Below are positions 1-32,169 of a stretch of 32,169 bases of DNA, in pieces (position 1 is the stretch's first letter; every line of letters begins with the position of its first letter). The notes under the pieces were generated by a model that was given only the letters and a program-made list of their open reading frames with translations, did not search any database and was not told the DNA's origin. The translations under genes were made by a program, and so were the position numbers. Origin of the DNA: Clostridium sp. (GTDB lineage: Bacteria; Bacillota; Clostridia; Lachnospirales; Lachnospiraceae); the NCBI GenBank assembly GCA_023664385.1, contig JAMPFU010000013.1, forward strand, positions 48,050 to 80,218, in the 5' to 3' direction.

Positions 1-142
1 TCTATTATATACGATGAATGGTGTATACCGATTATTAATGTTATATTGATTAACCTGCCGCCTTGGCAAGACTGTACTACTAAACAGAAAAGAGAAGTTT
101 ATTTTGAATAATTCCACTATGGCTTGTTGTGTATTCCATGAC

Positions 143-760
143 TTACGGCGTCCACTCATATATATAAACCTTCTCGTCAGGGTCATCCTTATAAGCACCC
201 AGCTTTATGATTTCTTGAAGCGCAAACGGTGTATTTCTCATTGCCTCCATCATTTCATAGGTGCAATAGTAAAGTATGACCGTTACCCTTCTCGGACTGC
301 TTTTCACGGAGCTTATAATTTTATCAAGAATTTTTGCAAGGATATCCCTTGAAAATGGATTGAACATATAAAAGAAACTGTCGCAGGGCTGTATATCGTA
401 GTCCTCTGCCTTGATATTAAAAAGATGAAATTTCTCCTCCTGATTTTTAAATCTTGCATGATAATAGGCGGCATTTTCCTCCAGCCGTTCAAAAATTTTA
501 CTGTCATACTCAATCCCTGTCACATGACACATAAACCTCTGATTGCAAAAAAATAAAACCCGACCCATACCGCAGCCGATATCTACAAGCGTATCTTCCT
601 TCGTAAGCTTCACCCTGTCAAATATTTTTACAAGTCCGTCATACTCGGAGGCGGCATAAGAATAATTTGTTTCCCCAGGAGCAATTTCTTCAACAGGCTT
701 TTCCTCAGACGTGTTAATACCTAAAAATTTTTCAAATGAAAGCTCTGATATTTTATTCAT
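143..760 (-). CDS. SAM-dependent class I methyltransferase (substrate unknown)
   Basis: A 205-residue protein with a Rossmann-type S-adenosylmethionine fold. Motif I (DIGCGMGRVLFF) lies at residues 60-71, an acidic ribose-binding end of strand 2 (GIEYD) at 82-86, and an aromatic-NPF motif IV (YMFNPF) at 131-136. The order and spacing fit the class I methyltransferase family. The start ATG directly abuts the stop codon of the DUF1934 gene (TGAATG), so translation is probably coupled and this is the last gene of the ddl - murI - DUF1934 operon. The N-terminal ~35 residues are not part of the fold. An NPF/NPP motif is common in N-methyltransferases, but the substrate cannot be read from the sequence. 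The family call is secure; the role is unknown. Confidence 0.85.
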   Translation of the reverse strand: MNKISELSFEKFLGINTSEEKPVEEIAPGETNYSYAASEYDGLVKIFDRVKLTKEDTLVDIGCGMGRVLFFCNQRFMCHVTGIEYDSKIFERLEENAAYYHARFKNQEEKFHLFNIKAEDYDIQPCDSFFYMFNPFSRDILAKILDKIISSVKSSPRRVTVILYYCTYEMMEAMRNTPFALQEIIKLGAYKDDPDEKVYIYEWTP

Positions 761-1174
761 TCATCCAACCTCAATCCTTACAAGAAGCTTCACAGGTGCT
801 GCTGCCCTGCTTCCTCCCATATCGAGAAAATACACAGCCTCCGCATTGATTCTCCCATTATCCGACTGTTCAAATTTGTAGCTTGTCGTTTTTAATGTGA
901 CGGCGATATCCCCATATGCCGTTTTGTACATGGAGTGGTGGACAAGCCCCTCCTCATAAATAAAATCAGAAACAAGCGCACCTCGCCTTGTAACACGCAT
1001 ACTCTTAGGATTTATCAAAATCGTTGTCCTCGTCATTTTCTTATCTCCCGATAAATCCGAGACATACACAAGCCGAAACTGCTGCTGCCCCTGATATTCC
1101 ATTACTGCAGCTATTTTTGTTTCGCTCACATCACCATTTTCATCAGTTGTAACAAGCTCCATATTTACCTTCAT
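761..1174 (-). CDS. DUF1934 (YwiB-like) beta-barrel protein
   Basis: A small protein of about 137 residues resembling the DUF1934/YwiB family, which has a calycin-like beta-barrel and no established biochemical function. Visible features are alternating beta-strand patterns, a central segment with TTILINPKSMRVTRRGAL typical of the family, and a conserved SFxxGxVxVTLKT-type strand here reading AYGDIAVTLKTTSYKFE. It sits 26 nt after murI and abuts the methyltransferase, so it is co-transcribed with cell-wall genes. The start is ambiguous: the ATG at 1174 follows AGGGA by 9 nt, while an in-frame TTG at 1192 follows AGGA by about 6 nt. The ATG is preferred. In other Firmicutes the family often sits near argS or murI; a link to wall synthesis is only inference. 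Confidence 0.75.
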   Translation of the reverse strand: MKVNMELVTTDENGDVSETKIAAVMEYQGQQQFRLVYVSDLSGDKKMTRTTILINPKSMRVTRRGALVSDFIYEEGLVHHSMYKTAYGDIAVTLKTTSYKFEQSDNGRINAEAVYFLDMGGSRAAAPVKLLVRIEVG

Positions 1175-1200
1175 ATCATAAATTCCCTGCAATACATATC

Positions 1201-2004
1201 CTAATAGCTTTCGATATCAACTACATTTACAGTATCTACGTGTATCGGCAGTACCCGGTCTGCAAATGCCTTGAATTTGTCCACGCCATCACTGACAAAA
1301 AACTCGTACAACGGCATTTTATCCTCGGTACAAAGCATATTTTTTTCGCCCAAAATATTTTTCAGCTCCTTTGCCGTTTCATAGGCTGGATTAATCAGGG
1401 TAACCTTTGCACCCATATACCTTTTGATGGGATTGGACAGCAGTGGATAGTGTGTACAGCCAAGCACAAGGGAGTCCACCTTGTATTCCTTAAGCTCAGA
1501 CAAATATCTGTCAACCATGTCATCCGTTATCCGATCCTCAATCAATCCCTCCTCAACAAGGGGTACAAAAAGCGGGCAAGCCTTACCAACGACAGTTACC
1601 TCCTTGTCAAGCTGCCTGATATAATCTGTATATATGCCTGATTTTATTGTTCCCTCTGTTGCAATGATACCGACGCTTTTTGTCTTTGACATTTCCACTG
1701 CCATTTTTGCACCCGGTCTGACAACTCCCACAACAGGAAGCTTCATCTCATCCCGCATATCCTCAAGGGCAAGGGCGCTTGCAGTGTTGCAGGCAAAAAC
1801 GATAGCCTTGACATTTTTTGTCATAAGAAATCTCACTATCTGTTTAGAAAATTTAAGTACCGTCTGCTTGGATTTGCTTCCATAAGGAACACGGGCAGTA
1901 TCGCCAAAATATACTATATTTTCACTTGGAAGCTGGCGCATGATTTCCCTTACGACAGTAAGCCCGCCAACTCCCGAATCAAATACTCCGATTGGTGCTT
2001 CCAT
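1201..2004 (-). CDS. murI: Glutamate racemase
   Basis: Cofactor-independent glutamate racemase, converting L-glutamate to the D-glutamate used by MurD in peptidoglycan synthesis. The 267-residue product has the full motif set: DSGVGGLTV at residues 9-17, YFGDTARVPYG at 32-42, FACNTASA with catalytic Cys72, and LGCTHYPLL with the second catalytic Cys183 and His185. The length is normal. The start is the ATG at 2004 because AAGGAGG lies 5 nt upstream; a longer version from an ATG at 2019 would put that site inside the coding region. It is 43 nt downstream of ddl, so two D-amino-acid steps of wall synthesis are co-transcribed. Confidence 0.96.
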   Translation of the reverse strand: MEAPIGVFDSGVGGLTVVREIMRQLPSENIVYFGDTARVPYGSKSKQTVLKFSKQIVRFLMTKNVKAIVFACNTASALALEDMRDEMKLPVVGVVRPGAKMAVEMSKTKSVGIIATEGTIKSGIYTDYIRQLDKEVTVVGKACPLFVPLVEEGLIEDRITDDMVDRYLSELKEYKVDSLVLGCTHYPLLSNPIKRYMGAKVTLINPAYETAKELKNILGEKNMLCTEDKMPLYEFFVSDGVDKFKAFADRVLPIHVDTVNVVDIESY

Positions 2005-2047
2005 AAAAGCCTCCTTCATTACAAATCAAAATGTTCCGTGTTACATA

Positions 2048-3118
2048 TTAATTTCTCTCTACAGCCATGTCAATCAGCGTTTCAACAAGCTTATTGATAT
2101 CATAGCCCCTTGCCGCCCACAGCATTGGGTACATGCTTATGGAGGTAAAGCCCGGAAGTGTGTTTATCTCATTAAATACAACACTGTTTGTATCTTTTTC
2201 CATAAAGAAGTCTACTCTTGCAAGTCCAAAGCCGTCAATGGCATTAAATATTTTGACTGCCTTATCACGTATTTCAGTCTCCACGCCGTCAGGAAGCACA
2301 GGGTCAATTACCGTTTTTGACTCCTCACTGTTATACTTTGCATCATAATCATAAAATTCCACAGCAGAAAGTATTTCTCCCACGCCTGACGCCTTTGTGG
2401 TTTTATCGTGCCCCATAACGGCACATTCAAGCTCCCTTCCCACGATGGTCTCCTCAACCAAAATCTTGTAATCGTGCTCCGCCGCAAGCCTTAACGCAGC
2501 TATGAGGGCTTCTCTGTTTTCTGCCTTTGAAACTCCCTTTGAGGAGCCTGACTTGGAAGGCTTTACAAAAATAGGATAATCAAGACCCGCTTCAACCCTT
2601 GCTGCAACCTCCTCCATGTCTGAAAGCTCATTTTTCAGAACAGGAACATAGTTTGCCTGACGTATATGAAGCGTGTCAACGATAAGCTTCGTATAAAATT
2701 TATCCATTGCCGCTGCTGATGCCAGCACGCCACAGCCGACATAAGGTATGCCTGCTGCCTCGAAAAGCCCCTGTATCGTTCCGTCCTCACCGTACATGCC
2801 ATGGAGCACAGGAAATGCAACGTCAAGCCTTACATTTTCCATAATCTTATATGTACCAGCTTCCTCCGAATATATAATAAGCTCGCCCTTGGTATCAGGC
2901 GAAATAATTGCATGTTTTTGGCTTTCCTGCCAGCCTCCGTTTTCAATGTCAGCCACGTCCTTGGCAAGAAGCCAGCTTCCCTCCCTTGTTATCCCAACAA
3001 GATAGGGATTATATTTTGTCCTGTCAATCGCATTTATTATCGTAATTACGGATATACATGATATTTCATGCTCCGAGGATCTCCCTCCAAAAATTACTGC
3101 AATATTTTTCTTTTCCAT
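2048..3118 (-). CDS. ddl: D-alanine--D-alanine ligase
   Basis: ATP-grasp ligase joining two D-alanines for the peptidoglycan stem peptide. The 356-residue product starts with the N-terminal motif VIFGGRSSEHEIS (residues 8-20), followed by the ATP-grasp elements FVKPSKSGSSKGV and VEETIVGRELECAV. The C-terminal magnesium-binding FNEINTLPGFT is intact. The omega-loop motif FYDYDAKY carries the Tyr typical of D-Ala-D-Ala ligases, not the residues of VanA-type D-lactate ligases, so the normal product is predicted. The ATG at 3118 is preferred over a TTG at 3130 because GGAGG lies 6 nt before it. It is the first gene of the operon; a sigma-A-like promoter lies at 3215-3244. Confidence 0.96.
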   Translation of the reverse strand: MEKKNIAVIFGGRSSEHEISCISVITIINAIDRTKYNPYLVGITREGSWLLAKDVADIENGGWQESQKHAIISPDTKGELIIYSEEAGTYKIMENVRLDVAFPVLHGMYGEDGTIQGLFEAAGIPYVGCGVLASAAAMDKFYTKLIVDTLHIRQANYVPVLKNELSDMEEVAARVEAGLDYPIFVKPSKSGSSKGVSKAENREALIAALRLAAEHDYKILVEETIVGRELECAVMGHDKTTKASGVGEILSAVEFYDYDAKYNSEESKTVIDPVLPDGVETEIRDKAVKIFNAIDGFGLARVDFFMEKDTNSVVFNEINTLPGFTSISMYPMLWAARGYDINKLVETLIDMAVERN

Positions 3119-3190
3119 AGCTTCCTCCAAAATTTATTTTAATTTATGGGTTCATTGGCAAACAACGCCATTCCATAAAAACAAAAAACA

Positions 3191-3252
3191 CAGGCACATT
3201 GACCATTACCTTATAGTGTACCATTCAAGTACAATTAAAGTCAATAGTGCCT
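3191..3252. repeat. Nested inverted repeat enclosing the ddl promoter
   Basis: Outer arms AGGCACATTGAC (left) and GTCAATAGTGCCT (right) are reverse complements with a single bulged base. Inner arms TGTAC and GTACA flank the -10 region. The two arm pairs share an axis, so the DNA or RNA could form one ~60-nt hairpin. The function is unknown; an operator or a remnant of a small palindromic element are both possible. Confidence 0.55.
3215..3244 (-). promoter_or_regulatory. Predicted sigma-A promoter of the ddl-murI operon
   Basis: On the minus strand TTGACT (3239-3244) is followed after 18 nt by TACACT (3215-3220). The -35 differs from consensus at one base; the -10 matches four of six. It lies about 100 nt before the ddl start. 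The promoter is enclosed by an imperfect inverted repeat (3191-3252), which could be an operator. Confidence 0.5.
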
Positions 3253-3308
3253 ATGTTTATAGTATATGTTTCAATCGTTATGTCAAAGCACGCTATTTCT
3301 AATTTTGC

Positions 3309-4064
3309 TTAAATTCCAAGCCACTCTAAAAGCTTAAACCTTACCTTAACGTCCTTCTTGTCAACCTCTCTGTTGATAAACAGCTTTTCGTACTCCTCCT
3401 CGGATAAACACCGTTCTAATTCTTCAGCATCCTCCTTCGTGATTACTGCTGCCGAATCATATGTGTAGCAGGTCATCGGATATAACACGCACCAGAAATT
3501 TTCTCCCTGCGCTGCGCCTATGTCTATCCTTAAAGCCTGATATTCTCCCGCAGGAAAAACCATGTCCCCATACTGTCTGATCGGAAAATAGTCATTGGAA
3601 ATGTAAACCCTTACAGGATATGTGAAGCCTGCTTCATCAATTGTCCTGACTGCAATGTCCTGTATTTGCTCCAAATTTTCTGACAGATAAAGGAGCACCT
3701 CCTCCTTTGTATGCGTTCCCTCAAGCTCTCCTCCAATTTCCATGAGAACAGCATCACGTACTGCATATTTTAAAGCAATATCCTCGCTGCTGTCGCTGTT
3801 AGCCTTTACATGAAACCTAAGTATGGCGTCCTGAAGACTTGTACATTCCGGTGGATTTGCATTTGCCGTTTTAAGCTCTGCCGCACTCGTTCCATCATCA
3901 TTTACACTGAACACCTCTGCCACGTTATCATATTTTGCTGTCATGCTTCCTTGTAAAATATTTTTAAAATGTATTCCATATGACAGACCTACGCCGCCTA
4001 CAACTCCTAAAAATATGCCGATTATCGCTCCTCTTGCAATGCGTCCCGCATTACTTCTCTCCAT
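3309..4064 (-). CDS. spoIIR: Stage II sporulation protein R (signal for pro-sigma-E processing)
   Basis: SpoIIR is made in the forespore and exported to trigger SpoIIGA, which cleaves pro-sigma-E in the mother cell. The 251-residue product has an N-terminal membrane/signal segment (about residues 10-32, glycine-rich and hydrophobic). It is followed by the family signature FHVKANSDSSEDIALKYAVRDAVL and the strongly conserved GENFWCVLYPMTCY. The start ATG has AGGAGG 7 nt upstream. It is the third gene behind gerA and the gerB/gerC fusion, 60 nt after the latter. That is odd, since SpoIIR is normally an early sigma-F gene and ger operons are usually sigma-G. The spacer holds a short hairpin at 4089-4103. 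No clear sigma-F promoter was seen in the gap. Confidence 0.93.
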   Translation of the reverse strand: MERSNAGRIARGAIIGIFLGVVGGVGLSYGIHFKNILQGSMTAKYDNVAEVFSVNDDGTSAAELKTANANPPECTSLQDAILRFHVKANSDSSEDIALKYAVRDAVLMEIGGELEGTHTKEEVLLYLSENLEQIQDIAVRTIDEAGFTYPVRVYISNDYFPIRQYGDMVFPAGEYQALRIDIGAAQGENFWCVLYPMTCYTYDSAAVITKEDAEELERCLSEEEYEKLFINREVDKKDVKVRFKLLEWLGI

Positions 4065-4088
4065 AAAAATGCCTCCTATCTTTGAACG

Positions 4089-4103
4089 TCAGCCATCCGC
4101 TGA
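4089..4103 (-). promoter_or_regulatory. Short hairpin before the spoIIR ribosome binding site
   Basis: TCAGC and GCTGA form a 5-bp stem with a 5-nt loop, ending 24 nt before the spoIIR ATG. The 3' strand and flank (GGCTGACGTTCAAA, then AGGAGG) closely resemble the same positions of the larger structured leader at 12767-12836 (GGGCTGACATTCAAA, then GGGAGG). It may be a minimal version of that leader. Confidence 0.4.
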
Positions 4104-4124
4104 TAAATAAAGCTTTCCCATTTA

Positions 4125-5816
4125 TTACCAACTATATACCTCGCTTATCAGCTCCATAAGCGTGTATTCTTCTCCTCCAGCCTCAACCTTTGTTGATTTG
4201 CTTACATTCGGCATATCTGCAGTTTCAAGCAGTATATCCTCGTAGCTTTGCCAGCCTCCTGACAATACAATTTTTTTCATATGTCCCATATCCGGTGTCA
4301 TTTTATTTTTTTCCTGAAAGGTATTTACTGCATCCTCTAAATTTATCCCCTCATACGAATGCTCCTCGGTTTTTAATTTTGCTCCCGCATCACCTTGATA
4401 GTCCGATAAATCTGCAAACTGAAATGTGAAAATATATGACTTTTCATATCCTGCATCTGTAAGGGTTGCAAGCGCTAAGGTATTTCCACCCTCTATTTTA
4501 AGCTCCGTCACATAAGCCCTGCCCTCAATGGATGGCGCCCTTGAAGCTTTCGCATCAGCATTACGGACGCCTCCCACAAGTCCGTCCATGATGTCCCTTC
4601 CCTTACAGCCTGTAAACGTGAAGGACACTGCCACACATAAAACCAATAGTTTTAAAATTTCCACTTTTCCTTTCCGTAAACCCGTCTCATTATTGGTTTC
4701 CCTGCCATTTTCCGCAGCCTGTTTTTTTCTTTCCCCATACTTCGTAACGGCAAGCAATATTCCGGGTACGATAAGGCTTATGGCTATATCTGCCCATATC
4801 ATATATGTGACGACAAAGCTTCTCCACCAATCCACATAGAACAATGCTATAAAAATGAGCACAAGGAGGGTTATAATCGCCAATGCTTTTTGGTAGCTTT
4901 TTTCCTCCTCAAACCGCAGCATGGAGCCTGTAAATTCCTTTGCATAAAAAATATATCCGCTTACGGTTGCAAAAACTCCTATAATCCAAAAGGCGAAAAC
5001 AGGATAATCAAGCCGCCTTACAGTGTTGCTTGAAACAGACGCCGTCTGCATGACATTTAATGCAGAGCCCTGACCGCTTCCTGCCCAGCCTGCACCGATA
5101 ATTCCCACTACATATATATAGGCAAGCACCATTGCTATCATAATCCACAACAAAATGCCAAGGTCACTTTTCCAGTTTCTTTTTCTCTCCCGATGAAGGG
5201 TCATCATCATAAGCTCTACGGAGCTTAGGGGAATAAGAATACTGTAGCTGCCCTCCCATATGCCGCCTGATGTAAAGTCACCCTTGTTTAAAACCGGCAA
5301 TGAAAATACATCCCATTTAACATTTGTGATTGATAACACTGCCACCAATATAAGAGGCGTAATCATCCACCAAAAAAGGAATTCCAAAAGCCTTCCCCTT
5401 TTTTCTATATCCCTCGCAGCACCATATCCGCTTATCAAAACAAAGGAAATTAATATTGCCCATAAATTAAAGCTTCGCAGCATATACTCCTGAACGATAA
5501 GGGCAAAAAAAACTGATATTACTGCCGCCTTAATCATATACCGCAAGGAATACACTCCCTCCAAGACCCTGCCAAAGCCGCCCATCGACGTGTGCAGCGT
5601 ATCAATGAAGCCCATCGGAAAGCATACCGAATAATAATAAATGATGATGCTGTACAAGGCAAATAAACATAAACCCAGCAGGAGCGCAATTATGTGAAAT
5701 TTTCCTGCAAGCCCCGTCACGAGATACGGAATAAAAATAATTCCGACTGCAATATTTTCAAGTATTCCAATACGAAATGCCTGTCTGCCTGATATTTTTC
5801 CGTTATCCAGATACAT
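4125..5816 (-). CDS. GerB-type germination permease fused to a GerC-type lipoprotein N-terminal domain
   Basis: A 563-residue composite protein. Residues 1-365 form an APC-superfamily GerAB-like spore germination permease with about ten membrane segments. A linker rich in charged residues then leads to a second hydrophobic stretch (about 386-403) ending in FTGC at 401-404, which looks like a lipobox and is followed by GRDIMDGLVGG, recalling the start of GerAC lipoproteins. The remaining ~160 residues match only the first domain of a GerAC protein, which is normally about 350-400 residues. Thus GerB and a truncated GerC appear as one chain. The start ATG directly follows the gerA stop codon. 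Germinosome proteins sit in the inner spore membrane and relay germinant signals. The permease half is secure; whether the internal Cys is lipidated is unknown. Confidence 0.82.
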   Translation of the reverse strand: MYLDNGKISGRQAFRIGILENIAVGIIFIPYLVTGLAGKFHIIALLLGLCLFALYSIIIYYYSVCFPMGFIDTLHTSMGGFGRVLEGVYSLRYMIKAAVISVFFALIVQEYMLRSFNLWAILISFVLISGYGAARDIEKRGRLLEFLFWWMITPLILVAVLSITNVKWDVFSLPVLNKGDFTSGGIWEGSYSILIPLSSVELMMMTLHRERKRNWKSDLGILLWIMIAMVLAYIYVVGIIGAGWAGSGQGSALNVMQTASVSSNTVRRLDYPVFAFWIIGVFATVSGYIFYAKEFTGSMLRFEEEKSYQKALAIITLLVLIFIALFYVDWWRSFVVTYMIWADIAISLIVPGILLAVTKYGERKKQAAENGRETNNETGLRKGKVEILKLLVLCVAVSFTFTGCKGRDIMDGLVGGVRNADAKASRAPSIEGRAYVTELKIEGGNTLALATLTDAGYEKSYIFTFQFADLSDYQGDAGAKLKTEEHSYEGINLEDAVNTFQEKNKMTPDMGHMKKIVLSGGWQSYEDILLETADMPNVSKSTKVEAGGEEYTLMELISEVYSW

Positions 5817-7355
5817 TTACTCCTGATCTCCCTTCTGCTTCAGCCTTCTTTTATTCTTTTTCCTAGCCCATATTGGTCTATTTACCATAGCCTTAATCGG
5901 CGACCTTACCAAAAAGTCCTGTTTTCCCTGCATACCGTCAATGCCTCCGCCTACGGCAGGCGCCATATAAGGAACGCCGAAGCTTGTAAGCTCGGATAAA
6001 TGAATTGCGATTATAATAAGTCCCAAAATAAATCCGTATAAGCCAAAGCACGCCGACGTCAGGAGTATGAAAAATTTAAGCAGCCGAAACACGGAGGCAA
6101 ACACCTCATTTGGAATGGCAAAGGAGGCAATTGCCGTAAGCGCCACAACGATGACAACCATCGTGCTTACAATGCCCGCATCTACTGCCGACTGCCCCAC
6201 AATAAGACCGCCTACAACGCCGATTGTATTTCCAAGGGGACCGGGCAGCCTAATACCCGCCTCCCGTAACAGCTCAAACAAAAATTCCATAATAAGCACC
6301 TCAATAATAATGGGAAATGTCACAAGAGTGCGTGCAGAGGATATTGCATATAAAAGAGTTGTTGGAATTATCTCGCTTTGATACACGGTCACAGCCACAT
6401 AAAAGCCAGGGAGGGTAACGGAAAGAAATGCCGCTATATACCGAAGAAATCTTGCAAAGGTTCCCACAGCCCATCGGTTATAATAGTCATCCGAAGCCTG
6501 CATCAGCGTATTAAAATTGCTTGGTGCAATGATAACCTCCGGTGAATTATCAAAAACGATTGCCACCCTTCCCTCCGTAATAGCTGACGCAACCTTATCG
6601 GGGCGGGTTGTAGACTGAAAAACGGGAAATGGCGAATACCATTTCTCCTCAAGCAGATGCTCTGCCATGCCGCTGTCGTAAACGGCATCTATATCATACT
6701 TCTCGAATCTTGCCTTAATATTTTCCACAAGTCCCGGCTTTACCACATCCGAAATATACATAAGCGCATAATCTGTTCTGGAACGCTGTCCCAAGGAGCT
6801 TTGCTCAACCTTAAGCTTTGCGTCCCTGATACGTCTTCTTATCAGTGCCGTTGACTGCCTGAAGCCCTCATTAAAGCTGTCCCTCGGACCTCTCATTCCC
6901 GACTCGCTGTCATTTGTGCTTACAGACCGTAACGGCAGTTTTTTCGTGGACATTACCATTGCCTTTGCATATCCGTCAACAAATATTGCCGTATCTCCTT
7001 TTAGGACGGAACCTATGACCGAATCAAAGGACTTCTGCTCCTTGATGTCTGCGGTCTGCGCCTCACGATACAATATGGACTCCCACAAATTTTTTCCGTC
7101 CTCGTACCTCCATTCGTAAGATACCGGCTTAATGATTGTCTCCTCAACCATGCCGTTATCCGTAAGACCATCAATATAAATGATATGAAGCCTTGTATCG
7201 CCCTGCTCCCGCTCTATGACAAAGGTTTTTTGTACCACGTCACCACATTTATCAAAAAGTGTCTCAAGCACAGAAATATTTTCATCAAGACTTCTCTGTA
7301 TCTGAACCTTCAGCTTGTTGTCGCTGTCAAACAGCTTATCAATCTCCGTACCCAT
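5817..7355 (-). CDS. gerA: GerA-family spore germination protein (GerAA-like)
   Basis: A-subunit of a GerA-type germinant receptor in the inner spore membrane. The 512-residue product has a soluble N-terminal half with the family motif IKARFEKYDIDAVYDSGMAE region and a signature segment RPDKVASAITEGRVAIVFDNSPEVIIAPS. The C-terminal half has several membrane helices, including LREAGIRLPGPLGNTIGVVGG, typical of the family. The tail is basic (RKKNKRRLKQK). The ATG at 7355 is preferred because AGGAGG precedes it by 6-7 nt; an upstream GTG at 7376 would place that site inside the gene. It is the first gene of a unit with the gerB/gerC fusion and spoIIR, with a sigma-G-like promoter at 7390-7419. 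Confidence 0.95.
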   Translation of the reverse strand: MGTEIDKLFDSDNKLKVQIQRSLDENISVLETLFDKCGDVVQKTFVIEREQGDTRLHIIYIDGLTDNGMVEETIIKPVSYEWRYEDGKNLWESILYREAQTADIKEQKSFDSVIGSVLKGDTAIFVDGYAKAMVMSTKKLPLRSVSTNDSESGMRGPRDSFNEGFRQSTALIRRRIRDAKLKVEQSSLGQRSRTDYALMYISDVVKPGLVENIKARFEKYDIDAVYDSGMAEHLLEEKWYSPFPVFQSTTRPDKVASAITEGRVAIVFDNSPEVIIAPSNFNTLMQASDDYYNRWAVGTFARFLRYIAAFLSVTLPGFYVAVTVYQSEIIPTTLLYAISSARTLVTFPIIIEVLIMEFLFELLREAGIRLPGPLGNTIGVVGGLIVGQSAVDAGIVSTMVVIVVALTAIASFAIPNEVFASVFRLLKFFILLTSACFGLYGFILGLIIIAIHLSELTSFGVPYMAPAVGGGIDGMQGKQDFLVRSPIKAMVNRPIWARKKNKRRLKQKGDQE

Positions 7356-7389
7356 GCCAATCCTCCTGTCTGTCACAGTATTTTATGGC

Positions 7390-7419
7390 TAGTATATACA
7401 GAATTACCTTTTTTATACA
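7390..7419 (-). promoter_or_regulatory. Predicted sigma-G (forespore) promoter of the ger operon
   Basis: On the minus strand TGTATA (7414-7419) and TATACTA (7390-7396) are separated by 17 nt. They resemble the sigma-G consensus (TGAATA and CATACTA). The -10 ends 34 nt before the gerA start, a normal leader length. Germination receptor operons in endospore formers are typically sigma-G dependent, which supports the call. Confidence 0.55.
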
Positions 7420-7420
7420 A

Positions 7421-7499
7421 AAGAACAAGGTGTCTGCGGCACCTTTTATGACATCACTACCTTTGTGGCATTTTGGGCGAATCTTAGCAGGATTTTTAA
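7421..7499 (+). repeat. Inverted-repeat copy A flanking the 7621-8229 gene
   Basis: About 80 bp starting AGAACAAGGTGTCTGCGGCA and ending TTAGCAGGATTTTTAA. It matches the reverse complement of 8401-8480 at roughly three quarters of positions, with a well conserved end (GGGCGAA-CTTAGCAGGATTT). The first part forms a small hairpin (AGGTGTC/GGCACCT). It lies between the gerA promoter and the terminator of the gene at 7621. Confidence 0.6.
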
Positions 7500-7543
7500 T
7501 CCTTCCCATAGAAAATTCAGAGGAATTTCCTATAAAATAAATC

Positions 7544-7593
7544 AAAAAAGCAGGCCGCCCTGTTAAGAGAAACTCTTAAAAATGGCAGCCTGC
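7544..7593 (-). terminator. Rho-independent terminator after the 7621-8229 gene
   Basis: A 10-bp GC-rich stem (7550-7559 with 7584-7593, one G-U pair) is extended by an inner 7-bp stem TTAAGAG/CTCTTAA with a TTT loop, and is followed by six T on the minus strand. It ends the monocistronic unit and separates it from the ger operon. Confidence 0.85.
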
Positions 7594-7620
7594 CCCATTA
7601 TTATTTTATTTATAAAGTGA

Positions 7621-8229
7621 TTAGTTTGCTTCGTCAGCCCACTGGTCTAAAAGCTCATTTACCCTGCTATTTGTCTTCTGTGAAATCTCAGGAAGGTCAC
7701 TGCCCCAAGACTTCGTTGCAGCCTTATAACCCTTCTCAATTGCCTTTCTCATTTCCTCAACCTTAGTTGCGTCACCACCGGTAAGTGCCTTTGCAAAATC
7801 AACAATTCTTGAAGCTGTCTGCTCAACGCCCCAATAACCGTCCTCAGCAACATCCTTCTTTGCCTGTGCAACAACCTCTGGGTCAACAGCAATCTTGCCG
7901 TCCTTAACTGCTGTCATCAAATCACTGAGCGATGCATACTCATGTGTCTCGCTCTGCTTTGTAAGAAGCTTGTCAACAAGTGATTGCAGTGATGCGAAAC
8001 GTGCCTCAGCGTCAGCCTTTAACTTCTCTATCGTAGCAGCATCAACCTTTGAAGACTTCGTGCTTGATGCTGTATATGTAACCGCTACAGAAGCTTTTGA
8101 TTCCTGTGATTTTTCGTATACTACTGCTGACTCGTCTGTCGATGCTGCAACAGCTTCCTTTTTTGTAGCAGCAGATGATGCAGTGTATGATGCAGTATAC
8201 GTACTTGAATTAACTCCGTTTAATTCCAT
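7621..8229 (-). CDS. Conserved hypothetical protein, Ser/Thr/Ala-rich N-terminus with alpha-helical C-terminal domain
   Basis: A 202-residue soluble protein. The first ~60 residues are low in complexity and rich in Ser, Ala, Thr and Tyr (repeated YTAS). Residues ~60-200 are helical and contain GYWGVEQTASRIVDFAKAL, then GGDATKVEEMRKAIEKGY, then a tail with WGSDLPEIS and a final acidic DQWADEAN. This C-terminal pattern looks like a conserved family I recall from Firmicutes and proteobacterial hypothetical proteins, but I cannot assign a function. No signal peptide or membrane helix is seen. The ATG at 8229 is chosen because AAGGAGG lies 9 nt upstream; an in-frame TTG at 8235 would be too close. 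The gene is monocistronic with its own terminator and is bracketed by ~80-bp inverted repeats. Confidence 0.75.
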   Translation of the reverse strand: MELNGVNSSTYTASYTASSAATKKEAVAASTDESAVVYEKSQESKASVAVTYTASSTKSSKVDAATIEKLKADAEARFASLQSLVDKLLTKQSETHEYASLSDLMTAVKDGKIAVDPEVVAQAKKDVAEDGYWGVEQTASRIVDFAKALTGGDATKVEEMRKAIEKGYKAATKSWGSDLPEISQKTNSRVNELLDQWADEAN

Positions 8230-8400
8230 ATCCAATACCCTCCTTGGTTATATTTGAATGCTAGATTAAGCCCCTCCAACAATGCGGTACCACCGCCTCA
8301 GTTGAAAGAGCTTGAAATCTTATAAGGTCTTGTACTTTCAATTAATATATCGGTTATTAATGCTATTACTTAACCTTCCATATGAAATTTTTTTGTTCTT

Positions 8401-8480
8401 TTATAAATCCTGCTAAGCTTCGCCCATAGTGCCATAAAAGTACTGGTGGTATAAAAAGTGTCAAAGGCACTTTGTTCTGC
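8401..8480 (-). repeat. Inverted-repeat copy B flanking the 7621-8229 gene
   Basis: On the minus strand it reads AGAACAAAGTGCCTTTGACA at its start and ends with GGGCGAAGCTTAGCAGGATT, matching copy A at 7421-7499. The start forms a hairpin followed by a T run, so it could also end transcription from the upstream sipL-like gene. With copy A it brackets a ~1.06-kb segment holding a single gene. Confidence 0.6.
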
Positions 8481-8524
8481 TGTTATTTCATTATATGCGC
8501 TCCACCAACAAATATGCTTCTTTT

Positions 8525-10153
8525 TTATGATTTTACAATGATAAGCCTGTCGCCCTCTTTAATTGCGTCCGTTTCAAGATTATTTACCTTCCGTATGGAT
8601 TCGGTTGTGGCATAATATTTTCTTGCAATTGACCATATCGTATCGTCCTTTTTAACAACATAGCCCACAATTCCCGGCATTGCGCCTTTTTTCTCATAAT
8701 CTATGTCATTTAACTTCATATCCATAATTACGTTTGCCGATGTCTTTTCAAATACCGATATGCCAAGGCTTATCTGTGCCTTTATTTCCATTTCCTCACT
8801 GTTGAGAAGCGTTGCTCCTAGCTGGTCGAGCTCAGGCACTATTCTTATGGAGGTTTCCTTATCCATGTCTGCCGCTTCAACAAAATGCTCAAACGGTACA
8901 TGAACATTCATGCAGTTCATAGGGTCGTCATTGCTGGATATGTACAAAACATTACATTTTACAACACCTGATATATGTATGATTCCTTTGCCGTCCATAC
9001 CCGCCTGTTGGTCAGGTGCAATATCTCCACTCTCCTCCTGAATATACTGCATTGCTTCACTATTTTTTTTCACGCTTACATCATCAATGTCAACACTGCC
9101 ATAAATGTGACAGATCTGTAAAAGCTTTCCACCCTCGCTATTTATCCGTTTTCTATGGCTTACCTTCGCCTTCGCAACATTTCTCATCAAAAGATTTTCA
9201 TATTCAAAGACCTCTGTCTCCGGCTCAACCTGAACCTGTGGCGAATACAAATCAGCCAAAAGCGTAGCCTCTTTATCCTCGTAAAGCTTTATATTCATGT
9301 CAACGCAGTAGTCCACGCCGATAATTCTCGGCTCGCCGTCTGCGTCCTGCCTGATTGTTACATCTCCCTTTCCAAGCACACAATTTGATTCCAAAACCAT
9401 TCCCTCTGTCGTTCCCTGACATTCCATTTCCTTTGTAATTGCTCTTACAGAGAAAAGATACTGTATCGGCAGATGCTCCTCCTGCCCCTTATATATGATA
9501 AATATTTCAACCTCGCCCCTGATTAAAAGGGAATTATCCCCTGCCTTTGTATCCATGTTGCGAAGCTCAACGGAGGACCATAAAATTTCACTGATGTTAG
9601 GCTTTGTTTTCGGAATATCTATCTCCTCTTTTATTCTGAAAACGTCACGCTTACAAATTGCTGTTTCCGTATATGCCACCTTTTTATACTGACATTCAAT
9701 TCCCTGCCCGTTATCCAAATCTATGGCTGCATTTACCTTATCCTCATGGTATATGCTTACCTCATTGCCGATAAGCCCCCGGACCTCCAGCTTTCTTGAG
9801 TTGATAATGCTAATCGTTAAATCCTCAAGTCTGCATCTGCTCTCAGCACGGTTTGATTTACCTGCACCGTCAATATTTACAAAATCCTCTATGGGTATCT
9901 CCCCGCAAAATACCTCCATATTCTGTTTATCCTTGTCTGTCTTGTACATTACCTTAAAACAAACAACCCCTACGACACGTACCTTTCCCTCCTCGTAGGA
10001 TACATCCTCCACAACCACATTTCCATCAGTAGCAATTATATTTTCTATGTCATCCTTGCAGTCCGGAATATTAAAATCGTCATCTATTGTAAGCTGTGAG
10101 TATTTCGATGTTTTCAAAATACTCGTATGTATATCCTTTCTTACAAAATCCAT
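8525..10153 (-). CDS. sipL: SPOCS (DUF3794) and LysM domain spore coat protein, SipL-like
   Basis: A 542-residue protein with repeated DUF3794/SPOCS domains and a C-terminal LysM module (about residues 497-542, starting GYVVKKDDTIWSIARKYYAT). This architecture and length match SipL of clostridia, which binds SpoIVA and anchors the coat to the forespore surface through its LysM domain. No signal peptide is present, as expected for a mother-cell cytosolic coat protein. The ATG at 10153 is chosen since GGAGG lies 4-5 nt upstream; a GTG at 10177 is weaker. It stands alone between a PrcB-like lipoprotein gene and the repeat-flanked gene. Identification rests on domain order; other DUF3794/LysM proteins exist. 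Confidence 0.82.
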   Translation of the reverse strand: MDFVRKDIHTSILKTSKYSQLTIDDDFNIPDCKDDIENIIATDGNVVVEDVSYEEGKVRVVGVVCFKVMYKTDKDKQNMEVFCGEIPIEDFVNIDGAGKSNRAESRCRLEDLTISIINSRKLEVRGLIGNEVSIYHEDKVNAAIDLDNGQGIECQYKKVAYTETAICKRDVFRIKEEIDIPKTKPNISEILWSSVELRNMDTKAGDNSLLIRGEVEIFIIYKGQEEHLPIQYLFSVRAITKEMECQGTTEGMVLESNCVLGKGDVTIRQDADGEPRIIGVDYCVDMNIKLYEDKEATLLADLYSPQVQVEPETEVFEYENLLMRNVAKAKVSHRKRINSEGGKLLQICHIYGSVDIDDVSVKKNSEAMQYIQEESGDIAPDQQAGMDGKGIIHISGVVKCNVLYISSNDDPMNCMNVHVPFEHFVEAADMDKETSIRIVPELDQLGATLLNSEEMEIKAQISLGISVFEKTSANVIMDMKLNDIDYEKKGAMPGIVGYVVKKDDTIWSIARKYYATTESIRKVNNLETDAIKEGDRLIIVKS

Positions 10154-10232
10154 ACGCCCTCCAAAAATAATTATCACATTTATAACCTATGTTCTAAAAT
10201 ATATTCCAAAGGTTCTGCAATTATTCATAAAA

Positions 10233-10670
10233 TCAATCAACGTTAAACACCACGGGCCGGTCTATTTTTTCGCACTTAATTACAATGTAGGGACACATTG
10301 ACGGCTCACTTACGGAAGCGTCCGATTTTGTCTGTGTGCTTGTTGATAAGTCCGCATCTATATATATTGCATTTTCCGTTAAAAATAAATCATTGATGAC
10401 AACACTGTAATTCGCCCTGCTGTGCTCCCCATAGCCCACGGCGATATATAGATATTCGCCGCTTACATACGACAGCTTAAATGGTTTCGCCTTTTTTTCA
10501 TCAATAATTGTTCTCAGCTCGTCAGGCATTCTTGTGCTGTCACAAACCGTAAATTCTATATCCTTGCGCACCTCCTCCCCTTTTTTGCTGCTACAGCCTG
10601 CCGCCAAAACAGACAATGCGCAGACAAATAAAAATGGAACAATTTTGATAAATCTTTTTATTGCCTTCAC
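10233..10670 (-). CDS. Lipoprotein with PrcB-like C-terminal domain
   Basis: A 145-residue secreted lipoprotein. The signal peptide is basic (MKAIKRFIK) and hydrophobic and ends in the lipobox LAAGC with Cys26, so it should be anchored outside the membrane. Residues ~65-120 (FKLSYVSGEYLYIAVGYGEHSRANYSV... then ENAIYIDADL) resemble the protease-complex subunit PrcB C-terminal domain, a small beta-rich domain of poorly known role in Firmicutes. The start codon is GTG, with AGGAG about 10 nt upstream. It lies 79 nt upstream of the sipL-like gene, so the two may be co-transcribed. The domain call is moderate. Confidence 0.72.
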   Translation of the reverse strand: MKAIKRFIKIVPFLFVCALSVLAAGCSSKKGEEVRKDIEFTVCDSTRMPDELRTIIDEKKAKPFKLSYVSGEYLYIAVGYGEHSRANYSVVINDLFLTENAIYIDADLSTSTQTKSDASVSEPSMCPYIVIKCEKIDRPVVFNVD

Positions 10671-10755
10671 CCTTTATCAGCTCCTATGTGGCTTTTAAAA
10701 ATAATATGTGGCAATTTATCTAATCATTCCATTTTTGTGATACATTTACTGTTTT

Positions 10756-11748
10756 TTATTTCTTTTCTTCCAACCTATGTAATTTTTCTATGCTTTCAAG
10801 GAAATGACATTCAACAGGAGAAAGGACATCTTCCTGCTTTTTCCGATATTTCTCATATTCTTCATGTGCTTTCTCAAGGGCTTGTTTATGAGTAATCCTT
10901 CCTTTCGCAGTTAAAATATCCCTTCTTGTCATTTTTAAATAATCATCAATCGTTTCCAACCAATCCTTCATATACATCGGCTCTTGATTTAGGGCATGAA
11001 CCTCCGCAATATCCAAATATGCCATAACGATTTTATTTAATGCATCTATTTCTTTTTCGTCTAAATAATTCTTTGCAACCTCTACATCAGAACGTTTGAT
11101 TTCTTTCCCAGCCCACGCTGTTAATCCCATATTATTTTTATCCGCATCTGCCCGCTGATAGATTATTTCTGCTGCCGTGTGTTTGTGAGCCGCCCAGTGC
11201 ATTTTATTCTGTACCTGTTTAAAAAATAAAATCGAACTTTCTGACTTCGGGTCATAATCGATGCTGGTTGCATATATTTCCAAGACTTTTCTCCAAAATA
11301 CCTTTTCAGAAGAACGAATATCTCTGATACGAGCCAATAATTCGTCAAAATAATTTCCACCTCCAAGATTTTTAAGTCGATCATCATCTAATGCGAACCC
11401 TTTTTTCATATATTCTTTCAAAATTGAAGTGGCCCATATTCTAAACTGTGTTCCTCTAAGGGATTTTACCCGATAACCAACGGAAATAATAACATCTAAA
11501 TTATAGAAATCAACTTGATAAGTTTTTCCGTCAGAAGCAGTATAGGCAAATTTTGCCCAAACTGTCTCTTTTACCAATTCCCCTTCTTTAAAAATATTTC
11601 TTACGTGTTTTCCAATTACGCTTTTATCTCGTTGAAATAACTCGGCCATTTGATCTATGGAAAGCCAAACAGTATCTTGATCGAACGTTACTTCTATTTT
11701 CGTTATACCATCTTCCGTAGTATACATAATTATATTTGATTGTGGCAT
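10756..11748 (-). CDS. RhuM family protein
   Basis: A 330-residue soluble protein with the hallmarks of the RhuM (virulence RhuM) family. These are an opening strand IIMYTTEDGITKIEVTFDQDTVWLS, the helix-turn-helix-like AELFQRDKSVIGKHVRNIFKEGEL, and the conserved VDFYNLDVIISVGYRVKSLRGTQFRIWAT. RhuM was named from a Salmonella pathogenicity island, and the family is scattered in accessory DNA, often near restriction or toxin genes; its biochemical role is not established. The ATG at 11748 is preferred (GGAGG 5 nt upstream), though ATGs at 11751 and 11760 are in frame. It has no obvious partner gene here and is followed by a housekeeping-type region, so it is probably a horizontally acquired single-gene insertion. 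Confidence 0.9.
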   Translation of the reverse strand: MPQSNIIMYTTEDGITKIEVTFDQDTVWLSIDQMAELFQRDKSVIGKHVRNIFKEGELVKETVWAKFAYTASDGKTYQVDFYNLDVIISVGYRVKSLRGTQFRIWATSILKEYMKKGFALDDDRLKNLGGGNYFDELLARIRDIRSSEKVFWRKVLEIYATSIDYDPKSESSILFFKQVQNKMHWAAHKHTAAEIIYQRADADKNNMGLTAWAGKEIKRSDVEVAKNYLDEKEIDALNKIVMAYLDIAEVHALNQEPMYMKDWLETIDDYLKMTRRDILTAKGRITHKQALEKAHEEYEKYRKKQEDVLSPVECHFLESIEKLHRLEEKK

Positions 11749-11930
11749 CATGTCCTCCATACAAGGAATATTTATGTTTCCAAAGCAAATTTATTTTTAG
11801 TATATCACAATATTGAAACAAATGAAGCACTATTCTTGAATTTTATACATGATCAGATGGACAACTTCTATACAGTGAACAAAGTCTTTGGACATACGCT
11901 TACAAATATCTATGTATCATTGGGCTGCCA

Positions 11931-11954
11931 CAATAAAACATGCTTACACTGCAT
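11931..11954 (-). terminator. Weak terminator candidate after the YwmB-family gene
   Basis: On the minus strand CATGC and GCATG form a 5-bp stem with a 7-nt loop followed by TTTTATT, about 30 nt after the stop codon. The stem is short, so termination here is uncertain. The rest of the 234-bp gap to the RhuM gene (11749-11982) shows no convincing gene. Confidence 0.35.
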
Positions 11955-11982
11955 GGCTTTATATGGCTGCCCCTTACAAATT

Positions 11983-12744
11983 TTAAAAGGATTTATCTAT
12001 AAATGGTATGGCTCTATGAATGAGTGTAAGATCATTTTCCGCATCATAGGTAAAAGCAATGTTTACATTTACCTTTTCTCCGTCCTGATACACAAACTCA
12101 TTTATGCCCGTACTATATGCATATACACATACACCTTCATCAAGCTCCAGCTCCTTTACCTTTTTCGCATCCATCTCATTAAAAAAGCTGCTGATTTCAT
12201 TTTCCATTTCCTGCTGTGTAAGCTTTCCCTTGACCTGATTGCATACATAAAGATTTGTGTTTGCCCCCATTCCAAGCTCCTCGTACATATTTACAAGAAT
12301 GTCCTTATATTCATATACGGACGCTGTTGCGGCTCCTTTTAAGCTTATCTCTATCAATACGTAATTTTCAAATTCCTGCTGCCCATATTCATCCACAACG
12401 GCAATGGAGATAAGCTTGATTTTTGTATCTCCCTGTGCCCCAAGCTTTACAAGCTCTGTCGTTTCATTGCCATTATCCTGTCTGTGATTTATTTCATAAC
12501 CCGATGTAATGCCAAGCTTTTCGGCAAATTTTTTTACCATTTGTTCCTTTTTTGACGGCATAAGCTCCTGTCTGTCATAAAACGCATAGGCTCTCACGCT
12601 GCTTTCGGAAATTCCCGAAACGCCCTCGCCCATAACCTGCTGTACCATTTTTTTCTCCCGGTTGACAGATGCATTTATAAAAAGCTGTAACAGCACTGCC
12701 GACCATATTAATGCGATAAGATATATTTTTGATTTCTTATTCAT
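11983..12744 (-). CDS. YwmB-family (TATA-box-binding-like fold) membrane-anchored protein
   Basis: A 253-residue protein with one N-terminal membrane helix (about residues 5-24, IYLIALIWSAVLLQLFI) and an extracytoplasmic remainder. The second half has the pattern of YwmB proteins: an LGMGANTNLYVCNQVKGKL strand-turn, an FNEMDAKKVKELELDEGVCVYAYST segment, and a final strand with IHRAIPFIDKSF. YwmB is a sporulation-linked Firmicutes family with a TBP-like fold and unknown function, often next to spoIID. The ATG at 12744 follows GGGAGG by 6 nt; extension to 12816 would use a weak start inside the structured leader. The leader (12767-12836) is shared with the unrelated gene at 21392. Family assignment is moderate. 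Confidence 0.7.
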   Translation of the reverse strand: MNKKSKIYLIALIWSAVLLQLFINASVNREKKMVQQVMGEGVSGISESSVRAYAFYDRQELMPSKKEQMVKKFAEKLGITSGYEINHRQDNGNETTELVKLGAQGDTKIKLISIAVVDEYGQQEFENYVLIEISLKGAATASVYEYKDILVNMYEELGMGANTNLYVCNQVKGKLTQQEMENEISSFFNEMDAKKVKELELDEGVCVYAYSTGINEFVYQDGEKVNVNIAFTYDAENDLTLIHRAIPFIDKSF

Positions 12745-12766
12745 AACTGACCTCCCTATTTGAATG

Positions 12767-12836
12767 TCAGCCCATTTCAAAATTGCTCTCTGCATATGTT
12801 CCGATTTATTTTGCAAATCGAGAACTCATGGGCTGA
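12767..12836 (-). ncRNA. Candidate three-way-junction leader RNA, copy 1 (before the YwmB-family gene)
   Basis: The minus-strand transcript can form a closing stem P1 (TCAGCCCAT with ATGGGCTGA, 9 bp) and a long hairpin P2 (GTTC plus CGATTT against AAATCG plus GAAC with one bulged A). A small hairpin P3 (TGC/GCA) completes a three-way junction. P1 ends 22 nt before the start codon with GGGAGG in between. Copy 2 at 22101-22168 has the same layout with a different but still paired P1. Confidence 0.55.
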
Positions 12837-12870
12837 TACGTTTTGCTCATCTTTATCGGTGTTTTAATTG

Positions 12871-12898
12871 TTGACAGTTTTTTTGGTTGCCATACATA
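12871..12898 (+). promoter_or_regulatory. Possible rsmG promoter
   Basis: TTGACA (12871-12876) is a perfect -35; after 16 nt comes TACATA, a poor -10. Used as a promoter, transcription toward rsmG would cross the whole palindrome at 12925-13093. Weak evidence. Confidence 0.3.
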
Positions 12899-12924
12899 CA
12901 GTTTTTAATGTAGAATATGTAGAT

Positions 12925-13093
12925 GGCAGGCACTGTATAGCGGGGTATTTTTGTACATCTGCAACAAAAACCGTTTGAAACGTTGGTACTTAGCGAGGTT
13001 TTTTCGAGCTTAGTACCATTACGTTTCAATCGGAGCGCAAGCGTTTTTTCTTTTGCAGATGTACAAAATACCATGATATGCAGTGCCGCTGCC
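12925..13093. repeat. 169-bp imperfect palindrome between divergent genes
   Basis: Matched arm segments run inward: GGCAG and CACTG near the left end with CAGTG and CTGCC near the right, then GGTATTTTTGTACATCTGCA with TGCAGATGTACAAAATACC, then TTTGAAACG with CGTTTCAA, then GGTACTTAGC with GCTTAGTACC around a short centre. The right arm has an extra internal segment with GCGCAAGCG. This is the size and form of a MITE-like or foldback element. It lies in the presumed 5' leader of rsmG and upstream of the divergent YwmB-family gene. The only reading frame through it is a by-product of the palindrome. Confidence 0.8.
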
Positions 13094-13133
13094 CCACTAT
13101 GTTAAAAACACATATCAAAAGGATTGTATCACT

Positions 13134-13850
13134 ATGAACAGATTAAAAGCTTATATAGAAAATGCTACCAATCAAAAGCTGTCATTGTCAGATGTTCAGC
13201 TTCGGCAGTTTGAGCTGTTTTATGAAATGTTGATTGAACGAAACAAGGTTATGAACCTCACCGCAATTACGGACAGGGAGGAGGTTATTTTAAAGCATTT
13301 TATTGACAGCCTTTCCATTGCCGAGTGCTGTGACATGTCGGAGGAGCTGTCAGTCATTGATGTGGGAACGGGCGCAGGTTTTCCGGGCATACCGCTTAAA
13401 ATAGCGTTTCCTTGGCTTGAAGTAACGCTTTTTGATTCCCTAAATAAACGGATTGTTTTTATTCAGGAGGTTATTCATGCGCTTGGACTTGAAAAATGCA
13501 ATGCCATTCACGGCAGGGCAGAGGACGGTGGACGGAACAAGCTTCTGCGTGAGCGCTTTGACCTTGCCGTATCACGTGCAGTTGCAAACCTTTCCACCCT
13601 GTCAGAATACTGCCTGCCCTTTGTAAAGCAGGGCGGACATTTCATCTCTTACAAAACAAATTCTGCCGATGAGGAAATTTTAAAAGCAGAAAATGCAATA
13701 TCAACATTAGGCGGCACTCATAAGAAAACCTTAAAGCTACTGCTTCCTGATTCTGATATAGGCAGAAGCCTTGTCGTAATAAAAAAAATAAAGCCTACGC
13801 CTAAGTCATATCCGAGAAAAGCCGGTATAGCAAACAAACAGCCCCTTTAA
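13134..13850 (+). CDS. rsmG: 16S rRNA (guanine-N7)-methyltransferase RsmG
   Basis: RsmG (GidB) methylates N7 of G527 in the 530 loop of 16S rRNA; loss gives low-level streptomycin resistance in several bacteria. The 238-residue product has the family N-terminal helices, FYEMLIERNKVMNLTAITD, motif I DVGTGAGFPGIPLKI beginning at residue 76, and the RAVANLSTLSEYCLPFVKQGG region. The ATG at 13134 is chosen with AAAGGA upstream; a longer frame from 13083 would start in the palindrome. It is the only sizeable plus-strand gene in the left 25 kb. It lacks the usual neighbours mnmE and mnmG, and parA/parB are 17 kb away. The stop codon lies inside the terminator hairpin. Confidence 0.95.
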   Translation: MNRLKAYIENATNQKLSLSDVQLRQFELFYEMLIERNKVMNLTAITDREEVILKHFIDSLSIAECCDMSEELSVIDVGTGAGFPGIPLKIAFPWLEVTLFDSLNKRIVFIQEVIHALGLEKCNAIHGRAEDGGRNKLLRERFDLAVSRAVANLSTLSEYCLPFVKQGGHFISYKTNSADEEILKAENAISTLGGTHKKTLKLLLPDSDIGRSLVVIKKIKPTPKSYPRKAGIANKQPL

Positions 13851-13871
13851 TGAAAGGGGCTGTTTGTTTTT
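13835..13871 (+). terminator. rsmG terminator overlapping its stop codon
   Basis: A perfect 14-bp stem (13835-13848 with 13853-13866), 4-nt loop and a T-rich tail. The TAA stop sits at the top of the stem and loop. It lies between convergent rsmG and the exonuclease gene and could serve both. Confidence 0.9.
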
Positions 13872-13879
13872 AGAATGAA

Positions 13880-14851
13880 TTACTTATACGGATTTTGTCT
13901 GTCTTTTTTCTCATGGCGTTTGTCCTGACGCTTCTGCCTTAATTCATCCTGTCTCTCTTTTATATTTTCCATTCCTTTTTTGTCTGTTGGAAGCATTGTT
14001 TTTATTGCAAAAACCTTTCCATCCTTCGTCTGCTTAAACCTTATCTTTCCTGCTACAAGACCATGATACCAGCATCTGCCTACACCGGCATAGGTATTTG
14101 GCGTGTTCACAAACCACTTTATCTTTTTTGTAAGCTTCTTCCCACATTTATAGCATCTCATTGTGATGAGGTCTTTATCAGCTATCGCTTCGCTCTTGTC
14201 CTGATACACTCTCGTAATATGCTCCATATAATTTTTATGGTAGGCGATTATTTCTTCATTTTTTTCCTGAGGTGTATTGTAAATATCATAGGAATATCTG
14301 TCCTCTAAGTCGCTGGGGTTTATCTCCTTTAAAACCATTCCAGTGTAATAAGCATCATTTACCGCTGAATGAAACGGCCGGTCTATCGTAATACCAAGCT
14401 TATTAACGGCTTTCTCAAGCTTTGCAATGGCTCCATCATCATCTATCAGATCAGCATATATCTGTTGGACATTATAAAATTTAAGCGGAAATTCCAATTG
14501 CTTCATGTAATAATAATCCATATTATTTTGCAGATAGTTTAAGTCCATGGCGCCCCATGTACAAAATATGTAATCGTTTCTGCACCACTTTATGAACTCC
14601 CTGCATACCATGTCAAAGGGTCTTCCCTTTTTCAAGGTGTCCTCATCATAATTTAATATTGCCTTTATATGAGGCTGTAGCTTTCGGTAAAGCCTCGGCT
14701 TAATTATGCTTGAATAGCTGTCTACCATATTCAATTTTTCATCGAGCTTTACAGCTCCAATTTCGATTATCTCAAAAGGCATCCTAGCGTTTTCAAACTC
14801 TCTGCCGCCACAGCTCTGATTCCATTCAAGATCCAAAACAATATAATTCAT
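13880..14851 (-). CDS. DEDDh 3'-5' exonuclease (KapD/ERI-1-like)
   Basis: A 323-residue exonuclease of the DnaQ/RNase T superfamily. Catalytic acidic residues are visible: Asp7 and Glu9 in VLDLEWNQ, Asp103 in WGAMDLNYL, and His161 with Asp166 in HSAVNDAYYT. The long spacing and the LDLEWNQ start resemble the ERI-1/KapD group, which acts on RNA or DNA 3' ends. The C-terminal ~110 residues are an addition with CYKCGKK and a later Cys/His pair (CWYHG), perhaps a zinc-binding RNA-contact module, then a lysine/arginine/glutamine-rich tail. Start ATG at 14851. It stands alone, convergent with rsmG. The family is firm; the substrate is unknown. Confidence 0.87.
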   Translation of the reverse strand: MNYIVLDLEWNQSCGGREFENARMPFEIIEIGAVKLDEKLNMVDSYSSIIKPRLYRKLQPHIKAILNYDEDTLKKGRPFDMVCREFIKWCRNDYIFCTWGAMDLNYLQNNMDYYYMKQLEFPLKFYNVQQIYADLIDDDGAIAKLEKAVNKLGITIDRPFHSAVNDAYYTGMVLKEINPSDLEDRYSYDIYNTPQEKNEEIIAYHKNYMEHITRVYQDKSEAIADKDLITMRCYKCGKKLTKKIKWFVNTPNTYAGVGRCWYHGLVAGKIRFKQTKDGKVFAIKTMLPTDKKGMENIKERQDELRQKRQDKRHEKKDRQNPYK

Positions 14852-14873
14852 GTCAAATCCTTTGTCAAAATTA

Positions 14874-16172
14874 CTATGAATTTATAACCTTAAGATGTGT
14901 AAATTCCATATCCTCATCTAAGGTATTCACCATTTCAGGGATTTCGTATACGTTATCATATACCATATCGTCCTCATACTCATCCATTTCATCTTCATCA
15001 TCGTATTCGTCTGCTTCATCCTCGGTATCATCATCTTCGTACTCGTCTGCCTCATCCTCGGTATCATCATCCTCGTACTCGTCTGTTTCATCCTCGGTAT
15101 CATCATCCTCATATTCATCCGTTTCATATTCGGCGTCATCATCCTCATATTCATCCGCTTCATATTCGGTGTCATTATCCCCATACTCACCCATTTTGTC
15201 ATTTGCATGTCCATTTTGAAGAAGCTTATCCTCGTATTCATCTAAGTTGTCAACCATACCTAGGCTGTCAATCAATCCTAAATAATCAAGCATCGCTAAG
15301 TCATCTGCCGCTTCCATATCATCGACTGTCTCTGAATTTTTAACCGCAGCCATGTGTAAACCATCTACGACATCTAAGCTACCAGCTTCATCCAAATTAT
15401 CTACCATATCTAAATTATTAAATATGTCTGAATTATCTGCCACGTCTAAGCTACCAGTAGCATCCAAATTATCTACCATATCTAAATTACTAAATATGTC
15501 TAAATTGTCTACTGTATCTAAGTCTTTATCCAAATTGTCTACTGCACCTAAATCATTAATATCGGTCAAATTATCTGAATTATCAACTACGCTTACAGCA
15601 TCAGCATCTACCCTGCTGACTGCCTGTTCCTTATAGCTTCCCATCTCTAAGCTATTGCATATATCATTTAAAATATCAATCGCCTCGTCAGAGGATTTTG
15701 CATTCTCCGTCGCCAGCTTAGCAAGCAATACGGCAATTCTTTCATTGCTGTTTATAATCTTATTTGCATTATCCATATCCTTTTTTATGGAAAGCTTTGC
15801 CAGCATCTTATCCTGTTCAGCAGAATCCACATAACTTTTTGCACTCTGCTCCCTAATATCCACTATAGCATTCAGCATGGCAGACATACTCTGATTTCGG
15901 GTAATTTCCTCCCGCTTTGCCACTGAGTAAATTCCTTTTTCAACCTTGGTAAGCTCATTTTGCTTATCAATATTTACTGCAACAATTTCATCGACCTTTT
16001 CGAGTATTCCGTCCACAAAAAAATATGTATCTACAATAACAATAAGAGAAACGGCAATAATAAGCCCAATATTTGACGGTGCCGCAAAAATTAAATATAA
16101 GTCAATTAATAATGCGGCAACAAATGCAACTGCACTGATTGCAAGTATCGATTGTGATTTCCCTGTCTTCAT
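14874..16172 (-). CDS. Membrane protein with Asp/Leu-rich and acidic tandem repeats
   Basis: A 432-residue protein of no recognised family. Two N-terminal hydrophobic helices (about 9-30 and 35-56) make a hairpin anchor, followed by a helical region to ~190. Residues ~199-315 are built from VDNLD-type repeats, including two near-identical 24-residue units (DIFSNLDMVDNLDATGSLDV and its partner). Residues 328-402 contain about five 12-residue acidic units of the form DEYEDDDTEDEA, encoded by 36-bp direct repeats (14967-15191). The very acidic tail suggests a charged cytoplasmic scaffold or calcium/protein-binding surface; this is speculation. TAGGAG precedes the ATG by 7 nt. The leader at 16187-16374 is unusual. 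The repeats should vary in number between strains. Confidence 0.7.
   Translation of the reverse strand: MKTGKSQSILAISAVAFVAALLIDLYLIFAAPSNIGLIIAVSLIVIVDTYFFVDGILEKVDEIVAVNIDKQNELTKVEKGIYSVAKREEITRNQSMSAMLNAIVDIREQSAKSYVDSAEQDKMLAKLSIKKDMDNANKIINSNERIAVLLAKLATENAKSSDEAIDILNDICNSLEMGSYKEQAVSRVDADAVSVVDNSDNLTDINDLGAVDNLDKDLDTVDNLDIFSNLDMVDNLDATGSLDVADNSDIFNNLDMVDNLDEAGSLDVVDGLHMAAVKNSETVDDMEAADDLAMLDYLGLIDSLGMVDNLDEYEDKLLQNGHANDKMGEYGDNDTEYEADEYEDDDAEYETDEYEDDDTEDETDEYEDDDTEDEADEYEDDDTEDEADEYDDEDEMDEYEDDMVYDNVYEIPEMVNTLDEDMEFTHLKVINS
14967..15191 (-). repeat. 36-bp tandem repeat in coding sequence
   Basis: About five in-frame 36-bp units encode 12-residue acidic blocks (DEYEDDDTEDEA-like). Units 2-4 are nearly identical at DNA level, whereas the outer ones diverge, as expected for expansion by slippage. 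The period is a multiple of three, so copy-number change would keep the frame. Confidence 0.85.
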
Positions 16173-16186
16173 AGATATACTCCTAT

Positions 16187-16374
16187 ATTATACCATGTCG
16201 CCAATCGCAGATTGGCGATGCGCTATCTTTCGCAGTGCAGCTCGATTTCGCTACGCTTCATCTCGCTCACGGGCATTCACCCTATCAGTCCGTAATCTAA
16301 AAAAACGGACTGCAAGCAGCCGTTTTTTATCTTCCGGACTGGCACTGCTCATTGCTTTCGTGCACATTATACCA
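16187..16374 (-). promoter_or_regulatory. Structured leader or small inserted element before the repeat-rich membrane protein
   Basis: The segment is bounded by two direct copies of TGGTATAAT (rightmost 16366-16374, leftmost 16187-16195 on the minus strand). Only the right copy is placed like a usable extended -10. Within the transcript, GCAGTGC (16342-16348) and GCACTGC (16232-16238) form an outer stem. Inside it a hairpin with a run of seven T (16299-16327) looks like a terminator. CGGACTG (minus, 16286-16292) can pair with either of two CAGTCCG copies (16306-16312, 16335-16341), which would disrupt that terminator. A perfect 9-bp hairpin with a 3-nt loop (16198-16218) follows, just before the ribosome binding site. 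It could be an attenuator or a MITE that duplicated its target. Confidence 0.5.
16232..16262 (-). repeat. 31-bp repeat, copy 1 (GATGAAGCGTAGCGAAATC family)
   Basis: On the minus strand it begins GATGAAGCGTAGCGAAATC and ends GCACTGC. It matches 25662-25692 (plus strand) at 28 of 31 positions. Both copies lie downstream of a TGGTATAAT extended -10 and upstream of a gene. Probably part of a dispersed intergenic element. Confidence 0.65.
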
Positions 16375-16417
16375 TAAATATGGGCAAAAGCAAACTATTC
16401 GTACAACTTGAATTTTA

Positions 16418-16444
16418 CCCCTGCCGATTAAACTCAGGCAGGGG
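16418..16444 (-). terminator. Terminator-like hairpin after the chemoreceptor gene
   Basis: CCCCTGCC (16418-16425) and GGCAGGGG (16437-16444) form a perfect GC-rich 8-bp stem with an 11-nt loop, about 55 nt after the chemoreceptor stop codon. The tail on the minus strand has few T, so it may be weak or act by another mechanism. Confidence 0.45.
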
Positions 16445-16497
16445 CAAGCTTAATTATTGCTTATTCAAATGACTATGTTTTTATTGCGTGAACACCA

Positions 16498-17889
16498 TTA
16501 ACCTTCTGCAAGAAGCAGTATTTTCTCCATATCTGCAATCAGCTCCTTGGAATACTTATCTGCCTTTCTATATACCTGCTCCGCATCCGAATAATTACCG
16601 GAGTTTAAAGCACGAATTACAGACGCACCAAATTGATGAAATCTTTTATGCTTTTCTCCAAGGGTGTCCCATATTGGGAGCACCTCCGGAATTTTCGGCG
16701 TCATGGAATAGTAGAAATGTCCAAAGCCGCACTTGGAAGAATCCAACTGCAATGGAATTATCTTTCTTTCACTTACCATTTTGCGCAAATTACCCAGCCA
16801 CGTATGATGTGATGAAATGGCATTTTTTATGTACTCGGCAAACTCCTTGTTTTCCATACGGAAAAAGGCATCATCTGTCATTGCACCCATCTGTTTCACT
16901 GTCTCATCCAGTGTTTTTTCGATATTTACGACCGGCTCAATCGCCTGGTTTAAATCTGTGCTGACCTGACGCATAAAATTTGTGCTTCCGATTATCTGAT
17001 TTTCCATTTCCGTCATTGAGTGGCTGATTTCCTGACTGACTGTTGCAATGGAGCTGACAGATTCATTGACCCGTGAAACGGATTTTCGGTTTTCGTCATT
17101 TAATTCCCACACACTTTTAATTCTGTCTGTCATGGAATTAAGTGCATTCATTGTATTGGATGCACTCTTTGAGCTTTTTTGGGACGCATGCTTCATATTT
17201 TCAACAAAATCCCCCATGCTGCCTACCATCTTTTGGGTTTCCCCCGCCAGTTGGCGAATTTCATTTGCCACAACAGCAAATCCTTTTCCTGCCTCTCCAG
17301 CTCTTGCCGCCTCAACGGAAGCATTTAACGCAAGCAGATTTGTCTGCATGGATATTGTATCAATTCCGGTTATTACCTCGCCCATGCGCTCCATGAGTTC
17401 AAACAGAGCTTCCATATCATCCTTCATTTCCTTGGAGACAACCAACAACTGTTCAGAAAGCTCCTTTACAGATGTCAGTTCATTCTGACCGGTTTCAATT
17501 TTCTGATATACTTCTTTTGTATCTTCAGAAACCTTAACAATTGTATTCGTCAATTCTTCATGCTGGTTGTTGGAGCTTCCTGCTGCATAAGACGCATCCG
17601 ATGCCGTTCCGAAAATAGCTTCTGCCGCCTGTTCTATGCTTTTGGATATGTCCATAATTTTTTCCGTCTGATGCTGTAACGTCAAATCAAGGGAGCTAAT
17701 CTGCATAATAACTTTTATGTTTTTTTCAAAAATCTCCGCAAACTGTTTTCTTCCATTTGATAGTCTCATATACATACTGTTCAACTCAGGTTCCTTTGAA
17801 TAATCAACTGCTTTCAATTCCGAAACAGCCCTCATCAGTGCCGCCTTGTTCCCCTTACTCGCCATGCTTTTTACCCTCATTCTTTCCAT
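16498..17889 (-). CDS. Cytosolic methyl-accepting chemotaxis protein with C-terminal CZB zinc-binding domain
   Basis: A 463-residue chemoreceptor. The signalling hairpin tip is clear: [20 protein letters not shown] followed by [28 protein letters not shown] (residues ~175-225). The C-terminal ~105 residues form a chemoreceptor zinc-binding (CZB) domain, with the first His in [12 protein letters not shown], the Cys in [12 protein letters not shown] and later His residues in [12 protein letters not shown], the usual 3His-1Cys zinc ligands. There is no membrane helix or periplasmic domain, so it is a soluble receptor, as for TlpD-type CZB sensors of oxidants or zinc. The start is uncertain: no good ribosome site precedes the ATG at 17889, whereas the in-frame ATG at 17865 has GAGGG upstream. 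No che genes lie nearby. Confidence 0.93.
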
Positions 17890-18080
17890 AATTTACATAT
17901 GACATTTGCCAAATGCACAAAATACCCATAATACCTATATACCCATTGCATTATTATATAGTACTTACATAATACGTGATTTTATGCAATTTGAAAAGAG
18001 TTTTTTATTATTACCTAAATTTAACAAATATGTATGTAAATAATATCTTCGATGGTGCAATTCAACACTTAGCAGGTTTC
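17890..18080. other. AT-rich gap upstream of the chemoreceptor gene
   Basis: No gene is visible between the chemoreceptor start and the repeat fragment at 18081. The minus strand carries a run of GGTAT-type short repeats and several AT-rich -10-like strings (for example TATAAT preceding AATGC), but no convincing -35/-10 pair was found. Confidence 0.4.
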
Positions 18081-18112
18081 AGAACAAAGTGCCTTCGTCA
18101 TTCTTTATTCTG
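18081..18112 (+). repeat. Partial third copy of the 80-bp inverted-repeat element
   Basis: Starts CAGAACAAAGTGCCTT, identical over 16 bases to the minus strand of copy B at 8401-8480, then diverges but keeps a CA-rich and TTTAT end. The conserved distal half (TTAGCAGG) appears just before it rather than after it. It may be a degraded or rearranged copy. Confidence 0.35.
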
Positions 18113-18125
18113 CCATGATATAATG

Positions 18126-18170
18126 AAAAAACCGATAAACCGTGATTTCTCACAAGCTTATCGGTTTTAC
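18126..18170 (-). terminator. Rho-independent terminator after the coiled-coil gene
   Basis: An 11-bp outer stem (18128-18138 with 18158-18168) with an inner GTGA-GAAA-TCAC tetraloop hairpin, followed by a T run on the minus strand. It is A-rich on the other side, so it could work in both directions. Confidence 0.85.
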
Positions 18171-18217
18171 TGCTAAATAATCCTTCTCTGGGTTTAGTTT
18201 TGCAGGCAAAGTATAGT

Positions 18218-18706
18218 TTAAGAAATTTCTGCATTTTGCCGTCTATATGTATCATTATTTTTTTGGCTTAGTTCATTTTCTATCTGTGTTATTTTTTGCT
18301 CTAATTCCCTAATCTTTTCCTCATTGCCTGCCGCAGCCTTTACTTGTTGTTCAAGCTGTTTCTTTTCTTCCTTCAGCTTTTTAATTTCCCTGTCAACTTT
18401 ATCTGTATTCGTAGTAGTTTTTTCTGCATTCTTCTTTGGTTCTTCTGCTGATTGTACATTTTTCTTTGTCAGATCATCATATATAACCTTAGGAAATCCC
18501 TCGTCATCCCGTTCCATATGATATAACCCACTAGGCTTTTTCGCCCTATTTTCACTGCTGATGTATTCGTCATTTTGTATCGAAATGCTTTCCATCTTAT
18601 TTTCCTTTTCCCTGTTTTTTGCAGCTTCTTCCGTTTTTTTCTGCTGATTAGCCTGTAGTTTGTCTAAATAGCTATCCTCATATTTGCTTCTTACTTCCAT
18701 TGACAT
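18218..18706 (-). CDS. Hypothetical charged coiled-coil protein
   Basis: A 162-residue, very hydrophilic protein of no recognised family. Residues ~100-155 form a strong coiled coil (DREIKKLKEEKKQLEQQVKA then EEKIRELEQKITQIENELSQ), and the N-terminal half is rich in Lys, Glu and Asn and probably disordered. No signal peptide or membrane segment. AGGAGG lies 8 nt before the ATG at 18706. It starts 135 nt downstream of the histidine kinase gene on the same strand and has its own terminator, so it could be co-transcribed with the two-component system or be independent. The N-terminal SYLDKLQANQQKK region recalls small hypothetical proteins found in Lachnospiraceae near motility or secretion genes, but this is not a firm assignment. 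Confidence 0.75.
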   Translation of the reverse strand: MSMEVRSKYEDSYLDKLQANQQKKTEEAAKNREKENKMESISIQNDEYISSENRAKKPSGLYHMERDDEGFPKVIYDDLTKKNVQSAEEPKKNAEKTTTNTDKVDREIKKLKEEKKQLEQQVKAAAGNEEKIRELEQKITQIENELSQKNNDTYRRQNAEIS

Positions 18707-18841
18707 GCTTACATCCTCCTAACGTCAAATCGTATGTCCCTCGCAGCATTTGTTAAATCCCCTTGCATGGTTATTTTCCTCATTGCCTGCGGGACCAAAT
18801 ATTGTATTGTTGCTTCAACTTCTCTTTCGTCATTCTTTTCA

Positions 18842-20173
18842 TTACGTTTCATCGGTTTGTTGTGGGATGCCGTCTAAATGCTGTGGAATGATAAAAAGCA
18901 CGCTTAAAGTAAATACTTTCCCATCCGTTTTTATATCCATGGCACCCTGATACTTTTCAGCTATCGCTTCTATATTTGCAATACCTGTTCCTCTATTTAC
19001 TGCCTTTTTTCCCGTATAACTGTTAGATATTTCAATCATTAAAAACGAACCCTGTACTTTTCCTGATATATGAATAAATTTTTGTGCATCATCTTCCATT
19101 CTTTCACAGGCAGAAATTGCATTATCTAACGCATTGGAAAGAACAATACAAAAGTCAATATCATTTATTTTGGACGGATACGGTACAGATAAAGAACATT
19201 GCGTATGTATCTTCCTGCTTGCAGCTAACCCTAATTTATTTGCTAATAAAATATCCAAGATAGGATTATTTGTATTTACTGAAAAAGACATATCAGACAT
19301 TAATAATTCTGCATCACCCATATATTGTAATGCAGCTTCCGTCCTGCCATTTTGTATCAATTCCCTTATAATAGTCATATGATTTTTCACATCATGCCGA
19401 AAGGATTTTGTTTTTTCAAAACGTGTCTTTGCTTCTTCCACATATTGATTTAACAAATGGGCATTTTGCTCTAATAATGAAATTTGCTTACTTAACCCCC
19501 AGCTTTCCTTAATTTTTTTGTAGGCATACAAGATGCAAAATAAACTGGCTGCCCCCAATAACTGAATAAATAATATTTGTAATGTATTAGAACGCAACAT
19601 TACTTTTCCACTATTATCTATTGTTACCGTTTTACCATATATCTCACGACTAATATATTCACTGACTAAAAATATCAGTAGCGTAGGTGTCAAAATCATA
19701 AGTGCATATTGTCTGCCGTCTGTTCCATCACTTTTAAAGCATTTTTCTATAAATACATAACACAACATAGATAATATAAGGGATAAAACACTGCCAACTC
19801 CCATAAATAGATAGCTTATGCTTTGAAGATTTATATTAAAATTTAATGTCAAAACACAAAATAGCAAAGAGTCAATTATCCCATAACACAAATGCATGAC
19901 CTCTATTGTTATAACGGAACACAACAACGCATATAAAATGTTCGCTTTTTTTATCAAAACCCCACTTAGCGTAAACAAAATAATATATGCCATAAACTCC
20001 ACAATACTGTTTGTTTTGCATATCAATGAGATAACAACTCCTGCAATGGCGAACAGGACGTAGGAAGCAAATGGTTGTCTTTTTCCCAGAAAACGATTGT
20101 AAAAATAGTATCCTACCAAAACCTCAATGATACCGTCGCAATAAGGATATAGTCCGATTATCCACTCGCTCAT
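18842..20173 (-). CDS. AgrC/VirS-like GHKL sensor histidine kinase
   Basis: A 443-residue membrane kinase. Residues 1-220 hold six or seven membrane helices with no large outside loop, followed by a coiled linker and the phospho-acceptor motif FRHDVKNH with His260. The GHKL ATPase has the N box (SNALDNAISACE, ~360) and a G-type box (GTGIANIEAIAEKYQG, ~406). This layout matches AgrC-type peptide sensors. Its start ATG lies one base after the response regulator stop codon, with GGAG 8 nt upstream, so the pair is translationally coupled. No agrB/agrD signal-peptide genes are present nearby, so the ligand is unknown. Confidence 0.92.
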   Translation of the reverse strand: MSEWIIGLYPYCDGIIEVLVGYYFYNRFLGKRQPFASYVLFAIAGVVISLICKTNSIVEFMAYIILFTLSGVLIKKANILYALLCSVITIEVMHLCYGIIDSLLFCVLTLNFNINLQSISYLFMGVGSVLSLILSMLCYVFIEKCFKSDGTDGRQYALMILTPTLLIFLVSEYISREIYGKTVTIDNSGKVMLRSNTLQILFIQLLGAASLFCILYAYKKIKESWGLSKQISLLEQNAHLLNQYVEEAKTRFEKTKSFRHDVKNHMTIIRELIQNGRTEAALQYMGDAELLMSDMSFSVNTNNPILDILLANKLGLAASRKIHTQCSLSVPYPSKINDIDFCIVLSNALDNAISACERMEDDAQKFIHISGKVQGSFLMIEISNSYTGKKAVNRGTGIANIEAIAEKYQGAMDIKTDGKVFTLSVLFIIPQHLDGIPQQTDET

Positions 20174-20174
20174 A

Positions 20175-20885
20175 TTATAATCTCCATTCTTTCATATACC
20201 GTAATATCACATTAGAAAACTCTTTACTTCTTAAACGTGATACGGGTATCTGATGGTTTCCCTCCATATATGCAACTCCATTTTTATAGCTAATCAAATA
20301 TTGCATATTTAACAAATAACTTCTATGACAACGAAAAAACCGACTATCAAGTTTTGTTTCCAGCTTCTCAATTCTATCATAATAATCAATAACCTCTGAG
20401 GACTTCAAGTGCAGATAAATTTTTCTGTCTATTATTTCACAATAAATTATTTCGCCAAAAGAAATAATGCTGCTTTCATTTCCCCTTTGAATGAGCAATT
20501 TTTCTTTATCAGAATTTTGCAAAGATAGCATCAGCCGTTCCATTGTACTTTTAAAACTATCATATTCAATCGGCTTTAAAAGATAATCAAATGGCTGTAC
20601 CTCAAAAGCTTGAAATACCAATTCTTTTAAAACGGTTATAAAAATCAGAAAGCCTTTGTAACATTTATTTCTCATTCTTTTTGCTGTTTCAATTCCATCA
20701 AGCTGCTTCATTTGAATATCAAGAAATAAAATATCTATGTCTTTACCGCTATTTAATAATTCTTCTCCACTGGAAAACATAAAAATCCTGATTTCCATAT
20801 TCTTACTGCTAAAAAAATCTGATACCAATTGTTTTATGTGTGTCAGCATGATTTGTTCGTCATCACAAATTGCAATATTAATCAT
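20175..20885 (-). CDS. LytTR-family response regulator (AgrA-like)
   Basis: A 236-residue regulator. The receiver domain has the acidic pair in AICDDEQIM, the phospho-acceptor Asp56 in DILFLDIQMKQLDGIETA, and Lys in YLLKPIEYD. The LytTR DNA-binding domain occupies residues ~135-236, including the signature segment FFRCHRSYLLNMQYL. The ATG at 20885 is chosen because AAGGGG lies 7 nt upstream; a 20-residue extension lacks a site. It is the first gene of the pair with the GHKL kinase. A ~200-bp gap upstream contains one split copy of the CAAATTG-centred palindrome (20992-21027), not an obvious pair of LytTR direct repeats. Confidence 0.93.
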   Translation of the reverse strand: MINIAICDDEQIMLTHIKQLVSDFFSSKNMEIRIFMFSSGEELLNSGKDIDILFLDIQMKQLDGIETAKRMRNKCYKGFLIFITVLKELVFQAFEVQPFDYLLKPIEYDSFKSTMERLMLSLQNSDKEKLLIQRGNESSIISFGEIIYCEIIDRKIYLHLKSSEVIDYYDRIEKLETKLDSRFFRCHRSYLLNMQYLISYKNGVAYMEGNHQIPVSRLRSKEFSNVILRYMKEWRL

Positions 20886-20991
20886 AGAAACACCCCTTTT
20901 CTCTACTAAATTTAATATTTTACCATCCCCTTTTCCTCCAAACAATAATAATGATTTGAAATGTAACTATGACGCTGTGAAATGTTTACTG

Positions 20992-21027
20992 TTTGAGGTT
21001 ACAATTTGGACAATTTGCGACCTTAAA
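20992..21027. promoter_or_regulatory. CAAATTG-centred palindrome, site a (split variant)
   Basis: Half-sites TTGAGGTTACAATTTG and CAATTTGCGACCTTAA face each other, but the AATTTG centre is duplicated, so the palindrome is longer than at the other sites. It is located between the response regulator and the winged-helix gene. Confidence 0.5.
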
Positions 21028-21063
21028 TAGATTTTGTATGGTTCAATTTAAACTTGCCAAAAA

Positions 21064-21095
21064 GAAAAGCAGCAAAGATTTACTCCCTGCTGCCT
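21064..21095 (-). terminator. Terminator after the winged-helix regulator gene
   Basis: GCAGCA (21069-21074) and TGCTGC (21088-21093) form the stem, and the minus-strand tail is T-rich (TTTTCTTTTTGG). It lies just after the stop codon at 21103. Confidence 0.7.
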
Positions 21096-21102
21096 TATTT
21101 AT

Positions 21103-21405
21103 CTAATTACCTTTTTCATTCGTTCCATGAATTGCCCGCTCTAGTAAATCAACATATTCATTTAACATTAAAGTCCCTGTTTCCGTTATTTTATAAGTGG
21201 TTCTTGGTTTTCGATTAACAAATGCTTTTGTACATTCAATATATTTCTCATTTTCTAATTTTAATAATTGTGCCCCTAAATTTCCATCACTTGCATTTGT
21301 AATCTTTTTCAGCTCTTGAAAATTCTTTTCGCCTGAAATTAGTGAAACCATTACAGCTAATCTTAACTTATTGCTAAACAAGTCTGGTATGTTATGAATT
21401 TCCAC
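21103..21405 (-). CDS. Small winged-helix transcriptional regulator
   Basis: A 100-residue single-domain DNA-binding protein of the small winged-helix (MarR/ArsR-like, DUF-type 'transcriptional regulator') group. It begins VEIHNIPDLFSNKLRLAVMVSL and has a recognition helix in DGNLGAQLLKLENEKYIEC, then a wing with RKPRTTYKITETG. The GTG at 21405 is chosen because GGGAGG lies 7 nt before it; a TTG at 21420 would include that site. It overlaps the upstream membrane protein gene by 14 bp, so the two are co-translated. Such regulator/membrane-protein pairs are common in Firmicutes; the regulator often represses its own operon. Confidence 0.88.
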   Translation of the reverse strand: MEIHNIPDLFSNKLRLAVMVSLISGEKNFQELKKITNASDGNLGAQLLKLENEKYIECTKAFVNRKPRTTYKITETGTLMLNEYVDLLERAIHGTNEKGN

Positions 21406-22075
21406 GCTTTTTCCTCCCAATTATTTTGACATACAATCCAAGCAGGACCATACCAAGTGATAAAATTATAATTGAAAAAATATCCCAAGCATACAAATTT
21501 ACTGAATTTCCATGTATTTGTGCAATTGTAAAAGCATGATTTCCACATAATAATAAACAATACATAATAATTCCTAATATCGCACCGCCACATATCAATT
21601 TATCATGAATTACAATGCCTAATACTGCTAATGCAATAATGACACATAAAAAGGAAAATGCCTTTTCTAATGTCGCTGCAAATTCACCCGTTGCCCTTGT
21701 TTGATTTTGCATTGCTAATTGCGCAAATACTTTTGTAAAAACCTTCCCACCAATCAATAGCACGCCCCAAATTTTCAATATGCTTTTACTAATGTCATTC
21801 CCAACATGAAAAAGCTTTCTATAATACACGAAAAAAATTACACAAATAATAATAAATACTATGCCATCAACAGCACGCAGCATTTTCCATTGAAATCCTG
21901 ATATTTCCTTTTGTGCATCAATAAATATGTACCCCAAGTATTTTACCACTTCGCCAATTAGATTAGCAATACCGATTAAGATAAAACACATTCCTATTTC
22001 GGAAATATCACTTTGCGTTTTATTTAGTACCGTTCTAATAAATTGGATATCTTGTTCTGCGTTATATTTTTCCAT
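21392..22075 (-). CDS. Integral membrane protein paired with the winged-helix regulator
   Basis: A 227-residue protein with about six membrane helices (first near 28-50, then 68-85, 102-120, 138-157, 163-182 and 195-218) and no recognised catalytic motif. The N-terminal ~25 residues are soluble (EQDIQFIRTVLNKTQSDIS). Its stop overlaps the start of the regulator gene, which suggests the regulator controls or senses its expression. AAGGAGG precedes the ATG at 22075 by 8 nt. The leader carries copy 2 of the three-way-junction structure also found before the YwmB-family gene. Function unknown. Confidence 0.8.
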   Translation of the reverse strand: MEKYNAEQDIQFIRTVLNKTQSDISEIGMCFILIGIANLIGEVVKYLGYIFIDAQKEISGFQWKMLRAVDGIVFIIICVIFFVYYRKLFHVGNDISKSILKIWGVLLIGGKVFTKVFAQLAMQNQTRATGEFAATLEKAFSFLCVIIALAVLGIVIHDKLICGGAILGIIMYCLLLCGNHAFTIAQIHGNSVNLYAWDIFSIIILSLGMVLLGLYVKIIGRKKRGNS

Positions 22076-22100
22076 TTTTGCGACCTCCTTCTTTTGAACA

Positions 22101-22168
22101 TCGCCACATCCTAATTTTGCTTCGCAATATGTTCCGATTTACAAAGTAAATCGAGAACTCTGTGGCGA
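22101..22168 (-). ncRNA. Candidate three-way-junction leader RNA, copy 2 (before the membrane protein gene)
   Basis: P1 is TCGCCACA with TGTGGCGA (8 bp), P2 is GTTCCGATTTAC with GTAAATCGAGAAC (one bulged A), and P3 is TTGC-TTC-GCAA. P1 ends 25 nt before the ATG with AAGGAGG in between. The P2 outer part (GTTC-CGATTT and AAATCG-A-GAAC) and the downstream TTCAAAA are shared with copy 1, whereas P1 differs in sequence but not in pairing. Confidence 0.55.
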
Positions 22169-22337
22169 CCAGCGTCACGGCGACTGTGTCGTCGGACATA
22201 CTACATGTTAATTTTTTATAACATTTTCACGCAACATTCGTTTACTCTATATTTTAGAGTACTCTGTATGATTTGTCAACACCTAAAAAACTTTTCTACT
22301 AATCGCATATTGCCAGAAAAAATTATTGAAACAATAA

Positions 22338-22379
22338 AAAATGCCGAAAACCTTGAAAAATCAATGTTTTCGGCATTTT
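22338..22379 (-). terminator. Terminator sharing 30 bp with the tRNA-Arg terminator
   Basis: A perfect 14-bp stem (22338-22351 with 22366-22379) and 14-nt loop, with T run on the minus strand. Positions 22344-22373 are identical to 25431-25460, the terminator following tRNA-Arg(CCU). Confidence 0.85.
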
Positions 22380-22382
22380 CGT

Positions 22383-22514
22383 TATTACTGTATAGCCTGC
22401 TTTCTTAATTGTATTGCGCATCTGCTTTTGATTTGCTACCTTGACTTTGTACGCTTTGTTATTTGGGTTATGCTGGTTTGCATAATTGTTCAACTGCTGT
22501 AGATAGCTACCCGC
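22383..22514 (-). pseudogene. Possible 3' gene remnant rich in Asn (NNYANQHNPNN)
   Basis: Directly after the toxin stop codon, the minus strand reads on in the same frame as GSYLQQLNNYANQHNPNNKA, then YKVKVANQKQMRNTIKKAGY, before running into the terminator hairpin. NYANQxNPNN strings recur at the ends of hypothetical proteins in Firmicutes as I recall them, so this is probably a decayed C-terminus and not random sequence. No start, no family assigned. Confidence 0.35.
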
Positions 22515-22838
22515 TTAATTGTCTTTTACCGCTCCGAAAAGAATTTGCACAAAGTTTCTCCGTCCATACAGAATACGGACGATATAGACAATGCCGTTTT
22601 CCAATCGGTAAAAAGCCGTATAATTTCCACATACAAGAAAACGGTAATCGCTTTCCATATCAGTGACAGAGGAGAGTGGCGCACCACTTTCAGGAAAATC
22701 AGCAAGCATACGAATTCGTTTTGTAATTTTTGCAACCATATTTATTGCCGCTTGTTCATTGCAAAGCTCCTCAATAATATATGCCTTTGCCTGCTGCAAA
22801 TCGTTAATTGCTTCCGATGAAAATTGAATGTCAGCCAT
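22515..22838 (-). CDS. RelE/ParE-family toxin
   Basis: A 107-residue type II toxin of the RelE/ParE superfamily. It begins ADIQFSSEAINDLQQAKAYI and has the conserved helical middle AAINMVAKITKRIRMLADFPESGAPL. The C-terminal strands are YRFLVCGNYTAFYRLENGIVYIVRILYGRRNF, with Arg and Tyr residues typical of the fold. The pattern FPESGAPL and RxLxYGRRNF is closer to ParE/YoeB-like groups; the target (ribosome or gyrase) cannot be told. The ATG at 22838 overlaps the antitoxin stop codon (ATGGCTGA), so the two are translationally coupled in the usual antitoxin-first order. The next upstream gene is a truncated ORF6N gene. Confidence 0.92.
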   Translation of the reverse strand: MADIQFSSEAINDLQQAKAYIIEELCNEQAAINMVAKITKRIRMLADFPESGAPLSSVTDMESDYRFLVCGNYTAFYRLENGIVYIVRILYGRRNFVQILFGAVKDN

Positions 22839-23085
22839 TGGCAATACCTAACAGTTTCTCAACATCGGCAATATCCGTCCAGCCTTTTTCCTGTGCGGAT
22901 TTCTCACCTTTAGAAAGCTCACCCATCAGCTTAATCACAGCCCTTGTTTTTTCGTATTCCTCCATATCGACAATAGCATATCTACCTCTACCGTTTTTCG
23001 TCAGGAACACAGGCTCTCCCACGGCAATGTCACGCAAGACTTCCGTATAATTTCTTAAATCCGATACTGGCTTTATATTTGGCAT
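22831..23085 (-). CDS. Phd/YefM-family antitoxin
   Basis: An 84-residue antitoxin. The N-terminal DNA-binding part (PNIKPVSDLRNYTEVLRDIAVGEPVFLTKNG) and the RYAIVDMEEYEK strand match the Phd/YefM family. The C-terminal helix (ELSKGEKSAQEKGWTDIADVEKLLG) should wrap the toxin. AAGGAG lies 8 nt before the ATG. It starts only 14 nt after the end of the truncated ORF6N gene and probably represses its own operon. Confidence 0.93.
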   Translation of the reverse strand: MPNIKPVSDLRNYTEVLRDIAVGEPVFLTKNGRGRYAIVDMEEYEKTRAVIKLMGELSKGEKSAQEKGWTDIADVEKLLGIANG

Positions 23086-23099
23086 AGCATTCGCTCCTT

Positions 23100-23561
23100 T
23101 TAACTTGCTGTAATTATTATACCCTTATTTATCGTAAAATACAACAGCTTGATTGAGGCATTCATAATATTAATGCTCACTTGTATCGCTACATCACTTC
23201 TCAAAACAGCAGAAAGCATTGCAATCCCTTGTTCTGTAAAAACAAATGGTAAATATCGTCTGCCGCCCTTTTTTATTTTACTTTCAATTGAGGTCGCAAA
23301 TTGCGACCTCAAAGATTCTGTTTCGTCTGCAGTGAGTTGAAAACAAAATTCTTTTGGGAAACGTGCTATATTTCTTTTTACAGCTTCATTAAGCCTTTTC
23401 GTTTCCACCTGATACAACATGGCTAAATCACTATCTAACATAACCTGCTGATTGCGAACAACATAAATCATATTTTTTATATCAAATTGCGTTATTTCTA
23501 TGTGTGGCTCTTGAATACCCACATCCATATTTACTAAAGTCTTCTGTTTGGTATCTGTCAT
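23100..23561 (-). CDS. Truncated ORF6N-domain protein
   Basis: A 153-residue protein that keeps the ORF6N DNA-binding domain but loses the C-terminal region of its paralogue at 24065-25030. Its first ~140 residues align clearly (VTQFDIK-MIYVVRNQQVM and RRYLPFVFTEQGIAMLSAVL), then the sequence changes to an unrelated tail (LLYFTINKGIIITAS) and stops 14 nt before the antitoxin gene. The break suggests that the toxin-antitoxin module, or a deletion, removed the 3' part. ORF6N proteins are phage or mobile-element regulators. Palindromic site b lies inside this coding sequence and encodes LRSQFATS. Confidence 0.8.
   Translation of the reverse strand: MTDTKQKTLVNMDVGIQEPHIEITQFDIKNMIYVVRNQQVMLDSDLAMLYQVETKRLNEAVKRNIARFPKEFCFQLTADETESLRSQFATSIESKIKKGGRRYLPFVFTEQGIAMLSAVLRSDVAIQVSINIMNASIKLLYFTINKGIIITAS
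23288..23313. promoter_or_regulatory. CAAATTG-centred palindrome, site b (inside ORF6N coding sequence)
   Basis: TTGAGGTCGCAA and TTGCGACCTCAA form perfect 12-bp arms around a single A at 23300. On the minus strand it encodes the conserved peptide LRSQFATS of the ORF6N protein. Confidence 0.75.
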
Positions 23562-23656
23562 ATTTATCAGCCTTCCCCCTCATTTTTTACATTATCTTAT
23601 GTCCTCGCTTTTTACTTAACAAGATTTTCAATTTTCAACAAAGCGTTTAGAAAAAT

Positions 23657-23670
23657 TGGCAGAAATGCCA
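23657..23670 (-). terminator. Small hairpin with T-rich tail
   Basis: TGGCA and TGCCA with a 4-nt loop, followed by ATTTTTC on the minus strand. It sits between the truncated ORF6N gene and the tRNA fragment. It is weak; the rest of the 500-bp gap holds a terminator copy (23698-23730), the tRNA fragment and site c. Confidence 0.35.
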
Positions 23671-23697
23671 TCTTTGATTAACATTAGATATAAAAAA

Positions 23698-23730
23698 TAC
23701 CGAAAACTCTGAAGCACAGTATTTTCGGCA
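23698..23730 (-). terminator. Diverged copy of the tRNA-Arg terminator
   Basis: CCGAAAA (23700-23706) and TTTTCGG (23722-23728) with a T run on the minus strand. It follows the partial tRNA exactly as the intact terminator follows the complete tRNA, so it was duplicated together with it and then diverged. Confidence 0.7.
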
Positions 23731-23738
23731 TCTCTTAA

Positions 23739-23782
23739 AGCGTCGCTAAGAGGATTTGAACCTCCGACCTACCGCTTAGGAG
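23739..23782 (-). repeat. 44-bp duplication of the tRNA-Arg(CCU) 3' part (attachment site remnant)
   Basis: All 44 bases are identical to 25471-25514, which cover the anticodon arm's 3' side, variable region, T arm and acceptor 3' strand of the intact tRNA gene. Beyond it the similarity stops sharply. This is what a site-specific recombinase leaves at a tRNA target. With the intact tRNA it brackets about 1.7 kb. Confidence 0.9.
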
Positions 23783-24029
23783 TAGAACCATTTGCTAGTA
23801 GGCAGCGACCTCTTAGTGTTATCTAATCCCTGTAAATCCCTACCTTTCACGAATCACGAATGTTATCTCGTACCTCCGTGTGACTGCTGATTTTAAGGTG
23901 TTTTAGATGCTCCTTTTAACAGGCGATTAGCAAGGGGATTGAATTTTGGGAAATGGTATGCTGTAAAACTTTTCCCATTTCGTACCTGCATTTCACAACT
24001 AATGTTAAAATAGTTTAAACTGTTTGCTG

Positions 24030-24056
24030 TTTAAGGTCACAAATTGTGACCTTAAA
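24030..24056. promoter_or_regulatory. CAAATTG-centred palindrome, site c (3' of the ORF6N gene)
   Basis: TTTAAGGTCACAA and TTGTGACCTTAAA form perfect 13-bp arms around A24043, just after the stop codon of the gene at 24065. It might also act as a transcriptional end, but it lacks a T run. Confidence 0.75.
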
Positions 24057-24064
24057 GAAATCTC

Positions 24065-25030
24065 CTATTCTTCGGTTTCCAGTTCCAACCGCTGCAATAT
24101 GTCCTTGATAACTCCTTCATCTTGGATAAGATTGATTCCAAAACACTTTTTCCCTGCGTCTTTCAAGGATGCTCCTACATGATAGGCTGTCGTTCGGTCA
24201 AGAATCAAAAACCTGTCATGAAATACTTTTGTATATTTTACTTCCAATGTCGGATATTGTGCATTAAAATTCTCCACATCCGTTTTAGTCAGCTTTGTCC
24301 GTTTCAAGGTATATACCGTGACCGCCACATTTTCTTTTTTCTTGGAAAGAAGATTTAATGTCCCAACATCAACATATCCGTCTATTAGAGTAATCTCTTT
24401 GTCTGCTTTCTGGATAAGGCTGACAATCAGACTGAACGCATCATATATCTGCCCGTCAAAAAATACCTTTTGACTGGATTCCTCATGTTCGGATATGTAC
24501 TCAAAAACTCTCTCGAAACGCTCATCTGTTTCGGTTTGATAATTTATCTGACGGATTTCCATCGCATTTAAACGCTCATATAACAAAGATGTATTTGCCA
24601 TATACTTCCGCATTTCCACAAAAGTATCCATAATCCTGATACTTACTCGGATAGCGACATCACTTCGCAAAACAGCAGAAAGCATCGCTATCCCTTGTTC
24701 CGTAAACACGAATGGTAATTTTCTACGCCCGCCATATCCATTATCATCTTCCAAACTTGAAATCACAAATTGTGATTTCAAGTTTTCATATTCTTCTTTC
24801 GTAAGTTGAAAACGGAATTTTTCTGGAAATCTTGAAATATTACGCTTCGCTGCTTGGTTTAATGCTCTCGTTTCAACTTGATACAGCATTGCTAAATCGC
24901 TATCTATCATAACCTGTTGATTACGAACAACATAAATCATGCTTTTTATATCAAATTGAGTTACTTCGGTATGTGGCTCTTGAATATCTGTATTAACTTT
25001 TGTTAAGGCTTTCTGCTCGGTATCAGCCAT
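24065..25030 (-). CDS. ORF6N-domain protein with C-terminal phospholipase D-like domain
   Basis: A 321-residue protein. Residues ~24-115 form an ORF6N DNA-binding domain (IYVVRNQQVMIDSDLAMLY, ... FVFTEQGIAMLSAVLRS), common in phages and mobile elements. A coiled region follows, and residues ~185-315 contain a phospholipase D-like half-motif: His271 and Asp278 in HDRFLILDR, then GASLKDAG at 286-293. PLD-like domains of this type occur in nucleases, but activity is untested. AAAGGA precedes the ATG by 8 nt. Palindromes e and f lie directly upstream, d inside and c just after, so it may bind its own sites. It lies between the tRNA and its duplicated 3' part. Confidence 0.86.
   Translation of the reverse strand: MADTEQKALTKVNTDIQEPHTEVTQFDIKSMIYVVRNQQVMIDSDLAMLYQVETRALNQAAKRNISRFPEKFRFQLTKEEYENLKSQFVISSLEDDNGYGGRRKLPFVFTEQGIAMLSAVLRSDVAIRVSIRIMDTFVEMRKYMANTSLLYERLNAMEIRQINYQTETDERFERVFEYISEHEESSQKVFFDGQIYDAFSLIVSLIQKADKEITLIDGYVDVGTLNLLSKKKENVAVTVYTLKRTKLTKTDVENFNAQYPTLEVKYTKVFHDRFLILDRTTAYHVGASLKDAGKKCFGINLIQDEGVIKDILQRLELETEE
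24753..24785. promoter_or_regulatory. CAAATTG-centred palindrome, site d (inside ORF6N coding sequence)
   Basis: AAACTTGAAATCACAA and TTGTGATTTCAAGTTT form perfect 16-bp arms around A24769, the longest in the window. On the minus strand it encodes NLKSQFVIS, the position equal to site b in the paralogue. Confidence 0.75.
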
Positions 25031-25048
25031 ATCTACCGTCCTTTCTAT

Positions 25049-25077
25049 TTTTGAGGTGCCAATTTGTTACCTCAAAA
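25049..25077. promoter_or_regulatory. CAAATTG-centred palindrome, site e (ORF6N promoter region)
   Basis: Fourteen-base arms TTTTGAGGTGCCAA and TTGTTACCTCAAAA around T25063 with two mismatches. It ends just upstream of the ribosome binding site of the ORF6N gene, well placed for repression. Confidence 0.6.
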
Positions 25078-25087
25078 TCATCCGAAA

Positions 25088-25114
25088 CTTGAAGTCGCAA
25101 ATTGTGACTTCAAG
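25088..25114. promoter_or_regulatory. CAAATTG-centred palindrome, site f (ORF6N promoter region)
   Basis: CTTGAAGTCGCAA and TTGTGACTTCAAG around A25101 with one wobble mismatch. Its centre lies 38 bp from that of site e, close to four helical turns, so two bound dimers could interact. Confidence 0.65.
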
Positions 25115-25308
25115 ATTTTGCACTTCGTATATTTTTAAACTTGAATTTCCAAATCGGAATACAGAGTTTTATGTACGCTCATTGTTTGCCTTTATAATAT
25201 ATCATACATTTTCCTACGAAAATAGCCATAATCTTACTTTATACATAGACCATATTTATAGAAAAAGAGAACAAAAAAACTCTTTAAACAGGTAAATTCG
25301 CCTTTTTG

Positions 25309-25387
25309 ATTAGCAGGATTTTTAGCACGATTTTTGCTTCGATTAGCAGAAAACCATTTCTATTAGCAAAAACCGCTTCTGCTAATC
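25309..25387. repeat. Cluster of GATTAGCAG-type short repeats
   Basis: Five copies of (G/T)(A/T)TTAGCA(G/A/C) occur: 25309, 25321, 25341 and 25361 in direct orientation and one inverted at 25377-25387; another lies at 23925-23934 near the opposite end of the 1.7-kb segment. Spacings are near 10 or 20 bp. They could be arm-type recombinase sites of the element integrated at tRNA-Arg. Confidence 0.5.
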
Positions 25388-25427
25388 ACACATTGTTACG
25401 AGTTCAATTTCTCTTGGAAAATGAAAA

Positions 25428-25462
25428 ACACCGAAAACCTTGAAAAATCAATGTTTTCGGCG
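25428..25462 (-). terminator. tRNA-Arg terminator
   Basis: CCGAAAAC (25431-25438) and GTTTTCGG (25453-25460) with T run on the minus strand, 10 nt after the tRNA 3' end. Thirty bases are identical to the terminator at 22344-22373. Confidence 0.85.
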
Positions 25463-25472
25463 ATGTTTTTAG

Positions 25473-25546
25473 CGTCGCTAAGAGGATTTGAACCTCCGAC
25501 CTACCGCTTAGGAGGCGGTCGCTCTATCCAGCTGAGCTATAGCGAC
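25473..25546 (-). tRNA. tRNA-Arg (anticodon CCU)
   Basis: A 74-nt cloverleaf on the minus strand. The acceptor stem is GTCGCTA with TAGCGAC, the D arm contains AGCTCAGCTGGATAGAGC, and the anticodon stem ACCGC/GCGGT encloses CTCCTAA, giving anticodon CCT. The T arm is CGGAGGTTCAAATCCTC-type. The CCA end is not encoded. The gene is complete; its 3' 44 bases are duplicated at 23739-23782, marking it as an integration target. Confidence 0.97.
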
Positions 25547-25649
25547 AGTTACAAAACCTATATTTTATAAGAAAGTCTAAAACATACTCATACATTTTAA
25601 AATATTATAGCCTAAAAGTAAATAGAAAATTATTTTTTTATGTATTTTA

Positions 25650-25658
25650 TGGTATAAT
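25650..25658 (+). promoter_or_regulatory. Extended -10 promoter of the alanine racemase gene
   Basis: TGGTATAAT at 25650-25658 is a perfect -10 with a TG extension; no good -35 is present, as often for extended -10 promoters. The same string occurs at 16366-16374 and 16187-16195. Confidence 0.6.
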
Positions 25659-25661
25659 GTA

Positions 25662-25692
25662 GATGAAGCGTAGCGAAATCAAGTCGCACTGC
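25662..25692 (+). repeat. 31-bp repeat, copy 2 (GATGAAGCGTAGCGAAATC family)
   Basis: Matches 16232-16262 at 28 of 31 positions, beginning GATGAAGCGTAGCGAAATC and ending GCACTGC. It lies in the 5' leader of the racemase gene. Confidence 0.65.
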
Positions 25693-25735
25693 AACTTATT
25701 GTGTCACACACAACTCTACAATAAAGGAGATTCAC

Positions 25736-26845
25736 ATGGAACAAAACAATAACCTTGTTTTTGATAAACAGACAATTCTTAAAATTGATACTGCTGCCAT
25801 CGCACACAACATTAAAGCAATTAAAAAAAGAACCGACAAAAAAATCATTGCAGTTATTAAGGAAAACGGTTACGGCATGGGGCTCAAGGCTGAATATGAT
25901 TTATTAAAATCAAATGGTCTTGATTATTTTGCTGTAACAAACACTGCGGAGGCTCTTGCTTTAAGAAGCTTTGGCTGCAAGGAGACGGTTTTGCTTATGA
26001 CTCCCTCTATGTCATATGACGAAGCCCTCAAGCTGACTGAAGCTGACATTACCCTTGTCTGCGGCAGCATGAAGCAGCTAACTATACTCAAATCCGTTTA
26101 TGAAAAGACAAACAAAAAGCCTCATGTTCATATTGCGATAGATACAGGCATGGGACGTTTTGGTTTCTTTTGGAACAAAATACCTGACCTGTCAAACATA
26201 AACAACTACATTTGCGTTGATGGTTGCTACACGCACCTCCACGGCAAGCCGAAGCATTATGAACAGGACGTTAAAATACAGGCTGATAAATTCAAGGCTG
26301 CCATAAATACAATAAAGAGCCAAGGGATTGACACTGGCTTAAAGCATATAAGCAACTCGCAGGCAACCATGTTGTTAGGCGACTTGGGAATGGATGCGGT
26401 AAGATGTGGCTCTGCAATTATCGGGAAGCTGGGAATGGGAAACAACAAGCTTAAATGTGCAACATGGACAGAAGCACCGATATACCAGACAATGAAGCTG
26501 CCAAAGGGAAGTACGGTAGGCTACCTCGCAACCGTAAAATTAAAAAGAGATTCCCGGCTTGGCATAGTAAGAGCCGGACATGCCGATGGAATATTTTTAT
26601 CATACTCCGACATACCCGACCAGTTTTTCAGTGGAATCATTCATCTACTATCACTAAAGCTTCGCCCAAAGCATCACATCAGAACATTTATAATAAACGG
26701 TAAGCATGTACCTATCGTTGGATGTGCTGGTGTAGCTCATTTTACAATTGATTTAACGGACACGGATTTTAAAGAGGGGGATATGGTTCGCATAGAAACA
26801 AATCCTATTTTGGCACACCCTGCCATTCCAAGAGTCTTCATATAG
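25736..26845 (+). CDS. Divergent alanine racemase-family PLP enzyme
   Basis: A 369-residue fold-type III PLP enzyme related to Alr. PLP-side residues are kept: Lys42 (internal aldimine) and Tyr46 in VIKENGYGMG, Arg141 in DTGMGRFG, His167, Ser208 in SNSQAT and Arg223. The catalytic Tyr is present (Tyr263 in VGYLATV). Three substrate-pocket residues of classical alanine racemases are changed: GYADG reads GHADG (His282), the CMDQ motif is AGVAH (Val333 for Met), and the C-terminal Tyr before the VPR motif is replaced (HPAIPR). AAAGGAG lies 7 nt before the ATG. Likely an amino-acid racemase, but alanine specificity is uncertain; wall synthesis or a different D-amino acid are both possible. Confidence 0.85.
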   Translation: MEQNNNLVFDKQTILKIDTAAIAHNIKAIKKRTDKKIIAVIKENGYGMGLKAEYDLLKSNGLDYFAVTNTAEALALRSFGCKETVLLMTPSMSYDEALKLTEADITLVCGSMKQLTILKSVYEKTNKKPHVHIAIDTGMGRFGFFWNKIPDLSNINNYICVDGCYTHLHGKPKHYEQDVKIQADKFKAAINTIKSQGIDTGLKHISNSQATMLLGDLGMDAVRCGSAIIGKLGMGNNKLKCATWTEAPIYQTMKLPKGSTVGYLATVKLKRDSRLGIVRAGHADGIFLSYSDIPDQFFSGIIHLLSLKLRPKHHIRTFIINGKHVPIVGCAGVAHFTIDLTDTDFKEGDMVRIETNPILAHPAIPRVFI

Positions 26846-26847
26846 GT

Positions 26848-27723
26848 TTATATCCTCACATAACCCTGAAGCCAAACCTCGCCCCTGAAACGTCTGCCCT
26901 CAAGCGGCTCTCCCTGAAGGTCAAGCTCATTAATGCCTATATTTAATATAACCTCATTTGCCTCAACTAAAATATTATAAACATGCTCGTTTGTTATTTC
27001 ATTTGTAAGCTTTTCTACTTTAAGTATATTACCCAAAACCATATAATGGTCGCACTCAACGCCACATGGCATAAAGCTTGTATCTACAATTGAAAATATA
27101 TCCTCTTTTCTAATCCTTCCGCTCACTGAGGTGTAAGTATCCATCTCCTCCAGCGTAAGATTTTCAATTGCCTCCGTATCGCCGTTTTTTGCCGCAGCCA
27201 AAAGATTATTTCTAAATGCTTTCTGCTCCGCATCAAACCGCTTCTGCCGTTTGTCCCTGTGAACGCCAAGCAAAATTGTCGCATTGATTGAAAGTGCCGA
27301 CAGCTTAACATTTGAAAGGTGACGGTTAGAATAATTCAACCACTTGGATTTTGCATAATCAGCAATATTCTGCAAATAAAATATAAGCGTCATTCCCAGC
27401 CGATAATCCTCGCATACTCCCGCATATGACTCCTTATCCGTCTGCTTTTCAATTGTAATATCCTCATAGCTTGAAACTGTCGTGCCCTTAATGTACGGAT
27501 AATAATGCTCTATGGACAAAGCACCATTCACATCATATTCCCCTATCAGGGTTATGCCTATACCGGGACCAAAATCCTTCTCAAACTGAATAAGTGAAGT
27601 GTCAATGCTTATGGTTGTGATAATTTTTCGGTTCGGTCTTCTAAGCGCTTCATAATATACTTTTTCAAGCTGCTTTCTTGCCTTATACTGGCTAAAACCA
27701 ATTGCTCTCAGATATGAATGCAT
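26848..27723 (-). CDS. DUF3881 family protein
   Basis: A 291-residue soluble protein of the DUF3881 family, found in Clostridia with no assigned function. It starts MHSYLRAIGFSQYKARKQL and contains a YDVNGALSIEHYYPYIKG region. The middle is helical (RFDAEQKAFRNNLLAAAKNGDTEAIENLTLEEMDTY), followed by an INELDLQGEPLEGRRFRGEVWLQGYV end. The ATG at 27723 is chosen since AAAGGAG precedes it by 6 nt. It lies 78 nt downstream of serS and may be in the parA-parB-DUF4446-serS unit. It is convergent with the racemase gene, two bases apart at the stop codons. Confidence 0.8.
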   Translation of the reverse strand: MHSYLRAIGFSQYKARKQLEKVYYEALRRPNRKIITTISIDTSLIQFEKDFGPGIGITLIGEYDVNGALSIEHYYPYIKGTTVSSYEDITIEKQTDKESYAGVCEDYRLGMTLIFYLQNIADYAKSKWLNYSNRHLSNVKLSALSINATILLGVHRDKRQKRFDAEQKAFRNNLLAAAKNGDTEAIENLTLEEMDTYTSVSGRIRKEDIFSIVDTSFMPCGVECDHYMVLGNILKVEKLTNEITNEHVYNILVEANEVILNIGINELDLQGEPLEGRRFRGEVWLQGYVRI

Positions 27724-27801
27724 ATGCGTCTCCTTTCTCCAAAATTTTATGGTTACATGCTCATGAAACATCTGATATAAATGCTTATAACCTTCTCAAA
27801 G

Positions 27802-29082
27802 CTACTTCTTAATTATGCTCTTGCCACCCATGTACGGTCTTAAAACCTCAGGTATATTAATGCTTCCATCCTCATTTAGGTTATTTTCCAAAAATGCAAT
27901 CAGCATACGTGGCGGCGCAACAACCGTATTATTTAATGTATGTGCAAAATACTTTCCGTCCTTGCCCTTAACCCTTATTCTGAGCCTTCTTGCCTGAGCG
28001 TCCCCAAGATTGGAGCAGCTTCCAACCTCAAAATATTTTTTCTGACGAGGCGACCAAGCCTCAACATCATATGATTTAACCTTAAGGTCAGCCAAATCAC
28101 CGGAGCAGCACTCTATCGTCCTTACAGGAATGTCCATGGAACGGAACAAATCAACCGTATTTCTCCAAAGCTTGTGGAAATATTCCATGCTCTCCTCAGG
28201 CTTGCACACAACTATCATTTCCTGCTTCTCAAACTGATGGATTCTATATAAGCCTCGCTCCTCAATTCCATGCGCGCCCTTCTCTTTTCTAAAGCAAGGG
28301 GAATAGCTCGTAAGCGTATGCGGAAGCGTCTCCTCATCCACAATTGTATCAATATACTTTCCAATCATGGAATGTTCGCTTGTACCAATAAGATACAAAT
28401 CCTCACCCTCGATTTTGTACATCATGGCGTCCATCTCTGCAAAGCTCATAACTCCCGTTACAACATCGCTTCTAATCATAAACGGAGGAACACAGTAAGT
28501 AAAGCCTCTGTCAATCATAAAATCCCTTGCATAGGAAATAATTGCAGAATGAAGTCTTGCAATATCTCCCATAAGATAATAAAAGCCATTTCCTGCAACC
28601 TTACGGGCACTGTCAAGATCAACACCACTTAAATTTTCCATAATCTCCGTATGGTATGGAATTTCAAAATCCGGAACAACAGGTTCTCCAAATTTTTCAA
28701 GCTCCACATTTTCCGTATCATCCTTTCCAATCGGAACAGAAGCGTCAATGATATTTGGAATAACCATCATTATTTTTTTCAGCTTTTCTTTCACCTCAGG
28801 TTCAAGCTTCTCTAACTCGGCAAGTCTGCTTGCATTTTTTGCAACCTCTTTTTTCGCCTCCTCAGCTTCTTCCTTTTTACCCTGCGCCATAAATGCGCCT
28901 ATCTGCTTTGCAATGGAATTTTTCTTTGCCCTAAGGTCATCTGCCTCCTGCTGCAATGCCCTTGCCTGCTTATCAAGCACAATCACCTCATCCACAAGTG
29001 GAAGCTTGTCCTCCTGAAATTTCTTTTTAATATTTTCCTTAACGATATCAGGATTTTCTCTTACAAATTTAATGTCCAGCAT
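27802..29082 (-). CDS. serS: Seryl-tRNA synthetase
   Basis: Class II aminoacyl-tRNA synthetase charging tRNA-Ser. The 426-residue product has the N-terminal tRNA-binding coiled coil (residues ~30-100, rich in Lys, Glu and Ala), motif 2 FRKEKGAHGIEERGLYRIHQFEK and motif 3 ending VVAPPRMLIAFLEN. The serine-binding segment reads FEVGSCSNLGDAQARR where most bacterial enzymes have EISSCSNxxDFQARR, so it belongs to a variant subgroup. It is translationally close to DUF4446: its ATG follows GGGAGG that overlaps the end of that gene, with no space for a T-box leader. Expression is therefore from the parAB operon or an internal promoter. Confidence 0.96.
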   Translation of the reverse strand: MLDIKFVRENPDIVKENIKKKFQEDKLPLVDEVIVLDKQARALQQEADDLRAKKNSIAKQIGAFMAQGKKEEAEEAKKEVAKNASRLAELEKLEPEVKEKLKKIMMVIPNIIDASVPIGKDDTENVELEKFGEPVVPDFEIPYHTEIMENLSGVDLDSARKVAGNGFYYLMGDIARLHSAIISYARDFMIDRGFTYCVPPFMIRSDVVTGVMSFAEMDAMMYKIEGEDLYLIGTSEHSMIGKYIDTIVDEETLPHTLTSYSPCFRKEKGAHGIEERGLYRIHQFEKQEMIVVCKPEESMEYFHKLWRNTVDLFRSMDIPVRTIECCSGDLADLKVKSYDVEAWSPRQKKYFEVGSCSNLGDAQARRLRIRVKGKDGKYFAHTLNNTVVAPPRMLIAFLENNLNEDGSINIPEVLRPYMGGKSIIKK

Positions 29083-29670
29083 CTATATTTCCTCCCTGTT
29101 TAACTCCTTCAAAAGTGCTTCTGTCTCCGTTTCCGATACGCTTTCCTGCTCCGACTGTACTTTTAAATCCTCAATTTCTTCCTCAAATGTTTTTGCTTTT
29201 TCCAGAGCCTCCTTTTCCTCCTCAGACAGAGGAATGTATGACTCTCCCTTTATAATTTCCTTTGCATATGTGAAGCAGCCCTCTCTCGAATGCATAGCAT
29301 TAAAAATTATTCCCGTATTATCACTATTTAACAATGCTATAACAAAGCTGAGCTTGCCTGCCATCTGCTCAAATGCATCATATTTTACAAGGCTGACCTT
29401 GCTTACGCAGTTATTCATAAATTTTTGTGTCTGTTTATGTTCCTTCGTAATCCTTCTGGCTGTCGCCATAACCTGATCCATTTCCTTAAACCGTTTACGG
29501 ATTACCTTCTCAAGGTCTGCCCCCTTCTTTCCAGTCATTAAAGCATTGTATTTTCTAATCATAATATTCATTTTATATATGATAAAAATTACAAGCGCAA
29601 TTAACAATATGACAAGAATAAAAAGAATGGTGACAACTGCCTTTATGTTCATACCAAAAATGGTATCCAT
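29083..29670 (-). CDS. DUF4446 family membrane-anchored protein
   Basis: A 195-residue protein of DUF4446, a family typically next to parB in Clostridia and of unknown role. One N-terminal membrane helix (residues ~8-32, VVTILFILVILLIALVIFII) is followed by YNALMTGKKGADLEKVI, a coiled-coil region, and the family core VSLVKYDAFEQMAGKLSFVIALLN then DNTGIIFNAMHSREGCFTYAKEI. The C-terminus is acidic. Its context between parB and serS matches the known gene order of the family and suggests a link with chromosome segregation or cell division, but no function is proven. Confidence 0.88.
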   Translation of the reverse strand: MDTIFGMNIKAVVTILFILVILLIALVIFIIYKMNIMIRKYNALMTGKKGADLEKVIRKRFKEMDQVMATARRITKEHKQTQKFMNNCVSKVSLVKYDAFEQMAGKLSFVIALLNSDNTGIIFNAMHSREGCFTYAKEIIKGESYIPLSEEEKEALEKAKTFEEEIEDLKVQSEQESVSETETEALLKELNREEI

Positions 29671-29696
29671 ATTTTTATTCCTCCTGACCTTGAACC

Positions 29697-30620
29697 TTAC
29701 TCGGCTGAATGATATAGCATACGAGTAATTCTGTCCAAATCATCCTGCGAATAGTATTCTATTTCAATCTTTCCCTTATTATTATTTTTAGCCTTTATGG
29801 TTGCCTTTGTTCCAAGTATATCCTTAAGCTTCTGCTCAATGTCCTTATACAGGAAATCAAGGTTTTCTTCCGTAACGGCAGCTTCCTTCTGACTTTTTGC
29901 TTTTCCGGAAAGCAGCTTTTTCACGTAGCTTTCCGTCTCTCTTACACTCAGCTTTTTATCGAATATATACATTGCCGTATCATGCTGAAGCTCTTTATCC
30001 TCTATGGAAATAAGCGCCCTGACATGACCGGTTGAAAGCATATCGTCAATCAGCATCTGCTGAACCGGCTCACAAAGCTTAAGCAGCCTTAATGAATTTG
30101 TAATCGTCGTCCTACTCTTTGAAACTCTATCAGCAACCTCGTCCTGCTTTAAATGAAATTCCTTTATCAGACGGTCGTATGCCATTGCCTCCTCAATAGG
30201 ATTAAGATCCTCTCTTTGGAGGTTTTCAATCAGGGCAATCTCCACAATTTCCTGATCCGTATAGTCCTTAATGACAACCGGAACCTCTTTAAGTCCTGCT
30301 ATACGGGCAGCCCTCCATCTTCTCTCGCCTGCAATCAGCTCATAGTAACCCTTTCTCTTTGTAACAACCAGCGGTTCAATAACACCGAACTGCTTTATGG
30401 AGTCTGCAAGCTCCACAAGTGCATCCTCGTCAAAATTTTTACGCGGCTGTGATTTGTTCGGCTCTATCCGATTAATGTTTAAGGTCTGCTCTACCTTCTT
30501 TATTATTTCTTTAACCTCTGTCTTTGCTTTTGTATCACTAACAGGCACCTTATCGGATTTAGCTTCGTCCGTTGGTATAAGATTGTCCAATCCTCGTCCT
30601 AACCCTCTTTTAACTGCCAT
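29697..30620 (-). CDS. parB: Chromosome partitioning protein ParB (Spo0J)
   Basis: ParB binds parS, spreads as a CTP-dependent clamp and loads SMC near the origin. The 307-residue protein starts VKRGLGRGLDNLIP, has box I GERRWRAARIAGLKEVPVV (residues 98-116, CTP-binding), ENLQRE at 132-137, and a helix-turn-helix at ~159-180 (LKQDEVADRVSKSRTTITNS). The ATG at 30620 follows AAGGAGG by 6 nt. It is 35 nt downstream of parA, and a perfect parS lies at 31701-31716, so the complete system is present. Length and motif order are normal. Confidence 0.97.
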   Translation of the reverse strand: MAVKRGLGRGLDNLIPTDEAKSDKVPVSDTKAKTEVKEIIKKVEQTLNINRIEPNKSQPRKNFDEDALVELADSIKQFGVIEPLVVTKRKGYYELIAGERRWRAARIAGLKEVPVVIKDYTDQEIVEIALIENLQREDLNPIEEAMAYDRLIKEFHLKQDEVADRVSKSRTTITNSLRLLKLCEPVQQMLIDDMLSTGHVRALISIEDKELQHDTAMYIFDKKLSVRETESYVKKLLSGKAKSQKEAAVTEENLDFLYKDIEQKLKDILGTKATIKAKNNNKGKIEIEYYSQDDLDRITRMLYHSAE

Positions 30621-30655
30621 ACCTTTCCTCCTTAGATTTTGCAATACTCATTGCA

Positions 30656-31444
30656 TCAAATACCTGAATAAAGTTTATTGTTAATAACTTCGTCCGCAAG
30701 CTCTCTGTAGCCTTGAGCACCGGATGACTTGCTGTCATACAAATTAATAGGAAGCCCAAAGCTTGGTGCTTCAGCAAGCCGAACATTTCTTGGAATAATG
30801 GATTTGTAAATAAACTGATCCAGATTATTTTTTACATTTTCTACAACCTCTAAAGATAAATTTGTTCTGGCATCAAACATTGTGAATACGACGCCTTCAA
30901 TCTCTAAAGCCTTATTTAGTTTCTTCTTAATAAGATTAATTGTATATATAAGCTGGGTTAATCCATCAAGTGCAAAAAACTCGCACTGAATAGGGACAAG
31001 CACCGTATCGGCGGCTGTCATGGAATTAACCGTCAGCATTCCAAGCGCAGGAGGACAATCAACAATAATAAAATCATATTTATCCCTTATGGGAGATAAA
31101 AGATCCTTTAATATGTACTGCCTTTTATCAACATCTATAAAATCAACCTCAGCTCCTGCCAAATCCCTTCCGGCAGGAATGAGACTTAAATTCAATTTAT
31201 GGTCACCCAACGGATGAATAATCATACATTCTCCGATATTACAGTTCCCGCACATTGCTTCATATATTGTATATGGCAAAGCATTTTTGTCCACTCCCAA
31301 TCCACTTGTCAAATTACCCTGTGGATCCATATCTACTGCTAATACCTTTTTATTCCTCTCTGCCAGACAAGCTGCAAGATTAATGGAGGTTGTTGTTTTG
31401 CCAACTCCACCCTTTTGATTTGCCACAGCTATTATCCTACCCAT
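30656..31444 (-). CDS. parA: Chromosome partitioning ATPase ParA (Soj)
   Basis: A 262-residue deviant Walker ATPase that works with ParB in origin segregation. Walker A is KGGVGKTTTSINLA (residues ~11-24), the A' motif DMDPQGN follows, and IIVDCPPALGMLTVNSM holds the Walker B. There is no long N-terminal DNA-binding extension, so it is the chromosomal (type Ia short) form and not a plasmid form. The ATG at 31444 is chosen since GGAGG precedes it by 7 nt. A promoter with an extended -10 lies at 31500-31508. It is the first gene of the parA-parB-DUF4446-serS unit. Confidence 0.97.
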   Translation of the reverse strand: MGRIIAVANQKGGVGKTTTSINLAACLAERNKKVLAVDMDPQGNLTSGLGVDKNALPYTIYEAMCGNCNIGECMIIHPLGDHKLNLSLIPAGRDLAGAEVDFIDVDKRQYILKDLLSPIRDKYDFIIVDCPPALGMLTVNSMTAADTVLVPIQCEFFALDGLTQLIYTINLIKKKLNKALEIEGVVFTMFDARTNLSLEVVENVKNNLDQFIYKSIIPRNVRLAEAPSFGLPINLYDSKSSGAQGYRELADEVINNKLYSGI

Positions 31445-31499
31445 CAATGTGCCTCCGTAATACAAATTTTATCTTTATCTAGTACCCATTCATCTCAAC

Positions 31500-31508
31500 A
31501 TTATATCA
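31500..31508 (-). promoter_or_regulatory. Extended -10 promoter of parA
   Basis: TGATATAAT on the minus strand has a perfect -10 and a TG extension, about 56 nt before the parA start. No strong -35 is visible. Confidence 0.45.
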
Positions 31509-31700
31509 CTTTCATATTTCTTTCGCTATATCTAAATATGGTTCGAAAAAAGTCGACACCACAATATATAGATTTTAATACGGACACATAGCAAATGTGT
31601 TATAGAGAATGGTTGGAATGAGATATTTCTTTCAACAAATTTTCTTACACCCATACAAATTCTTATTTGGCAAGTATTTTATCCACTATTCATATTCAAA

Positions 31701-31716
31701 TGTTTCACGTGAAACA
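31701..31716. promoter_or_regulatory. parS site (ParB binding site)
   Basis: The 16-bp palindrome TGTTTCACGTGAAACA equals the bacterial parS consensus at every base. It lies ~260 bp upstream of parA in the same intergenic region, as usual near bacterial origins. Confidence 0.95.
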
Positions 31717-31904
31717 CTTTTAAGCAGAAAATAAATTAAGCAATTAATGGCTTGTTTTCTAATTGAGTGATTGCACATTTTTTTTACAAGCGGTATGTAT
31801 AAACAAAAGTAAAACATATAAAATATTATTTTAAAATATGATTTGAACATTTATATTTAAAGAATATAACAGATGTATTTTCCATATGCTTGTCGCTATT
31901 TGGG

Positions 31905-32169
31905 GCTGATAACTTTCAACAAGCTTTGTCCTCTCTTGCAGTTCCTCGAATATTTCCAGCAGATATTGAGCAAGTAACATTCAACAAGCTTCGCACTCTT
32001 ACGGTTCTTTGAACACTACCGTTAGATATTGAGCAAGTAATATTTAACAAACTTCTCACTCTTACGGTTCTTTGAACACTACCATTAGATATTGAGCAAG
32101 TAATATTTAACAAACTTCTCACTCTTACAGTTCTTTGAACTTTACCATCAGATTTTGAGCAAGTAATAT
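31905..32169. repeat. 63-bp tandem repeat near parS
   Basis: At least four units with a period of exactly 63 bp (GAGCAAGTAA recurs at 31968, 32031, 32094 and 32157) run to the window edge. Units 2-4 are about 90% alike; the first (from 31905) is diverged. The unit contains CTCACTCTTACGGTTCTTTG. The minus strand stays open through it as a 21-codon repeat, but no start or protein family is evident, so it is treated as non-coding. The rest of the gap 31509-31900 is AT-rich, with one near-DnaA-box string (TTATCCACT at about 31680). Confidence 0.85.

Follow-up and report, generated by a model that had tools for sequence, protein, structure and literature searches.

Palindromic DNA at a fixed codon of ORF6N genes, with counterparts in KilA-N and Bro-N genes, as a candidate site for the encoded proteins

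Why should two genes for ORF6N-domain proteins carry a palindrome at the same codons, and why should further copies lie before and after one of them? The question is raised by a 32,169-nt stretch of a Clostridium sp. genome (the window; assembly GCA_023664385.1, contig JAMPFU010000013.1, positions 48,050 to 80,218), in which the initial annotation described six sites with a CAAATTG-like centre and supposed either that the protein binds its own gene or that the palindrome is a mobile or recombination signal hidden in a coding region. The genes of the locus are as follows.

23100..23561, minus strand: short ORF6N gene, 153 aa, without the C-terminal part
24065..25030, minus strand: full-length gene, ORF6N domain (residues 31-120) and C-terminal part
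25472..25546, minus strand: tRNA-Arg(CCT), its 3' half and terminator repeated at 23692-23782

The two products match PF10543 (ORF6N) with 122.6 and 115.6 bits (curated cut-off, 27.8 bits). The C-terminal part of the full-length protein contains the invariant residues HxR...GxSxKD and, going by this motif alone, is presumably PLD-like; a PDB sequence search returned no match. The full-length gene also matches the model of the PADLOC candidate PDC-S05 over nearly its whole length (profile positions 8-302 of 306, E 1.8e-127); the short gene, which covers only positions 8-130 of 306, is probably a truncated copy. The name PDC-S05 occurs in the methods text of PMC12988326, and the model is a description of a protein, unlike the DNA palindrome of interest here. 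Because the 3' half of the tRNA gene recurs with its terminator, the full-length gene sits between two copies of it. The palindromic sites, scored as arms around a 1-nt centre, are listed without strand.

20992..21027: relic of two half-sites around GA (13/17 paired), the nearest ORF6N gene being about 2.1 kb away
23288..23312: palindrome inside the short ORF6N gene, 12/12 pairs; the minus strand codes LRSQFATS
24030..24056: palindrome 3' of the full-length gene, 13/13 pairs, centred 21 nt beyond the stop
24753..24785: palindrome inside the full-length gene, 16/16 pairs; the minus strand codes (N)LKSQFVISS
25049..25077: imperfect upstream palindrome between the 25088 site and the start, 12/14 pairs, centred 33 nt ahead of the start
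25088..25114: upstream palindrome, 12/13 pairs, centred 71 nt ahead of the start codon

Of the six sites, four thus prove near-perfect, as annotated, but they are not six equivalents: the 25049 site is imperfect, and 20992-21027 is no CAAATTG-centred palindrome: two half-sites of 17 nt (TTTGAGGTTACAATTTG and CAATTTGCGACCTTAAA) flank GA, which gives it a relic-like appearance. The remainder of the described arrangement was borne out, with in-gene sites at the same codons of both ORF6N genes (LRSQF and LKSQF), two sites on the 5' side of the full-length gene and a single one on its 3' side. A palindrome scan of the window gave seven matches scoring at least 10, the four good sites included, and five Markov-shuffled windows gave one such match in total; chance origin is ruled out by these shuffled windows, by codon resampling and by comparison with the column average (both below). 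The genome search that had been proposed was run on the 3.17-Mb genome of the same organism: RRTCNCAAATTGNGAYY has four matches, all four at the ORF6N locus (reversed control, 0), and a looser pattern adds one weakly symmetric match 68.6 kb away on the same contig. With up to three mismatches to GGTCGCAAATTGCGACC, two of five places lie outside the locus (control, 1), one of them being a near-palindrome, GGTCGCAAGTTGCGACA, on contig C17. In-frame copies in unrelated genes, as known from Rickettsia, were not found among the strict matches in this genome. A literature source of TCACAAATTGTGA turned out to be an unrelated CRISPR-repeat listing.

Relatives of the ORF6N genes were fetched with a query from which the SQF peptide was absent, and the site homologous to 24753..24785 was found to be paired in them too. 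When the site was set by protein alignment, the unbiased version of the comparison, 9.68 of 11 positions were paired at the homologous codon in 62 ORF6N genes, including six rows scoring below 8 (four of them frame-1 genes), compared with an all-column mean of 2.85 (sd 0.70) and 4.70 in the best other column. The palindrome lies just before the conserved FTEQG segment, reads about ACTTGARRTNNCAAWTTGNNAYYTCAAGT, and extends over bacterial phyla, virus-type contigs and one archaeal assembly; a phylum-wide search contributed only a handful of genes (4 of 249 genomes, counting the organism's own). In a set of 92 non-redundant genes (108 before de-duplication, 96 after it, 92 after a length filter), the best palindrome reached at least 10/11 in 69. 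The symmetry at the SQF codons is far better than in codon-shuffled controls: upon synonymous-codon resampling, 84 of the 92 genes were significant at p<0.05, and for 57 of the 92 none of 300 resamplings scored as high.

Changes in the two arms are coupled. Among 77 of the 92 in-gene sites (best palindromes, after removal of six loci, identical sites and one site with a low score), 200 double-change cells were counted against 50.6 after shuffling and at most 35 in slid controls, and 11 pairs had changed on both sides, a number reached by 62 of 500 shuffles; the relatedness of the genes inflates these counts. The choice of synonymous serine codon likewise predicts the residue at +3, with TCA-Val in 30 genes, TCG-Ala in 15, TCA-Ala in 2, TCA-Met in 1 and TCG-Val in 0, so that 45 of 48 are TCA-Val or TCG-Ala (Fisher's test on Val/Ala, 1.8e-10), and F, C or Y is paired with Gly in 20 of 23. 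Of 143 non-redundant genes 126 were classified, 115 of them scoring at least 9; the palindrome is read in another frame in 10 of these 115 ORF6N genes (ELVTNCDRF and the like), and also in locus L593 (VEVANCDLN). Parsimony gave eight frame switches, a count that is not trusted, the tree being weak and the "frame 2" of L142 a broken frame; a separate count on the tree is biased by its restriction to sites scoring at least 9/11. Conservation of the peptide alone is ruled out by the resampling, the column comparison, the serine-codon coupling and the frame-1 genes. The symmetry of the DNA overrides the peptide, and is kept, through changes in both arms, in more than one reading frame. The claim that symmetry persists despite differing arms is therefore strongly supported, by codon resampling, covariation, the fixed column, codon-residue coupling and the pairing of free letters.

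The same kind of thing is found in KilA-N and Bro-N genes, beyond the six sites originally observed. KilA-N genes contain a different palindrome, with the centre GAATTC and the core TCGAATTCGA, at a fixed codon: 9.37 of 11 positions are paired (n=38; 38 of 40 non-redundant genes have a residue there) in a column picked as the best of 274, with a mean of 2.92 (sd 0.84) and 5.57 in the next column. Here it is a proline codon that is coupled to a later residue (CCC with Gly in 8/8, CCT with Arg in 3/4), and the two halves may be reverse complements codon by codon, as in CTG GTC GAA TTC GAC CAG and TAT GGC GAA TTC GCC ATA. KilA-N, with no gene at 10/11 or better in an odd-centre scan (0/13; ORF6N 28/48, Bro-N 4/24, Rha 1/14), could not serve as a negative control family, since its palindrome at the fixed codon is even-centred. 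Among Bro-N genes, 30 of 59 have at least 8/9 pairs compared with 4.6 (maximum 8) in synonymous simulations, and 29 of the 30 centres lie at -50 to -30 compared with a fraction of 0.54 of simulated ones; their palindromes are quite different in sequence, and no fixed column was found (best 5.28/11, n=53). For Rha the best column reached 5.08/11 (n=12). Hairpins of 9/9 were observed in 16 of 22 ORF6N loci (synonymous mean 0.4; 22 of 28 loci used), 3 of 24 Bro-N (0.3; 24 of 30), 1 of 14 Rha (0.1; 14 of 17) and 7 of 11 KilA-N (0.1; 11 of 14). A preference of baculovirus BRO proteins for single-stranded DNA was not confirmed in the literature consulted and has no weight in the present argument.

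Sites are also present near other ORF6N genes, as seen both in a flanking scan and in a pattern search of 22 genomes. In the former, flanking CAAWTTG sites were found for 18 of the 92 genes (and for three of four genes added by hand with prior knowledge); downstream centres lie 15-21 nt after the stop, with one second site at 72. These copies cluster at gene starts and stops: within 150 nt there are five core palindromes in 13.1 kb upstream and six in 12.5 kb downstream, and far off there is one in 206 kb (more than 2 kb upstream) and none in 225 kb (more than 1 kb downstream). Sites at both the gene's own promoter and the gene itself, as in a set of operators, thus occur in the window, with flanking copies in the 18 genes and an in-gene site in most. 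The same scan found no flanking site in 74 of the 92 genes, and none was seen at KilA-N loci outside neighbouring KilA-N gene pieces; together with the lack of a fixed column in Bro-N, these observations count against an operator.

Within one locus, sites share the same letter at positions 4, 5 and 8 about as often as sites of different loci do (0.39/0.62/0.47 vs 0.38/0.61/0.40), each site being symmetric on its own (0.82/0.86/0.88), a symmetry that an ordinary operator does not need. Positions 6 and 9 are shared among the sites of one locus and constitute the free evidence for a core, positions 1-3 being fixed in flanking sites by the demands of the search pattern. Arm similarity between in-gene and flanking sites was 7.39 vs 6.87 when permuted (3 of 2000 as high), with relatedness still in and the hand-added genes included.

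In the 22 genomes, 40 of 42 places matching the strict pattern fall inside an ORF6N domain or no more than 671 nt from one, although 22 of the 40 had served to select the genomes. When a palindrome alone was used as a BLAST query, it matched 13 plasmid records, all but H5 of which were examined: seven carry it inside an annotated ORF6N gene or next to one, and five have no ORF6N gene in 5 kb. In viral contigs the core palindrome occurs in 76 stretches vs 1 and 1 for two scrambled-centre controls, and in seven of 38 clusters the stretch includes an ORF6N gene; two more viral scans yielded, for the most part, contigs already in the set. One genome, G109, has 21 dispersed palindrome places by count (20 listed), with such a palindrome in three of its four Bro-N genes and, in three of eight neighbourhoods examined, an in-frame copy in a phosphate-acetyltransferase-like or other, unrelated-looking ORF. 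The occurrence of the core without ORF6N in many viral contigs and in G109 also counts against an operator.

Given that the strict pattern hardly occurs outside ORF6N loci, self-binding is the most economical reading: the ORF6N palindrome may act in cis, as a DNA site to which the encoded protein probably binds in order to control its own gene, a proposal made from sequence with slightly less than even confidence. The palindrome is built into the ORF6N coding sequence and, in some genes, repeated on the promoter side and directly past the stop. Each family of proteins would recognize the putative site in its own gene, with a core of its own, and the in-gene site would act as an internal operator, in some genes together with flanking ones, by means of which the regulator would govern its own expression. 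Positions 4, 5 and 8 would remain complementary because the DNA is read in folded form (hairpin or cruciform), because template-switch repair copies one arm to the other, or both.

It is unlikely, if a serious contender, that the fold of the DNA (a strand hairpin or cruciform) and not its base sequence is the working form, recognized by these proteins or, where there is one, by the nuclease-like C-terminal part, for regulation, recombination or replication. Such a form would account for pairing at the free-letter positions, for the excess symmetry in one region of Bro-N genes despite their quite different sequences, and for the codon-by-codon reverse complements kept in KilA-N, and the positive result for KilA-N at a fixed codon moved the balance slightly towards folding, away from mobility and neutral upkeep. 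However, the centres hardly vary inside the ORF6N and KilA-N families, and in a folded strand G-T should be tolerated somewhat better than A-C, whereas the mismatches in coding sites of 86 of the 92 ORF6N genes are GT+TG 12, AC+CA 23 and other 30, and in Bro-N G-T 1 vs A-C 11.

Mobility, the other suggestion of the initial annotation, is partly supported by the dispersed copies in G109, the over-representation in viral contigs and the four loci, L105 and its near relative L106, L114 and L131, in which two palindromes with different arms lie inside one ORF6N frame. The presence of the palindrome in other frames (the 10 of 115 genes and L593) also agrees with a Rickettsia-like mobile element that inserts into loops of these genes, as well as into the surrounding gaps, and is then fixed, the peptide being tolerated. 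We nevertheless think this rather unlikely: its position does not vary across phyla in ORF6N or across genera in KilA-N, the palindrome differs with the family, copies elsewhere are rare in most carrier genomes (2 of 42 places), no target duplication or empty site was seen, and the peptide coded by the palindrome in the G109 phosphate acetyltransferase is probably no extra insert relative to homologues.

Template switching is reported to homogenize the arms of inverted repeats and to flip spacers within coding sequence (PMC8604942) and to maintain hairpins through seemingly compensatory changes (PMC8794818), and the ORF6N centre base does flip (A 50, T 36; n=86). That these are old quasi-palindromes without function, their symmetry upheld solely by such switching in replication, is nonetheless improbable, as it would leave unexplained why each family has a fixed core of its own, why the codon is fixed in two families and why copies flank the gene at start and stop.

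Finally, control of translation or termination by an mRNA or antisense RNA hairpin is disfavoured as very improbable: every site does lie in or beside the transcript, and 23288 and 24753 have terminator-like scores inside genes, though on the strand opposite to them, but G-U pairs on the mRNA strand are not in excess in ORF6N coding sites or Bro-N (counts above), and Rfam gives no match over the gathering score in the window except the tRNA. A known RNA family is thereby ruled out, a rivX match that overlaps 23288 being at chance level (E 0.62); so are intrinsic terminators (a G+C-rich stem followed by a T-run) at the window sites, which were flagged on the opposite strand only, with none on the gene strand and 24030 unflagged. 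Promoter-like matches were not in excess over shuffles (9 vs 9.9), which speaks against an operator.

A self-bound site within the gene would have precedents in operators that lie inside genes and act with upstream operators, such as lac O2 in lacZ and the internal operator of gal in galE. The ORF6N palindrome resembles these in lying inside coding sequence, with promoter sites in some genes, and differs in that it stands in the code for the regulator's own domain, at the same codon in many phyla, and in that some of its letters are free and the peptide follows the DNA. The palindromic elements of Rickettsia and Wolbachia, found in protein-coding genes for assorted housekeeping functions (as cited in PMC2996958), are also in-frame palindromic DNA and, as here in at least one genome (G109), dispersed; unlike them, the present sites of about 25-33 nt belong to given families and have a fixed place in most members examined. 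PARCEL, the palindromic amphipathic repeat coding elements, are described in the same source as tandem 25-aa repeats of imperfect symmetry, sharing with ORF6N palindromes the dyad symmetry of coding DNA, variable sequence and wide horizontal spread; ORF6N, KilA and antirepressor have no occurrence in its main text. Nematomorpha mitochondrial genes contain perfect inverted repeats of up to 284 bp, by the account in PMC6649704, in coding genes as here but, unlike here, mitochondrial and not bound to one protein family.

A broader proposal, which goes further beyond the sequences and which we regard as doubtful, is that several families of phage-type regulator genes (ORF6N, KilA-N and probably Bro-N) are self-referential: the code for the N-terminal domain, of nucleic-acid-binding type, would contain a structured DNA site, with a family-specific core, that the gene's own protein recognizes, the fold of the DNA would dictate amino acids, site and protein would co-evolve, and the site, copied around the gene and now and then across a genome, would make the gene a self-marking, possibly mobile regulatory unit. 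Coding sequence is usually read as constrained by the protein; here the symmetry of the DNA sets which amino acids occur, and the synonymous codon used for serine or proline foretells a residue several positions on. Phages and mobile islands commonly encode ORF6N, KilA-N and Bro-N proteins, which carry annotations as antirepressors or candidate defence genes, and the palindromes offer them a concrete candidate DNA site, as well as a natural system for asking whether selection or template switching lies behind palindrome symmetry.

The two ORF6N genes of the window, both of a phage-type regulator family, lie on the reverse strand with palindromes inside and around them:

20992-21027, two half-sites around GA
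23100-23561, reverse strand, short ORF6N gene (153 aa, without the C-terminal part)
23288-23312, palindrome, 12/12 pairs
23692-23782, repeat of the tRNA-Arg(CCT) 3' half with terminator
24030-24056, palindrome, 13/13 pairs
24065-25030, reverse strand, full-length ORF6N gene (matches PADLOC PDC-S05 along almost all of its length)
24753-24785, palindrome, 16/16 pairs
25049-25077, imperfect palindrome, 12/14 pairs
25088-25114, palindrome, 12/13 pairs
25472-25546, tRNA-Arg(CCT)

The initial annotation had counted six CAAATTG-like palindromes; five are present, and the element at 20992-21027 looks like the relic of a site. A palindrome scan of the window returned seven matches with a score of at least 10, the four good sites included, compared with one such match in five Markov-shuffled windows together. 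In a genome-wide search, a strict form of the pattern proved to be restricted to the window's ORF6N locus, where all four of its matches in the 3.17-Mb genome fall (control, none); with three mismatches allowed, two of five places lay outside the locus (control, one). Residues H271, R273, F274, G286, S288, K290 and D291 of the C-terminal part are invariant in an alignment of 62 sequences, and this putative active-site region of the full-length protein resembles the PLD type. The full-length gene is flanked by tRNA-Arg(CCT) and by the repeat of its 3' half with terminator, and tRNA pieces or tRNA-Arg adjoin the ORF6N gene in several close relatives too. This tRNA-Arg(CCT) island (23692-25514 in the window) was also seen at the fetched loci L063, L064, L066 and L068, L064 holding the tRNA 3' half and terminator in triplicate, as if small cassettes accreted there. 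Genes for a ParE-like toxin and a Phd/YefM-like antitoxin, the latter under the Pfam cut-off, adjoin the short ORF6N gene at 22515-23085, and a 42-nt terminator-like hairpin (TGCCGAAAAC...GTTTTCGGC) occurs in three copies (22333-22374, 23689-23730 and 25420-25461).

The query used to retrieve loci of relatives began past the SQF peptide, so that the palindrome site itself was not selected for. Of 562 relatives in genomes the best 80 loci were taken, together with 26 viral loci; a set of 108 genes was reduced to 92 by removal of 12 near-duplicates and of 4 by length. Scored as base pairs between arms over 11 positions, the best palindrome before the conserved FTEQG segment had at least 10 pairs in 69 of the 92 genes and at least 9 in 87, synonymous-codon resampling giving per-gene means of 6.2-7.8. 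The claim that the sites keep their symmetry was borne out against codon-shuffled controls, with 84 of the 92 genes exceeding resampling at p<0.05 and 57 lying above all 300 resamplings. With the site set by protein alignment alone (the Gln 87 column), 62 genes averaged 9.68/11 pairs, against a codon-column background of 2.85 (sd 0.70); no other column exceeded 4.70. Six of these genes scored below 8, and in four (L077, L090, L117, L134) the palindrome is shifted by one base into another reading frame and encodes ELVTNCDRF or a similar peptide, not LRSQIVTS. In 'SKN'-type genes (L018, L032, L034, L166) the centre is lost and the outer arms are still mirrored. Among 126 classified non-redundant ORF6N genes, 93 scored 10/11 or more and 115 scored 9 or more, shuffled regions scoring 6.75. 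Palindromes of at least 10/11 were found in records titled as Bacillota, Bacteroidota, the Verrucomicrobiota/Lentisphaerota type, Planctomycetota, Campylobacterota, a spirochaete, Adlercreutzia (Actinomycetota), and a deltaproteobacterial and a Woesearchaeota assembly; since many records are metagenome-assembled, single taxon assignments may be wrong.

The two arms covary. Both sides were changed in 200 cells (77 sites), compared with 50.6 after shuffling, and slid controls never exceeded 35; a double change of any kind occurred in 11 pairs, not an unusual number, since 62 of 500 shuffles reached it. On a tree made without the site region, pairs 2-12 had undergone 180 double and 40 one-sided changes, a count confined to sites scoring at least 9, which favours pairing; with partners shifted by one, it gave 104 and 78 double versus 249 and 248 one-sided changes. 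The sharpest test was provided by synonymous codons, at 72 motif sites from 143 non-redundant genes, kinship being ignored: with serine TCA, residue +3 was Val in 30, Ala in 2 and Met in 1, and with TCG it was Ala in 15 and Val in none (Fisher 1.8e-10 for TCA/TCG versus Val/Ala), while Phe, Cys or Tyr was followed by Gly in 20 of 23. Complementarity ties a silent base to a later residue, which peptide constraint does not.

The copies reported before and after the full-length gene have counterparts near other ORF6N genes, 18 of the 92 having, no more than 500 nt away, another site centred on CAAWTTG (at least 8/11); with four hand-added genes, three of which have one, the figure is 21 of 96 (18 upstream, 7 downstream). 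The centres of the upstream sites precede the estimated start by 1 to 181 nt, and those of the downstream sites follow the stop by 15-21 nt, apart from one further site at 72. Across 90 loci, near-perfect core palindromes within 150 nt numbered 5 in 13.1 kb upstream and 6 in 12.5 kb downstream; the 82 kb lying 1-2 kb upstream held 3, the 206 kb beyond held 1, and the 225 kb more than 1 kb downstream held none. One relative (L019) repeats the window's layout, with TTGAAATGCCAATTTGGCATTTCAA ahead of the start, CCAAGGTCACAAATTGTGACCTTG in the gene and CCAAGGTCACAATTTGTGACCTTGG past the stop. In 22 genomes reached via such loci, RRTCRCAAWTTGYGAYY occurred at 42 places, 40 of them in or at most 671 nt from an ORF6N domain (22 of these 40 being the sites by which the genomes were picked); the two others were at G441 C24:39731 and G460 C37:7889 (genome, contig and position).

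A BLAST search with one palindrome alone matched 13 plasmid records, seven of them in an annotated ORF6N gene (Sulfuricurvum twice, Bacteroides ovatus, Treponema) or directly beside one (Legionella oakridgensis, Bacteroides finegoldii, Segatella hominis); five had no ORF6N gene within the 5 kb inspected, 12 of the 13 records having been looked at. Solitary 11/11 palindromes in 5-kb stretches without an ORF6N gene were seen on plasmids of Sulfurospirillum (L290), Legionella adelaidensis (L301) and Alistipes (L294). Eleven phage records matched: three with the palindrome inside an ORF fitting a local ORF6N profile, one for which this was not so, and seven of P1, P7 or SJ46 in which the match carried no annotated feature (the sequence of one was inspected). 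In E. coli, one of 5426 genomes had a partial match.

Palindromes also occur in two other phage-type regulator families, Bro-N and KilA-N. Two genes of the Bro-N family, initially taken as a control, have CAAWTTG palindromes before INESGLYSLI or its counterpart (L452, CAGTTGGTGACAAATTGTCACCAACTG, peptide QLVTNCHQL; L437, CTGCGTTCCCAAATTGGGTACGCAG, peptide LRSQIG). Hairpins of at least 8/9 pairs occurred in 30 of 59 non-redundant viral Bro-N genes, where synonymous simulations gave 4.6 (maximum 8). All but one of these 30 hairpins (29) were centred 30-50 nt ahead of INESG, against a fraction of 0.54 of simulated ones; their sequences are varied (L424-L453, L480-L559), and no single column of the alignment is prominent (best 5.28/11, n=53). 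In KilA-N (L596-L649), a scan for odd centres found none in 13, and an even-centred palindrome (core TCGAATTCGA) lies at one codon boundary: 38 genes average 9.37/11 pairs there, 31 of them scoring at least 9, while the mean of 274 columns is 2.92 (sd 0.84) and the next column has 5.57. Whole codons are mirrored (AAA CCC GTC GAA / TTC GAC GGG TTT; AAA CCT ATC GAA / TTC GAT AGG TTT; AAA CTG GTC GAA / TTC GAC CAG TTT; AAT TAT GGC GAA / TTC GCC ATA ATT), and the mirrored residue can be predicted from the synonymous Pro codon used, CCC going with Gly in 8 of 8 and CCT with Arg in 3 of 4. A KilA-N gene of this kind, with one TGA inside, is present in the window's own genome (L605, G000:C4:4340-4705); in 15 loci, no KilA-N sites were seen beyond KilA-N gene pieces. 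Six of 14 Rha genes reached 8/9, compared with 2.3 (maximum 5), the best column scoring 5.08 (n=12). From the conserved segment downstream of each, the palindromic stretches of these families may be equivalent.

Dispersed copies were also encountered. A genome of the same order as the window's (G109; loci L454-L479, L560-L567) has no ORF6N match and four Bro-N matches, three with the palindrome. It holds 21 pattern places, and the 20 listed are all GGTCGCAAATTGCGACC with mirrored arms; eight neighbourhoods were examined, and in three of them a long ORF contains the copy in frame, these unrelated-looking ORFs being, by sight, phosphate-acetyltransferase-like, phosphotransferase-like and germination-protein-like. 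In viral contigs, RAGGTCRCAAWTTGYGACCTY was found in 76 stretches (38 flank clusters), compared with one each for two scrambled-centre patterns; an ORF6N gene is present within the stretch in only seven of these clusters, and in several others the copy is intergenic and followed by T-runs, so that the core is also used outside the ORF6N family. Viral contigs (L169-L287, L568-L593) are strongly enriched in GGTCRCAAWTTGYGACC, often intergenic and with a T-run after some copies, and in-frame viral copies encoding SKVTICDLKTT were seen in a phage exonuclease-looking ORF (L172, L229, L232).

In the accessible text of the open-licence literature, no description of an in-gene palindrome of ORF6N, KilA-N or Bro-N was found, and the single paper there pairing ORF6N with 'palindrom' uses the word for CRISPR. 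Coding palindromes as such are already described (PMC2996958, PMC6649704), so that, as far as these sources extend, the ORF6N/KilA-N case is a variant of a known phenomenon, itself new.

Judged from sequence patterns, the most likely reading makes the palindrome a candidate cis-acting DNA site for the very protein that its gene encodes. In favour are its restriction to the loci and a family-specific core at a fixed codon; the pairing of free letters and the absence of flanking sites from many genes counsel caution. In 21 multi-site loci, positions 6 and 9 hardly vary (1-3 being fixed by the search pattern). At positions 4, 5 and 8, 0.82-0.88 of sites show symmetry, the letter agreeing with the sister site no oftener than with sites of other loci, which points to a core of fixed letters with arms whose pairing is kept. 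A dimer-bound operator would explain the core, and the pairing of free letters calls for folding or arm-to-arm copying. Template switching is documented to homogenise inverted-repeat arms and to invert spacers (PMC8604942, PMC8794818); the centre base flips between A (50) and T (36). A plain sequence constraint is argued against by positions 4, 5 and 8, whose letters are free though symmetric. An mRNA stem is disfavoured since mismatches in coding sites (GT or TG 12, AC or CA 23, other 30) show no preference for G-U pairs; A-rich third codon positions may account for the AC excess. The initial annotation had suggested a protein binding its own gene or a mobile or recombination signal, and a folded DNA form, mobility and upkeep by template switching are each compatible with a site for the encoded protein. 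Through this internal site, and in some genes the flanking sites as well, the encoded protein would control its own gene.
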